A stretch of DNA of 64,000 nucleotides, from positions 1,798,001 through 1,862,000 of the forward strand of contig JAHEWK010000012.1 in assembly GCA_020740775.1 (NCBI GenBank), read 5' to 3'. The translations under genes were made by a program, and so were the position numbers. How positions within the stretch are numbered: the first letter of the stretch is position 1; each line of letters starts with the position of its first letter. The notes beneath the pieces were generated by a model, which saw nothing but the letters and a program-made list of their open reading frames with translations, was not told where the DNA came from and ran no database searches. Below are positions 1 to 64,000 of this stretch, in pieces. The stretch comes from Ilyonectria destructans (lineage: Eukaryota; Ascomycota; Sordariomycetes; Hypocreales; Nectriaceae).

Positions 1-411
1 ATTAAGCTGGCGACGACTGGGGCCATAAGCGGTCATACCAAGGAATCGAATCCCAATAGTGGAGTTTCCGGAGTCTTGTCGGACTAGCAAGGTATATCCA
101 CGGAACGGTCCGCGTCCAAGATCCGCGTTACTGCTGTGGAGCACCTTTTGGACTTCTCCAGGTTGACATGTGCTAAGCTATTTGCAGGTAGTTTTTCTTT
201 GCCAAGTTGGCACATGCTAACGAGATTGGTCGCTTGGCTAGGCAGTATCCCCATGGTCCATAAATGTCTGACTGCCCAGCCCTGTCGAGGCTGCCTAGTA
301 CGTAAAAGCATCGATGTGAGACTGAGAGGTATAATAAGCTTCTCATCGTCCTTTAACAAGCCTAATTTCTGGCAGGCTCAGCTTTCATTCCTCTTCGTAG
401 TCCTCGCCACC
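1..411. other. 5' intergenic region
   Basis: No gene is supported here. The region lies upstream of the S33 hydrolase. Around 65-75 there is a TTTCCGGAGTC stretch that resembles the dispersed CTCCGGAACGCTAGCC motif found at the other end of the window, but the match is partial. Confidence 0.5.
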
Positions 412-2210
412 ATGAGGTCTCAACGCAGCATTCTCGGTTCGTTGCTGTTGGGCGTGACCACGACATTGGCCTCGCCCGCCAGCTCCCTGTTGTCTTTTGT
501 CGAGTCTAGGGCCTCTTCTCTGGACTGGGCGCCTTGCGACTTGGATCCCCCCGAGAACGCCATGAGAGAGCAAGGCTATTGTGCCACACTCGAGGTTCCT
601 CTAGACTATACTGACCCGGACTCTGACGGGACGATCCATCTCCAGCTACTCCGATTCAACGCCACCAAGGAGCCCTTCAAGGGCAGCGTCCTGTGGAACC
701 CGGGCGGCCCTGGCATCTCTGGCATTGAGACGTTTGCCTATCTCGGCGCAGACTTTCGCGAGTAGGTGAAGCCCTGGATGTGAAATATGTCCCTTTGCTA
801 ATTTTGCCAAGTATTATTGGTGGTCACCACCATGCCATTTCTTTCGATCCTCGGTAAGTCAAACAGTCATAATCTCCCACCTCCCCCCGGAAACTGGCAG
901 TGAAACTAACACTGAATAGTGGCACAGGTAGAACAATTCCGTTTTCGTGCACAAAGACGGCCAGCAAGTCTCAGAAGACCCGCCGAAGCCAGGTGCCTCT
1001 AGCCCAGGCGGATCTGTGGTCCTACGTAAAGAACGAGAAGTGGGAGGCCATGACAACTCTGGCCGAGACGTGCTACGACACTGAGCAAGAGAATGGCCGC
1101 TTCATCGGCACAGCCTTCACGGCCCGCGACATGATCAAAATTGTCGACGCCCTCGGTGAAGATGGCAAGCTGAGGTACTGGGGCATCTCGTACGGCACAA
1201 TCCTGGGACAAGTCGTCGCCTCAATGTTCCCTGATCGAATTGACCGCCTTCTTCTCGACTCCAACTCACTAGCCGACGATTATCTTACATCTACCGGTAC
1301 CGGGGGCCCTAAGGATGCCGAAAAGGCTTTGAATTATTTCTTTGACGAATGCGTCCAGGTCGGACCCGAGACCTGCCGGCTTGCCAATTACTCTGGGGCT
1401 GATACAACCGCCCAAGACCTTAGCACCGCCGTCGAGGAACTCTTCCAAAAGCTGGTCGACACTCCCGAACTTCCAGCTGATTCTGGACTATCGGAGGCTG
1501 ATTACCCATATGGGGGCAACTCTATCCTCCAGGCGCTAAAGTACTCCCTTCTGAACCTACTCTCTAGCCCCCTGTCGTACTCGACCATCGTGGAGTTGCT
1601 CTCCTATGCGCTCGAAGGCAGCTATAAGAAGGCTCTGAGCCTGTCCGCAACGGACGAGTCCGAGTGGAATCTTGGCACTCAGTCGTTCGCCGGAATTGCG
1701 TGTTCTGATACGTCATTCCGTGTTGAGTCTGCCGATGATCTGTATGCCATGTATCAATCGCACCTAGCCGAGAGCACTTTTGGGGACGCCTTGGCTGCCG
1801 ACTACATGAATTGCGGCGCCTGGAAATTCGACGCTGCCGAGGAAATCAACACGAACGAGCTTCGCAACGTCAAGACGAGCTACCCTGTCCTTGTTATTAA
1901 CGGAGCCTATGACCCATTTACGCCGCTGAGCATGGCGTGGCAGGTGGCCTCTCGGTTCAGAGACAGCCGAATGATCGTGCACGAAGGCATTGGTGTAAGT
2001 ATTTCCCCAGCCATGGAACGTTAGAGGATCCGATGTAGCGTTTTAAGCTAACGGTCGTCCAACCAGCACGGAGTGACATCGCACGCCTCAAACTGTACGC
2101 TCAATGCTATTGCCGATTATTTCACGGAAGGGACCCTGCCAGAAGTCGGCACCGTTTGCAAGCCCAACATGCTAGCATTTGAGTACGCGAAATACCTATC
2201 AGGGTTGTAG
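412..2210 (+). CDS. secreted S33-family alpha/beta hydrolase (tripeptidyl aminopeptidase-like)
   Basis: Four exons fit in phase: 412-761, 812-853, 920-1994 and 2067-2210, giving 536 residues. The N terminus (MRSQRSILGSLLLGVTTTLA) looks like a signal peptide, so the enzyme is probably secreted or vacuolar. The order of motifs is that of the TAP-like S33 peptidases: oxyanion-side NPGGPG near residue 100, SFDPRGTGRT created by the exon 2/3 join, nucleophile in GISYGT (about S221), acid in INGAYDP (about D462), and histidine in GIGHG (about H490) created by the last join. The fact that both splice joins rebuild conserved motifs strongly supports the model. The intron 1 donor is GTAGGT, a weaker consensus than the others. 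Predicted role: hydrolysis of peptides or small amides/esters; the actual substrate cannot be read from sequence. A second family member lies at 5418-7472. Confidence 0.88.
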
Positions 2211-2454
2211 GGGATGAGCGAAGCGTAAGTCAACATGGTATGTGGAAGATCAATGAGGCTTCTTTCAGCCAGGCATAGGGAATGAAACAGTGATCTATCT
2301 TAGGGGGTTGGGAGACAGCCTTTTTATGTTGCTCTATCTAAGTGATTAGTTTAATTAATAAAGTGAATTACCTAGCCCAGCATTATGATCCTAATTCACT
2401 TCCCTCCCTGCCCTAATTTGTAACATCTGATAGACCGGAGCAAGGCATATAGCT

Positions 2455-3219
2455 TTAGTGGAATTTTAGCGGATTGCTCTGGATGGATTGAACAAGTGAC
2501 GAACGGTTTGAAATTGCTTTACTTTGAACTTCTGGGATATCCGGAATGGAGACCGCCGGGTCGACAGTATCCGGCTCAATAGAGAACTGATGCCGCCTTG
2601 CCTCTGGTGACTGAGTATCAATGTAGTAGACGAACCCTACAACCCTTTCCTGGTGGTTGAGAAAAGGCACAAAAAACCGGAGAACCTTTTCTGGAATTGC
2701 ACTGTGCCGTGCCGCGGCGAAGAGTGCGCGAACAAATGGCCGGTGAAGCCCAGGGAGGCGGATACTATCAAGTCGCGAGATGGTTTCGATGTCTGGCCAT
2801 CTGTTTACTGCACCAACCCACTTCGAACAGATTGCAAAAGCCTCGTCGAAGGTAAACCCAGCCTTGTTAAGCTTGAGAAATACCCGGACTTCGCTGTCTT
2901 GCCTGGCTTGTAATAGTCATTGGCGGCCGGAAGTAGACGAGTTGGGCGCATATGGAGTGATGGTAAGCACTATTTGAAACATTAGAACAACCCAGCAGGA
3001 AATAGAGATAGACTGACCAGTTGTTGTAGCACTCAGTAGCGTCCTTGGAATGATCTCTTCGTTCATCACATCTTCTACATGTGCCTCTGGACAGAAATCG
3101 TCGTCTCCATCGCTCTCGAAACCGATCGCTGAGTCACGTCGGCGCTTATGGGCAGAAGAATCCTCATCTGCCGGGTTGTGACGCTTTCTGACTGGAACAG
3201 ATTCACCTGGAGAGCCTTC
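2455..3219 (-). pseudogene. unrecognised gene interrupted by a LINE insertion (3' part)
   Basis: On the minus strand an open frame runs from the LINE junction at 3219 to 3018 (acidic, KRRRD-containing, nuclear-signal-like). A probable intron follows at 3017-2907, then an exon from 2906 to the stop at 2455. That exon encodes about 150 residues without stops (FTFDEAFAICSKWVGAVNRW early, FFVPFLNHQERVVGFVYYID in the middle). The same frame continues on the far side of the LINE at 5128-5143, up to a CTCAG acceptor. So the LINE landed inside an exon. I could not find a convincing first exon or start codon upstream of 5143, and I do not recognise the family. It is called a pseudogene because the insertion separates the two halves; whether the gene was alive before insertion is unknown. 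Confidence 0.5.
3205..3219. repeat. LINE target site duplication, left copy
   Basis: The 15 bases ACCTGGAGAGCCTTC occur here and again at 5114-5128, exactly flanking the LINE. The LINE reading frame starts immediately to the right. Confidence 0.85.
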
Positions 3220-3221
3220 CT

Positions 3222-4529
3222 GAGGCCTGGTACCCAGGAAAGACAGCGCCGCCGCTTCGATCGCAAGGGCCCGAGGTCTCTACACAGATCCATTACCTCC
3301 TCAACCGCCTAAAAACTGTCTTACATATCGGCATCCGTGCTATCCTTCCAACCTGGAAGACGACCCCGCTAGCTGCCCTATATCGCGAAAGCGGCATTCC
3401 GCCAGTTGAGCAGCTGCTAGATGCTATACGCCTACGACACGCAGCCCGTCTCCAATCCCTAGATCCGAGGCACCCCCTTACAGCTAGGGCTATCATCCCC
3501 TCCCGCAGGCCGGGCCGGAAGCCGACCTACAAGACCCGTCTGCAACGGACTGCGCTACTGCTCCCGCCGTCCCCTCGGCCGGACCTCTTGCAACGTCAAT
3601 ACAGACCGATCGAATTACATATCCAGCCAAAGGCTCTAGCCGTCCCAGCCTTCCTTGCCTGGATTGAGACCCTATCTACAGAAGATCTTATCGTTTACTC
3701 AGACGGATCCCGATCGCAAGATGGGGCCGCGGGCCACGGTTATACCATTCATCGCAACAAACAGCCGATCGGCGAGGGGTTAGCCCGGCTAGGCCCCGCC
3801 GAAGTCTTCGATGCCGAAGTGGCCGGAGCTCTAGCAGGCCTACGCCACGCCACGACCCTGATCTCTAGGCCAGGCACACAGATTTTCATCTGCCTTGATA
3901 ACACATCTGCAGCAGCTGGCCTGCTAGGCCAGCCGTCAGAATCCTCACAGGCCCAGTTCCTGGAGTTCCAATCGATCGCACGAGCCCACGGGGCAACATC
4001 AATACGATGGTGCCCTGGCCATAAAGGCATCACCGGAAACGAACAGGCCGATAAGCTAGCCAAAGCAGGGACAGATCTGCCGGAACCACCCGAGGCAGCC
4101 CCGTCCCTGGCCTTCAATCGAAGGAAGGCCCGAGCCCTCCCTAGATCCCTCTTTAAGAGCTGGTGGCAAGACCACGCCCCAGTCTCTTACCAATCCTACC
4201 AGCTAGAGGCTGCTGCCTCTAGCCCAGCTGAACTACAGCTTCCCCGGAAGACTCTCCGCCACCTCCTCGCAGCTCGCTCCGGCCACAGAGACTTTACCAC
4301 ATACCACGAGAGATTTGCCCACGATGCAGAGCTCAAATACTTATGCAGACGGCGGAAATTACCCGACCATCCCTTCTATTGCCGCAAAGTTGACCGTCGC
4401 TATCGGATAAAGTTGGGGCTTTTTCTAAAGCTGACGATCAGCCGCATAATAGGACAAGACTTCGGCGAGTTCATCGCGTTAATAGAGGCAGCCAGTTTCT
4501 TCACGGATATCTGCCCCCATCATCGCTAG
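3222..4529 (+). pseudogene. LINE ORF2 C-terminal fragment (RT tail + RNase H)
   Basis: Open for 435 codons from the truncation point, with no start codon of its own. It opens with the conserved EAWYPG motif of Tad-family reverse transcriptases, followed by AILPTWKTTPLAALYRESGI and LDPRHPL. RNase H follows with its acidic residues visible in YSDGS, EVAGALAGL, CLDNTSAAAG and NEQADKLAKAGTD. The C terminus keeps a remnant of the cysteine/histidine knuckle (CRRRKLPDHPFYCRK). It cannot be active because most of the reverse transcriptase and the endonuclease are missing, but the RNase H part is intact. Confidence 0.85.
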
Positions 4530-4645
4530 GAACCCTCACCTAGAACCCCCGGAAGTTGCGGTAGCAGCCGCTTCGGCCCCAGACCCTTAATTACACATTC
4601 CCTCCCTCTTTCCTTTATCTCTTTTATTCATCGGCGTTGTCGGAA

Positions 4646-4671
4646 GGCTCGGGCCTGCTAGGGCCCGAGCC
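4646..4671. other. LINE 3' UTR hairpin 1
   Basis: A perfect 10-bp stem (GGCTCGGGCC / GGCCCGAGCC) with a 6-nt loop. It lies in the untranslated tail of the LINE and could be a reverse-transcriptase recognition structure; that role is inferred. Confidence 0.6.
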
Positions 4672-4913
4672 TGGCGTCGCGTCGCGCTGCACAGCAGCTT
4701 TGAACGTGGTTTCCCCCCGGTTCCCCAAAAAAATCGGATGCTACTGCGGTCGTCGGGCCGCGCCCTGAAAATCCGCTGACGGATATCGGGTTCGAAATAA
4801 TAGGTCAAATAGGGCCGCCTAATTGTTAGATGGAAGAGGAAGAAGGATCGCAATCTCGGCTCGCGTTAGAGGGATGTTATTAGACTCACACGTGACCCGG
4901 ACTGCGGGTCCGA

Positions 4914-4939
4914 GCCACGGGCCCGGCTGGGCCCGTGGC
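4914..4939. other. LINE 3' UTR hairpin 2
   Basis: A perfect 11-bp stem (GCCACGGGCCC / GGGCCCGTGGC) with the 4-nt loop GGCT, extremely GC-rich. It is the stronger of the two hairpins in the LINE tail. Confidence 0.6.
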
Positions 4940-5113
4940 CCCGGCCCCGGGTCGGTCGTAGCAAGCAGCCGGCTCCGGCCGAAGCTAGCTGCCCTGTACC
5001 TAGGTTTCTTTAGCTGTAGACCCCAGCCTAGCACGTCATCTTGCCCCTAGGGGATTCTGTAGACATCTAGATGTCTTCATGACGGTAATAATACAACAAC
5101 AACAACAACAACA

Positions 5114-5128
5114 ACCTGGAGAGCCTTC
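5114..5128. repeat. LINE target site duplication, right copy
   Basis: Identical 15-mer to 3205-3219. The interrupted minus-strand reading frame resumes in the same phase just beyond it, and reaches a plausible splice acceptor at 5145-5144. Confidence 0.85.
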
Positions 5129-5417
5129 GAATGGAGTGTCATACTGAGATGCAATTTATTGGGAGGCCATGGTTGCAGCGGCCTCGGTTATTTTGTCTGG
5201 TCAGGTTCGCCGCTTCAAGCTTTCACGAAACTTCGACTATAGCGGCAGTTTCCTGTATTGTGATATCATAAAGACTTCTCTAGTCAATTCATTAGGAACA
5301 TAAACGCTGCAACCACTCCGATCATCGGCCACCCCAACCGGTTGCCACGTTCTTACATCCAACCGACATCATAACTCTCTCCAGAGATCAGTCATGGACA
5401 TTCTACAAACTATAATT

Positions 5418-7472
5418 TCACGTGTCCTTCGGCCGTAGCCCAAACGGATCCGCAAGCTCAACCATTGTCTCCCAGAGCCTCGCCTCCTCGCGGTTAGTAT
5501 ATTTGCACTCGCCCCTCCCACCATCATTCCCTGCGGTACAGCCCAAGAACGGTCTTATGGCGGGTTCACAGATGGTTCCTTCAGCCGGCAAATCACCCGT
5601 TTGGAAGTACGCTCGGATTGTTTTCGCAGTGCACAGTGATGGGTTCGAGTGCGAACAGTGGCCCTGGGAATCCTGCTGCAGCACCACGCTCCCCGGGAAC
5701 AGCGTCGATACTCTACGCGCGTTTCGCAGGGGTGTTACCGTGTCGTGTGTGTTGCTAACAATGAGCAGCGGGTAAGATGTATTTGCCCATTCCTGCTCCT
5801 TGAACGCCAGACCATGGTTCCAGGCCGGCTTAACCGTGTGTCCCAGACAAGACAGCTTATTGCGAGCCCAACTGGGGCTGATCCACCGTCCCTGTGCCTC
5901 TATTTCAGCGAGATAATCATTAAAGCCCTGGCGAGTCAAATCTTCAACATTTCCGCTGTCCATGCATGAAATGGCCTGGAAAGAGCCAAAGCCGGAGACG
6001 TAAGGCACTCGCTCTTCCGGATGGGATCCCTTTGGCTCGCATCCCGCCTTGTTGAGTGTTCCTCGCTTGGTGGATATGACTCGCAAGAGGGCTGGAGAGG
6101 ACGTATTTCGGCTCTCGAGTGCGACGAGCAAGTCGAAAAAGTCCTCTGCCACAGCGAAGGGGAAGTACATTCCCGACAGAAGCGCAAGGTGGGCATCGCC
6201 ATAGGTGATGAAGGCCGGGCCATCACTCGAATGAGATGGGTGCATGGCGATTGGGCTGCTTTTCATGTAAAGCAGGATGGACGTAAGCCGGGCCTCGACG
6301 TCGGCTGGCGAAGAGCCAGTGTAGAGAGCGCATTTCTCAGGACCGGCCTGGAAGCAGTACTCGCAAAACTTGGAGATGATCATGTCGGAATCTTGCAGCT
6401 GAGTGAGCCAAGTCCCGGCGTAGTGGTCTGCCGGGTCGACAACGCCGTCGATGACCATTCGACCGACTCGGTCTGGGTGCATTGCTGCAAAGGTCGCGCC
6501 GATGAGAGTTCCGTAGCTCATTCCCCAATACTGCATCAGTTCTTGACCTGGTTGATACGCTGTCCGGTCGATAATGTCGGATGTGCTCCTTTGGCATGAG
6601 ACTGGAGCACGCGACAGCAAGTCTCCTGCCTCGTTTTCTCGCCACTCTCCATGCTTTTCAACAATCTGCAGCATGTCTTGAACCGTCTGAGCCGTATTCA
6701 AGTGCTGAAGAATGCCCGTTTCATCTTCACCGTATGAACAACTGGCTCCCAGGGCAGCTGCTCTCGCCCATTCCATCCCTGTGATGCTCTCACTGTGCCA
6801 CAGCAATCCGTAGTCGGGCAGGCTGAGCAGCCAAGACTGCTGATCAAAGGCGTCTGAGAAACATTGCAATTGAGGCGTGGTGTTATTTACACCTCGTGGG
6901 TCGAAGGAGAGGATATCAAAATACTTCCCGCCCACAGCGCCCGGCTCATCGGCATCGGGCAATACAGGGTCATCGAGTATCTTCTGTAGACTCTTGCCGT
7001 CGGTGAGCACCTGGTAAACACCAGACTCGCCGGGGCCACCTGGATTCACTAAGACCGGTCCGCCATATCTTGGATCCGTCACGGGGACTTTTGCTGGGAG
7101 CTTAATGATAGCTATGGCTGCACGGGCACCAGTCTCTTGCCCGGTCGTCGACGCATTCCAATTAAGTGGCACAGAGAGACGCGCACATTGGAAGGAAGAG
7201 TAGCAAGGCACGTAATGGAACGACGATTGTGGCGTGATGTCTTCCCAGCGGAATTCGTGCTGTGGTTCAGCGTTGGGATGCTCTCCGAAGCGCCATGGAG
7301 CGCCGGTCTCTACGCTGCGAGGATACGAAAACGAGGCAATTATCCAGAGCAAGATGCAGACGAGTGAGATTTTGAAAGGAACACGGGCGTTTAATTTAGA
7401 TAAAAATGAACTCGACGTAGCGGTTGTCGGGACATGGTTCGGCGGTATCAAAGACGGCCAGGGCTTTGCCAT
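5418..7472 (-). CDS. membrane-anchored S33-family alpha/beta hydrolase
   Basis: A single uninterrupted frame of 684 residues from the ATG at 7472. After a basic cytoplasmic stretch there is one hydrophobic segment (FKISLVCILLWIIASFSYP, about residues 33-51), so this is a type II membrane or signal-anchor protein. The hydrolase domain carries VLVNPGGPGESG, SFDPRGV, nucleophile motif GMSYGT, acid region NTHDTVTPL and histidine motif QGHCSHS, plus the C-terminal TAP-like domain ending at CEPAIRPFLG. It is about 150 residues longer than the secreted relative at 412-2210, mostly in the N-terminal anchor and a C-terminal tail. It could process peptides at the plasma membrane or in the secretory pathway; the substrate is unknown. 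Its 3' end lies about 275 bp from the interrupted gene. Confidence 0.88.
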   Translation of the reverse strand: MAKPWPSLIPPNHVPTTATSSSFLSKLNARVPFKISLVCILLWIIASFSYPRSVETGAPWRFGEHPNAEPQHEFRWEDITPQSSFHYVPCYSSFQCARLSVPLNWNASTTGQETGARAAIAIIKLPAKVPVTDPRYGGPVLVNPGGPGESGVYQVLTDGKSLQKILDDPVLPDADEPGAVGGKYFDILSFDPRGVNNTTPQLQCFSDAFDQQSWLLSLPDYGLLWHSESITGMEWARAAALGASCSYGEDETGILQHLNTAQTVQDMLQIVEKHGEWRENEAGDLLSRAPVSCQRSTSDIIDRTAYQPGQELMQYWGMSYGTLIGATFAAMHPDRVGRMVIDGVVDPADHYAGTWLTQLQDSDMIISKFCEYCFQAGPEKCALYTGSSPADVEARLTSILLYMKSSPIAMHPSHSSDGPAFITYGDAHLALLSGMYFPFAVAEDFFDLLVALESRNTSSPALLRVISTKRGTLNKAGCEPKGSHPEERVPYVSGFGSFQAISCMDSGNVEDLTRQGFNDYLAEIEAQGRWISPSWARNKLSCLGHTVKPAWNHGLAFKEQEWANTSYPLLIVSNTHDTVTPLRNARRVSTLFPGSVVLQQDSQGHCSHSNPSLCTAKTIRAYFQTGDLPAEGTICEPAIRPFLGCTAGNDGGRGECKYTNREEARLWETMVELADPFGLRPKDT

Positions 7473-9065
7473 GATTTTAAAAACGTCGCACAAAGATAGT
7501 GTCGCACTTAGTCCAGCAGCGGAATCGGAAGCGGAGCGGAAACTCGAGGTAATTTTGGTTGGAGCGTCGCAGTCGCGATTCCTCTTGGAGAGGAGAGACC
7601 AGAAGAGTGGACTCAGCGGAGTCGGAGGCTGGGCGTGTCAGCCCGAGGTTCTCCCGCTGTGCAAATGTCCTCGTGATGGGTTTAGTCGTGTCTCTTATCG
7701 GGAATTATGCCGATGATCCGGTGATATCAGTTCTCCTGGTCTCAGCAGAAGTGGTTGGTGGATATCTGTTTGACGCCCCTTGGTAAGCCCAGAATCAAGT
7801 ATACTTGCCGTGCTTCATGTAACATCAGAGTTGATGTGTGGAATCACTATAAACTCAGACTTGGCTTCGCACACTACACGCTCCATTGGCAAATATAACC
7901 GCATGCTACTTAAAGGCTTCAGTACCACCTAATTACCTCACTCACCATCACCCCGTGTCGCTTACACTCGGCCAGATAAAGTTAAGATACACATACTGCA
8001 CACCAGGGATATACCTTGTGTTTCAGATGCAACTTCAAAGTGAACCTTAAGTACAGGGTAGGTCAGTAGGCCCATGTAGATAAATAACATACGCTGCTAC
8101 GTGGGGTACTGATATAAAGTATTATAAATGAGTGACATACTCCCCCATATAATCTACTGAGCGATTGATGTATCTTTATTTATCAATCAACGATTTTTTT
8201 CCTACTCAGCAACCCCCTCTTACATGAGGAACGAGTCCAAGGGGGCCGCTTTTAAGGCCCCTCCTCCAGCACCTATTTTAGCGGATGAAACCCTATCCAA
8301 CGCGTCGAATCTACTTGGGTCACACCTGGGCCCGCCGAGCCCCGAATGGCCTCGGCACTCTCAGGATCGTCGCACAAGAAAACCCATAAAATATAGTATT
8401 TTAAGTAAATCAAGTTTCAGGCATTATGAACTTACTTGAAATATCTTGATTGGGGTGTCAACTTACTTGACTTGCTTGAAATACTTGACATGATACTTGA
8501 ATTGAGGGCAGCGCTGGTCAAGCGAGGCAAGACCGATCAGCAGATAAGAAAGAATATAGAGCTTCTAGAATATCAGACGAAGGATGGATTGGATAAGACA
8601 GCTTGGATGACGATGGAATTGCTTGATTTCTCTATCTATTGAAGGGCTAGGATCGGTCTTATAGACGATGATGAAGTCGGCCTCCGGCTGCCTCCGGCAG
8701 CCTCCGGGCCCGAGGTCCGGGGGCCTGGGACCTAGTCCAGACCAGATTCCTAGCGTCTGTTACAGATATCGTAAGATCGTCACTTTGGCAACAGACTAGG
8801 TTTCAACAGTCCCTATCAGGCTGTCTGACATAGAAGATGCGAACAATAAACTTAGGAACTGCGAATAGCCTAGCGCACCTGAACCTATGAGGTCAGTTCT
8901 CTCAAGCGGAATCAATTTCATTTATTCATTCATTGGTCTTCCTTAAGGTAAATCTATGTCAGACGGAGATATGGATCATAAATGCGCTGCTTGCGAAAGG
9001 AGTGTACATCCCCTTTTGCCGTAGCGGCATTGCGATAGTCTACTCCGAAGAATAATTTATCTCCC
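7473..9065. other. long intergenic region with transposon-like debris
   Basis: About 1.6 kb without a supportable gene. Around 8400-8510 the sequence is full of short direct and inverted copies of ACTTGA/TCAAGT, the sort of subterminal repeats seen in fungal hAT transposons. This is followed at about 8680-8709 by three 10-bp GCCTCCGG repeats. A 68-codon open frame at 8436-8642 lies between them but resembles nothing I know. I interpret the stretch as a degraded DNA-transposon relic. Confidence 0.35.
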
Positions 9066-9542
9066 TTAAGATGTAGGACTTTGCTGAGAGGCTCCTGGAA
9101 TGGCGGGTATCCACTTCAAACGGGTTGGAGCATAACCTTCCAGGCTTGGTTTCGCATCGTTAAGAATGCCAGAATCATCCAAAGTACCAGCCTTTATGAT
9201 TTTTAGATTTGGGAAGGAGTCGCCGTCTCGGAAGGGCGTAGTTCCACAGTCTCCACAAAAGTAGCTTGTGATATTATTGCCGCTGTCGGCCCTCTTCGTA
9301 AAGGTCTTTGGGGATCCGGAGATAAGTTTGAAGTTGCCTTCCGGGACAAGGAAATTGAGACTGAAGGTGCTACCGGAAAGCTTTCTACAGTCATTGCAGT
9401 GGCATAGAGCCTAATTTGTGTGGGTTAGCTCTACCATTTTTTCCTCTAGGGGTTTACAAGAGAGGAACGTGTGTACATTTACAACAGGCTCGCCAGTGTA
9501 TGAATACCGGACGTTGCCACATAAACAGCCACCTTCTTGCAT
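9066..9542 (-). CDS. GFA/CENP-V-type zinc protein (glutathione-dependent formaldehyde-activating family)
   Basis: Two exons on the minus strand, 9542-9483 and 9410-9066, join in phase to give 134 residues, the usual family length. The first exon ends after the N-terminal zinc motif (GGCLCGNVRYSYTGEP). The second begins with LCHCNDCRKLSGS and contains SYFCGDCGTTPF, the remaining cysteine ligands of the fold. Family members are small zinc-binding proteins, some of which act on S-hydroxymethyl-glutathione; for most fungal paralogues the substrate is unknown. The gene is divergent from the SDR at 10216 and shares with it a promoter containing four tandem GAGTCAT-type sites. Confidence 0.85.
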
Positions 9543-10215
9543 ACTGTTCGAGTAGATCGGGTCTTTGCAAAGATGAAGAGAGACAGTGAGATAGAGTGTA
9601 AGTTCTGTGTTTGAAAGAGGAGGCGATCTCAATAATTGTCTTAGGAGGCTGTCGTATGTCCTTAAGCTTCGCGTTCTTAAGCAATCGAGTCATAGCAACT
9701 GATTCATAGCAATCGAGTCATAGTAAGCGAGTCATGGTTCCTTAGGGAAAGTTGCGGGGTGCGGGGTGCATTAAACGCCAAAGAAAGGTGCGTCAAGAAA
9801 GTCGGCACTAGCGCTACAGATTCTAGCGTTGTATAAAAAGAGGGGGAGGAGAGGGGGTCGATCTTAAGTGACGGATGATCTTATACGAGCAAAATCATGC
9901 ACCGAGGCAGCCCACGGCAAGTTCAGTCGCCCGAGGCTGATTGCCAAATCGAGACCAAAATATGAGGGGGAGGGGGCGACTAAATGATGTTGTTCGTGTA
10001 GAATCCTTCATCGAAGTTAGCGTCCTGCATGTTGAGTCAACCAAGGCTAAATCAGTAACTCAGACGCCGAAATAGATGGACGTATATATATAGCTACATC
10101 TTTCAAAGAACCCACATTCCCGTTGCATTTGAACCCAGCTCCGTCCTAAGTGGCATCATCCCCAGCGTCATAACCATCACTAACCAACCACTCCTAAACT
10201 CCACACCCGCCCATA
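9543..10215. promoter_or_regulatory. bidirectional promoter between GFA protein and SDR
   Basis: This spacer holds a four-unit 14-bp tandem repeat (9680-9735) with a bZIP-like core and a TATA box (GTATATATATAG, 10082-10093) about 125 bp before the SDR start. No coding sequence is seen. Confidence 0.5.
9680..9735. repeat. 4 x 14-bp tandem repeat with GAGTCAT core
   Basis: Four perfectly abutting 14-mers: AGCAATCGAGTCAT, AGCAACTGATTCAT, AGCAATCGAGTCAT and AGTAAGCGAGTCAT. Read on the other strand three contain ATGACTC, close to the Gcn4/CPC1-AP-1 site. Even spacing and position in a shared promoter suggest a bZIP operator array. Confidence 0.6.
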
Positions 10216-11271
10216 ATGGCTCGCCTGCAATCGAAGGTAGCAATCGTAACTGGTTCCTCCAGCGGCATCGGCCGCGCTATTGCGCTACAATTCCACCGCG
10301 AGGGCGCTGTTGTCATATGCGCAGACCTGCGGGAACGATCGGTCGATGAAGTGTCTGGGGAGGCGGAGGTAACGACGGTCGATCTGATCACAAAGGAAGG
10401 GGGCACAGCCGAGTTCGTCAAGGTCGACGTCACCAAAGCGGCAGATGTAGAGAACCTAGTCGCGCGCGCAACAGAGAGGTTTGGACGCCTGGATATGTGA
10501 GTTTGATTCCCTCCACTACTTTCTCCAGTGGTTATTTGGGCGGGTTAGCGCCGTTGAAGGTAATTGTACTCACGATTTGGGGACTTAGTATGGTGAATAA
10601 CGCTGGTGTGGCGCTGGAATCAGGCAATCCTCAGAATATCTGGGATTTTCCTCAAGATATTTGGGAAAAAGATCTCGCCATCAACTCAACCGGTGTCTTT
10701 CTCGGGTGCAAATACGCAGCCGCACAAATGATCAAGCAGGAGCCGCTGGCCTGTGGTGATCGTGGTTGGATTCTCAATACGGCGAGTGTATTTGGTTTAG
10801 TGGGATCGAGTATGATTGGTAAGTCCTTATTCGATTGATTGTGTCTGGTCGTTGAAGTAGGAGAGTGGAAGAGGACCTTCAAGCAATATTGCAACTAATC
10901 AATGGCAGTCGGTTATGTTGCATCAAAACATGCAGTCATGGGCATTACACGGGTTGCAGCATTGGATTGTGCACCTTATCGGATACATGTCAATGCCATT
11001 TGTCCGGGTTGTAAGCTACTTCTCTCTTCTGCTAGTCTTAGCCTCACGAATCGAAGGATTATTAACAATTTCAACAGATACGGAGACCACGTTCATCTCA
11101 TCACTTCAAGGCCAGCCCGAGGTTAAAGCTAGCGTTGAAAAGCAGCATCCATTTAGGGGCTTGGGAAAGGCTGAGGATATTGCCAAAGCGGCTGTGTTTC
11201 TAACCTCGGAAGAGAATAGTTGGATTACAGGTACTGGGCTGCCGGTAGACGGAGGGTTCACTTCCATGTGA
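10216..11271 (+). CDS. short-chain dehydrogenase/reductase
   Basis: Four exons join in phase: 10216-10496, 10589-10818, 10909-11010 and 11078-11271, giving 268 residues. The protein is a classical SDR: cofactor motif TGSSSGIG near residue 12, NNAG at the exon 1/2 junction, serine in ILNTASVFG, catalytic YxxxK (YVASK) at the start of exon 3, and a C-terminal LPVDGGF motif. The substitution pattern after the first strand (CADL) suggests NAD(H) preference, but this is a weak inference. It most likely oxidises a secondary alcohol or reduces a ketone. It is divergent from the GFA gene and may be co-regulated with it. Confidence 0.9.
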
Positions 11272-13119
11272 GTTTAGCCGAAGGAGTATAAGACTAATAC
11301 TTCTAAAAAGAAGTATTCGCAGGTTTTTATCGCTATATATTGCTGCTTATCACTGTTGAAATCGCTGTTGAAATCGCTGTTCAGATTCTTGTTTCTACGC
11401 TTCTGTACCACGTGCTTGCTGATTGTGACAGAGGACTTGATCTATTGCTCTTAAACAATTACAGCCTTTGCCTCCTCCAAATTTCCTCGGTCAAATCCCC
11501 ACATAAAATGCCCTCAGTTTCCAGCATATCAACCGTACAAGTTGATCAGCACAGCGTCGGTCATCAGCTGCATAACCTATACTACATAGTAAAACAGGCG
11601 GATCTAACCTAAAGGTACAGAGTATATCCAAAGGCATTAGATATAACCATTTCTAACACGTATCTACCTCATATTATGAATAATACAGTTTTATTGAATA
11701 TAGAAATTGAATTCGTGCCCACTTACTGCAGTTTAAAATTTAAGTTAGGGTACCTCTCATAATCTTTTACGCGGATCCCCCCAATTCATTATCAACACTC
11801 CAGATTCCGGGCGGCTGGGTGGTATGCCGAGCGTGGGGCCGCTTGCACATTAATTACGGGGTTTGGAGAACACCTGAGCCCTATGGGAGCCCATGGGAGG
11901 CAATACAAGCACTAGGACATGCACAACTGCCGAAGAGAGTGCAATGCATCGTGGTATTCCACCACCGACGGCGTCCCCATAGCTAACCTCAAGCGCAGTA
12001 GAGTTACCGATGAACGCACCCCCGAAGAAGCCAAGAAAATATTCTGGCGCTTTGCACATCTGGCGTCAGACCTCAGGCACCACGCACGTCAAGATCCTCG
12101 CTGCGTAGCTGGATCTCGTCTTCCATCGACTTGGCAGACCGCATCGAATGATTGGGCATACGACTCCTTCGTCTCAGCGCTCCCTCCTTAACCCTTCAGT
12201 CAAAGAGTCCCACGAGCTTCCGGATCAGGCTGACTGCCGAGCGCATATTGGGAAACTACCTGCAATAAGTCAATGGCATCCCCTCCATGTTTCAACCCGG
12301 CCAGGCTCAACACGAGGTACAAATTGCCTCTCAGGGTGGCGCACATGGATACGCCCTGGCCTTCGGACACGCCTCACTCCTGCATGTGTATCCCCTTTTA
12401 ATGGCTTGCACAACAGGCCATTGAATGGAAAACTTGGGCCCAGCTAACTATTAAACTGAGTACGGGCTACCTTGGTCACCTTGTGGGAACAGTATCTCAC
12501 GAAGCTGCGGACTCCCCCTTTCCTGCTATCTGTATGATTAAAGCTCAGCGACGAGATAACGTCGGGTTGGTTAACTCCTGGCCTCTGCCTCTCGGCTTGC
12601 TACGGTCTTGGCCTATATCGACTTGACGTTTCTCGCGCTCGAACGACCTCCTCCGCCGAGGACGACTTTAGCCGTTAGAAGTGGCGGGCTATCTATGTTA
12701 CGAGAAGCTATTTTCATTTGCGCTCGGATACACTTCCGACATAACACATGAATGCAAGGACAAGAAAGATACGGAAGCTTCAGTCCGAGAAGTTCGGATC
12801 TCAACATACCTAGCACGAATCTCGGGCGCTGGTTCGGATTCAAACCCGGCTCTCCATACCCTACGTACCTAGTCGGACAGAATGTCAATTCTTCGGAGCC
12901 GATGGACTAAAACGCGGCACGGAAGAAGCGCCGAACATTCCGAATCATCGGTGGGTTGGGACCAATACCGGGGCTCGTAAGGGGTATTTATAAGCTTCTC
13001 TCCTGAACAGATATTTTATGCCTACTATAACACTGCGACAGCCGTTTTTGCCCATCTCAAGCTTCAACCTCTACCTGTGTTTTAGTCAACAAGTTATCAC
13101 CCAACACAAATTCTTCAAA
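11272..13119. other. intergenic region, mostly featureless
   Basis: About 1.8 kb without a credible gene. It contains a repeat copy at 11353-11500. A TATA-like element (TATTTATA, 12985-12992) precedes the ABM gene. The rest looks like unique, unconstrained sequence; short open frames here have no family resemblance. Confidence 0.5.
11353..11500. repeat. dispersed LTR-like repeat, divergent copy
   Basis: Starts TGTTGAAATCGCTGTT (the TGTTGAAATC unit is doubled) and runs through GTGCTTGC...GAGGACTTGATCTATT...ACAGCCTTTGCCTCCTCC. The same order of blocks occurs at about 37851-37980 and 63580-63690. It is probably a solo LTR or other non-coding transposon fragment. Confidence 0.5.
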
Positions 13120-13506
13120 ATGCCTCCGCCCTTGACACTCCTTGACATCCCAGGTACCTCAACTCCGTTCTTGAGTCAACTGGAAACAGAGACGAGCTCC
13201 GCCGTCTTTATCAACACCTTTGTCCTTAAATCCCATAAAGATGAAGAACAATTCCTCGCAACCTGGGCGCGTGACGGAAATCACATGAAATCGCAGTACG
13301 GCATGTTATCGGGGCAGCTTCATCGATCGGTGGGGACAGAAGGCAACGTTTTCGTCAACATCGCCGTCTGGGAATCAACTAAGGCATTCCGGAAAGCTTT
13401 CGCCGACCCCGAATTTAAGAAATATGCATCACACTATCCAGAGGGAACCATCGCGTATCCCATCATTCTCAGCAAGATGGCCGTGGCAGGTGTCTGCGTT
13501 GCTTGA
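13120..13506 (+). CDS. ABM-domain (antibiotic biosynthesis monooxygenase-like) protein
   Basis: An intronless 128-residue protein; the start at 13120 has a good CAAAATGCC context. It has the features of a dimeric alpha+beta barrel monooxygenase: FINTFVLKSHKDEEQFLATW (strand and helix 1), GMLSGQLHRS, FVNIAVWESTKAFRKAFADP (strand and helix 2), and a C-terminal strand. Such small proteins oxidise polycyclic phenols or degrade haem-like or reactive compounds without a cofactor, and many sit in secondary-metabolite clusters. The neighbours (regulator, questin-oxidase-like and averufin-oxidase-like genes) fit that setting. Confidence 0.8.
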   Translation: MPPPLTLLDIPGTSTPFLSQLETETSSAVFINTFVLKSHKDEEQFLATWARDGNHMKSQYGMLSGQLHRSVGTEGNVFVNIAVWESTKAFRKAFADPEFKKYASHYPEGTIAYPIILSKMAVAGVCVA

Positions 13507-13916
13507 GAGTGGGTGAATATCTATCTGCATGGGATACGATCACGTCGAAATGGTTCAATTTCGCTCAATTTAAAATTCGGACATCTCGGGGTCTACGGGT
13601 CTTCAGCGATTCGATCTTTTCGCAGTGTCAGCTATAGAATATACCAATTATATGGCAATGAATCAAAATGTTGACACGTGAAGGATTGCGGGTCATGACT
13701 TGGTCTTGCGTCTCATTTCGGGGTGCCCGGCTTAGTGTCTTGGTGCCAAGCTTGGCTCCTCTCCTGAGAGCGGAGAAGGGTTTGAATCAGGTACTGGAGC
13801 AAATTCTCAAAGTGAAGAAATTTCTTTCTATCTATGTGCAGCCAAATTTTCGCTTCAAGCCGTAAAACTCATAGCATTACAATCTGAGAACGGCTGTGGA
13901 GTCAGCAACTACTCCG
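13507..13916. other. intergenic 3' region
   Basis: Lies between the convergent 3' ends of the ABM gene and the Zn2Cys6 regulator. I see no gene or structured repeat in it. Confidence 0.5.
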
Positions 13917-16683
13917 TCAAAGACCCATGCTGCCGGTATTCATTGTACTCAACCCTGTGAGAGTCCAAAGCTGGCTGTCGCACAGAACAGGGTCAAACTC
14001 AATGTCATTAGGTTGTGCAGGCATACCAAACGAAGTCTCTTCAAGACCGAGTACCATTGTCGGATCGAGGTAAGAATTTGCAATGTGATCAATAATAAAC
14101 TCATGCCGCTCTTCGCACGTTGAAGCACTTGGTTCCATTGGATCGTCTGTGGTCCCTAATGGTTTGAGAAAACGTCAAATACATGTCATAATATAGAAAC
14201 AAAGCGGATGAGAACGTACTAGTAGTGGAAGGAGACTCTATGAGTCTTGAGATCCTTTCCAGCCCTCGAAAGTATCGGTAAGTGTCTGCGTCATGCTCCG
14301 ACATTCGCCGAAAGAAATCCTCACATATCCGCCATGTTTCACAAAGCTTGCTGTGGTTGAGCTGCTCCAAACCCGGCAAACAAAGATCTGCCAAAATGAC
14401 CACCATGGCAGCATGGTAAGTATCTAGTAAGTGTTAGCACGGAGAGCTAAATAGAATCTTGACTAGCAAGTATGTCATACAGTAACAACTGTACCACGGT
14501 GACCCAGTGAATGCTGTCTTTGAGCCATTATTGATATGATCAATCAGGGCCTGTGCAGTCTCAGTACATGCGATGGAGCACCTCTCAGCAAAGGCATCAT
14601 AGAGATGAGATCGAACTCGCGACGAGTCTCGGGGCTTCTCCAATGAGGATGTTTTTGCTTGGGCATTTATTTTGCGGCAGAGTTGGACAAAAAAAGGGCG
14701 ATACAGTAATACACGTATGTGGAGAAACCTATCGGTCATTGAGACGGGGAATTAAATAGGAACAGTAAATTGGGTAATGGAATGTGCTGGCTTCGACTTC
14801 TTACCTTGAGCGCAAGACATGTCTTTGCTGCGGAAGAACGCTCCGGTTGTGAAATTTTGCTATATCCGTTGACCAGTGAAGCGCCTCTGGCAATTCGGCC
14901 TCAAAGCGGTCCAAGTCATGATCTAACCCAATTGTAGAGGAAACCTGATGCGTATAGTACTTTTCTTCGTCAACGTTGGTCCAATTGCTCGCTTCATGCT
15001 CTTTCCACGGGTCATATATTTGACTCAGGATGCGGTTGAGAATATGGCTAAGTTTGACGGCCTCCGCAAAGAAGTTTGTCGTAGAATTATCCATGTCACT
15101 TTCGACAGAAGCGGAGGCTGAAATCTCCTCGTCTGATGTACTTGGAAGCGGGACCTTGGATATGGTTGAGTTTGAACATGGTCGGCCCGTCAACATGCCG
15201 GAGACACTGTATGTCGCATGACTGGTTAGAAAAGAAAGGCAACACGCCCCACGAGAAAGATATATCTTACGTATCGAGACAAGTGCAGCTATGCCACACC
15301 CGCCTTCTCATCTCAACGTCTAACCGAGACGTTGTTCCCTCATCCATTTCTAGATGTAGACCCAAGCCCTGAGCCATACGGTAGGCGATTCCCACTACAT
15401 TCCAGCAGCGGGTAGTGAGACTTGTAGTTTGGAGATAGCGTGCCAATATTAACAACGCTTGAACCATGGAAAGATCAGCATGATCCAAGAACTCAAGACG
15501 CATGAGATGCCTGGAGCGTCGAACGAAAGGAGCACATCTCTCTCTGCGCTCATGAGCTGGTCCGTCAATGAACTGCGTTGCCAAGGCAAAGGTTGCATTA
15601 AGCGCACAGTAGAATACCGGTACCGAGCAATGCGGACCCCCAAGCCCTACTCCTGTAAGTTGAGGCATGTTTTTGACGTCGGAATCCGATAGCCAAAGGC
15701 GGTTGTATGCCTCGATGAATGTTGGCCAATGCAAAAATGGGTAAACACTTTGCACCCTTTTCCGGTAAAGATCGAGCAGGCTATCCGCGACGAAGCGCGG
15801 AGGGAGATGATAATCATCTTTATTCGACGAGTAAGGAGTTGAGAGGTTGTCTCGCCCTGATTGGAATAGTCGAGTGAAAGGGTTTTGACGGTCAGCTCCT
15901 GGCCTGGACGGTTGATTACAATGATCTTGTATATCACACAGTAGCGAGGCTGCAGAAGGCTCGCCGTAGAACTCACTGCTCGTATCAGTCATTGTGTCTG
16001 CTGTCAAGTCGGCTATACCCATGGCATTGATGCCGCTGACGTCTTGACTAGATGGCTGACTATCGACTTCTCCAGTAACATCTTCGCTTGAACCTCTCGT
16101 AACTCTCATGACATCCGAATGGAGCACCGTCTGTCTTGGTTCGAGTACCGTCGAAGCTGTGGAGCACCGCATAGACTGGGGTGGAGATGGACCAAAATTT
16201 AATGCGCGTAAAGGTTGCTGTGGAAGTCGTCTTTGTTCCAGCCCCTCGCATGATGCAGCGATTTCCGACTGTATGTCTGGCCCTGTTTCGTGACTCACCT
16301 TAGCCTCTAGATAGGCTAAACGGTCATGGAGAGACTGCACCACCCTAGTAGATTAATGAGATTTTTAATTTAGTCGACTCAGGATGTTTAAGTGGCACAT
16401 ACCGTCTATTCCCCGAGATTCTTGAAGGTTCGCTAAGGTAGGTGCAGGGCGGCTCGCTTCTACGCCTACGCCTACAAGCACCACACTGGGGGCGGATTCC
16501 ATCGCATCGGACTTTTCTTGCGCGGCATTCTTCGCATGCAAGGCTGATCTTCTGTCGCTTTCGAGAAGGAGCTGTCCCCTGTTCTGTGCGTATGGACTCG
16601 TCTTGACCCGTCTGGTACTGAGCTAAGTCCGATATCTGAAGCGTTTGGGACGAGTGCAAGCCATCATGGTGTATTGAAGACAT
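13917..16683 (-). CDS. Zn2Cys6 transcription factor with fungal-specific TF domain
   Basis: Six exons on the minus strand join in phase: 16683-16403, 16344-15271, 15221-14805, 14728-14481, 14423-14220 and 14155-13917, giving 820 residues. The DNA-binding cluster follows a KRQK basic stretch (CEECRARKVRCDG then CGACRRRRRSEPPC, about residues 45-77). A probable linker/coiled-coil comes next (VVQSLHDRLAYLEAKV). The fungal-specific middle homology region spans roughly residues 260-650 (YPFLHWPTFIEAYNRLW, MAQGLGLH, RRRVWHSC), and RFLHIRVLLYRPFF occurs at the exon 3/4 join. It probably controls the adjacent tailoring genes. Its own promoter contains an inverted CCGG repeat and tandem GCGGGG sites. 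Start chosen at 16683, the first in-frame ATG. Confidence 0.88.
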
Positions 16684-17225
16684 TGAAGTTCTCTTCAAAG
16701 TCTTTCTGCTGATATTCGCGTCGCTTGAGCCGTGCGGTCAATGATGACAGCAATAATGATTCTGTCTTGGGCCTGTCGCTTCACCACGTGTGATGCTGAG
16801 AATTAGGTCCGGATGGGTCGCGCCAGGACTCTCGGATTCATCATGTGGAGCATCAAATCGTATTACTGCCCTGCTTTATTCTCTCCAGCATCGCCTTCAT
16901 TTTCCCCTTTTAGCTCCACTTCCCCTCTCGCAGCTAAGACCTGGGATCAATCACTGTCGAGTAATCTCCACTGGTTTCCGTAGGAGGTACCAAAACATCA
17001 ATAGACTTGCGTGTTTTGGATGGTGGCGGTCCAATACAGAGTAGTGATACCGTAGAAACGCAGGCTTCTCAAACGCCTAGTGACTGCCATAAAAAACAAG
17101 TACGCCCAATAAAAGGAGTTAGGTATGTCGTTTCTGCGGTTAATAGTGGAAATTGGTGATAGAATGGGGATAAAATGGGGCCGCTAATCGTTTACTCAAG
17201 ATCGGACATCGGTATTTCTGTGAAA

Positions 17226-17243
17226 GTCCGGGGTAAACCGGAC
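17226..17243. promoter_or_regulatory. inverted CCGG repeat, candidate Zn2Cys6 operator
   Basis: GTCCGG, six bases, CCGGAC: a perfect inverted repeat of CGG-containing half-sites, the architecture bound by Zn2Cys6 dimers. It sits in the shared promoter of the regulator gene itself. Confidence 0.45.
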
Positions 17244-17271
17244 AATTTCCAAGTTGCGTTGTCCGAGAGAG

Positions 17272-17311
17272 GGCGGGGAACGGCGGGGAACCGTGGGGAA
17301 CGGCGGGGAAC
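17272..17311. repeat. 4 x 10-bp GGCGGGGAAC tandem repeat
   Basis: Units: GGCGGGGAAC twice, CGTGGGGAAC, GGCGGGGAAC. Each contains GCGGGG or GTGGGG, which fit the CreA carbon-repression consensus SYGGRG. Confidence 0.55.
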
Positions 17312-17834
17312 CTTGATCGCCGCTACCAGGGCTTGTACAGTACCTTTGGCTTGATTTAGCCCAGTAACCTGCTGTTACGGCGACATGATTTACCGAGAAT
17401 AGATCCGTGGTCCCCGCTGATGACATGATGAATCGAGTAATTAGGGAAGTCATCAATTTACCCTGCGAGTTGGGTTGGGGTAGCGTTGAGTATGTTACGA
17501 CAAGTGAGAAAAAGGTCACTCATTCGGGCATATCTTAAAGCCCAAAGGCCGGGCGAAGGGACAATAATTTGGTACGGGTGGGAGCCGCCCCAAGGTTCGG
17601 CGATTCGGGGGGGATTCCGAGTTTGAATCGAGTCGTATGGTACGGAATTGGGGACAACATGTCACTTGCATCGTGTGCTGGGCAGGTCATGACCATAAAT
17701 GAGATAATGCGCCCTGTGTTTCGTAGTTTACTCCCAAAAATTATGTGTATCTGTATACATATCTTTTGAACCTAGCTTGCCTACCGAGTCTTTTCAAGAA
17801 GTATCTAAACTTTGCAATCCTTCACAACCTTACC

Positions 17835-19241
17835 ATGGGATCTCAAGTCGGCATCGCATCCAGCGCCCTACGCAAAGCGCCCGTGTATCGCTTAAGTGAT
17901 CGAGGCGATGATCGTGCGAAAACACTTGACAAACTCCTCCGAGAGAACCACGCAGCTCACGCGGCTCTACGGGACCCGAGATTGCTCTTCCACAACCATG
18001 TACCCCATGTAAGACTCAATATACCAAAAGTCGTAACATAAGTGTTTTTGGATAAGAAGCTAATGTGTGATACAATAAGGGTCTTGGATCTTCCTACCTG
18101 CTGGGGGCTAGCAGCGCCAGATTGCACGAAATATATGCGGTCGAGGTACCAAATCTCACCTCTGTTGATGGCGGTGTGTTGAGGAACACCATTACGACTG
18201 AGAACTGGAGGGAGTACCTGGGCCAAAAGAAGTACGTTGAGATATTGGCTACTAGAGTGTCTTGGTGCAAGAATTAATGCGGAATGCCTCCAGATACACG
18301 GCCGCATTCGTTGACTACTTCGACTCTGAAGTGGAGAAAAACGGGGGGGATTGGAAGAAAGTCGTGGATGACCACCTTTACTCGGGAACAGAGTTGTTGA
18401 TCAATGGGTTCTCTGGCGGACGTACGTGCGATTTCCTTCCGGTCCGCTTGTCGAGGTGTGCTAATCAGGAGCTGTAGTTGGTCATCCATTCATCCACCTC
18501 GCGTATGGCTATGAGTTCGAGAGCAAAGAAGTCATCTCTGAGGCCCTCAGTCTCGGTTGTACCGAGTATAGCCCGACGCATAGATACCTGGACTCTCCAC
18601 CGCTGGATAACTCGACATACAAAACAATGAACTTGTCAGAGGTTCTTTCCAAAATTCGCAACGACAACCGCTTTGACGGCTACTCCGAGGATCCAGGATT
18701 TGCCAACATGTTTACCTTATTCCCCAAATACGAGTCAGAATTGCTGGAGCACTGGAGCGCTTTGGTGGTGGAGAATACAACCACACAGTTCAAGGACTGG
18801 TTGCAAACAGCGGCGGTGCTCGCGATGAGCACAGTGGATTCAGACGGGGGCTATGACTTTTACTTGGCTCACGTCTTATCGGTTGGCCACGCTCTCCGCA
18901 TCTTGATTCCTAACATGCCAGAGCAGCACAGGATTTCCGTAATGAAGCAATTTGGCATGTTCGTGATTTTGTGCTACCTGACACAGCTCCGACCAAGCTT
19001 TGGCCTTGACGCAATTCAGTCTTGGAAGGCGGACCATGGCAGTTGGGATGATATTTACAAGAGTGCCTTACGAAGCAAGTGGTCTGACGATTTGCATTGG
19101 CCCAAGATAGTCCGGGCCTTGAAGGAGGTAGAGGAGCTAAGAGGGTCTGAGGATAGCTTCTATCAGAAAGCAGCAGCGAAGTTTATATCGGAGTTCACGG
19201 GCTGGACTGGCTTTGGATTAGGGGTTGACGCCATTCATTAA
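17835..19241 (+). CDS. questin oxidase-like protein (DUF4243, Baeyer-Villiger type)
   Basis: Four exons join in phase: 17835-18008, 18080-18231, 18294-18421 and 18478-19241, giving 405 residues. Family signatures: an N-terminal LLRENHAAHAALRDPRLLFHNHVPH, then LGSSYLLGASSARL, YTAAFVDYFDSEVEKNG (across the second join), SGTELLINGFSGGLGHPFIHLAYGYE (third join), and a C terminus ending GWTGFGLGVDAIH. Characterised relatives open anthraquinone rings by Baeyer-Villiger oxidation (questin to desmethylsulochrin; the AflY-type step in aflatoxin formation). Here it sits next to an averufin-oxidase-A-like gene, a regulator and an ABM protein, consistent with aromatic polyketide modification. It is slightly shorter than typical relatives. 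Confidence 0.85.
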
Positions 19242-19686
19242 TGTTTGGGTCACGGTCACATTTTTGGGCATGTTCCAAAATACAGTGTCGAATGAATTTG
19301 TCAATTAGTTAATTCTTGCTCAAGAATATAAATCGCTTTTGACCAACAATGAGTGTCTTGGATTACAAACCCACATAATAGGGGCATGACGGCGACTGTG
19401 ACAACCCGCTTAATCGGTCCGAGCACCTTCGGTGATGCGGTGGCTGGGTTCAAATGAGTCTACCTGCAACAAGTTTAGGGTGGTCATAATTACGTTCTCT
19501 CTCCTTTACCGGAACTAACTCCGACCCCGATGCCGAAGTTCGGTGGCGTAACATGATATAAAGCTACAGCTTGGGAGGTATAACAGTCAGAGATTAGAAC
19601 CGCTTGACACATATTGTTTCCTCGTCAATCCAATTATTACTCCGTACGAACCCTTGATTCATCCTCCGAGCCTCTCTGTGTTAAAC
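19242..19686. promoter_or_regulatory. promoter of averufin-oxidase-like gene
   Basis: Contains a perfect CCGAA-G-TTCGG palindrome at 19533-19543 followed 12 bp later by a TATA-like GATATAAAG (19556-19564), about 125 bp before the start codon. The palindrome is a candidate regulator site. No coding sequence is seen. Confidence 0.4.
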
Positions 19687-20508
19687 ATGGCTCTCACACC
19701 AACACGACGAATCGCCCTCTTTGGGGCAACTGGGGGCACAGGCAGCGCTACAGTTCGCTCTTTCATCAAGCGTCAAGACTTTGGGAATTCCCCTATCGAG
19801 TTGAGACTCCTAGTACGCTCAAAATCCAAACTTTTTGGACTTTTACCTGAACTTCAGTCTTTTCCAAATGTCCATATCTGGGAAGGACAACTTACCGACA
19901 CGGAAACAATACGGGACTGTTTACGCGACGCCGATACCATCATATGTGCACTGGGCGAAAACCAAAATATCCCTGGGTGCCATGTGATACAAGACCTTGC
20001 CAAGTCGATTGTTGACGTGCTCAACGAGTCGAAATCTTCTTGTGCTGGGGAATGGACAAGACCGCGATTAATTCTCTTATCGTCCTCGACATGGAACGAC
20101 CGCTTTGCCGCACAAGAGCCAGCGCTAATTATCTGGCTGCTGAAGACGGCATTCTATCATCCCTATCTCGATCTCCGTCTGGCTACATCACTTCTCGCGG
20201 CTTCGACGGACTTGCTGTCACTCTTGCTAGTCCAACCATCTGCTCTTGTGGAAGACAAGCCCACTGGGATGGAAATCAGTACTGAACGAGTCAGCGTGGC
20301 TGTTTCGTACTCGGACTTAGGCGATGCCATGGTTGAGCTTGCTACGCAGGAGGCGTATAGCCAGCTCGATGCTGTCGGCGTCTCCAGTAAAGGCGACAAT
20401 TTTTTGAGGAAGTATGGGCTGGAGTTATTGTCAAGAATCGCGAGAGGATTGGTAGCAGGGTATATGCCCGGATACTGGAGAATGAAGAACTTCAAGAATC
20501 GAGCCTAG
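19687..20508 (+). CDS. averufin oxidase A-like NAD(P)-binding protein
   Basis: An intronless 273-residue protein with an NmrA/atypical-SDR Rossmann fold: cofactor loop ALFGATGGTGSATV near the N terminus, VRSKSKL after strand 2, and ADTIICALG in strand 4. The segment RLILLSSSTWND is characteristic of the averufin oxidase A (AvfA/AflI, OrdB) group. Those proteins act in anthraquinone/xanthone pathways; their chemistry is still debated. Pairing with the questin-oxidase-like gene immediately upstream, in the same orientation, supports a shared pathway. Confidence 0.8.
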   Translation: MALTPTRRIALFGATGGTGSATVRSFIKRQDFGNSPIELRLLVRSKSKLFGLLPELQSFPNVHIWEGQLTDTETIRDCLRDADTIICALGENQNIPGCHVIQDLAKSIVDVLNESKSSCAGEWTRPRLILLSSSTWNDRFAAQEPALIIWLLKTAFYHPYLDLRLATSLLAASTDLLSLLLVQPSALVEDKPTGMEISTERVSVAVSYSDLGDAMVELATQEAYSQLDAVGVSSKGDNFLRKYGLELLSRIARGLVAGYMPGYWRMKNFKNRA

Positions 20509-21590
20509 AGTGCATAACGGATTGCATAACAGATCACGGAGAAAGATTCAAGGGCTTTTCGTCGGAAGTGGCCGTATAGCATGGGGTTAAGATAGAGAGG
20601 TAGTTGAGAACAATGTTTGATGTCCGGCAAGCTATAACATTCACCTGAATGTTTTTTTTTATTAAAAATAAGAATAAAGTAGATGAACTGGCCTTGGCTA
20701 TTCCGAGTTTAACACCGTAAGCTTAACATGATAAGCTCAATTATGGTCGGCATCCCCTGCCCTGAGTTACCAGATCTACCCAGGGCAAATCACAAAATCG
20801 TACGTTCAGCTTCTTACGTCTTCCGAGAGGGTTGAATAACTAGCGTCTAATGAAACCAGCCATATGTCAACTGTTCAAACTACAAGTGTTTAGAATATTG
20901 TGGCGCCATGCGAAAGCGCAATGATTCATGATTGTCGGCAAGTCGGACATTTGTAAAGAAGCGAAAGCCGAGACGCGGATCCACTTGCCCTCTTCCGCCT
21001 GATGATCTATCGATCCTGTCCCCGCCAAACAGCGGGACAGCGGGACAGTGGGGGCCAAGAATCCTTGACATTAGCTTCCGTTCTCAACTCGGAATGCTTT
21101 GCGAATAACCGAGCTTCAGGTCCGCCTCTACATAGTTACACCGGCGTTGTCGACTAGCTCATTCTCCGATATTTCGGATGGCGTTCAACTGAAATTTGGC
21201 CATTTTTCCGCCGCTTGCAAGCTCCTCGGGAGAGTGCGACTCCACAGAGTCAACATTGCTTCGTGTTCGGATCCCGCTGACTTGACCAAACGTCGCTGCA
21301 GGAGCCCAGCGGATGACGTTGAGCAACTAAGCCCATGTGCCGGGAAGAATATTAGTATTTATCCTGCCTGAGCTAATGCGCAACATATGAGAATATCAGA
21401 GACCGAGAATTAATTGGTCTCTGTTTGGATGAGAGTTTCTGTATCAAATAATCGTGCCGTATGCACTTGACTAATTTTCAACACCATACACAAAGGAGGA
21501 GCTAGGTTCTAGAATCGGAATCTCAGGACGCGCTTGATCGAGAGTTTATCTCTCACGGTCACCCATTATCCTCTTTATTTTTCTACCATC
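20509..21590. other. intergenic region
   Basis: About 1.1 kb with an AT-rich patch around 20650-20690 and no gene or repeat that I can support. Confidence 0.5.
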
Positions 21591-21878
21591 ATGACAGAAT
21601 GTTGTCTAAAAGGGTTGCGGTGGGAGGCCAAGACTAACGGCCGACACGAGACTGTTACAGGACTCGATTGCTATGTCACAGGCTCAAATCAAGATGCGGC
21701 TATAATGATGATCCATGATCTCTTTGGTTGGACATTTGAGAACATCCGGATCCTTGCCGATCACTTTGCTGACGAGGTCGATGCGTTACAGTCTGTTGAT
21801 AGTAGTAAGAAATACCAGCGTTCATTTAAACGATACGACTTTATCAACGTTATTCGATGCGACGACCTTGAGTATTGA
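21591..21878 (+). pseudogene. truncated dienelactone hydrolase
   Basis: Ninety-five codons. The first ~62 match the start of fungal dienelactone hydrolase-family proteins closely (MTECCLKGLRWEA, LDCYVTGSNQDAAIMMIHDLFGWTFENIRILADHFADEV). The sequence then diverges into unrelated residues and stops. The catalytic Cys/Asp/His region that should follow (family length about 250) is absent and is not recognisable downstream. It is a broken copy, or a gene whose 3' part was deleted when the aldolase moved in next to it. Confidence 0.6.
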
Positions 21879-22262
21879 GTATTGGACTTGAGCGTAGAAA
21901 TTCTGGTCAAAGCTTGGCTAGGGCTACGATACCACACATTGTATGTGATGGAAGAAATTGCCACTCTCGTTAGTAATACGAGAGTCCAAGAAACCATCCA
22001 AGTGAGACTGGTAGAAAAGGCAGTAGCATTTAGCGAGGGCACGGGACTGGTTGGTCTGCTCCTCACTCCACGTGGGGCCGATATCTCGGGTCGGTATATC
22101 GGGACTGAATCCGGTTGGGCAAGTAGTGCGTGACCTTGAGAATGCTTTAGACGGTGCATATCTCACCAACGTTTCTTCCTCTAAAATAGAGGTGCAGCAG
22201 CTGAATATCTAGAAGTAGGAAATTTCACTTACGGCACTTCATACTTTTTTTATCCACTTTCA
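21879..22262. other. short intergenic region before the aldolase
   Basis: Open frames on both strands here have no family resemblance; I take it as leftover sequence plus the aldolase promoter. Confidence 0.4.
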
Positions 22263-23060
22263 ATGAAATCCTCTGCAAGCGATCCTCTGGTTCTTCGAGG
22301 GGACTACCGCAAATTTATCGACGGCTGTCACATTCTGCACCTAAACCGAGTCCTCGACGCTTATGGTCACCTTTCGTTTCGACACCCTCTTCACAGCGAT
22401 GTCTTTATCATGTCGCATTCCATAGCTCCCGGGACCATATCCTCGACTGCGGATTTAATAGCATATAAAGTCGACGACGCAGAGCCAGTCGATTTCACAA
22501 CCTCGAAAGGCTACGAGGAAAGAAGGATCCATTCAGAGATCTACAAGCGTCACCCAGATATTCACGCTATTGTACATAGCCACTCGGAGGCGGTTGTCCC
22601 TTATTCAATCTCGAATGCACCCCTAAGAGCTTGTTATCATATGGCGGGTTTTCTGGGCGCTGATGGTGCTGCTGTGTTCGATGTCGCCCAGCATAGAGAT
22701 CCTGCCCAGGGAGCTGATATGCTTGTCCGCACCGAGCAAACGGGAGCAGCTCTAGCCAAGACTTTCGACAACGACAACTGTGTTACACTTATGCGGGGGC
22801 ATGGCTTCACCGTGGTGGCGGATAGCATCGAGGTTGCCGTCATGTGGGCTACGTATACACAGAAGAACGCAATGATCCAGACTACTGCAGCAACGCTACA
22901 ATCTGCATACGGAGGTACTGGATCCAGCATGGCCTTATCATACTTAGGTGGCGAGGAATGCTTAGTTGCCAACACGATGACGAAGCGGACAGTTCAGAGA
23001 CCATGGCAACTATGGGTCAGAGAAGTTGAGGCGTGTGAACTCTACGTGAACACAGCATAG
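22263..23060 (+). CDS. class II aldolase/adducin-family protein
   Basis: An intronless 265-residue protein. Class II aldolase landmarks: GHLSFR near residue 38, IHSEIYKRHPDIHAIVHSHS (residues about 82-101, containing the zinc-binding HSH pair) and MRGHGFTVVADSIEVA (third histidine). Members are zinc-dependent aldolases or epimerases for sugar phosphates, or decarboxylate/cleave small hydroxy-acids; fungal members next to catabolic genes usually serve sugar-acid or aromatic breakdown. Same strand as the TAXI-like and alcohol dehydrogenase genes downstream. Confidence 0.82.
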   Translation: MKSSASDPLVLRGDYRKFIDGCHILHLNRVLDAYGHLSFRHPLHSDVFIMSHSIAPGTISSTADLIAYKVDDAEPVDFTTSKGYEERRIHSEIYKRHPDIHAIVHSHSEAVVPYSISNAPLRACYHMAGFLGADGAAVFDVAQHRDPAQGADMLVRTEQTGAALAKTFDNDNCVTLMRGHGFTVVADSIEVAVMWATYTQKNAMIQTTAATLQSAYGGTGSSMALSYLGGEECLVANTMTKRTVQRPWQLWVREVEACELYVNTA

Positions 23061-23763
23061 CAGTCATGGAAAAGGCCCCGTGTACCCTAGGATGTGGCTC
23101 AAAGTCCGAAATACAAAGTCTGAAATAACATATCATTTGTGTATTGTCATGTTTAATTTTAATTGCAGTATTCGCTGGAGAGGCGTGGTGTAATGGAAAT
23201 GCCTGGCGCAACGCTGTGGGCTCTCAAGACTTTGCAAAATTTCAACCAACCCAATCAGTCAATTTCGCAAGATCCCATCAATTGAACAACTCTAAACGTC
23301 ATCGACCGGCTACTATGTTACGTAATAAGAACTAGGAACGCTACCAACCCGGGATAGAGTAGCTTGAAGACCGGACAATCTCGAAAAGTGCGGGACCCGC
23401 GTTGTGATTCTCGGCTTCCGCCGAAATGTCCAAACAAGTCACGACGCTAGAGAGCTTGACGCGGCTCCTCCTTTATCCCGATTCCACCGATTCTTCAAGT
23501 CCGCGAATTGAAACTCTTGCTCGGATCTCGGGCTGACCTTATCGTTTGGTCCGTCATGCACAAGGTTACAGCCATGCCCCCGCTCCGTGTAACGTGTCGG
23601 AAGAGGACCCGAGATGCGATGCGAAATGGGTTTCCGCGTGTGTTCCCAATGATTGCGGCTGGCTCTACAATTGATTTAACGTGGAATGTTCCATGATCAT
23701 TTTTTTAATCCAACATTGTGAGATTTCGACACTGAAGAATATCAACTCTGACCAGGATTGAAG
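23061..23763. promoter_or_regulatory. promoter region of TAXI-like gene with palindromes
   Basis: Contains the perfect palindrome GCGGGACCCGC (23390-23400) and, 10 bp further on, the inverted repeat TCGGC-4-GCCGA (23411-23424). Both have CGG/CCG half-sites suited to Zn2Cys6 factors. No gene seen. Confidence 0.4.
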
Positions 23764-24786
23764 ATGGCGACAACAGATTTGGGGGAACTCAACAGGCAGA
23801 ATGAATCTGGCCCGCGACTTGAGCAATCCTACACACTCCACTTTCAAGGGGATTGGGGTATGGCGAACTTCCATCGTGTCTGTTCCTGGCTTGCCCAGCA
23901 ATTTTGCGATCGTACGGGACCACGAAGTCAAGTCGCCATCTGGAATCTATGTGACGGGGGTCTGGAAGCCGTCACAAAAGTCTTCGATGGACGTGTACAC
24001 CTCTCCATTTCAACGCCAGCTCAGCTTATGAGCACTGCGCTCACTGGCCAAGGCATCTTCCAATCTTGCGGACCGATGCCGTCGCTTCGCGCGCTTGGGG
24101 TGCTGCCTCAAAATGACCGAATGGTTCTCGCAATCAGTCCCAAGTACAACATTCATTCTTTTGCCCAACTGCGGCGAGAGAAGCCGGCTCTGAGGATAGC
24201 GACATCCCACAACGACGGCACCAACTTCATCGGCTATGTTGCATCTGAACTGATGAAAGCTCACGGCATTAGCGACGCTGAACTTTCATCTTGGGGAGGG
24301 GAGTACGTCACGGCCACGCGTCCAGAGGAAGCTATGGCCTTGGTAATGGGCGGGAAAGCAGACGCCCTGCTACAGGAAGCCATCATGACACCTTGGTGGG
24401 AAAGTGTGATTGAGAAGAAAGGATTTATTCCTCTGCCCGCTGAAGCTAGCGCATTGGCTCGCTTTGCAGAGAGCAATCCTGGAGCAGTTCGGCCTGATGC
24501 TGGACCTTTACCAGCAGGGTTTTGGCCATCGTTTGCAGAGCCATTACCGTGCCTTGATTTCGCCGACTTTATTGTACTAGTGCGTGACGACCTTCCAGAG
24601 GAAGTTGCGCACCTGTTGACCTGGTGCTTGGTCGAAACACGGGCGAGTCTGGAGGGCCAATACCATCATCTACCCCCTGAGAAGAGCCCTTTGACTTATC
24701 CCCTCAAACCAGAAAATATGGCGCAATCTCCTGTGCCTCTGCATCCGGGAGCCCATAGATATTACAAAGAGGCTGGGGTCCTGTAA
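23764..24786 (+). CDS. TAXI-type solute-binding-like protein (NMT1/TRAP family), cytoplasmic
   Basis: An intronless 340-residue protein. The fold markers are those of the TAXI family of periplasmic solute receptors: SYTLHFQGDWGMANFH at the N terminus, VHLSISTPAQLMSTALTG, FAQLRREKPALRIATSHNDGTNFIGYVASELMKAHG, and VMGGKADALLQEAIMTPWW. In bacteria these proteins feed TRAP transporters and are secreted. Here there is no signal peptide, lipobox or partner permease, so the fungal protein must do something else, such as binding or sensing a carboxylic acid or sugar acid in the cytoplasm. Lack of introns and family distribution hint at old transfer from bacteria (inference). Confidence 0.78.
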   Translation: MATTDLGELNRQNESGPRLEQSYTLHFQGDWGMANFHRVCSWLAQQFCDRTGPRSQVAIWNLCDGGLEAVTKVFDGRVHLSISTPAQLMSTALTGQGIFQSCGPMPSLRALGVLPQNDRMVLAISPKYNIHSFAQLRREKPALRIATSHNDGTNFIGYVASELMKAHGISDAELSSWGGEYVTATRPEEAMALVMGGKADALLQEAIMTPWWESVIEKKGFIPLPAEASALARFAESNPGAVRPDAGPLPAGFWPSFAEPLPCLDFADFIVLVRDDLPEEVAHLLTWCLVETRASLEGQYHHLPPEKSPLTYPLKPENMAQSPVPLHPGAHRYYKEAGVL

Positions 24787-25664
24787 CTTATATTAGCTGG
24801 AGTAAATAGACCCAAGTTAACATCACTTTCCATTCAAAGGTGTTGGACCTAGGCTACTATACTGTCTCCTGGTTGGGGTATTGCAAAGGGTGACCAGTTG
24901 GACTAGAAACCTTAGTCTGTCCGAATAAACTGTTGGCCTTTGAATGGACTGGGTATATAGTCTGTATTGTTAATCCTATTGTTGGTATTTCTTTTTTACT
25001 TTGAGCTTCTAGTCCCCCTTCTGGGTATGTGTGTACTATGGCACCCTAACCTCTTGATACTGTCTCTTAGAAAAGGTATAGGGTATGCTACAATAGATAT
25101 CGAAGGAGGCATTTCACAACCCATTAAAGTTGAAATTAAAATTATAGGGGCTGTCTCTTCATCCCATCCTTCTGGAGCAAAGGTTGCCAGTTAATGACGA
25201 GTGGCATCTTGGGGGCTCTGTCTCCGAGAGCAACACCGTTCGAGGGCGCCCTGGCAGATGTCTCCATCTAGAATCAGTTCAACAAGTTGGTACATTCACA
25301 GATTAGTTGGGGAAATCCTCCTCCAATGTTAAAAACATGTGGGAGCATTAGGCACCCGCTAAGCAAGACACTGCACTCGTCAAGGACCTGGAGGCGATCC
25401 ACACCTCACCTCAGCCATGGCGGGGGAAATTCGGAACACATCCGGGTTCACTTCCAGTCGCGCTAGGCAATTTCCTTCTTCTTCCGGACCGAGAGAAGAC
25501 TTCAAAGCAAGGCACTCCCCCCTCACAGTGTTATCAATTGTCGTCCTTGGTGTCCCTGCTTACCACCGCCTTAACAAGCTCGAGGTCAATTGGCCTGATT
25601 TCTTCGTTGCTCACCTACACTTTTCTACTATTGAGATCGATTTGTTACCCGCCATCTCTTCAAA
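24787..25664. other. intergenic region with dispersed repeat
   Basis: Apart from the 165-bp repeat at 24891-25055 nothing structured is visible. The alcohol dehydrogenase promoter occupies the right end. Confidence 0.5.
24891..25055. repeat. 165-bp dispersed repeat, copy A (not RIPed)
   Basis: Runs from GACCAGTTGGACTAG to CACCCTAACCTCTT. Copies of nearly equal length occur at 38797-38962 (RIPed) and 55624-55788 (largely intact). It is non-coding, probably an LTR or MITE remnant. Confidence 0.75.
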
Positions 25665-26995
25665 ATGCTCACAGACGCGCTTGTTGTTGAGACTCCTGGC
25701 TCGCCATTTATATTTACCCAGGTCACAGTTGAAGACGAACCCCGCGATGACGAGGTCATGATCGAGATGCAAGCTACCGGGCTTTGTCATACCGATCTCA
25801 ATTTCTCCAGAGAATCTTCGATTCCGGACTTATTCCCGGCGGTCCTGGGGCATGAAGGTTAGTTAACTTCGGTCAAGTCCTATCAGTCCATACGCCATAT
25901 GTTGTACTGGTCATGATGCAACAAAGTGAACGATACTAAACCTACGATACAGGTGCCGGCGTTGTCTTCAAGATAGGAGCTAAGGTTGTAAACACGGCTC
26001 CAGGAGACCATGTCGTTTTGACCTATGCCAGTTGCCGTGACTGCAAGTACTGCCACAAAAAAGAATCGTCGTACTGCTACGACTTCGAAAAAGCCAACTT
26101 TGGTGTTGGGCGATGTGACGGTTCCAAAGCGTATTCGTCGCCTTCGGGTCCTGTGACCTCTCACTTCTTTGGACAGAGCAGTTTTGCCAAATATGCCATC
26201 GTGGCGGAGTCTAGTTTGGTGAAGATGAATAACGACGTGCCACTTGACCTTGTTGCCCCCCTTGGCTGCGGCATCATGGCAGGCGCAGGTGGTGAGAGCT
26301 CTTCCTTCTTTTTATTCACATGCTATATTTGGCCCTAACTGAACAACCAGCCATGTTGAATGTGTTGCAACCCACGTCTGAGTCGGTGGTTTGTGTTGCT
26401 GGAGCAGGTGCTGTAGGCTTGGCCGCCATCATGGCCCTCGGGTTGATCACCTCTCCTCCGTCTGTTGTGATTGCTCTTGACGTAGTTTCAAGGCGCCTTG
26501 AACTTGGCAAAAAGTACGGTGTCACGACTACAATCAACTGCCTGGATGTGGATGATTTGAAGCAAGCTCTGCTGGACGCAACTGGTGGTAGGGGCATCGA
26601 CGGCTCCATCGACACCACCGGCCGCCCCGAAGTGGTCAAGGCACTACTAAAGGCCTCAGCTCACAAAGGCACCGTTGTCCAGGTTGGCGTCGGATCCGTA
26701 AGTGGTCACTCCTATTCGCTAACGCATCTTCATATACTGATGGTTCATCCAATAGCTGACAGCCGAGGTATCAACTGGCTTGTTTGAGACAGTCAATAGT
26801 GGCAGGGTTTATCGTGGGTGTGCTATGGGAGACTGTTATCCCCAGGAGTTTATTCCAAAGCTCATCGAAGCGTGGCGGGCGGGAAGGTTTCCGTTTACGG
26901 ACATCATACATCACTATGCAGCCACGGAGGTGGAAAAGGCGATACACGACGTTTCGAGAGGCGATACGATTAAAGCTGTACTGCTGTGGAAGTAA
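25665..26995 (+). CDS. zinc-containing (aryl-)alcohol dehydrogenase
   Basis: Four exons join in phase: 25665-25857, 25953-26291, 26351-26697 and 26756-26995, giving 372 residues. It has all zinc ligands of class-III-like MDR enzymes: catalytic Cys in GLCHTD, His in LGHEGAG (across join 1) and Cys in LGCGIMAGAG. The structural zinc loop is present as CRDCKYCHKKESSYC. The cofactor motif GAGAVGLAA opens exon 3 after the AGAGAMLNVL junction. The overall pattern resembles bacterial aryl-alcohol/benzyl-alcohol dehydrogenases. Likely NAD-dependent oxidation of a primary or aromatic alcohol in the catabolic set formed with the aldolase. Confidence 0.9.
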
Positions 26996-27192
26996 GTCTT
27001 GACCTGTTTAGTACCCCCGTTGTATTTTACACAGGGAGTTTAAGTAGAGTAACGACTGGTTCGATAGCAGCCCGACAGCGCCAGTGCTAGCTAGAGTGTA
27101 GGAGGGTCTAGAGAAGCCTGCTTGCTGTAGAGTAGATAACTTGCTATATCGAATTGAGAAATCAAAGACTTGAAATATCCTTTGATACTACT

Positions 27193-29016
27193 TTAACATA
27201 TAGATACAAGTATAGCTTCAGTACTTCTCAAATTCACTCCAACACTCCCATTCTCTACTGCATAGCCTTCCCAAGACTTTGCTCCAGTTTCAGCCAACCT
27301 GCCCTTTGCATAGTTCCAGCTCTGACCCGCCCACTTAATATCATTATCAGCACTTGCGCCATTGCCAGTCAATCTTTCAACTTTAACATTCTTAACCCAG
27401 CGAGGTAAGTCCAGGGTGATTTTCTGGACAGGCCTTTCATAACGAGTTGTGGAGTTCCACTCATCAAAGTTGATAACCACATACTTGGCGAGACTACCCG
27501 ACTCATATATGCCGTACGCAGACACATCCCAAGGAAGCTGTGGGATGGGATAAACTTGGACTTTAGGGTGGTGACCAAGGACGTCAGCAGCAAATATCTG
27601 ACCGTATAGCGGAGCCCGGACATGAGGTTTAACGCCGTCTCGAGTCACGGGGACCCAGGCACTATAGCCGAATGTAGTTCCTTGGATTAGGTTGTATCGA
27701 GTAATGTTCTAAACATTAGGGTCCATGATTAGCTCAAGAAATAGACACATAATCTCCAATGTTTCTTACCGTGGCCATGCCCATAAGAAGGTGATCGATG
27801 AGCCAGAGAGCAGAACCAAATACACCCTCGATTTGGGACATGTTGAGATTGTATGAGTTGCTGTTTGTTTCACCCAAAACAAATGGGAGTGCTGGATCAT
27901 ACTTATGACACGACTCGATGATGGTTTCGTATTGCGTGACATTGTCCGCAATCGCGGTGTGGTTCATATAAGAGTTTTGCAACCGCACCCATTCCTGCTT
28001 TCCTGCTGCGTACTGATGGTAGGAAATGGATTTGACAAATCCATGCCGATCTAAGCCGTCTTGGAAAGCTTCCTCACTGTTGAGACGCAAAGTAATCAGC
28101 AAGGACTGATCCAAAACGTGGTTTATAGACGGGGATTCTGGCGGACTCACAAGTTCCATCCGGGCTCGTCAGCTCCAGCAATAAGCAATCCTTGAAAGAA
28201 ACGCCGTTGTGCCAATCCGTACTTGTTGTCCTTAAGCACGAGCTCGGAAGTGTTTGCAGCGTATTCATTCCATTCTCTCACATAATCCCCCATCGAGTAA
28301 CCCGCACTACGATGGCCGAACCGCACCATCAAGTCAGGTTCGTTACCAAGCTCAAAACATTCGAGAGAGTCCTGGACATAGTCCATGACAATCTTGGCCA
28401 CTTCAATTGCATTCTCGAGGCCACCCTTCTTACCAAAGGTGTTACCCATGTTCAATTGCCAGGACCACCGGGTGCCTGGGAAGTTGAGAAATCCATCAAA
28501 GAAATGGGGACCGATGTAGACCATGTCAGGAATACCGTACTCGGTGGTAAATGATGCTGTTGTATTCCACCAGTTGTACGCAGCAATCCCTTGACTGGCA
28601 TTGTACCAAACTCGATCCCTATACATGGTCTATTAGTGCTATATGAGATGGGTATAATCCAAGTGATCATTACGTAGAGGTACCTCCCACACGGATGAAG
28701 GGATGAGCACCGGTCTTTAAATAGAGAAGGTCAAATATATCTCGCGAAAAGAGGTTTGGATGGGTCAGGTTTCCTATGAAGAAGTAAGCTCAAATTCAAT
28801 CAAAAGCGATAACTATGTAACATATTGATACACACCTGCATAGTCGGTAAAGAAATGAGCCGGAAAGGAAAAGGACGCAAAGTCATGGGGAACAACCCAT
28901 GAAGCACCGACAGGCACTTTCTCAGGAGAGGAAAGTTGAAGAGGTTCGGCAACAGTAAATGAGGCTGATACACTATAAAGAGCCACTGTGAGGGCTGATC
29001 TAAGTGATGAAACCAT
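27193..29016 (-). CDS. secreted glycoside hydrolase family 79 (beta-glucuronidase-like)
   Basis: Five exons on the minus strand join in phase: 29016-28836, 28773-28674, 28618-28151, 28076-27770 and 27708-27193, giving 523 residues. An N-terminal signal peptide is evident (LRSALTVALYSVSASFTVA). The GH79 barrel shows PFIRVGGTSTDRVWY (exon 2/3 join), the acid/base glutamate in CFELGNEPD (about E187), and the nucleophile in PFVLGETNSNSYN (about E319). The C-terminal beta-sandwich domain follows (YVVINFDEWNST to EAILVSIC). GH79 enzymes remove glucuronic acid or 4-O-methyl-glucuronic acid from plant arabinogalactan or related glycans. Its 3' end is convergent with the alcohol dehydrogenase; the regulator, sulfatase and sugar porter to the right make a plausible functional group. 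Confidence 0.9.
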
Positions 29017-29719
29017 TTTGCTGATGATTAAAGAGTATGGCAATCCTGTAAATCTCACTGGCGACAAATTCATATCTGGACCAGGCTTGAGCCTTTTTAT
29101 AGATGATAGGTTATACCCAGATCTTCCTCGAGCTATACCCCAGAAAATCAAAATCCGCTGGCTAGCCTATTACGCAATCCCCCATGATTATTTGCAAAGA
29201 GATTTTAATTGTGGTCGACTACAGACCCCGGCACCAATACGGATCATAGCGAACTGAAAGTGCAATATCCAAGCCGGGTCAGGCCTCGGAAGTCGGCGCT
29301 TGACCCGGTCGGCATTCGCTCCGCCTGGCGGCTTTCGGCACAGACTCGCTCGCGGAATTCGCTGACACTAAGGAGATGAGGCGGGGAAAGTGGAACAGAT
29401 TCGGCCTGTTGATTCGACAATTCACATCCAATTGCTCGCTGACCCCTCGGGTTTTCACGTCCCCACCCAAATGATTGAAAGTTGCGAGTCTGGTCGGTGA
29501 ATTAACATGCTAGGTAGAACCCAATGACGTGGCTAAGGCCTACGGCGCAGACAGGCAGCTCAACACACTCCGCAATGGTTGAATAAGCTCGTGGATGGCG
29601 TGCGGGGGACTTGCGGAGAAGGCCAGCCGAAGACCCGGCATGAATGTTACCATCTTCGCTCATTCACGTCAGGCTTACCGTAGTCCCTCTTCCGCCCACT
29701 CAGTCAGGCCGCCGATGCC
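29017..29719. promoter_or_regulatory. divergent promoter of GH79 and double-cluster regulator
   Basis: No gene. The 5' ends of both genes face this 700-bp spacer, so it is their shared control region. I see no perfect palindrome in it. Confidence 0.45.
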
Positions 29720-32465
29720 ATGCCCAGAGGCAACTCTCCCACTCATGCTGAGACTGGTAAGCCCCTCAGCCTGGAGGTAATGAGTCGATACTGACCTATT
29801 GGACTCCTAGGCTGCTTAGTCTGTCGATCACGAAAGGTAAATCTCAAACCCGCCCAGTTTATGTTTATTTGCCAGGGCAAATGACGACATCTGCGCCAAG
29901 CTTGTATCTACACCTCCATTTATCGCTGACTTTGACTGTCAGGTGCGGTGTGACCGTACAATTCCAAGCTGCCGCAAATGTCATCGTTTGGGTGTGACAT
30001 GCCCGGGCTACGAGCTCGATCATGGATGTATCTCCAGATCTGAGATGCTCAAGTCTACCAATGACATCTTCAAAGCCGCCGGTATCGAGAAGAGGCGCGT
30101 CGGATCATGCCACGAGTGTCGCGCTTCGAAATGCAGATGCACGAGAACGAAGCCAGCGTGTCAAAGATGCGTCGCGAAATGTCTGAAGTGCGTCTACCAT
30201 TCCAAGGCCGGTGATCAAGACGACTCGAGTGCTAGCCCATCTGATCATATCCATCAACTGGAGCGTGATAAGTTGATCCCGGATCTAGATGCTCGGTAAG
30301 TACTTCATTACCAACCATTGACTGGACAATTACCGAATGACGTGCATCCAGTTTGTACTCGGATACAATCCCCGAAGACCCAAAGTTAAGAAATCACCTG
30401 ATCAACATCTACTTTGATCGGTTCCACAATTTGAGATGTTTGGCATTCATCCACAAACCGTCTTTCATGCATTCCATGGCCCGAGCCAGTGCCGTCCAGG
30501 ATTACGGCGAGCCTCTGCTCTATGTCATGTGCGCACTAAGTGCAAGGAAAGATTCCACCCTCCGACCCACAGAACCAGTCAGTAATAAATCAAACAGATG
30601 CTTATATCTCGAATTTTTGACATCCTCATCGATACCAAAAGTTTCCGCGCGTCCCGTTCCGGGCGAGCTGTGGGCTGAGAAAGCCCGCAGAATGGTGCTG
30701 GAAGATATCCATCTCCCCACTATCCAGCATGTAATGGTTCGTGTCCCCAACACCGGTCCTAATTCATATACCTAACTAAGGAAGGCAATGATTTTGCTTT
30801 GTGAGTACGGACTCAGAACGGATCAACACTCCTTGGCGTTTATCTTATCCGGCTGCGTATTTCGTACTATGCGGCTTCTGGGTCTTGACAATCCGCCAGC
30901 AACCTTGGACGCCACAGAGCCACAACCACATAGTCTCAAGGAAGAGATTGAATACAGAGTCGTTTGGTCTTGTTATACTCTCGACGTTCTTATGTCTTCC
31001 GGAGTGAACAAGAATTCTTCGTGGAGAGAAGACGTTCCGCAGATACCACTGCCCCGTTCCGACAAGGACTTTCTTCTTCAAACCTCATCTCCTCAACATT
31101 TCCTGTCCTGGGTTGAATGCCCCAGTGCGCTTCCCATTGTCAAAGATTTAGATCTCCCATCTTTAGTCGCCATCTTGATTAGACTTCGGGGCAAAGTTCT
31201 CAGGTAAATAGCCTCTGTGTCCGAATATTCCAGTGGCTTAACCGAACTGATCTCTGAAACAAAGACTTATCCGCACTGAACCATCGTCTGAGATAAATAT
31301 ATGGGACTCTGCATCTCCTTTCATGCTCATCATCCAGCAGCTCGACACATTCTACGAAAATCTTCCAGATAAATTTCGCATTACCGAGCTTAACACTTAC
31401 ATTCACAAGGATCAGCATGTCCTTGGCGCTGTATTTTCACTACATCTCATGTACAACGCCGCAATTTTCGACCTTACAAGAATATCTCTCGCGGGCTTTA
31501 GTTTTCCCCTTGCAGCCTCTTTCCTCCATAGCCCTCCTGAGTTCCGGTCCAGGTGCCAGGAACGCTGCCGCTTTCACGCCAACGCTGTCTCCGATTTGAT
31601 TCAAAAAGGATTGATTCACGGACGAGACGCTTTTGAAGACAGTTTTTGCGCAGATGCAGCACTAGAATCAGCGAAGGTGCAGATTATCCACTCGGCAACA
31701 GTGGTGGGTGGCGACGACTCTATGGACAAGACAAGACACAACATAAGGAAAATACTTGAATTCCTTAATTTCTTGCACGTGGATAAGGATGGCCATAGTA
31801 CTCATGTAAGCCCTCGTACTGTATCCATCCCTGAACAGTGTGATTATAACCAGTTACAGCTACGTACCATACTACAACTTTGCGTGCTCTTCGGGTTCCG
31901 AGACATTGCTGAGGAATGGCACTGCTCCCCAACGTATGTTGAGCAGCCCGATGCTTGCTTCCTTGCTTATTTCTAACAATCTCATAATAGGCCCCACCAA
32001 ATGTCTCCGGAGGTTACTGGCTCCGCTGCCGTCCATCATCTGTCCAATATGGCGCCATTTCGTCGGGCTCAAACCGAGTTGCGGGCACACCAGAACTCCA
32101 GCCCCAGAACTCTCTCTTCTTACGAAATACAAGATCCGCAGCAACGACTGCTTCCAAGTCGTGAACAGCCGCCCAAGATTTCATTCGATGACGCCACGGC
32201 AGGGAGATCCCAAGAGCAACATACCCACTCAGTAACACGCGCAAGAGGGCTAGCTCCTTTGCAGCATACAGTGCCAGCGACTACACAAGGCATGGAGTCA
32301 AGCTGGATTGATGAACCAGAAATGATGGATATGGAGATTGTCCAACCGTCTGTAGAGGATTACATTCGAACGGCGGGTGAAATGTCAGACTACTTGACAT
32401 GGAACATGAACGACTTATCTGAACTGCCGATTTGGACAGAATTTGGTAGCCAAGGTCCTGCCTAG
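29720..32465 (+). CDS. transcription factor with two tandem Zn2Cys6 clusters
   Basis: Eight exons fit in phase: 29720-29756, 29811-29836, 29943-30295, 30352-30581, 30642-30730, 30785-31203, 31265-31933 and 31991-32465, giving 765 residues. The 37-nt and 26-nt first exons are supported because they rebuild a perfect cluster: TGCLVCRSRK from exons 1-2, then VRCDRTIPSCRKCHRLGVTC from exon 3. A second complete cluster follows about 30 residues later: SCHECRASKCRC then CQRCVAKCLKC, with spacing C-2-C-6-C-6-C-2-C-6-C. The middle region carries the fungal TF homology (YFDRFHNLRCLAFIHKPSFM, GELWAEKARRMVL, MRLLGLDNP). The intron at 30582-30641 is 60 nt and in frame, so it may be retained. Probable local activator of the GH79/sulfatase/transporter genes. 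Confidence 0.85.
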
Positions 32466-32810
32466 TGAAATTTAGAGGTAGTAGCCAATACTTTGTCATG
32501 GGTGCTGGGTATATAACTAGATTATTGTCTCTATCGTTTGAAAATACTGCATGGCTTTGATCTATCTGATGATGTTGAGTAAAGCTAAAAAGAAAAACCG
32601 AATATTTCGTGATAGACGTCACGAGCAAAGGCGATATTTAAACAATGTAAACTTTGTAATCGGGGTCTCGCTAGCTTTCTAAGGCCAAGGTGTCTATAGT
32701 AAACGAAAACGTACAGCGAGATTCTCAGACTAAATGCCTCATGGTATTGTTGGGGAGCTCCTCTCGCCAGCTCACTTGAGTGCTCCGCTACCTCATAAAC
32801 ACTTTTTCTT
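32466..32810. other. convergent 3' regions
   Basis: A 345-bp gap between the stops of the regulator and the sulfatase; nothing else seen. Confidence 0.5.
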
Positions 32811-35303
<2,493 letters not shown>

Positions 35304-37205
35304 ATGGCTGGCGATGCATCCCACAACGCCGGGCCAGCAAGCATGTCAGTTGCCCAGCGGATGCGACATTTCAATGGCCGGCTTGTCTTCATCATGTTGT
35401 AAGTGTTTTCTTTGCGAGAATTGTCTGCCTCGGCATCCCCTCTCCATAACTGAGTCTGACTTCTTTGCAGATATATGGCGTTCTGCGCCTTCAACTACGG
35501 ATTTGACGTTGGAACCTTCGGAGGCGTCCAAGCTATGCATAGCTTCGCTAGTCAATTTGGAAAATGCGACAACGACGACGTCTGCGCCCTTCCCGGATGG
35601 CTGTCCTCAGTCATGACCGCTACCCCCTTCCTCGGCAAAGCGGCGGTACGTGTACTGAATGCGTGTTGATTTGATACAATTAGCCTAATAATGTCTTGCA
35701 GGGTTGCATTTTATGTGGCTGGGTAGCAGAAAGATGGGGTCGTCGGGCCGCCATTATTGTGCTTTGCGTTGCATCCTTCATGTGCGTATTCCGAACAGTC
35801 AATGCCTCTGCAGAGGACGCTCCGGAACTAACCCAGCGTACAGCGGAGGTGCCTTGCAAACATCTGCTACCACCTCAGCCCAGTTCACCATCGGTCGTGT
35901 CATTACATACGCCATGACTGGCATGGCCATTATGGTCATTCCCATTTATTCAGCCGAGGTGGCTCCCGAGGTCCTCCGGGGCATGTTTGGCTCAACAATT
36001 CAAGTAATGGTCATCTTCGGCCAAGTTGTTTCCACAATCATCACCTACGGCACCAAGAATATTGAAGGAGCCGCAGCATGGCAGATCCCAATCGGATTGC
36101 AGCTTGTGGTGCCTGGAATCATCACCGCGCTTTTGCCTTTTCTGCCCGAGTCTCCTCGTTGGCTACTCAGCAAAGATAGGCGGGAACTTGCAGTGGCTAA
36201 TCTGAAGAAATTAAGAAAGGGAGTTAGCGAGGAAGACATCCTGACCGAGGCAGATGCGTTGACGTTTGCTCATGCTCACCAAGAGAAAGGTACTTGGGCT
36301 GAAGTTTTCGACAAATCGAATCGGGTGAGTAATTGTCTGCCCAGTATTTGCCTCTTACTTTGGAAACTATCTTGACAGCCGAATACCAGATCCGTACCGC
36401 CGTGGCCATTTTGGCCATGTTCGGCCAGCAGATCACCGGCCAGGCCTTTCCGTCCCAATACGGTGTCATATTCTACCAGTCGCAAGGCTATGGAGACAAG
36501 TCGTTCCTCTTCAACATAATCTCCAACGTCATTTCAATGGGCGCCGTCATCATTACTTGGTTTTACATAGATGGTGCCGGTCGTCGACCGATTCTCATGA
36601 GTGGTGGTTTCTTGATGGGAGCATTTCTGTTCATCCTCGGCGGTCTGGGATCTATCAACATGAACACCATCAATCAACATGAGAAGGAACTCATGGTAGC
36701 TTCTGTCATGCTATTTCAGTTCTTCTTCAACCTTTCATGGGCTCCTTGGTAGGTCCACATATCGCCCATTATTGCCAAGCCCAACTCCATCCTAACTAAA
36801 AATACTGATGCTGACTTTGCATGACACAGCTCATACGTTATTGTCTCCGAAACAGCAGCTCAGCGCGTTAAGGAAAAGACAAACCTGCTGGCTTGTGTTA
36901 TTTCAGTGCTCACAACCTTTGTCACCTCTTTTACGATGCCATACCTGATCAACGCACGATATGCCAATCTTGGTGGTAAAGTTGGCTATATCTATGGTGC
37001 CATTAACTTCATCATGATCATTTTGACCTTCTTTTTTATTCCAGAGCTTAAAGGGAGAACTTTGGAAGAGGTGGATCAGCTTTTCGCTAGCGGGGCACCC
37101 CTTCGGAAGTTTGCAAAGATTAGCACAAAGACTATTGTAGAGGTTTACAAAGAAGACATTAAGCACGTGGAAAACCCCATTGAAAATGGAGTTGAGAAAG
37201 CTTAA
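35304..37205 (+). CDS. MFS sugar transporter (sugar porter family)
   Basis: Six exons fit in phase: 35304-35398, 35471-35645, 35702-35781, 35844-36324, 36390-36748 and 36830-37205, giving 521 residues. Sugar-porter signatures: YGFDVGTFGGVQA in helix 1, GWVAERWGRRAA in loop 2-3, PESPRWLLSKDRRE after helix 6, GQQITGQAFPSQYG in helix 7, and the end motif PELKGRTLEEVDQLF. The hydrophobic profile fits 12 transmembrane helices with both ends inside. The closest recognisable type is the fungal hexose/disaccharide permeases; the substrate is probably a monosaccharide, uronic acid or sulfated sugar released outside by the GH79 enzyme (inference from neighbours). Confidence 0.9.
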
Positions 37206-37850
37206 GTAGTTTAAATTGTATTTCAGGAAACTGTGAGAATATTTATAAGGACCTGTTTATTATATAAACTTCGACCTATTTTTAACTCAAGATTCTTGAT
37301 ACTTTAATACATCTATCTATGATATTGAGTAAAGCTAAAAGGCTGGCCCATCCCGGAGGTGCCTAGGACCGAGATGGCAGAGTAGAGTCCGACAAGTAGA
37401 ATGACCATGTATTTGCGCCAGGCAGGGAGGTTGAGAGAATTGAAAAAGGTACACTGAGTAGTCAGTGTACCGCAACGCTGACGAGATGGTGAGCTGCGTG
37501 GTGTATGCGGCTAGTACTGGCGAGTAAATGCTTTCCACTAGAATTTCAGGTCTTTAAACCTCTACATTTTAACTGCATTTATGTTTGAAATAAGGTCCCT
37601 ACTGTATTGTATCTCAACTACACGCCCACTTCGTTGGTTTCGGCTCGGCTCGGAATCTTGTGCGACAAAGACCCCGATTCCGATCCGTCAGCTGAGCGAG
37701 ACGCTCTGGAGAGTGGGGGATCTCATCGGCAACTGGTGGGGCAATATAAAGATGCTGAAGCTAAGTTGCTTGCTCTATTGTATATGTGTGTACAATAAAA
37801 AAGGATAGTGTCTAAAAAGAAATAAAATACAGCAGTATACTCTCTTATTA

Positions 37851-37980
37851 TTGTTGAAATCACTATTCTGACTACTATTTCAAATTCTATACAGTCACGT
37901 ACTTGCACGAGTGTAATGAGGGACTTAGTCTATTAATTATAAACCTAATTACAGTCTTTTGCCTCTTCTAAACCTCCTCC
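37851..37980. repeat. dispersed LTR-like repeat, second copy
   Basis: TGTTGAAATCACTATTCTGAC through GGGACTTAGTCTATTAATTA to TTGCCTCTTC. It is shared with 63580-63690 (closer) and 11353-11500 (more distant). It marks the left shoulder of the AT-rich block. Confidence 0.6.
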
Positions 37981-38796
37981 GTAATATCCCTCTATTATTC
38001 CAGCTTTGCAGCTGCTATTAGAGGCGACTGGTCAGTAAAAGCCTGAAATAAGCTAACTTCTATATACTAACTAAAGCTATTGATAGGGTTCCCTTGGGTT
38101 TTTATGTTAATTCTTTAGCTGTAAGTTAACTAATACTATATTATTTATTAGCTGTATAGACTATATAGTACTATATAAGCTATTAATAAATACCCTTTTT
38201 ACTGAAGAAAGTATATACCTTTAGTATTTTTAAATTAAAGCCTTAAGATAGTTTAGCTCTATAGTAACCTAAAGTTATAAAGCTATATCTTAATCTGCTA
38301 GCTTTTAAATTATATAATAGCTAAAGACTATTAGCTATACTAAATAAAGTTTATTAGATTAGTTAATTTAGATTTCTATAATATCTTTAAATTCTAACTT
38401 TTTAGCTATAATTTACAGCCTGAAAATAAAAATTAAATTACTTAAAATTAAGTAATAGAGATTAAAAGAGAAGATATAAGTATACTAATAATTAGAAAAG
38501 ACTATATTAATTTATAGTATAGAGCGGAAAGTAAATATCTTTAGTTAGTTAAGTAGTTAGTTAAGATATATATAAGAATAAAAGAATAATTAGAATATAA
38601 GAGGTAAAACTTATAGAGCTTTTATATCTATTATAATTTTACTTTTTTTAAGATTTAGCTTTTTTAGTAGATTTACTTTTTTCAGTAGATCTAGCTTTTT
38701 TAGTAGATTTAGATTTTTCAGTAAATTTAGCTTTTTTAATATATAGCTTTTTTAAAATATAGCTATTTTTACAGCTTATTAAGATATTAAAAAAGA

Positions 38797-38962
38797 TAAC
38801 TAATTAAACTAAAAACCTTAGTCTATTTAAGTAAACTATTAACCTTTAAATAGGCTGGGTATATAGTCTGTATTATTAATACTATTATTAGTGTTTTTTT
38901 TTTACTATTAAGCTTTTAGTTTTCTCTCTAGGTATATATATATTAGGGCACTCTAACCTCTT
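38797..38962. repeat. 165-bp dispersed repeat, copy B (RIPed)
   Basis: The same repeat as at 24891 and 55624. It differs mainly by C-to-T and G-to-A changes, for example CCAGTTGGACTAGAAACC becoming CTAATTAAACTAAAAACC. Confidence 0.75.
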
Positions 38963-39031
38963 AATACTCTCTTATTTAAGAGTTTATTTCTGGGTCTTTA
39001 AAGTAAAAAGTCTTATTTTACTCCCTCTTTT

Positions 39032-39206
39032 TATAATAAGGCTAGCTCTAATATAAATACTTATTAGACACTATATAATATAAATTAATAATTATAAGAA
39101 AAAGTCCCTTTTTATAGTTTAAGCTCTATTTAGGCTCTTAAGTACTACTTAATTATATAATCTAACTTATTATTAAAGTATAAGCTTAAAGCTTAAGCCT
39201 ATAATA
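39032..39206. repeat. RIPed LTR, left
   Basis: 175 bp, aligns along its whole length with 46416-46590 with only transition-type differences. Confidence 0.8.
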
Positions 39207-39708
39207 TATCCTTTTACTTTAAGCTCTTTTTATTTTTAAAAAGGAAATAATAGCTAGCTTTAAATAAGATCTCTAGTAGCTCTATTTAGATTTTCTTACT
39301 TTTTATATTCCCCTATAATATATTAGTATAGTTCTACTTTAGGCCTACTTTATAAACTAATATAATATATACCAGATTTACCTATAGGTTATAATAAGCT
39401 TATATAGAGCTATATAGCTTCTATAGTTTCTCTATAGTAATATTATTATAGCCTAGCTAATATCTATATTATTATATATATTAATTCTAATATAGATTAA
39501 AATAATAATACTTTATATCTATATTAAAACTATAATAAATCTATATAATTTTACTTTACTTTTATAAATTTACTATATTAGTATCTATAAAACTCTATTT
39601 TATATTCCCTCTATAATTAATCTTCTTTCTTCTTTATTATATATATCTTTCTTATTATATCTACCCCTCTTATTTCCTACTATATTATACTTCTACTTAT
39701 ACCTTTTA

Positions 39709-40089
39709 TGTAACGATCGGTACACTACACTATACTCGTGAGTCTAGGGTAGGCTGATCCTGATTGGTAGTTTATATAATAGGGAATCAGGCGGGTTAAG
39801 ACTTGAACAAGCGTGTCACGTCTGATAATGGTAGAGTCAAGGGTACTCAATGTAATCAAGTTGTGTTGATAGCTGAGGAGCTGCCCATTACTGAATGTGC
39901 ACTTCTCAGGTGACTATATACAAGGTGGACCGCCGTGCTTCCCGGAGGACCGCCGTCGGTCCAGGACCGCCACTGTCGGTCCTGGTGGGGCGTCGGTCCC
40001 GGTGTGGGTCTATATATGATTGGTCTATTTAAGAGTGGGTCCATCGTTCTGCCGCTGATGACCGCCCGGTCATGTCCTGGGCCGTGATA
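39709..40089. mobile_element. solo LTR nested in the RIPed element
   Basis: A 381-bp island of normal GC content. It begins TGTAACGATCGG and ends CCGTGATA (a one-step RIP change from GTGACA), flanked on both sides by TTTTA (39704-39708 and 40090-40094), a 5-bp target duplication. It contains several GGACCGCC repeats and complementary GGTCC arms that could fold. It inserted after the host element was RIPed, and then recombined to a solo LTR. Confidence 0.82.
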
Positions 40090-43000
40090 TTTTACTATAA
40101 ACTGATTATTTCTAAGAAGTAATAATTATATATTTCTTTTTATTACTAAATTGGAATTAATAACTTTATAGTAACTACTATTACTTTTAATTTACTTCTA
40201 CTTTTACCTCTATCTTTTTTTAGAGGAAAAAATATCTTTTTTAGTAGGTTTTATTATACCTCTATATATTATCTTTTTAAGTTTATTTTATTCTTTCTAT
40301 ATTAATATATATTTTACTAGAAATTCTATTATACTATTAATAGATATCTTATTAAAAAAGACTTTAAAAATAAGAAGAAATTTAATCTTTCTGCTAACTA
40401 ATAAACTATCTACTTTAACTATATTAAGTAGCTAATTAATAATAGTATCTAGTATTATATTTAAAGCTATAGCTAAAATTATATACTCTATAGCTATAAC
40501 TATAGTAAATATAACTAGAGTATATATCTATTAGCTAGTAATATCTATTTTTATTATACTTTAAATAACCTTTTTATTTTTTTTACTAATAAAATATATA
40601 TTATCTTAGCTTATATTATATATAGCAGTAGTAATATTAAGTATAAATCTATCTTTACTTTAGAGTTTTATAATATTATTTAAGCCTAAAATAATATTCT
40701 TATTTTTATTACTATATTATTTATTACTATATACTCTATTTATAAATTACTTCTTACTCTATAAAACTTCCCTCTTAATATTAACTTTTAGTTTTTTATT
40801 CTTACTAGTCTATTTTTTATTTCTACTTATAGCAGAAGTACTTTTATCTATATTTTATAATAGTAACTCTAATAATATACTAAGCAGTTTATATAGATTA
40901 TATAGTAATATAACTACTAGCTAGTAGATATTATAATATAGCTATATAACTAGAGAGTAAATTATAGCTTATTTTCCCCCTTCTATTTTTCTTCTTTTTA
41001 TTAATCTATTTTTATATAGTAATATCTAATTTAATATAATACTAATTAAGCCTGCTATAATAAATATACTAACTAAATATAGTATAAGCTACTTAAATTT
41101 CTATACTTTTAGTTCTTCTCCTACTAATATAACTAAACTTATAGCTTACTTAAATATATTTCTATAACTTAACTTTTCTATAATTATACTGCCTCTATTT
41201 ATACCCTCTAAATTAATAAGAAGAAGAATAATAAGTATAAGAAAATTCTATTTTAAAATAGATAGATTACTCTTAATATAAATAATAATAGCAATCTTAT
41301 AGATATAAATAATTTTATTATAAAATTAATCTATTATTCTACTAGTAGCTAAAAATACCTTAATAAGTAATATAAATATTACTAATTATACCCCCTTTAA
41401 TACTATAATTAAGTAGTTAGTATACTTCCTTTAGGGATATTATTAGTTAAAATTCCCCTACTCTATACTCTAATATATATTAAGCTATTTTCTATATATA
41501 TATTTCCCTACTTCTTCTTATAGTTATTTAGTACTATTATATCTTAAATACTCTTTAGTAGCTTCTATATTAAATTATTATATTCTTTTTATTTTATTAG
41601 TATTTATTATTATTTCTACCTCTATATATTCTTTATAGTAAGAACTTTTTTAATTTTATACTTTAAGTTTAAAAAGCTATTATTCTTTAATAGAATTTAA
41701 ATTAGATTTAATTTATAATTAGAAAGTTTTTAACTTAATAGTAAATTAGCAGTAATTTATTCTATTAAGTCTATATAAAATATAGAATAAATATCCTTTA
41801 GGATATTTAATATTACTATTAGTAGTATCAGTATATTCATAACTATATACTTTATTAATATCTAATTAAATTTATAGCTAAATTAATTTATCTTAATATT
41901 ATATAGATTTAGCTAGATATAGTCTTCTTTTATAAATCTCTTTACTAACTATTAAAATTTATTTACTTTCTTTATTTATTACTACTACTTAAAGATAATT
42001 ACTATCTATATTAATTTCTAGTCTTAATATAAGTAATTTAAGAATATAACTATATACCCCTTTAGTAATATTATATTAGTAGTTAGTATCTATATAAGCT
42101 AAACTGACTCTATATTATATCTATTTAAAAGCTAATTTAAGTTATTTCTAGTTACTATTAAGTTTTAGTTATTTAATACTAATTAAACTGCTAGTAAATA
42201 ATATTTCTAATTATACTAATTAAAAGTAATAACTATTTAAAGTACTATTTAGACCTTTTAATTAGCCTATTCTATACCTCTATCTATCTAAGGGTAATAT
42301 ACTATAAATAGTAACTATTTAATTCTAACTAACTTATAAAGTATTATTTAAAATCCCTTTAATTAATCTAATCTATAATTAGTAATAATTTAATTAGAAA
42401 AGCTATAGAAGTACTATTAATACTTCTTAAAGTATTCTATATATACCTTTATACTTATTAATAATATTACTTCTAGCTATATATACTTAAAGAGGCAGTT
42501 AGTAATTACTATAAGATATTAAGGCTTTTTCTTTTTATAAATAGAAAGATTTACTATAAAGTTAATAAAGATCTATAATTAGTATCTATTTACTACTAAA
42601 ATTAATTATAGAAATTCTTATTAATACTGCCTCTTCTTATAATAATCTATATAAAAGTAATTTCAGATAAAATACTTAATAAGTAATAATATATTATTTC
42701 AGTAGAATAATCTTACTAGCAGTTTATAAGTTATTTCTACCTCTAGATACTCTAATATAGCTAAGTTATAAATATATTAGATAATAGCTATTATAAGTAA
42801 TTTCTAATTAGGTAACTATAATCTGCCTTAAAATATAACTATATCTTACTTATTAAGAGTATAATTTATAATCTACTTATATATTTATACCTTAAGTAGA
42901 AATTACTAGTTACTATATTTTATAGCTATATAATAATATTAATAGGCTATATTATTAATTAATATCTAATTTTAAAGTAATTATAAATATTTATTAGAAA

Positions 43001-43913
43001 ATAGCAATCTGCCTATTAGCTCTTTTTATATTATAATTTCTATAGGCTTAAAGTAAGTTTATAAAAGTAATACCCTTACTAAATATATTATCTAATTAAA
43101 TTTCTATTTATATTCTACCTTTTTTTACTTATACCTAAAGAGAATATTAAAGTACTATACTTATATATCTAAATAGTATTAAAAATTATAGTTAAACTTT
43201 AAGAGAGTTTCTATTTAATATATCTATTATTCTAATATTTCTATTAGCTAGATAAAATACTTTAGGTTTTTATAGTCTATTAGAATAGTAAATAATATAG
43301 CTATACTTTAAAATTCTACTAATTATACCTCTAGATATATTATTACTATAAGTAACTTCTTATTATAGATTATATAGTTATATTATATTAGTATTAATTA
43401 TTAGAAATAGTAGGTAATAGAGTATAAAATACTATTCTCTCTCTATTATAAGAGATATCTACTTAAAGCTATATTTAAATAGTCTATCTTTATAGTTATA
43501 TCCTTCTTTAAATTCTATTAAGTTAAGATTAAATATAATATAAAAATAGCTTTTAGTATCTTAAATATCTTATTCTTTTCTTTACTCTAATAGAATTATA
43601 TATTAATATATATTAAGCAGATTAATAGGTATATAATCTATATAAATTCTAAAATAAAATCCCAGTAAAAATTTATAAAGCCTATAAAGCTATAAACTCT
43701 ATAAATCTATAAGAAGGCCTTTTAATTTCTTATTATCTATATCTTTTTAAAGTTTAGATATATAGAGACTCCTACTATAATAATAAACTTTAAATACTTA
43801 ACTTTCTATACTATAAACTTATATTTATTTAGATTTAAATAGAGATTAATATCTTAGAGTTTTATTAATATATTATAAACCTTCTCTATATAGTTCTTCT
43901 ATAATTCCTCTAA

Positions 43914-43952
43914 GTAAATTAGAATATTATTAAGATATACTATTATAAAGTC
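43914..43952 (-). pseudogene. reverse transcriptase active-site remnant (YLNN)
   Basis: Thirteen codons on the minus strand read DFIIVYLNNILIY, the most readable piece of the ruined pol gene. It fixes both the family and the orientation of the element. Confidence 0.75.
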
Positions 43953-46415
43953 CTCTAGTAATACTTTTAAGATTCTATTAATATATTATTAGAAGATTAC
44001 TAAAGCCCCTATTAATTTAAATAGATATACTAACTACTTAAATAATTTAAAGTAAATATAGAATATTATAAGATACTTTTTACCTTTAGTAATTTATATC
44101 TTATAGAATATAATATAAATATCTATCTTTATAAATTATTATATTTTAAATAAAAAGTATAGTATCTTTTTAATTAAAAGTAAAGAGTAGTAATTCTACT
44201 ATATAATCTTATTTAGTATATAGTAATCTATATAAAACCTTTAATTGCTCTTTAGTTTTTTTATTAAAAGAATAAAAGTTACTACTAATAATAAACTAAT
44301 ATATATTTACTCTTTATTTATTAACTTTATAATCTGTCTATAAATCTTAAGTAACTAATTATATAGTATAGAATATAATAGCCTTTATAGAAGTTTTAAT
44401 ATAAAGCTATTTAGCTCTACTTTTAGCTGGATATAGTAATTCTATATACTCTAATATAGTAAAAAAGTAGAGGCTTTTACTTTATTAAATAGAGCTATAA
44501 ATTTTTATAACTCTTTAAAAAGCTTATTAAGAGTATTTTTTTTCTCTATTTTATAGTTAATTTTATTCTTTAATATAGTATTAATTTCCTATAAGCTTAT
44601 AGCTAAAAATATATATTAGGTATCTTTACTCTATTATTACCTATAGATTATTACTATAAATAGTAAGCTAATAATAAGCCTACTCTATTTATATCTTAAT
44701 TCTATATCTACTATATATATAAATAAGTTATTTACTACTTTAATATATAATCTCTATAAAGAGATTTCTAGAGTAATTCTTCTATATTCTATTTAAAATA
44801 GGCTTAAAATAGTATTTTAATTTAAGCTTAAAATAATATAAACTATTATATAACTTCTCTAACTATTAAAGTTTAATATAGTTTAAACTATATAGAAGAT
44901 AGTTATTTTTATTATAAATAGAAATTTACTCTATTTAATTTCTACTGCTATATTTACTATCTATTTTATTAAAAGTAAAATAAACTTTAAGCTAAAATAT
45001 TATACTAAGCTTTTACTTATTATTTTATAGTAATTATAGCTACTATTAATTTAAATATCTATATAATAAATTAAATTAATAAGTATAGAAACTAAAAAGA
45101 GTAATCTATTTATTCTTTTTTTAATCTTCTATAGATTCTTAACTTCTTCTATTATTTTATTTATTTCTATTAATATTCTAATTCTAATTTACCCTTTAAT
45201 AAAATTTAACTTAAAGATAATTTATTTTCTAATTTATCTTTTAAGCCTGCCTCTATTTTCTTAATTATAGAGAATAGTATTAATTATACTGCTATATATA
45301 TAGAGTACTTACTAATAAAGTATATACTATCTCTATAGTATAGATACTATTTTATTTTATATTATACTGTAATAACTAAATAGGTAACTTACTTTATATA
45401 TAGATTCTATTCTAGCTTTAAGTTAATACTCTATAAGTCTATATTTACTCCTTTAATTCTAATTATTAATATATTCTTATTATTATTTCTTTTAATTTAT
45501 AGAGTCTATATAGATAATAACTAGTAGTAATAGAATTTTTTCTTAAGCTAGTAGAATTTAATATTAAAAGTAATACTATAGTATATAAAAATTGCTATAA
45601 GATAGTTATTATATAGAATACTTCAGTTTAAGCTAATATTTTATAGTTACTTAATAATTATACTTTATAGCTTTAATAGCTTAATATTATTGGGCTAAAA
45701 CTAGCCTTCTATCTATATAAGCTTTTACTTAAATACTATATAGAATAATATAAAAGATTCTATTATTAATTATTATATTAAATCTAGCTTAATATAGATA
45801 ATTACTTATTAATTATTATTAAAGTAAAAAGAATTAAGATACTTTAAGAAATACTCTATATTATAGTTATACTACCTTCTATTTATAAAATATATATTTA
45901 CTTTTAGTTATATCTTCTTTATATTTAGATTTACCTAAATTAGATTCTACTATATCTATATATCCCTGATAAACTTCTAGTTAATTTTTAGTATATAAGC
46001 TATTACTAAATACTATATTAAGTAAAAAGCTAAATTACTATTAAATAAAGAATTTAATTTAATTAGCTTTTAGTATAAAATTAATACTAAAAGAAAAGCT
46101 AGCTAAACTAAAGAGAATATACTCTATAGTATTAAGTCAGTTTATACTATAATTTATAGTACTTAAACTTAAAGTTTTATTTTCTATAACTAATTATATA
46201 CTTTCTATAGTATAGTATCTAACTATACCTTTTATATACTTAGTAAGTCTACCTATTAGTATAATTACTCTTATATCTATATTATTCCGTTATAAATCTA
46301 TTTAGATATTAATTTAGAAGTCTAAAAGTTTTCTATTATACTGTAGTTATCTACTATTATAGTAATATTAACTAGAGAGGCTTATAGCTACTTAAGTTAA
46401 AGAATAATTATTAAT

Positions 46416-46590
46416 TATAATAAGGCTAGCCCTAATATAAATATTTATTAGACGCTATATAATATAAATTAATAATTATAAGGAAAAGTTCCTTCTTATA
46501 GTTTAAGCTCTACTTAGGCTTTTAAATACTGCTTAATTATATAGTCTAACTTATTATTAGAGTATAAGCCTAAAGCTTAAGCCTATAATA
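46416..46590. repeat. RIPed LTR, right
   Basis: The partner of the left LTR; identical length. Confidence 0.8.
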
Positions 46591-47116
46591 CTCTTTTAAT
46601 TAAAGCTTATATATTACTCTATTATAGTATTATTATTTTCTTATTTAATATCTACTTTAGGTATCTAGATTAATAGATAGAAGAAAGTGCAGTTATCTAT
46701 AAATAGTAAGGTTTAAATACTTAGTTAAATACCTTGTAGAGTAAATAAGGCAGGGAAAATCAGATTAGCATATACCTTCTATAAAATCCTCCTCCCGGCA
46801 ATTACAGTAGCTGATACAGTAATAACATTAATAACTTCTTTTTCTCAGTATTTTTACCTTATCGGAATAATAATCTAATTAGTTAGTATACACACCGCCA
46901 ACTAATCAGCCTTTTAATAAGAGAGGTCTTAAGTTTATAAAGATTAACAATGTCTGTAATAGTAAACTAATTGTAGTTATATCTTCTGCGGCTTACTCTT
47001 CTCAACCTCGCAACGCCTCAGAAAAAAAGCCCAAATACGACTTGAGCCCAGACCTCACAGCAAGCAACAGAAAGAACATTCTCCAAGAACCCAACACCTC
47101 AAACCCCCCGAGTTAA
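46591..47116. other. transition from AT-rich block to genic DNA
   Basis: Composition returns to normal at about 46.95 kb, only some 150 bp beyond the stop codon of the TPR-CHAT gene. No gene seen. Confidence 0.6.
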
Positions 47117-50100
47117 TCACACCCCAAAATGGACATACCCAGCCCACCTCAACGGTTGCAACGGCCACTTCTCCCTTCCATCCATCACCGCCTCCCTCAA
47201 CACAGCCGCCACGACCCCATCATCGACTTCCCCCCCGGCACGTGGCCATGCCTCCGCCAACCGCTTATAAAACTCGCCCGCAACCTTCACCGATGCCTCC
47301 TCCTCCGCTGGCCACATCGTCGCCACCACATGCGGAAACCCAGCCACCTGAAACCCCGACGCAAGGTGAAGCACCTCATCCACCAGCCTTTCCGCCCTGC
47401 TCTCGGCTGTCGAGCACGCTGAGAGGTATGCTATCTTTGCCCTACTAGTGCTCCCATCAGTGGGAATGCTGGTAGTGTGGTGGGCGAGATGGCGGACTGT
47501 GAGCAGATCTGCTACTGCAACCGGGGAGGGGTTTTGTTCGGAAGGGGGGGGTTGGTGTTGGAGGATGAGGTGGCTTTCGGAGGGGTTGGAGGGGTCAGAG
47601 ACGCCGTGGCAGGCGAAGTGGGCTATCTCGCAGTGGGGGAGGTTGGCAAGAATGGTTTGGGTGCTGGGGTGTTGGAGGGGGAGGACGGTGTGGGAGGGGG
47701 CGAAGGCGGTGGTGATGCTGGTGAGTTCGGTGGTGGTGGTGCGGAGTGGGGGGTTGCGTTTGTTGTTGGTGGGAGGGGTGGTGGGCATGAGGGCGACGAG
47801 GAGGGAGGGTTTGGTGGTGGTGATGGTGGTGGTGGTGGTTGAGGCGAGGTTGCGGAGGAACGAGGCACGTTGTTGGGCGTAGGCGAGGGCGCGGGTGGTC
47901 GGAGTGTAGGAGCTGATGATGTAGGTGTAGGCGTTGGCGACGGAGGACGGGCGGTGGTCGCCTGCCGCGTGGAAGGGGAGGAACACGCCGAGTCCGGCGC
48001 CTATCCACCAGACCCGGGTTGGTTTGATGGGCGTGGGTTTGTCCAGGAGATGGAGATGGCGCAGGATCGGTTCCACGCAGGCCGTCCACAGCCAGGCCAA
48101 GTACTCGCGGCATATTGCGTTCTTGTCGCCGAATTCGCTCCGTTTCTTGAACCGCGTTGGCTTCTTGTCCAGCCAAGCTTGGACTTCCCGCTTCCGCAGC
48201 TCTGGGAGGTGGACGGACTTGATGCTTGATGCAGTCACCAGGATGGCATCGCTTCTCTTGTCGGCGACGTTGACCACGACGATGGGGCCGCGAGCAGCAA
48301 GGGACTTGACCTCTTCCGCGGTGGGACCCTTCAGGAAGTTTTCGTGGCCGGTCAGTTGGCGGATTTCCGATATCAGTCCATCCAGCTCTCTGACTTGGTT
48401 GTCTCGCTGGCGAACCATGGCTTGCCGCAATGCCACGTCCACTCCCGTGTCGACCGGCCGGCTGATTGCGTCCCGGAGTCTTTCAAAACGGGCTGCGAGT
48501 TCCAGGTGAGTTGCCGCAAGGCCCGAGACGTCGCTTCTGTCCTCGATCAAGAGCCCCAGGATGAGGCCCCGACCCAGCTCGAGGAGCTCCAGGGCTTGGT
48601 CCGGCCTCTCGCCCGCCTGGATGGACAAGGCGCAAGTCTCGACGGCAATGTCGGAGAAGTCCGCTGTCAGACGTTGCTGGTCATCCCGGCCCAACAGGCG
48701 GGTGTTGGTTCTGCGGAGGATGTCTAGCACCTGCTCGCCTATCTCGATTGCCCGGGCGTATTCACCGCGGTCCCGGAAGATGGCCATCAGCTGCACGGCG
48801 GCCACCATGCGGCTCGTGGGGTCGCCGAGCGCGTCGTCCAGGGATTCCAGGTACATGGGAATCGACTTATCCTCCCAGGGCGGGTTCCAACGGACGCCGT
48901 CAATCCGAGCTTCGAACATGCCGCCAAAGCCGAACGTATGGGCAAGCATGTACAGGCGAGCAAGACTGAACATGATGTGGGACCGATGGACATGGTTCTT
49001 GGGCACCGATGCCGCGGCATCCTGTACAAAGGAGAGTGCGTTCTGGAGGTCATCCTTGTTACGGGTCCGCTCTGCTCGCTCTCGCAACAGCCAGGCCATG
49101 TTGCTCGCATAACCCGGCCAGTTTGGGCGGTTCCGTGGTAGCCGTTCTATTGCTTCTGTCTGGTGGTCGATTGCCGTGTTCAGGCTGTCCAGGTTCTCTC
49201 TGTTCCGCCAGTAGCGAGAGCGGTATGCAGAGGCGAGGCTGTTGAGCCAGAGAGCGGGCACGTCACCAGGAGGTTGCATCGTTTCGACGGCTTCGCAGAG
49301 CAATGAGAAGCCCTCATCAAACGTGGCATCTTGTTTGTCGATGTTGTAAAGTTTCAAAAGTTTGACGCCAATGTTGTGCTTGATGCCGTTTGTCAACAAG
49401 TTGGCACGGCGCGAGGGAGTTGGCAAAGCAGACCTGGAGACTCGAATGGCGTCCCGTAGGTCGTCAACTCTGTTCAGCCGATCGAAGCGGTCCTCGAGTC
49501 GGCACCCCAGATTGGTCAAGTGCTGGCTCTTTTTGGGCGAGTCGGGTACGGCGACTGCATCGAACGAGAGGCTGACAGCGGCATCCAAGTCCTCGATGCT
49601 GTTGTTCCGTTTTGCTCGGTTCTGCAGCGCGTTGGCCTGCGTTTCCAGCAGAGCAGCCCGGGACGCACCATCGCCGTCTGGGACCACAACAAGTCCCCGC
49701 CGGCAGATCTCTATGGACTCGGTGAGGAGGTCCACATCTTGGTTTTGGTCGTAAACATTTTGGAGGTAATGGCCCAGCTTTCCACGCCAAAAGAACAGTC
49801 TCGGCGTGTCGTCGGGGGCGCGCTCCAAGGCCCTCCGCAGGAGCTGGCAGCCTTGCTCCAGGTCATCGTCGAGTCGATGTTCCTCAAAGTAACCCAGGAA
49901 CAGGTCGGCCACGGAGAAAAGAATTTGCGTCCTTCTGCGGTCTCTTTTATGCGGATCTTCAGGCTGGGCGTCTTCTGGCTGCCGGCTTTGGGAAGGACGA
50001 ACTTGGTAAATACTGACCATCAAGGCCATGGCCTCGGTTGCGTAAGGGTCGTCGTCAGGGAGGAAGTCTAAAGCTCGGTCTATGGTCAACAGGGCGTCGG

Positions 50101-50482
50101 CCAGATCCATCCGGTTGGATGTTTGCTCGAGGTGCTCACAGAGCAGCTTGTGGTATGTCCTCAGAATGTCTGTCCGACGAGGGTGGCTCCTCAGAGGAGG
50201 TATCAGGTTGGCAGACACGCGAGCCACTTGGATGGCAGTCTGCAAAGTTCCAAGCTCCCGCGTCTCCAAATATTGGTTGTATTGACGGACTGCATGGTCA
50301 TGCAAGGTGTCGATTAATATTTGGTCGCGGCTGAGTTGTGAAGCCACGGTAGCGTCACGTAACGAGAGGGCCTGCATGTCTTGGTAGTTGGAGCGATTGA
50401 GGTATGCCAACAGTTGACCGACTCCGCGTAACATGGAGGTCAGCAATCTCCAAAGCGTTTGAGCGATATACGTGGCAGCCAT
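47117..50482 (-). CDS. TPR-CHAT protease (caspase-like), probable gasdermin activator
   Basis: A single exon of 1121 residues from the ATG at 50482 (upstream codons in frame lack an ATG). The N-terminal ~28 residues form an amphipathic hydrophobic helix (YIAQTLWRLLTSMLRGVGQL), possibly membrane-binding. Most of the protein is a TPR-like helical solenoid (repeated patterns such as LEQTSNRMDLADALLTIDRAL, SIEDLDAAVSLSFDAV, NLDSLNTAIDHQTEAIERLP). The C-terminal third is a CHAT domain (TRVWWIGAGLGVFLPFHAAG onward) with the catalytic pair in HFACHG (about H959) and YLSACSTA (about C1023). A low-complexity Thr-rich loop sits at about residues 905-915. CHAT is a clan CD cysteine protease fold. No NACHT or NB-ARC domain is present. 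It is head-to-head with the gasdermin-like gene, so proteolytic activation of that protein is the obvious hypothesis. Confidence 0.88.
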   Translation of the reverse strand: MAATYIAQTLWRLLTSMLRGVGQLLAYLNRSNYQDMQALSLRDATVASQLSRDQILIDTLHDHAVRQYNQYLETRELGTLQTAIQVARVSANLIPPLRSHPRRTDILRTYHKLLCEHLEQTSNRMDLADALLTIDRALDFLPDDDPYATEAMALMVSIYQVRPSQSRQPEDAQPEDPHKRDRRRTQILFSVADLFLGYFEEHRLDDDLEQGCQLLRRALERAPDDTPRLFFWRGKLGHYLQNVYDQNQDVDLLTESIEICRRGLVVVPDGDGASRAALLETQANALQNRAKRNNSIEDLDAAVSLSFDAVAVPDSPKKSQHLTNLGCRLEDRFDRLNRVDDLRDAIRVSRSALPTPSRRANLLTNGIKHNIGVKLLKLYNIDKQDATFDEGFSLLCEAVETMQPPGDVPALWLNSLASAYRSRYWRNRENLDSLNTAIDHQTEAIERLPRNRPNWPGYASNMAWLLRERAERTRNKDDLQNALSFVQDAAASVPKNHVHRSHIMFSLARLYMLAHTFGFGGMFEARIDGVRWNPPWEDKSIPMYLESLDDALGDPTSRMVAAVQLMAIFRDRGEYARAIEIGEQVLDILRRTNTRLLGRDDQQRLTADFSDIAVETCALSIQAGERPDQALELLELGRGLILGLLIEDRSDVSGLAATHLELAARFERLRDAISRPVDTGVDVALRQAMVRQRDNQVRELDGLISEIRQLTGHENFLKGPTAEEVKSLAARGPIVVVNVADKRSDAILVTASSIKSVHLPELRKREVQAWLDKKPTRFKKRSEFGDKNAICREYLAWLWTACVEPILRHLHLLDKPTPIKPTRVWWIGAGLGVFLPFHAAGDHRPSSVANAYTYIISSYTPTTRALAYAQQRASFLRNLASTTTTTITTTKPSLLVALMPTTPPTNNKRNPPLRTTTTELTSITTAFAPSHTVLPLQHPSTQTILANLPHCEIAHFACHGVSDPSNPSESHLILQHQPPPSEQNPSPVAVADLLTVRHLAHHTTSIPTDGSTSRAKIAYLSACSTAESRAERLVDEVLHLASGFQVAGFPHVVATMWPAEEEASVKVAGEFYKRLAEAWPRAGGEVDDGVVAAVLREAVMDGREKWPLQPLRWAGYVHFGV

Positions 50483-51014
50483 GACTATCCGTGTTTGGGG
50501 GGCAGACTGACGGAAAGCCACAGAAGAAATAGGAATATTGATGGAATCCCCAGCGAAGCTAGTCGCCCCGAGAATCGGTGGCCCGTCGGTGGGTGTTGCG
50601 GTTGCCTATATCGACTTCTGCCTATCCTGGCAGACCTTAGGAACCAATCATATGGCGATGTGCAGGGCAGGATCTGCCTTGCGCTCTGAGCCGGCACATC
50701 AGGGGTTAATCCGTTGAAGGATTAAGGTTGTGGAAGCCAGAGTGACGAATCAAATGACGCCGCTATGGTCACTCGGGATGTCATCTGACGTTGAAGTGAC
50801 CTCACAGCCTCCGAACAAAACCGGACGGTTCTCGTATCTTCTCCTCCGTTTAGGCACACAGCCAAGGAAACATTGCCTCAAGGCTGCTGGCGGAAACCCT
50901 TCCACTGGTCCGCCCGTCCGGGCAAGGTGCATAAAAGGGTCTGGACTCATTAAGCCCTCCGATAAGCTCTTCTTCAGGCACAGCTCATCGAAAGTTACCC
51001 CTCCAAGAAACAAG
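50483..51014. promoter_or_regulatory. shared promoter of TPR-CHAT and gasdermin-like genes
   Basis: 532 bp separate the two start codons. A TATA-like CATAAAAGG lies at 50930-50938, about 77 bp before the gasdermin-like start. The compact divergent layout implies co-expression or co-inheritance. Confidence 0.6.
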
Positions 51015-51815
51015 ATGCCACAGGATATCCTCCTTCCCCAGTGTCTCTTGCCCATCACGTCGATACGCCTGGGCCGTTTCATAGTGCGCGTCGATGACCC
51101 CCATTTGTCGCCCTTTCATGATCCAAAAATCGAAGTCAAGCCGGACAGCGGCATATCCGAATCGACGTTTCTAAACTACGATGGAGACCAACACGCCAGC
51201 TCCGGCAACAAGTTCGCGGCCGGTCTTCCAAGCCTTCTCAACGGGTCAGTCACAAGGAAGACTGGGAGGTCGTGCGCGGTCAGTGCCGACAGCGTCACAA
51301 TCCGCCAACTCACAAACCCAGTTGCCCAATTCAAAGAAGCGGTGAAAGATGATGCGGCGCGTAAGTGGTTTGAAGAGCGGAAGGACGAGGGTTGTGGCGA
51401 CTTCTATTTCGTCGTCGGTTACTACGTCATGGTCAACGCCGTTATCGAGATAAGCGAAGAGAAAAGCAGTGGTACCTCGGGACAGCTCAACGTCCCAGTT
51501 TCTGCGGCGCTTGCTGCTGGCGGCATTCTGCTTCCCGACGGGGGCATTACGGACCCCAAGTTTGAGGCGGGATACGAGAAATCTCAAGGAGGCACTGTCC
51601 GATTCAAAGCCCCCGGTGATCGTATTTCCGCGCTGCAATACCGCAAGGTCTCGTTCAAGTGGTTGTCCAGCAAGAACCTCGACAAAGCCACCCTGGGCAA
51701 AAATAGCGTGTGGGAGAGTCTGCTCAGGGTCAAGGGCGAGGCGGAGGAGGAGGAGGAGGACATGGCCCAAGTGGAGCTGGAGGAGGACGAAGAAGAGGGA
51801 GACAAGGCTGTCTGA
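51015..51815 (+). CDS. fungal gasdermin-like pore-forming cell-death protein
   Basis: An intronless 266-residue protein; the ATG at 51015 has a good AACAAGATG context. I assign it to the fungal gasdermin group (RCD-1 of Neurospora, HET-Q1 of Podospora) on length, segment order and neighbourhood, without a database search. Visible features: a mixed N-terminal domain; an alternating hydrophobic/aromatic segment at about 129-146 (DFYFVVGYYVMVNAVIEI) and a small-residue stretch at about 159-178, candidates for the membrane-inserting hairpins; a basic/aromatic stretch ISALQYRKVSFKW (about 204-216); and an acidic tail from about 251 (EEEEED, EEDEEE). Known fungal relatives are released by cutting off a short C-terminal piece; the tail could be that inhibitory piece. 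The junction near SLLRVKGE is a natural place for cleavage (inference). The gene is divergent from the TPR-CHAT protease. Confidence 0.68.
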   Translation: MPQDILLPQCLLPITSIRLGRFIVRVDDPHLSPFHDPKIEVKPDSGISESTFLNYDGDQHASSGNKFAAGLPSLLNGSVTRKTGRSCAVSADSVTIRQLTNPVAQFKEAVKDDAARKWFEERKDEGCGDFYFVVGYYVMVNAVIEISEEKSSGTSGQLNVPVSAALAAGGILLPDGGITDPKFEAGYEKSQGGTVRFKAPGDRISALQYRKVSFKWLSSKNLDKATLGKNSVWESLLRVKGEAEEEEEDMAQVELEEDEEEGDKAV

Positions 51816-53379
51816 TGGCGCGCTACGTGTCAATCTGCCCATTGGCGAGCGCATGGCGAATGGCGTGTACTGGCCACCCGCGTGGAAGATATCCGAACCT
51901 CTTGTGCTTACCCTTGTCCCTTTTTCTGTCTGTCTCTTCAGCTTATCTGTGGCCTGTTGAATTTCAGTCTCTGATTGGTTAATTTATTCATACTATGATG
52001 TTATTTACAGGTGGGAGGAGCCTTCATTATATGCTCCGCACCAGACCCCTAGATCGGGACCTAAAAAGACTCCAGGGACTTTGTTGGTGGGAGAGGTCTT
52101 TAGTGCAGACCACACCCGTCCGCAGGGTAGGAGCCGGAGAGGGATAAAAGATAAAGGAAAGTAATAATACTGCAGTCTCCTGGGGGTAAGATGTACAGAA
52201 AGCAGTCAATCCACCGCTTTCTGATATCTCTAAAGAAAGGAAAGAGGAAAATATCGATAAGAGCTGCTGCGACAGGTAGAGTGTGAGGAGCGTCGAGAGA
52301 CGGGAGGTGTTATATTAGTTCAAGGGGAAAAGCGTGCTGTTTTAATTTTCAACCAGACTTAACGCCTTAAGTAGGGACCGCCTAAGCTAGCTACTGGCCT
52401 CCCCTGCTATATTAAACTCCAGGTGGACCGTTGGCCCCATCACAGGATCCAAATTGATATTTGTTCCCAGGTCAGGAAAAAGCGTGATCGCCACCTGCCG
52501 CTGCTGCTCTCCTTTGACTCTCACCATTTATGGACTACTTCAAGCTCCTGCGGGAATGGGACTCGCAGATTGCTGCCAGAGCACGAGCAAAATCCAGCGT
52601 GCGTCCCCCTCTAGGACCGACTTTCCTTATAAAGAGATAAAATCAGTATATAATATTAAAGTTTTATTTCTCTTTCTATATAAATTCAGTTAGAAAGCTA
52701 AATATTAAAGCTAGTTAAACTTTAATTTATATATTAATTAATTATTATTCTGTTATTATTTACTTACTTTAATATAATTTACTAATATAAAACCAATTTG
52801 AATCAGCTTACCCTAAACTCCTGAGTATAATCTCGCGTACTGTCATTACAGATTGTTAGTACTCGAGTCTGAGCCAGCTTTGTATAGAAGGGGATTAGTG
52901 CAATAGAGGATAATAGCTCTCTCTTGGGACGATAGAACCCAAGGAAAGACAAGCTCAAGCCACCGGAAGCTTCCGAGTGGCTTGGTGGCAATTACTACTA
53001 AGCCTAAAATCGCTCCTGGTGGTGTCGCCATGATTCAGCTACCGACAGCTTCTGTCTCACCCCGCAGCCACATCAGACGCGGGGATATATAGAGGCTTGA
53101 ATAGTGCTTACTACCGGCCAGGTTAGGCGTGCCGGAGACCTTCGCGGAGTCCGGAATGGCTGAGATGGATGTTACGCTTGTTGCAGTGCAAGCTCTGAGA
53201 GCGGCCCTGAAGATGCCGGGTCCCCCCTGTTTATTCTGTAGCGTGTTTACTGTTTAGTAATGGTCGGCAACAACTCATCGTCAAAGTCGTCCCTCTTGGA
53301 ACCAAGGTCTGCAGAATCCCGACGAAAGATCTAGCATCCATGGACCACAGACCTCGCATCGACACATGCATTCGTCGCT
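51816..53379. other. intergenic region with AT-rich patch
   Basis: 1.56 kb without a supportable gene. 52,630-52,800 is AT-rich and looks like a short RIPed fragment; a TATA-like GATATATAG occurs at 53084-53092, some 290 bp before the CFEM gene. The 52,020-52,400 part is GC-rich and may be a transposon remnant, but no termini are visible. Confidence 0.45.
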
Positions 53380-54918
53380 ATGCAGTGTTCATGGCCCCTC
53401 TTGAGGCTGTTCGCCCTCGTCGCGGCATCCGCAAGAGTTTACAGCCAGCCGGTGTCGTCTTCTGCACTCGACGTCCTTCCGCATTGTGCTGTACGCGCTT
53501 GAATCTTGACCCCTCCCTGCCAGATCCAGACTGACGTCGTTCTATCAAGCTTGAATGCCTCACGACCGCCATCGCCAGCTCGACATGTCTGGCTACCAAC
53601 CAAACGTGCATATGCACCACTGAGTCACTGCAAGAAGACATGACTGTCTGCGTTACGGATAATTGCACTGTAAAGCAGTCGCTCGGTATGCCCACGCAGA
53701 TCCCGTTCAAAGCTGTTGCTCTGGAATCGAAATTAATTGTCCTATGACCGCCTCTAGTGACCACAAACGCAACCCTGAGCTACTGCGGCGTACCCGTCCG
53801 ACACAAGTCCACCAACTACGTTGCCGTCAACGTTGCATTCGTAACCGTCTCCTTCGTCTTGGTCGCGCAGCGATTTGCATTCAAGATCTACACCAAACTC
53901 GATCTGGGCCTCGACGACTGGTTCACACTCGGAGCTACCACCATCAGCATCCCGCAAACGGTCATCACGTTAGCTGGCGTCTCTGCCAACGGGCTCGGTC
54001 ATGATATCTGGACATTGCCATTTTCAAAGATATACAACTTTGCCAAGAACGTCATGATTATGGAGGTTTTATATTTCGCTCAAATTACATTACTCAAGCT
54101 CGCTATGTTGTTCTTTTACCTACGCATATTTCCATCATCTGGTGTGCGGCGCTTGCTTTGGGGGACAATTATTGCGAACACTATCTACGGCATTTCTTTC
54201 GTTATCGCTGGCATTTTCCAGTGTAATCCTATCAGCTACTTCTGGAATATGTGGGATGGTGAGCATCAAGGGCGGTGTCTGAACCAGAACGCTATTGGGT
54301 GGTCCAATGCGGCTATCAGCATAGCTCTTGATTTTTGGATGCTAGCTATCCCATTGCACCAGATCCGTCATCTGAATCTCAATTGGAAGAGAAAGGTTGC
54401 CGTTGGGTCCATGTTCCTTATTGGCAGTTTGTACGTCCCCGCCTTACCTTTTATTCCTGAACGCAGACTAACTTAACGACAGCGTTACTGTCGTGAGCAT
54501 CCTCCGCCTCAGGTCTCTAGTCAAGTTTGGCACCCGGTCGAAGAACCCCACGTGGGAATACCACAATTTGACGATATGGTCAACCATCGAGATCAACTTT
54601 GGCATCATCTGCACCTGCATGCCATCGTTGCGCCTCGTTCTTCTCCAAGTATTCCCCAGGCTCCTAGGAACGAGCGGAAGGGATTCATCCAACGGGAATC
54701 AGAACACGCCGAACCGGGATATTAGCAGAAGGGCACAATTCCAAACACCGCAGAGATCGAGCAGCACCCCCTCCCATGTTCGGTCCAAGCCGCAAGCCAT
54801 CATGCGCAACGTGACCTTTACTGTGGAATCCTTGGAGAATGACGAGGTCTGTTTGGTTGAAATGACCGATCCCGATACTACAAGCCTTTCGAAATCGGGG
54901 ACATCTAATGTTTGGTAA
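53380..54918 (+). CDS. CFEM-domain PTH11-like seven-transmembrane receptor
   Basis: Four exons join in phase: 53380-53490, 53550-53685, 53758-54430 and 54483-54918, giving 451 residues. A signal peptide (MQCSWPLLRLFALVAASARV) is followed by a CFEM domain with all eight cysteines (LPHCALECL across join 1, STCLATNQTCIC, VCVTDNC, SYCG after join 2). Then comes a fungal rhodopsin-like membrane domain: VNVAFVTVSFVLVAQRF, the loop motif LDLGLDDWFTLGA, and further helices up to SFVTVVSILRLRSL across the last join. The Ser/Thr-rich cytoplasmic tail follows. PTH11-type receptors sense surfaces or host cues; the CFEM part may bind haem or a surface ligand. The two short, intron-separated first exons are needed to recover the CFEM cysteines. 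Confidence 0.88.
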
Positions 54919-56136
54919 TATGTGTGCAGATTATGCCTTGCAATATTGTTTTGTGGTTGGCATTGGTTTCTTTGGGGTTAACAGCGATAATCAGATCCAC
55001 GTGGGTTGGCCTAGTGTAGTATATAATGAGATTGCCATGAGCTTTTCTCGTCCACCAAGTTAGCCTACAAGGACAGCCCACAGCCCTCTTTTAGTCAACC
55101 TCTCTTTTATAGCTCGAGCCGGGTCAAATCAGGATGAGAGTCCGAGTCAAGTTTTCAGATACGCCTTAGTCTATCACTACTGTTTGACCGTTGAGGCTAT
55201 TTGTGAATGGTTCTAATAGTGTAAATTACAGCTATATAGTCCTCATGCGTTTTACATTGGAGCTGAAGAAAGAAGAAAGAAAGAGAGAGAAAAGGACAGA
55301 AAATTCTTGGACAAAATAGACGAAGTCGTCACCAGAGCAACAGTGCTCTGACCAGCAAGGGGCACTGCCTTATCCAGTAGGGCCTAGCCCGTTACATTAC
55401 CCCTCCTCCCTTTAAGCGCTGTTGCTTGCGCCGTCGGATCTCTACGATTTCTTTGGGACTGCTTTCCTATTTCTCAAACGCCCCCAAGTTGGGTTTAGCC
55501 ATCTGACTAATAGTGCGACGCGAACGCGCCCCGCGGTTTATTCAGGGGTTAACACGTAGTAACCACAACACCACCAAAAGACAGATATGGATACATATTA
55601 TATTATTGCAGGTATCAGGAAAGGCAACCAGTTGGACTAGAAACCTTAGTCTGTTTGAGTAACGGTTGACCTTTAAATGGACTGGGTATATGGTCTGTAT
55701 TGTTGATACTATTGTTGGTGTTTTTTTTTACTATTAAGCTTCTAGTCCCCCCTCTGGGTATATATATACTAGAGCACCCTAACCTCTTCATATATAACAG
55801 CTATTCTATCTCCTCTCCCCAGATAAGAACAACCCTATTCCTCTAACAACTACAAGCTAGAGACGCCACATCCCTTAAACCTTGCAAAAGGCAGAGTATC
55901 TGAGGATACAGAGAATGCAAAGGTATCCCAGAACACTAGCTACTATCTCACCTATTGTTTATTATTGCGTCCAGTTCGCTTATCCATCCAGCCATATTAA
56001 TAGTTACTGCCTAGGATTCTACTTGTTACAAGATGCATAGCAACCATTCTCCTGTTGTTTTGTGGCCCAATGGTCTTTCCAAAATTGCTAAGCAAGAATT
56101 AGTCTTACTAGACGCCTCTTGCACTAACAAGTTTAC
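54919..56136. other. intergenic region with dispersed repeat
   Basis: Contains a purine-rich GAAAGAAGAAAGAAAGAGAG tract near 55263-55300 and repeat copy C at 55624-55788. Nothing coding is supported. Confidence 0.5.
55624..55788. repeat. 165-bp dispersed repeat, copy C
   Basis: Near-identical in length and ends to copy A at 24891-25055; lightly mutated by comparison with copy B. Confidence 0.75.
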
Positions 56137-57153
56137 TTATACAGTTTCTACTAGTGCTACAGCTGCCATAGTAAGTTCATCAAGATCTTCCAAGGGTAGC
56201 CCGAGAAGGTCATTATTGACCACTCTCTTCCCCGCAATGTCAGCGCTGCCATCGGGGAACAAGACTCGACTGTACAACTGCTTGAGAAAAGCTGACATAT
56301 CTCCTTTTTGGATCCTGTCAGCCGCTTCCTTCCAGCGTCCTACTGCTGTCTCTTTGCTGAACTTCCAATCCGCGTTCGAGGTTCCCGTTACCCGCTTGAC
56401 GCTCTCGAAAATGTCCTTCTGGCTCAGGTTGAAGCTGGAAATGTAGACAGCGTGGTTGGAGAACTGGCTGAGACTACACGATGCGTCTCCTGTCTCAGCA
56501 GATATTTCTTCAAGGCTCAGTAACCCTGCGATGGCTCTGCCACATTGTCGATAGCTACTGACATTAATTATAGTGTCGCCCTCGTCAATCCAGATAACCT
56601 CGCGATTTTTGATGTCGATGCCGAATGTATCAAGCCCGACCGAGATGCTGTACTCGTACCACATACCACAGCTCAATATGATCCAGGAACTCACACCAAG
56701 CTCCTCGACTAGTGCAGTGGTTCCTGTCAGTTGCGGTGGAAAGGGACAATCCGCGAGGAGCTCTTTGTTGGCAAAGTCAACACCATACCAATTTGGCATG
56801 ACATATGGCACCCTTGCTTTGGCAGCGGCTCGAATCAACTTCTCTTGCGATTCCCTAGGAGCCGTCAACGCCATGGTGATGATGAGAAACTGCTGGCCCT
56901 CAAGCGCGGTAACAAGGGATGCTTGGTTGTCATAATCAACAGTTGCGATGTTGACACCGGCAGGTAATGCTGTGGAGCTGGTGGAGCGCGTGATGGCGGT
57001 AACTGTATGCTTGCCGGTTTTCAATAATTCTTCGGCGAAGAAGGACCCTATCTGGCCACTCGCCTATCGAGAATAGTCAGGTATGAGTGTCTAAGTGCAA
57101 GTGAAGCTTTTACTTACACCAACAATAGCGACTCTTTCAACACGCTGTGCCAT
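56137..57153 (-). CDS. NmrA-like NAD(P)-binding protein
   Basis: Two exons on the minus strand, 57153-57118 and 57063-56137, join in phase to give 320 residues. The tiny 12-codon first exon supplies RVERVAIVG, and the join completes the cofactor motif VAIVGASGQIGSF. Further markers: ITRSTSS after strand 2, FLIITMAL, and VPYVMPNWYGVDF, common in fungal NmrA-like/isoflavone-reductase-like proteins. They act as redox sensors or as reductases in secondary metabolism. Three CTCCGGAACGCTAGCC-type motifs lie upstream, between this gene and the SDR. Confidence 0.86.
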
Positions 57154-57819
57154 GGTTCATAGAATAGATAGAAGTGGCTGCTTAAGTGAGTCTTGTTTAT
57201 TATCGATGATTTGAAAGGAGGTGGATGGCAGGAATGGGTAAGAGAGAAAGCCGAGTGGTATTTAAAAGGCTTGTTACTCAGGACTAAGTTGATTTTCAAC
57301 ATTGTTAGTAATCACAAACTCTACGGAGCGGCGCTCATATTGATTTTTTTATCAGCTTATTTGTCATCCGCAGCGGGACTCACGGATTTCACCATATGTC
57401 GTGTTGTAGCAGAACTTCAACCCTTCAGTGTTGAGAGGGATCTGTATTGTGCCATGATTAAAACGTCATAAAGCTGGTCAGAAACTCCTTTCGGCTAGAG
57501 TTCCGGAGTCCCACAAATAATCACGACGACTTCCTCTAATTTGGCTAGCGTTCCGGAGCCCTCAAGGCAGGTCAACTTATTCTGATTTGTTCTTCAGGGT
57601 TTAATAATGACTGACCTACCTTAATTCGGCTAGCATTCCGGAGCCTTCAACTTTAATTTGTAAACCAGAGTGCCGAGTACACCTCGTATTGTTTCGGAAT
57701 TGTCTGATGGTCAAACACCTAGCAGCTCGTTCTCCGACTATTACATATTGCACTGTTCATCCCTCGTGTTTAAGTCCCCATATCATTCCTACCATCTCAT
57801 GAATCATTTCCATCGCACA
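57154..57819. promoter_or_regulatory. divergent promoter of NmrA-like and SDR genes with motif repeats
   Basis: Contains three copies of GGCTAGNNTTCCGGAG(T/C)C at 57493-57510, 57543-57560 and 57628-57645 (written on this strand), spaced 50 and 85 bp. No coding sequence. Confidence 0.5.
57493..57645. repeat. three copies of the CTCCGGAACGCTAGCC motif
   Basis: Copies read GGCTAGAGTTCCGGAGTC, GGCTAGCGTTCCGGAGCC and GGCTAGCATTCCGGAGCC. Similarity extends beyond the core in the third copy, which matches the array at 63868-64000 over about 33 bp when reversed. Confidence 0.65.
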
Positions 57820-58602
57820 ATGGCCCGCATTCTCATCACCGGTTCTGCCGACGGCTTTGGCCTCGAGGCTGCCCGTCAGTTGGTGCAACGCGAGCACACC
57901 GTTTACTTGCACGCCCGCAATGCCAAGCGTGCTGCTGATGCCAAGGCGGCCTGTCCCGGCGCGGCTGGAGTATTTGTTGCGGACCTGTCCAACGTTTCGG
58001 AGACAAAGAAGCTCGCCGAAGAAGTCAATGCTACCGGGTACTTTGACGCCATCATCCTCAACGCCGGCATGCTCTACGGTCCCTTCCGCAAGACGGCTGA
58101 TACTGGCATCCCGGCTATGGTTGTTGTCAACGTCCTGGCCCCCTATATTCTCGCCAGCCTCTTGAACCCCCCCAAGCGACTCATCTTCATTTCCTCTCAA
58201 CTGCACCGCGATGCCACCAATCTCAGCGCCGATGATATCTTTTGGTTGGAGCGTGGCGAGAGTGCTTTCCAGGACTTCCCCGCCTATTGCGATTCCAAGC
58301 TGCATGTGATGCTGCTTGCGAATGCCGTTGCGAGAAGACTCAAGAACACGTCAGTTCTCTCGGTTCACCCGGGATGGGTTGCCACCAAGGTTGGCGGCGA
58401 GGGGGCCCCAGACAAGTTAGAGGACGGTGTGGAGACGTACGTCATGTTGGCTGAAGGGGACTACGATCAGAGTCTCACTGGGAAGTACTTTGACCCTAAC
58501 CGAACGCAAGGCACTCCTCTTCCCTTGTCAGGAGATGTGAACTTGCAGGATAAGGTCGTTGAAGCGTGCGAGAGAGTTGTTGATCTGAAGCTTCCCGCCT
58601 AG
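57820..58602 (+). CDS. short-chain dehydrogenase/reductase
   Basis: An intronless 260-residue protein from the ATG at 57820 (an in-frame ATG at 57799 is an alternative, adding seven residues). SDR landmarks: ILITGSADGFGLEAA for the cofactor, LHARNAKRA after strand 2 with an arginine suited to NADP, LNAGM, serine in IFISSQLH, and catalytic YCDSK. The C-terminal part ending in VVDLKLPA is typical of retinol dehydrogenase/WW-domain-oxidoreductase-like fungal SDRs. Substrate unknown. Neighbours are other oxidoreductases. Confidence 0.88.
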   Translation: MARILITGSADGFGLEAARQLVQREHTVYLHARNAKRAADAKAACPGAAGVFVADLSNVSETKKLAEEVNATGYFDAIILNAGMLYGPFRKTADTGIPAMVVVNVLAPYILASLLNPPKRLIFISSQLHRDATNLSADDIFWLERGESAFQDFPAYCDSKLHVMLLANAVARRLKNTSVLSVHPGWVATKVGGEGAPDKLEDGVETYVMLAEGDYDQSLTGKYFDPNRTQGTPLPLSGDVNLQDKVVEACERVVDLKLPA

Positions 58603-59926
58603 TTTGAAATAGCCGTAGCGACAGGGGTACCCCTCACAGCGAACAATCAATCAACACACTACTGCTGCTCATTATCGTTTACCTGATCTTTGACCCTGTT
58701 AGCACGCTCAGTGCGACAGGTATGAGGTGGTAGAAGGCGGCCAGCTTGGTGGTTCTAGCCACCTTGGAACAGAACCACCCTAACAAACTGTGACAAATGT
58801 TCAATCTATGCGTGGTACGTATTCACTGCAATGGCTCTCCAGCCTGGCAAATGACTACTCCTTTTCACAAGTAAAACAAGTGCATTCACTACACAGCCCA
58901 AATTTGTTTCTGCAAACTAACACTTTCCATTTCGATACACCTCTACCTTCATCTTTCAGCTGATCTCAGGGCAACTTCACTTGATCACTTTCTTTAACGT
59001 ATTAAGCACATCAGCCTCCGTTGCAGACTCAATCCCAAGCTCTTTATTATCGACCTTCTCAAATTTCCCGCCGCAAGAAGGATCCATGATGACCTGGGTG
59101 ACGAAGATCATCACGACATCCATACTGAAGTCCCCGGCTGCCAGCTTGCTGTTAGTATCTGCAATCATTTCCGTCAAGCCGACAACACTCGGGCCACGTC
59201 ATTCCAACCAATGTTTTTACAAATTCACACCGACAGTTCCACCAGGAGGCCGACAAAGTCCCGCCAATTATACGAAAACCAATTTGGTGGCACACCGCTT
59301 GTCATGATCGATCATCTTGACTCTGACCATCACGGCTCCAGACTACCAGAGTTAGAGTTCTAAGGGCAAAGTTTCATTAGTGAAGTCGCTTTCGGGTTCG
59401 ACAGACATGCGAAGTCTGACTAACTCCGTCCTGGCTCCGTACCTAATAACTGTTGCGGACATAGTGTTCGAGACAAGCGAAAATCTGTCTAACTCCGTAC
59501 CTAACTACGTGCCTAACTCCTCAGCAGCTATCATCGTTTTCTATGCTGGCCAAGAGAATTGGTCCGACTAGCCCCATGAGGCCATATATACAGATGTTAA
59601 CAACGAACTTGCGTTAGTCCAGGCAGAATCAACAACCAACCCTCCCCGTCGAGCGGGGCTGCAAGGCATCCTAGATCAATGCAATCATTAAGCTTCTGAA
59701 CTAAACTTCAATTAGACGATATCCTTCTAGCTCACTCAGCCTAGCCATATCCAACAATTAAGACATGAAGAGTATTACGAGGAAAGCAATGTATGGATCA
59801 AAGAGTGTGTTCACCTAGCCCAGGTGGCATGTACTGACGGAGGGCACAGACATGGTGTATATCCAGAGCCAGGGAAAATGACCCCTGTAATGTACCACGC
59901 AAAAATAATGGCGGCTAGTGCTCAGT
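58603..59926. other. intergenic region with a possible gene fragment
   Basis: Around 59360-59560 there are irregular repeats of CTAACTCCGTACC/CTAACTACGTGCC. Apart from the fragment at 58977-59168, no gene is seen. Confidence 0.4.
58977..59168 (-). pseudogene. possible small protein or C-terminal gene fragment
   Basis: Sixty-three codons from the ATG at 59168, beginning MIADTNSKLAAGDFSMDVVM, with balanced hydrophobic/charged composition and an end LNTLKKVIK that looks like a real helical C terminus. A stop lies shortly upstream in frame, and I found no splice partner. It could be the last exon of a decayed gene. Family not recognised. Confidence 0.3.
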
Positions 59927-61219
59927 TTATATCTTGTAAACCAACTTCTCTGCGCTGACCGGCCGGAGATAAGCCTCCATGCTCCGCCGTAAACCATCGC
60001 TGGAGACCAAAGACGATTGCCGAAGCACGCTGAAACCATCGGAGGCAATCTTCTCGATTCCACCTGGCATAACACGAATAGGAACTGATTGGAGGACGTT
60101 GAAATCTGAAGCCGCACCCTGACCGATAAACTTGAAGAAAGCAGCTGCGAATTCGCGCGCCTCCTGATTCGCGGGCAGATGGGCACCTTTGCATACGCGT
60201 TAGACAGCAATCGCGCCAGGGTGAGAACGATAATACACTTACCATGGTATTCAATCCCGACTCCAAGGCCCTCCCAAACCGCGCCGATGACAGGTTTAAT
60301 CTCCAAGGCAGTCACATCAAAGTTGCCAATACTAGGAGTCCGGTAGGCGGCAAACTTGCCGTTGGCGCTCAATGTACTCTCGACATCAGCAACTGTTGAA
60401 CCAGATGATACGGCGTCAATTGCATAAAGAACACCGCTGCCTCCGGTTGCCTGGCGGACCTCCTCTGTCCAGCTAGATTTTCTGTAATCGACCAACATGT
60501 CGTACCGGTACGGCGCCTCCCGTAACATGGCGTGCTTTGAGGCGCTGACGACCCCGATGAGCCGAATCTTTTTACCTGCAGTCCTTTCCGCGATACGGAC
60601 CAGCTGGGCTGCAAAAAGGCCAACATTGGTTGTCGAACCGTATATCAGGACGTTCACGGGCTGTTCTTGTTCTACGCCCTCAAACGTTGGGGTCCCGTAA
60701 AACGGACACGGAAAGCCCATGCGGTAGAAGAGACCTTGCGCAGCCGTGAGACCACACAAACTGACCGTGGCGGCGTTTTCCAACGGCACGTTGACTGCAA
60801 CGATCCAAGTCAGGTCGTAGTCAGACACAACGTACTCGGCATAGGCACCGGGACGGTCATTGGCAGAGTTTGCTGTGGTGTATTAGATACGGCTGTGCCC
60901 CAAAGGGAGGAGAAGAGCGCTTACCGCCTTGAACAAGCCCAGCGACACGCGCGCCGACCACTGCCCGCGGGTCGTCCACGCTTCTGAGATCCTCGCCGAT
61001 AGCGGCCACGACCCCAGCGAAATCCGACCCTACCACACGGGTATCCTGAAGAGCCAACGGATGATCCACGTTCATCACGTCCACCGAATTGAGCGCGACG
61101 GCTTGAACCCGAACAAGGATCTGCTTCGGCCCAGGGACTGGCACGGGGACATCTTCGACGGCTAGGGACTGCGTTTTAGGCCTGAAGATCAGAGCCTTCA
61201 TGGTAGTGCTGGCCGCCAT
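59927..61219 (-). CDS. medium-chain reductase of the trans-acting enoyl reductase type
   Basis: Three exons on the minus strand join in phase: 61219-60925, 60872-60243 and 60186-59927, giving 394 residues. The MDR fold shows PGPKQILVRVQAVALNSVDVMN, VVGSDFAGVVAAIG, ANDRPGAYAEYVVSD (join 1), and the dinucleotide loop VLIYGSTTNVGLFAAQLVRIA. No structural-zinc cysteines are present, as expected for the zinc-free enoyl-reductase/toxin-biosynthesis (TOXD/LovC-like) branch. Relatives work with highly reducing polyketide synthases or as stand-alone double-bond reductases. No synthase lies in this window. A CTCCGGAACGCTAGCC-type motif occurs about 410 bp upstream. Confidence 0.88.
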
Positions 61220-62501
61220 GACTATTCTTTAAGTCCAGTTGTTCTAGATTCAGGAAGAAAACTCTGCACACAGAGCTGGAAGAACTTGGTATTCAGCCAA
61301 GTTTCGCCGACACCTCTGAATCGATGTTGCAGAATTCAAGCCAAGGCGGCAAAAGCTCCCTCGGAGACGTTGTTTTATACCCCTTTCTCTTGTGGGATAT
61401 CCGTATATCGAGGATGTCCTTGGAATTCTTTGCTGCTTATCGGTGCTTGAGCGGACTATCCAACAAATCCAGCACCAGCGCACCAGCACACACATAGCCA
61501 CACGATGGAGCAATACAATCAATTTGACCCAATCAGACAGAATCGACGTCTAAACACGCACGGACTCTACGCCCAAAATTTACGACGAGATATCCCCCGG
61601 TCTCAAACCAAAAGTTAGAGTTGAACGTCCGGAACGCTAGCCTAATGTAGACACACTGAGTTGGCGGTGGGATGATTTCGTGCGAATAGCAAGGTCTGCT
61701 TTTTAATCCACGGCATCATCGGTTGAAATAAGTGCAGTAAGGGCTTCATACTAAATGGGTGGTCAGCCTCCAGACGGTTCTCCGTGATGCGGACCATGCC
61801 AACAATTATCTGTATCCATTTCGAAATCGATCTATGCGAAAGCCCGCCTCCCCCTAGTGGTGAAACGAGGCCAGCCGTCTAGGGATGGTTTCCCTTGCCG
61901 GCCACGGAAGCTTCGGGGAGTCGCGTATTGTAATTCGTCTTGGATGGAGTTATACTGGAGAGGGCCGGGGCAAGGAACCCGCGAGTTATTGCGATGAGTA
62001 AGCTGCAGAGCCGCAATTCCTTCGTCGGTAAATGACCACTACGGAACGCCAGTAGGACACGTTAATCCACAGAACATAGGCACGAACGTGTACCCGGATG
62101 GATTCGGTTGGTAACCCATGACAGAAGTAACTTATTGGGGCGCATGCTCGCTGTCAGACCTCAAGAGCATCATATCCAACGGTCGACGACCTATGAGAAA
62201 TAAGTTCGCCGGGGTAATGTTGCGCCGGTTCGATCAGCGCGGCAGAGTGCCGGCGGACTCCGCAGCTTGGATGAAAAAGGGGCCCCCTTTCTAACAAACT
62301 CCGCAGCCAGGGACCTGAAAGTCGGAGAGGCGATGCCGAAAGATGCTAATATGTTTGTTTATATAATCCCTTAAGGCCGGCGCCCACATCCTGTTGAGAT
62401 TGTCACAGTATTTTCTAGCCAATTTCATTTGCTATTCATAATAAAAACCGTCTTAGCGGGTTAAGGAGCAGCATCTAATCCAATATTCCAATATCGTAGC
62501 A
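61220..62501. promoter_or_regulatory. divergent promoter between two medium-chain reductases
   Basis: 1.28 kb with no gene. It contains the motif TCCGGAACGCTAGCC at 61628-61642 and a TATA-like TATATAAT at 62360-62367, about 140 bp before the right-hand start. Confidence 0.45.
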
Positions 62502-63497
62502 ATGGCAACAACCAAGGCATGGCAGTATACGAATATCCGTGACGGCCTCGAAAAATCTCTCAACATAAACGTATCCGCACCTGCGCCATCCAAAGCATCG
62601 CTCTCGAAGGGCCAAATCCTCGTGCGAGTCATCTCCGCCGCCCTGAATCCCGCCGACTACAAGCTCCCGGAGATCAGCCTAATAAGAATGCTCATGATCC
62701 AAAATCCCGCGACACCAGGGTTCGACTTCTGCGGACGCGTTGTGGCCACCCATGGTTCCGACCAGGATATGCGCGAAGGACAACTTATTTTCGGAGCGCT
62801 CTCGCCATTATCAAAGTACGGCACCCTCAGCGAACTCACTGTCGTCCCAGCCTCCCAGTGCACTATACTGCCAGATGGCGTCGATCCGAACCACGCCGCG
62901 GCGGTGGGTACAGCCGGCCTGACTGCTTATCAGTCTCTACTACTGGGCAAAACCAAGGAAGGGTCTAGAGTTTTCATTAATGGAGGCAGCGGAGGAACGG
63001 GCACCTTCGGTATACAACTAGCGAAGGCCATGGGCGCCCATGTAACCACGACCTGCTCTACGGCAAATATGGGCCTGTGTCGGCAGCTGGGTGCGGACAG
63101 CGTGCTGGACTACAAGCAAGTCGACGTCATCTCGGAGCTGGGGAAGTGGGGGCAGGTTTTCGATCTTGCAGTCGATAACGTTGGCACCCCGGACTTATAC
63201 GAGACCAGCCACCACTTCCTCAAACCCGACGGGAAATTCGTACAGGTCCATTTCAACTTTTCGGCCATCCGCCGGAGGCTACAGCCAGCATGGTTGGGGG
63301 GTGGGTCGAGGCAGTTTATTATTGTTGCGGTCAAGACGAAGATGGAAGACCTATCACGGATTGGGCAATGGCTAGAGGAAGGCAAGGTGAAACCTGTTGT
63401 CCAGATATTCGAGTGGGAGGATGTGCCGAAAGCATATGCGAAGATTAAGTCGGGACGCACAGTAGGGAAGGTTGTTGTCCGCGTCTCAACTTTGTGA
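62502..63497 (+). CDS. zinc-free medium-chain quinone/enoyl reductase (QOR-like)
   Basis: An intronless 331-residue protein. MDR signatures: GQILVRVISAALNPADYKL, TPGFDFCGRVVATHG, YGTLSELTVV, GTAGLTAYQSL, and the cofactor loop INGGSGGTGTFGIQLAKAMG. It lacks the zinc-binding residues of alcohol dehydrogenases, so it is a quinone oxidoreductase/zeta-crystallin-type NADPH reductase. Typical activity is reduction of quinones or of activated C=C bonds. Same general family as the gene at 59927-61219 but clearly not a recent duplicate. Confidence 0.88.
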   Translation: MATTKAWQYTNIRDGLEKSLNINVSAPAPSKASLSKGQILVRVISAALNPADYKLPEISLIRMLMIQNPATPGFDFCGRVVATHGSDQDMREGQLIFGALSPLSKYGTLSELTVVPASQCTILPDGVDPNHAAAVGTAGLTAYQSLLLGKTKEGSRVFINGGSGGTGTFGIQLAKAMGAHVTTTCSTANMGLCRQLGADSVLDYKQVDVISELGKWGQVFDLAVDNVGTPDLYETSHHFLKPDGKFVQVHFNFSAIRRRLQPAWLGGGSRQFIIVAVKTKMEDLSRIGQWLEEGKVKPVVQIFEWEDVPKAYAKIKSGRTVGKVVVRVSTL

Positions 63498-63579
63498 TTT
63501 TACTTTGTCTGCCTTTTTCTTTTATCCGGCTCTATCCTATTCATATAGAAAAAGGCACCTTATACTTAGGTGTATCATT

Positions 63580-63690
63580 AATGAAATCACTGTTCTGACT
63601 TCTGTTTCAAATTCTGTATAGTTATGTACTTACATAAGTGTGATAAGGGACTTTGTCTATTAATTATAATTACAGTCTCTTGCCTCTTCG
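63580..63690. repeat. dispersed LTR-like repeat, third copy
   Basis: ATGAAATCACTGTTCTGAC to ACAGTCTCTTGCCTCTTC; the copy closest in sequence to 37851-37980. Confidence 0.6.
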
Positions 63691-63867
63691 AACTTAGCAC
63701 AGAAGGCCTGGAATACCATTAACTTGGTATTGTACTACTCTATGCAGTCATACGCAGGCCTATTGGCTGACTCAATAGTAGAAACCAGTTGCTGTCCAGT
63801 AGTCCAGGCGGGAACAGGAGGGTATAGGGTATGCTCAGAGCCCGAGTATCGGTGGCCCAGAAATCAA

Positions 63868-64000
63868 GCTTAGACACTCCGGAACGCTAACCATTTCAGA
63901 GCAAGCCCTTATGATGGAGACTCCGCAACGCTTACCTGATCAAGGCAAGCTTATGTCGTCTGAGACTCCGGAACTCTAGCCGAATTCAGGCAAGTCGAGG
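63868..64000. repeat. ~45-bp tandem repeat built on CTCCGGAACGCTAGCC
   Basis: Three units whose CTCC begins at 63877, 63921 and 63966 (44- and 45-bp spacing). Each has the core followed by a spacer containing CAAG. The array continues past the window edge, so its full length is unknown. Confidence 0.65.

Follow-up and report, generated by a model that had tools for sequence, protein, structure and literature searches.

A pair of divergent genes in the soil fungus Ilyonectria destructans very probably makes up a CHAT-type cell-death unit of two genes, in which a gasdermin held by its own tail would be freed by the cut of a TPR-CHAT protease. The pair lies in the window (the whole 64,000-nucleotide stretch of DNA that was analysed), on a 2.41-Mb contig (C4) of a 71.7-Mb genome. 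This reading builds on a predicted gasdermin fold, intact His and Cys residues in the protease, recurrent pairing of the two genes, their matched divergence and a conserved motif in the gasdermin tail. Pairing of a gasdermin with a TPR-CHAT protease as such is already known in fungi, and the window supplies a further example; the probable transfer of the pair between fungal orders is the one point that we did not find in print within the literature examined.

Gene layout and domain structure

The gene for the protease, the probable sensor and activator, occupies 47117..50482 on the reverse strand as an uninterrupted frame of 1121 aa from an ATG (a longer version with a GTG start extends to 50521), and that for the gasdermin-like pore-forming protein occupies 51015..51815 on the forward strand as an uninterrupted frame of 266 aa. 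The 532 bp between the two starts (50483..51014) would serve as a shared promoter region. The initial annotation had described two divergent frames of these lengths and at this distance, and our reading recovered them at the same coordinates. The deposited I. destructans protease model (P0016) has 1128 aa, and its 3′ end differs from the window frame (window 47117-47140). Our frame ends in RWAGYVHFGV, as do P0017, P0018, P0020 and P0021 and, nearly so, P0024, P0025 and P0033; since these printed homologues share its C-terminus, we consider the single-exon reading the better one and the 3′ end of P0016 probably spurious.

The assignment of the 1121-aa protein to the CHAT proteases held up well, with a caspase-like CHAT domain at residues 793-1120 (47123..48106, reverse strand) scoring far over the curated Pfam cut-off (PF12770, E 2.7e-30, 106.3 bits versus 24). 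Both of the motifs that had been pointed out, HFACHG and LSACSTA, are present. The two histidines of HFACH (H955 and H959; 47606..47620, reverse strand) and the cysteine of LSACSTA (C1023; 47414..47416, reverse strand), which we take to be the catalytic residues of the CHAT family, are invariant in an alignment of 35 sequences (35/35), made up of the window protein and 34 homologues picked from the 120 matches listed of 1111. N-terminal to the CHAT domain is a putative degenerate helical region of TPR type, at about residues 40-660 with estimated boundaries (48503..50365, reverse strand). Every match of a Pfam TPR model to the window protease itself falls under the cut-off, and TPR_10 is found at E <= 0.001 in 25 of the 35 aligned sequences.

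A Pfam scan of the protease found neither NACHT nor NB-ARC at E <= 1, in line with the earlier proposal of a minimal two-gene unit that has no such switch. The unit exists as proposed, but its novelty does not stand, as TPR-CHAT proteases acting on gasdermins are already in the literature. Fungal CHAT-NLRs likewise place a CHAT domain beside a gasdermin, and differ from the window protease in that the latter has no NACHT or NB-ARC match. Csx29 of Type III-E CRISPR systems has the TPR and CHAT architecture that the window protease probably has too, though the match is weak (E 0.0021) and, at 17 bits, far under the family cut-off of 300. Csx29 is regulated by a CRISPR effector; no sign of such control was seen at the window pair.

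By prediction, the 266-aa product has the gasdermin N-terminal pore-forming fold. The first 24 Foldseek rows and the first 23 VIA entries obtained with its model (pLDDT 62) were all gasdermins; the closest solved fold by Z was RCD-1 of Neurospora crassa (8JYY and 8JYZ, Z 9.2), and the bacterial gasdermin 7N50 matched with E 2.1e-5. A gasdermin identity first suggested by pattern recognition was thus recovered when the predicted structure was compared with RCD-1 and the bacterial gasdermins. Sequence similarity is marginal: a single-sequence search of the PDB with the 266-aa protein matched no characterised fGSDM, rcd-1-2 ranked top in a profile search at an E of 0.1, and the PADLOC and NCBIfam profiles gave no gasdermin match. 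The bacterial gasdermins (7N50, 7N52, 7N51) have neighbouring protease genes and short tails according to excerpts of two papers (PMC10197012, PMC12881547); they are prokaryotic, unlike the window pair, and no PADLOC model fits either window protein.

Pairing with CHAT proteases

According to the portions of three papers available to us, about 80% of gasdermin genes in fungi have a protease gene clustered with them, usually one of the S8 type, and these proteases frequently carry fused TPR, ANK or WD40 repeats (PMC10197012, PMC12881547, PMC10989679). CHAT proteases make up 17-19% of the clustered proteases in two of these excerpts (PMC10197012, PMC10989679), the third giving that share for cysteine proteases including CHAT (PMC12881547). 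The window gasdermin shares the family's clustering with proteases, lying 532 bp from a CHAT gene. The nearest precedent, a two-gene cluster of Podospora anserina in which a TPR-bearing CHAT protease activates the gasdermin (Clave et al. 2022 PNAS, via the text seen of PMC12881547), belongs to a different fungus and is likened to the window pair by its description there, as a gasdermin and a TPR-CHAT protease encoded by two genes.

Gasdermin and CHAT genes are paired again in other genomes and elsewhere in that of I. destructans. The window gasdermin itself not counted, the searches gave 14 close relatives (P0003-P0015 and P0136); 15 more distant proteins (P0138-P0152) were left out of the count, and P0137 is the paralogue on contig C8. 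Judging by contigs of identical length, ten of the 14 share a contig with a listed CHAT relative (P0006/P0020, P0007/P0021, P0008/P0024, P0009/P0025, P0010/P0033, P0011/P0023, P0012/P0027, P0013/P0032, P0014/P0031 and P0136/P0030), with consecutive gene numbers in all four pairs where both names carry such numbers. Three others lie on contigs of at most 2.5 kb, too short to show a neighbour, and for P0004 (Thermothelomyces hinnuleus, 147 kb) a CHAT partner is absent among the matches listed. Viewed from the protease side, the homologues closest to the window protein are P0017-P0034, among the 120 matches listed of 1111; with the window protein included these are 19, and for eight of them a gasdermin partner is absent among the matches listed, some of which a word-limited search may explain.

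A gasdermin search of the same genome gave ten matches at E <= 10, seven of them at E < 0.01, and six of these seven have a CHAT match no more than about 3 kb away (the window, C13, C29, C5, C8 and C41). The pairs in the window and on C13, C29 and C8 are head to head and that on C5 is tail to tail. Beyond the window the genome has four gasdermin-CHAT pairs that are open and a fifth that is doubtful. The doubtful locus (C41:178000-187500) combines a remote gasdermin match (E 0.0036) with a same-strand NACHT protein whose CHAT match is broken by three stops, reflecting either decay or an intron; it is possibly a CHAT-NLR/gasdermin pair. Near the seventh gasdermin, on C74, the matches listed include no CHAT and no S8 protein, and a subtilisin partner was discarded for it, with no S8 match close by among the 50 listed. 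A gasdermin-like match on C7 (E 2.79) was too weak and was left uncounted; it lies near an NB-ARC frame and a frame with a sub-threshold alpha/beta-hydrolase match (C7:341000-350500). We found no second genomic copy of the window module, just a 136-base stretch at 74-75% identity in two paralogues.

The C13 and C29 gasdermins look nearly identical in alignment, and the two pairs probably arose by recent duplication. Adjoining the C13 pair is a 551-aa protein that, we presume, resembles a transposase of the Tc1/pogo type.

That the two window genes are unrelated neighbours, the CHAT protease having another substrate, is scarcely credible. CHAT genes are common here, with at least 50 CHAT-like matches in the genome (48 over the cut-off), but about 50 matches in 71.7 Mb amount to a chance expectation of about 0.4% per 3-kb neighbourhood (the CHAT number being a lower bound), against six of seven gasdermins in this genome; the recurrence of the pairing, here and in other species, already contradicts coincidence. 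Divergence of the gasdermins also mirrors that of their CHAT partners (r 0.86, 11 pairs, Mantel p 0.0001), which likewise argues against coincidence, a match that co-inheritance alone would also produce.

The gasdermin tail

Downstream of its predicted fold, the window gasdermin ends in an acidic tail (residues 237-266, net charge -12; 51723..51812, forward strand), a putative autoinhibitory peptide. Net tail charge is -8 to -16 in all 15 gasdermins of the close clade (window included) and -3 to -12 in the remaining 16 aligned proteins; the four paralogues measured in the same genome have -22 (C13 and C29), -7 (C5) and -3 (C8). With these last two values, we dropped strong acidity as a hallmark of all CHAT-partnered gasdermins; it is a feature of the window's gasdermin clade. 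The motif DMAQVEL within the tail (residues 249-255; 51759..51779, forward strand) is conserved, residues 250-255 forming a strand in the model, at low confidence; all 31 aligned proteins fit the pattern [D/N]-[M/V/A/T]-x-[E/Q/A]-[A/V]-x-[V/L/F/I], which was written after the alignment was inspected. This common strand-like motif offers a candidate site of autoinhibition in these gasdermins that can be put to the test.

The tail may be an inhibitory peptide, with the protease cutting just upstream of the motif. HET-Q1 of P. anserina, at 278 aa, is similar in length and also has a short C-terminal tail, which a protease removes; excerpts of two papers describe a fragment of about 5 kDa that is lost from its C-terminus, with a probable cut at F238 (PMC12881547, PMC10989679).

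Origin of the pair

Phylogenetic and compositional data suggest that the window pair has an origin outside the Hypocreales. Trees of both proteins were built from named organisms only, the families of Thermothelomyces and Chaetomium being taken from a congener. In the CHAT tree Ilyonectria stands beside Thermothelomyces (97/96), inside a clade of six rows (100/100) that otherwise consists of Chaetomiaceae. A single clade of the four Hypocreales rows was rejected (p-AU 3e-100, log-likelihood 818 lower), as were a Chaetomiaceae clade without Ilyonectria (p 1.3e-73) and the joining of Ilyonectria singly to Purpureocillium, Trichoderma or Fusarium (p 3.4e-93, 3.7e-65 and 1.2e-10); a version of the tree that included four metagenome rows also rejected the first two of these groupings. 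The gasdermin tree rejected the three Hypocreales rows together (p 5e-77). The window protease is 87% identical to that of Thermothelomyces versus 56-59% to those of other Hypocreales, including Fusarium of the same family (Nectriaceae), whose copy of the pair is 51% and 59% identical. GC3 of the two window genes (0.72 and 0.67) exceeds that of eight neighbouring ORFs (0.52-0.64). By comparison, the gasdermin of the C8 paralogue follows a vertical pattern, with 83% identity to a protein of Dactylonectria (Nectriaceae).

Taken together, we think it probable that gasdermin and CHAT protease form a self-contained two-gene immune cassette that crosses fungal orders, and that Ilyonectria (Hypocreales) acquired its copy whole from a Chaetomiaceae-like donor (Sordariales), the cassette settling between repeats. 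Vertical inheritance, with the Chaetomiaceae affinity produced by ancient paralogues, gene loss and poor sampling, is unlikely given the rejected groupings, the identity values and the GC3 of the pair. It draws on two features of the trees. A Chaetomiaceae clade without the Ilyonectria row was not rejected for the gasdermin (p 0.19), so that this tree allows a position inside or beside that family, and the CHAT tree is off the species tree even without Ilyonectria: in a control, a clade of the other three Hypocreales rows was rejected as well (p 3.4e-11, log-likelihood 73 lower), and P0025 (Penicillium) groups with P0026 (Trichoderma arundinaceum; 100/99). Since the family departs from the species tree repeatedly, hidden paralogy stays a rival, and the control rejection slightly lowers the odds of transfer.

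An environmental protein, P0017 (longest contig 3.1 Mb), is 86% identical over the CHAT half and groups beside the window protein; it may mark the donor lineage or a near relative.

The pair is flanked on the left by an AT-rich, RIP-like repeat block (38004..46598) that has RIP-type dinucleotide bias and copies on other contigs; stretches of it correspond to repeats on C5 and C7 (about 88-92%), and one unit, some 900 bases long, is present in many additional copies. On the right is a dispersed repeat of about 370 bp (52074..52450), for which 35 of 42 matches are further copies or fragments (71-92% identity). Flanks of this kind speak against contamination. Transfer within a Starship element was considered and set aside: the DUF3435 captain (PF11917) has ten matches in the genome at E <= 0.001, none of them on contig C4. 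Ten other ORFs of the window were scanned (a sulfatase, a sugar transporter, a fungal rhodopsin-like protein, NmrA, SDR, a zinc-binding dehydrogenase, a transcription factor, a hydrolase, RNase H and one without a match), and no further immune gene was among them.

None of the passages on horizontal transfer that were read in reviews dealt with a gasdermin gene, and papers joining gasdermin with Ilyonectria had, judged by title, nothing on fungal genetics.

Mechanism and biological role

From these features we infer autoinhibition, sensing and its trigger, cleavage and the cut site, pore formation and death at the window locus, along the following lines. The 266-aa gasdermin would be kept inactive by its own C-terminal tail until a cue binds or rearranges the TPR region of the divergent TPR-CHAT protein. 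The CHAT cysteine protease would then switch on and cut its partner within the linker that precedes the conserved strand of the tail (around residues 225-248), taking off about 20-40 residues; the freed gasdermin would oligomerise into plasma-membrane pores and kill the cell.

It is very unlikely that the TPR-CHAT protein instead controls the gasdermin without cutting it, as a scaffold or inhibitor, with the gasdermin firing by another route. RCD-1 is thought to fire in such a way, without proteolysis. RCD-1-1 and RCD-1-2 are antagonistic variants that act as each other's trigger (PMC10197012, PMC12881547, in excerpt) and are activated by co-expression, by a mechanism called unknown in the available text of a 2023 review (PMC10197012); unlike the window gasdermin, RCD-1 has no protease partner in the descriptions available. 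An inactive scaffold would not need the His and Cys residues that are invariant in the CHAT alignment, and the Podospora TPR-CHAT protease is reported to activate its gasdermin (PMC12881547, in excerpt).

The role of the pair is likely to be conspecific non-self recognition or antiviral/xenogeneic defence. A lesser but real possibility is that it forms a heterokaryon-incompatibility locus of the idiomorph type, at which different strains would have different forms and death would follow only on hyphal fusion and not from cis-acting sensing of a foreign cue. The rcd-1 and het-Q gasdermin systems act in allorecognition, according to the sections seen of two papers (PMC10197012, PMC12881547), and in Aspergillus fumigatus the incompatibility locus hetB, which has idiomorphs, is a CHAT gene. 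Against this, both window genes occur together in the one Ilyonectria genome examined, unlike HET-Q1 and HET-Q2, which are described in excerpt as idiomorphs that are not carried together (HET-Q2 being a subtilisin-like S8 protease, unlike the window's CHAT), and the pair is retained across genera.

The window adds another clear and easily cloned gasdermin/TPR-CHAT pair; as it has no NLR switch, it is well suited to studying what a TPR region senses. Should the cross-order transfer prove right, fungal pyroptosis-like modules spread among distant fungi in linked pairs, and their patchy distribution would be easier to explain.
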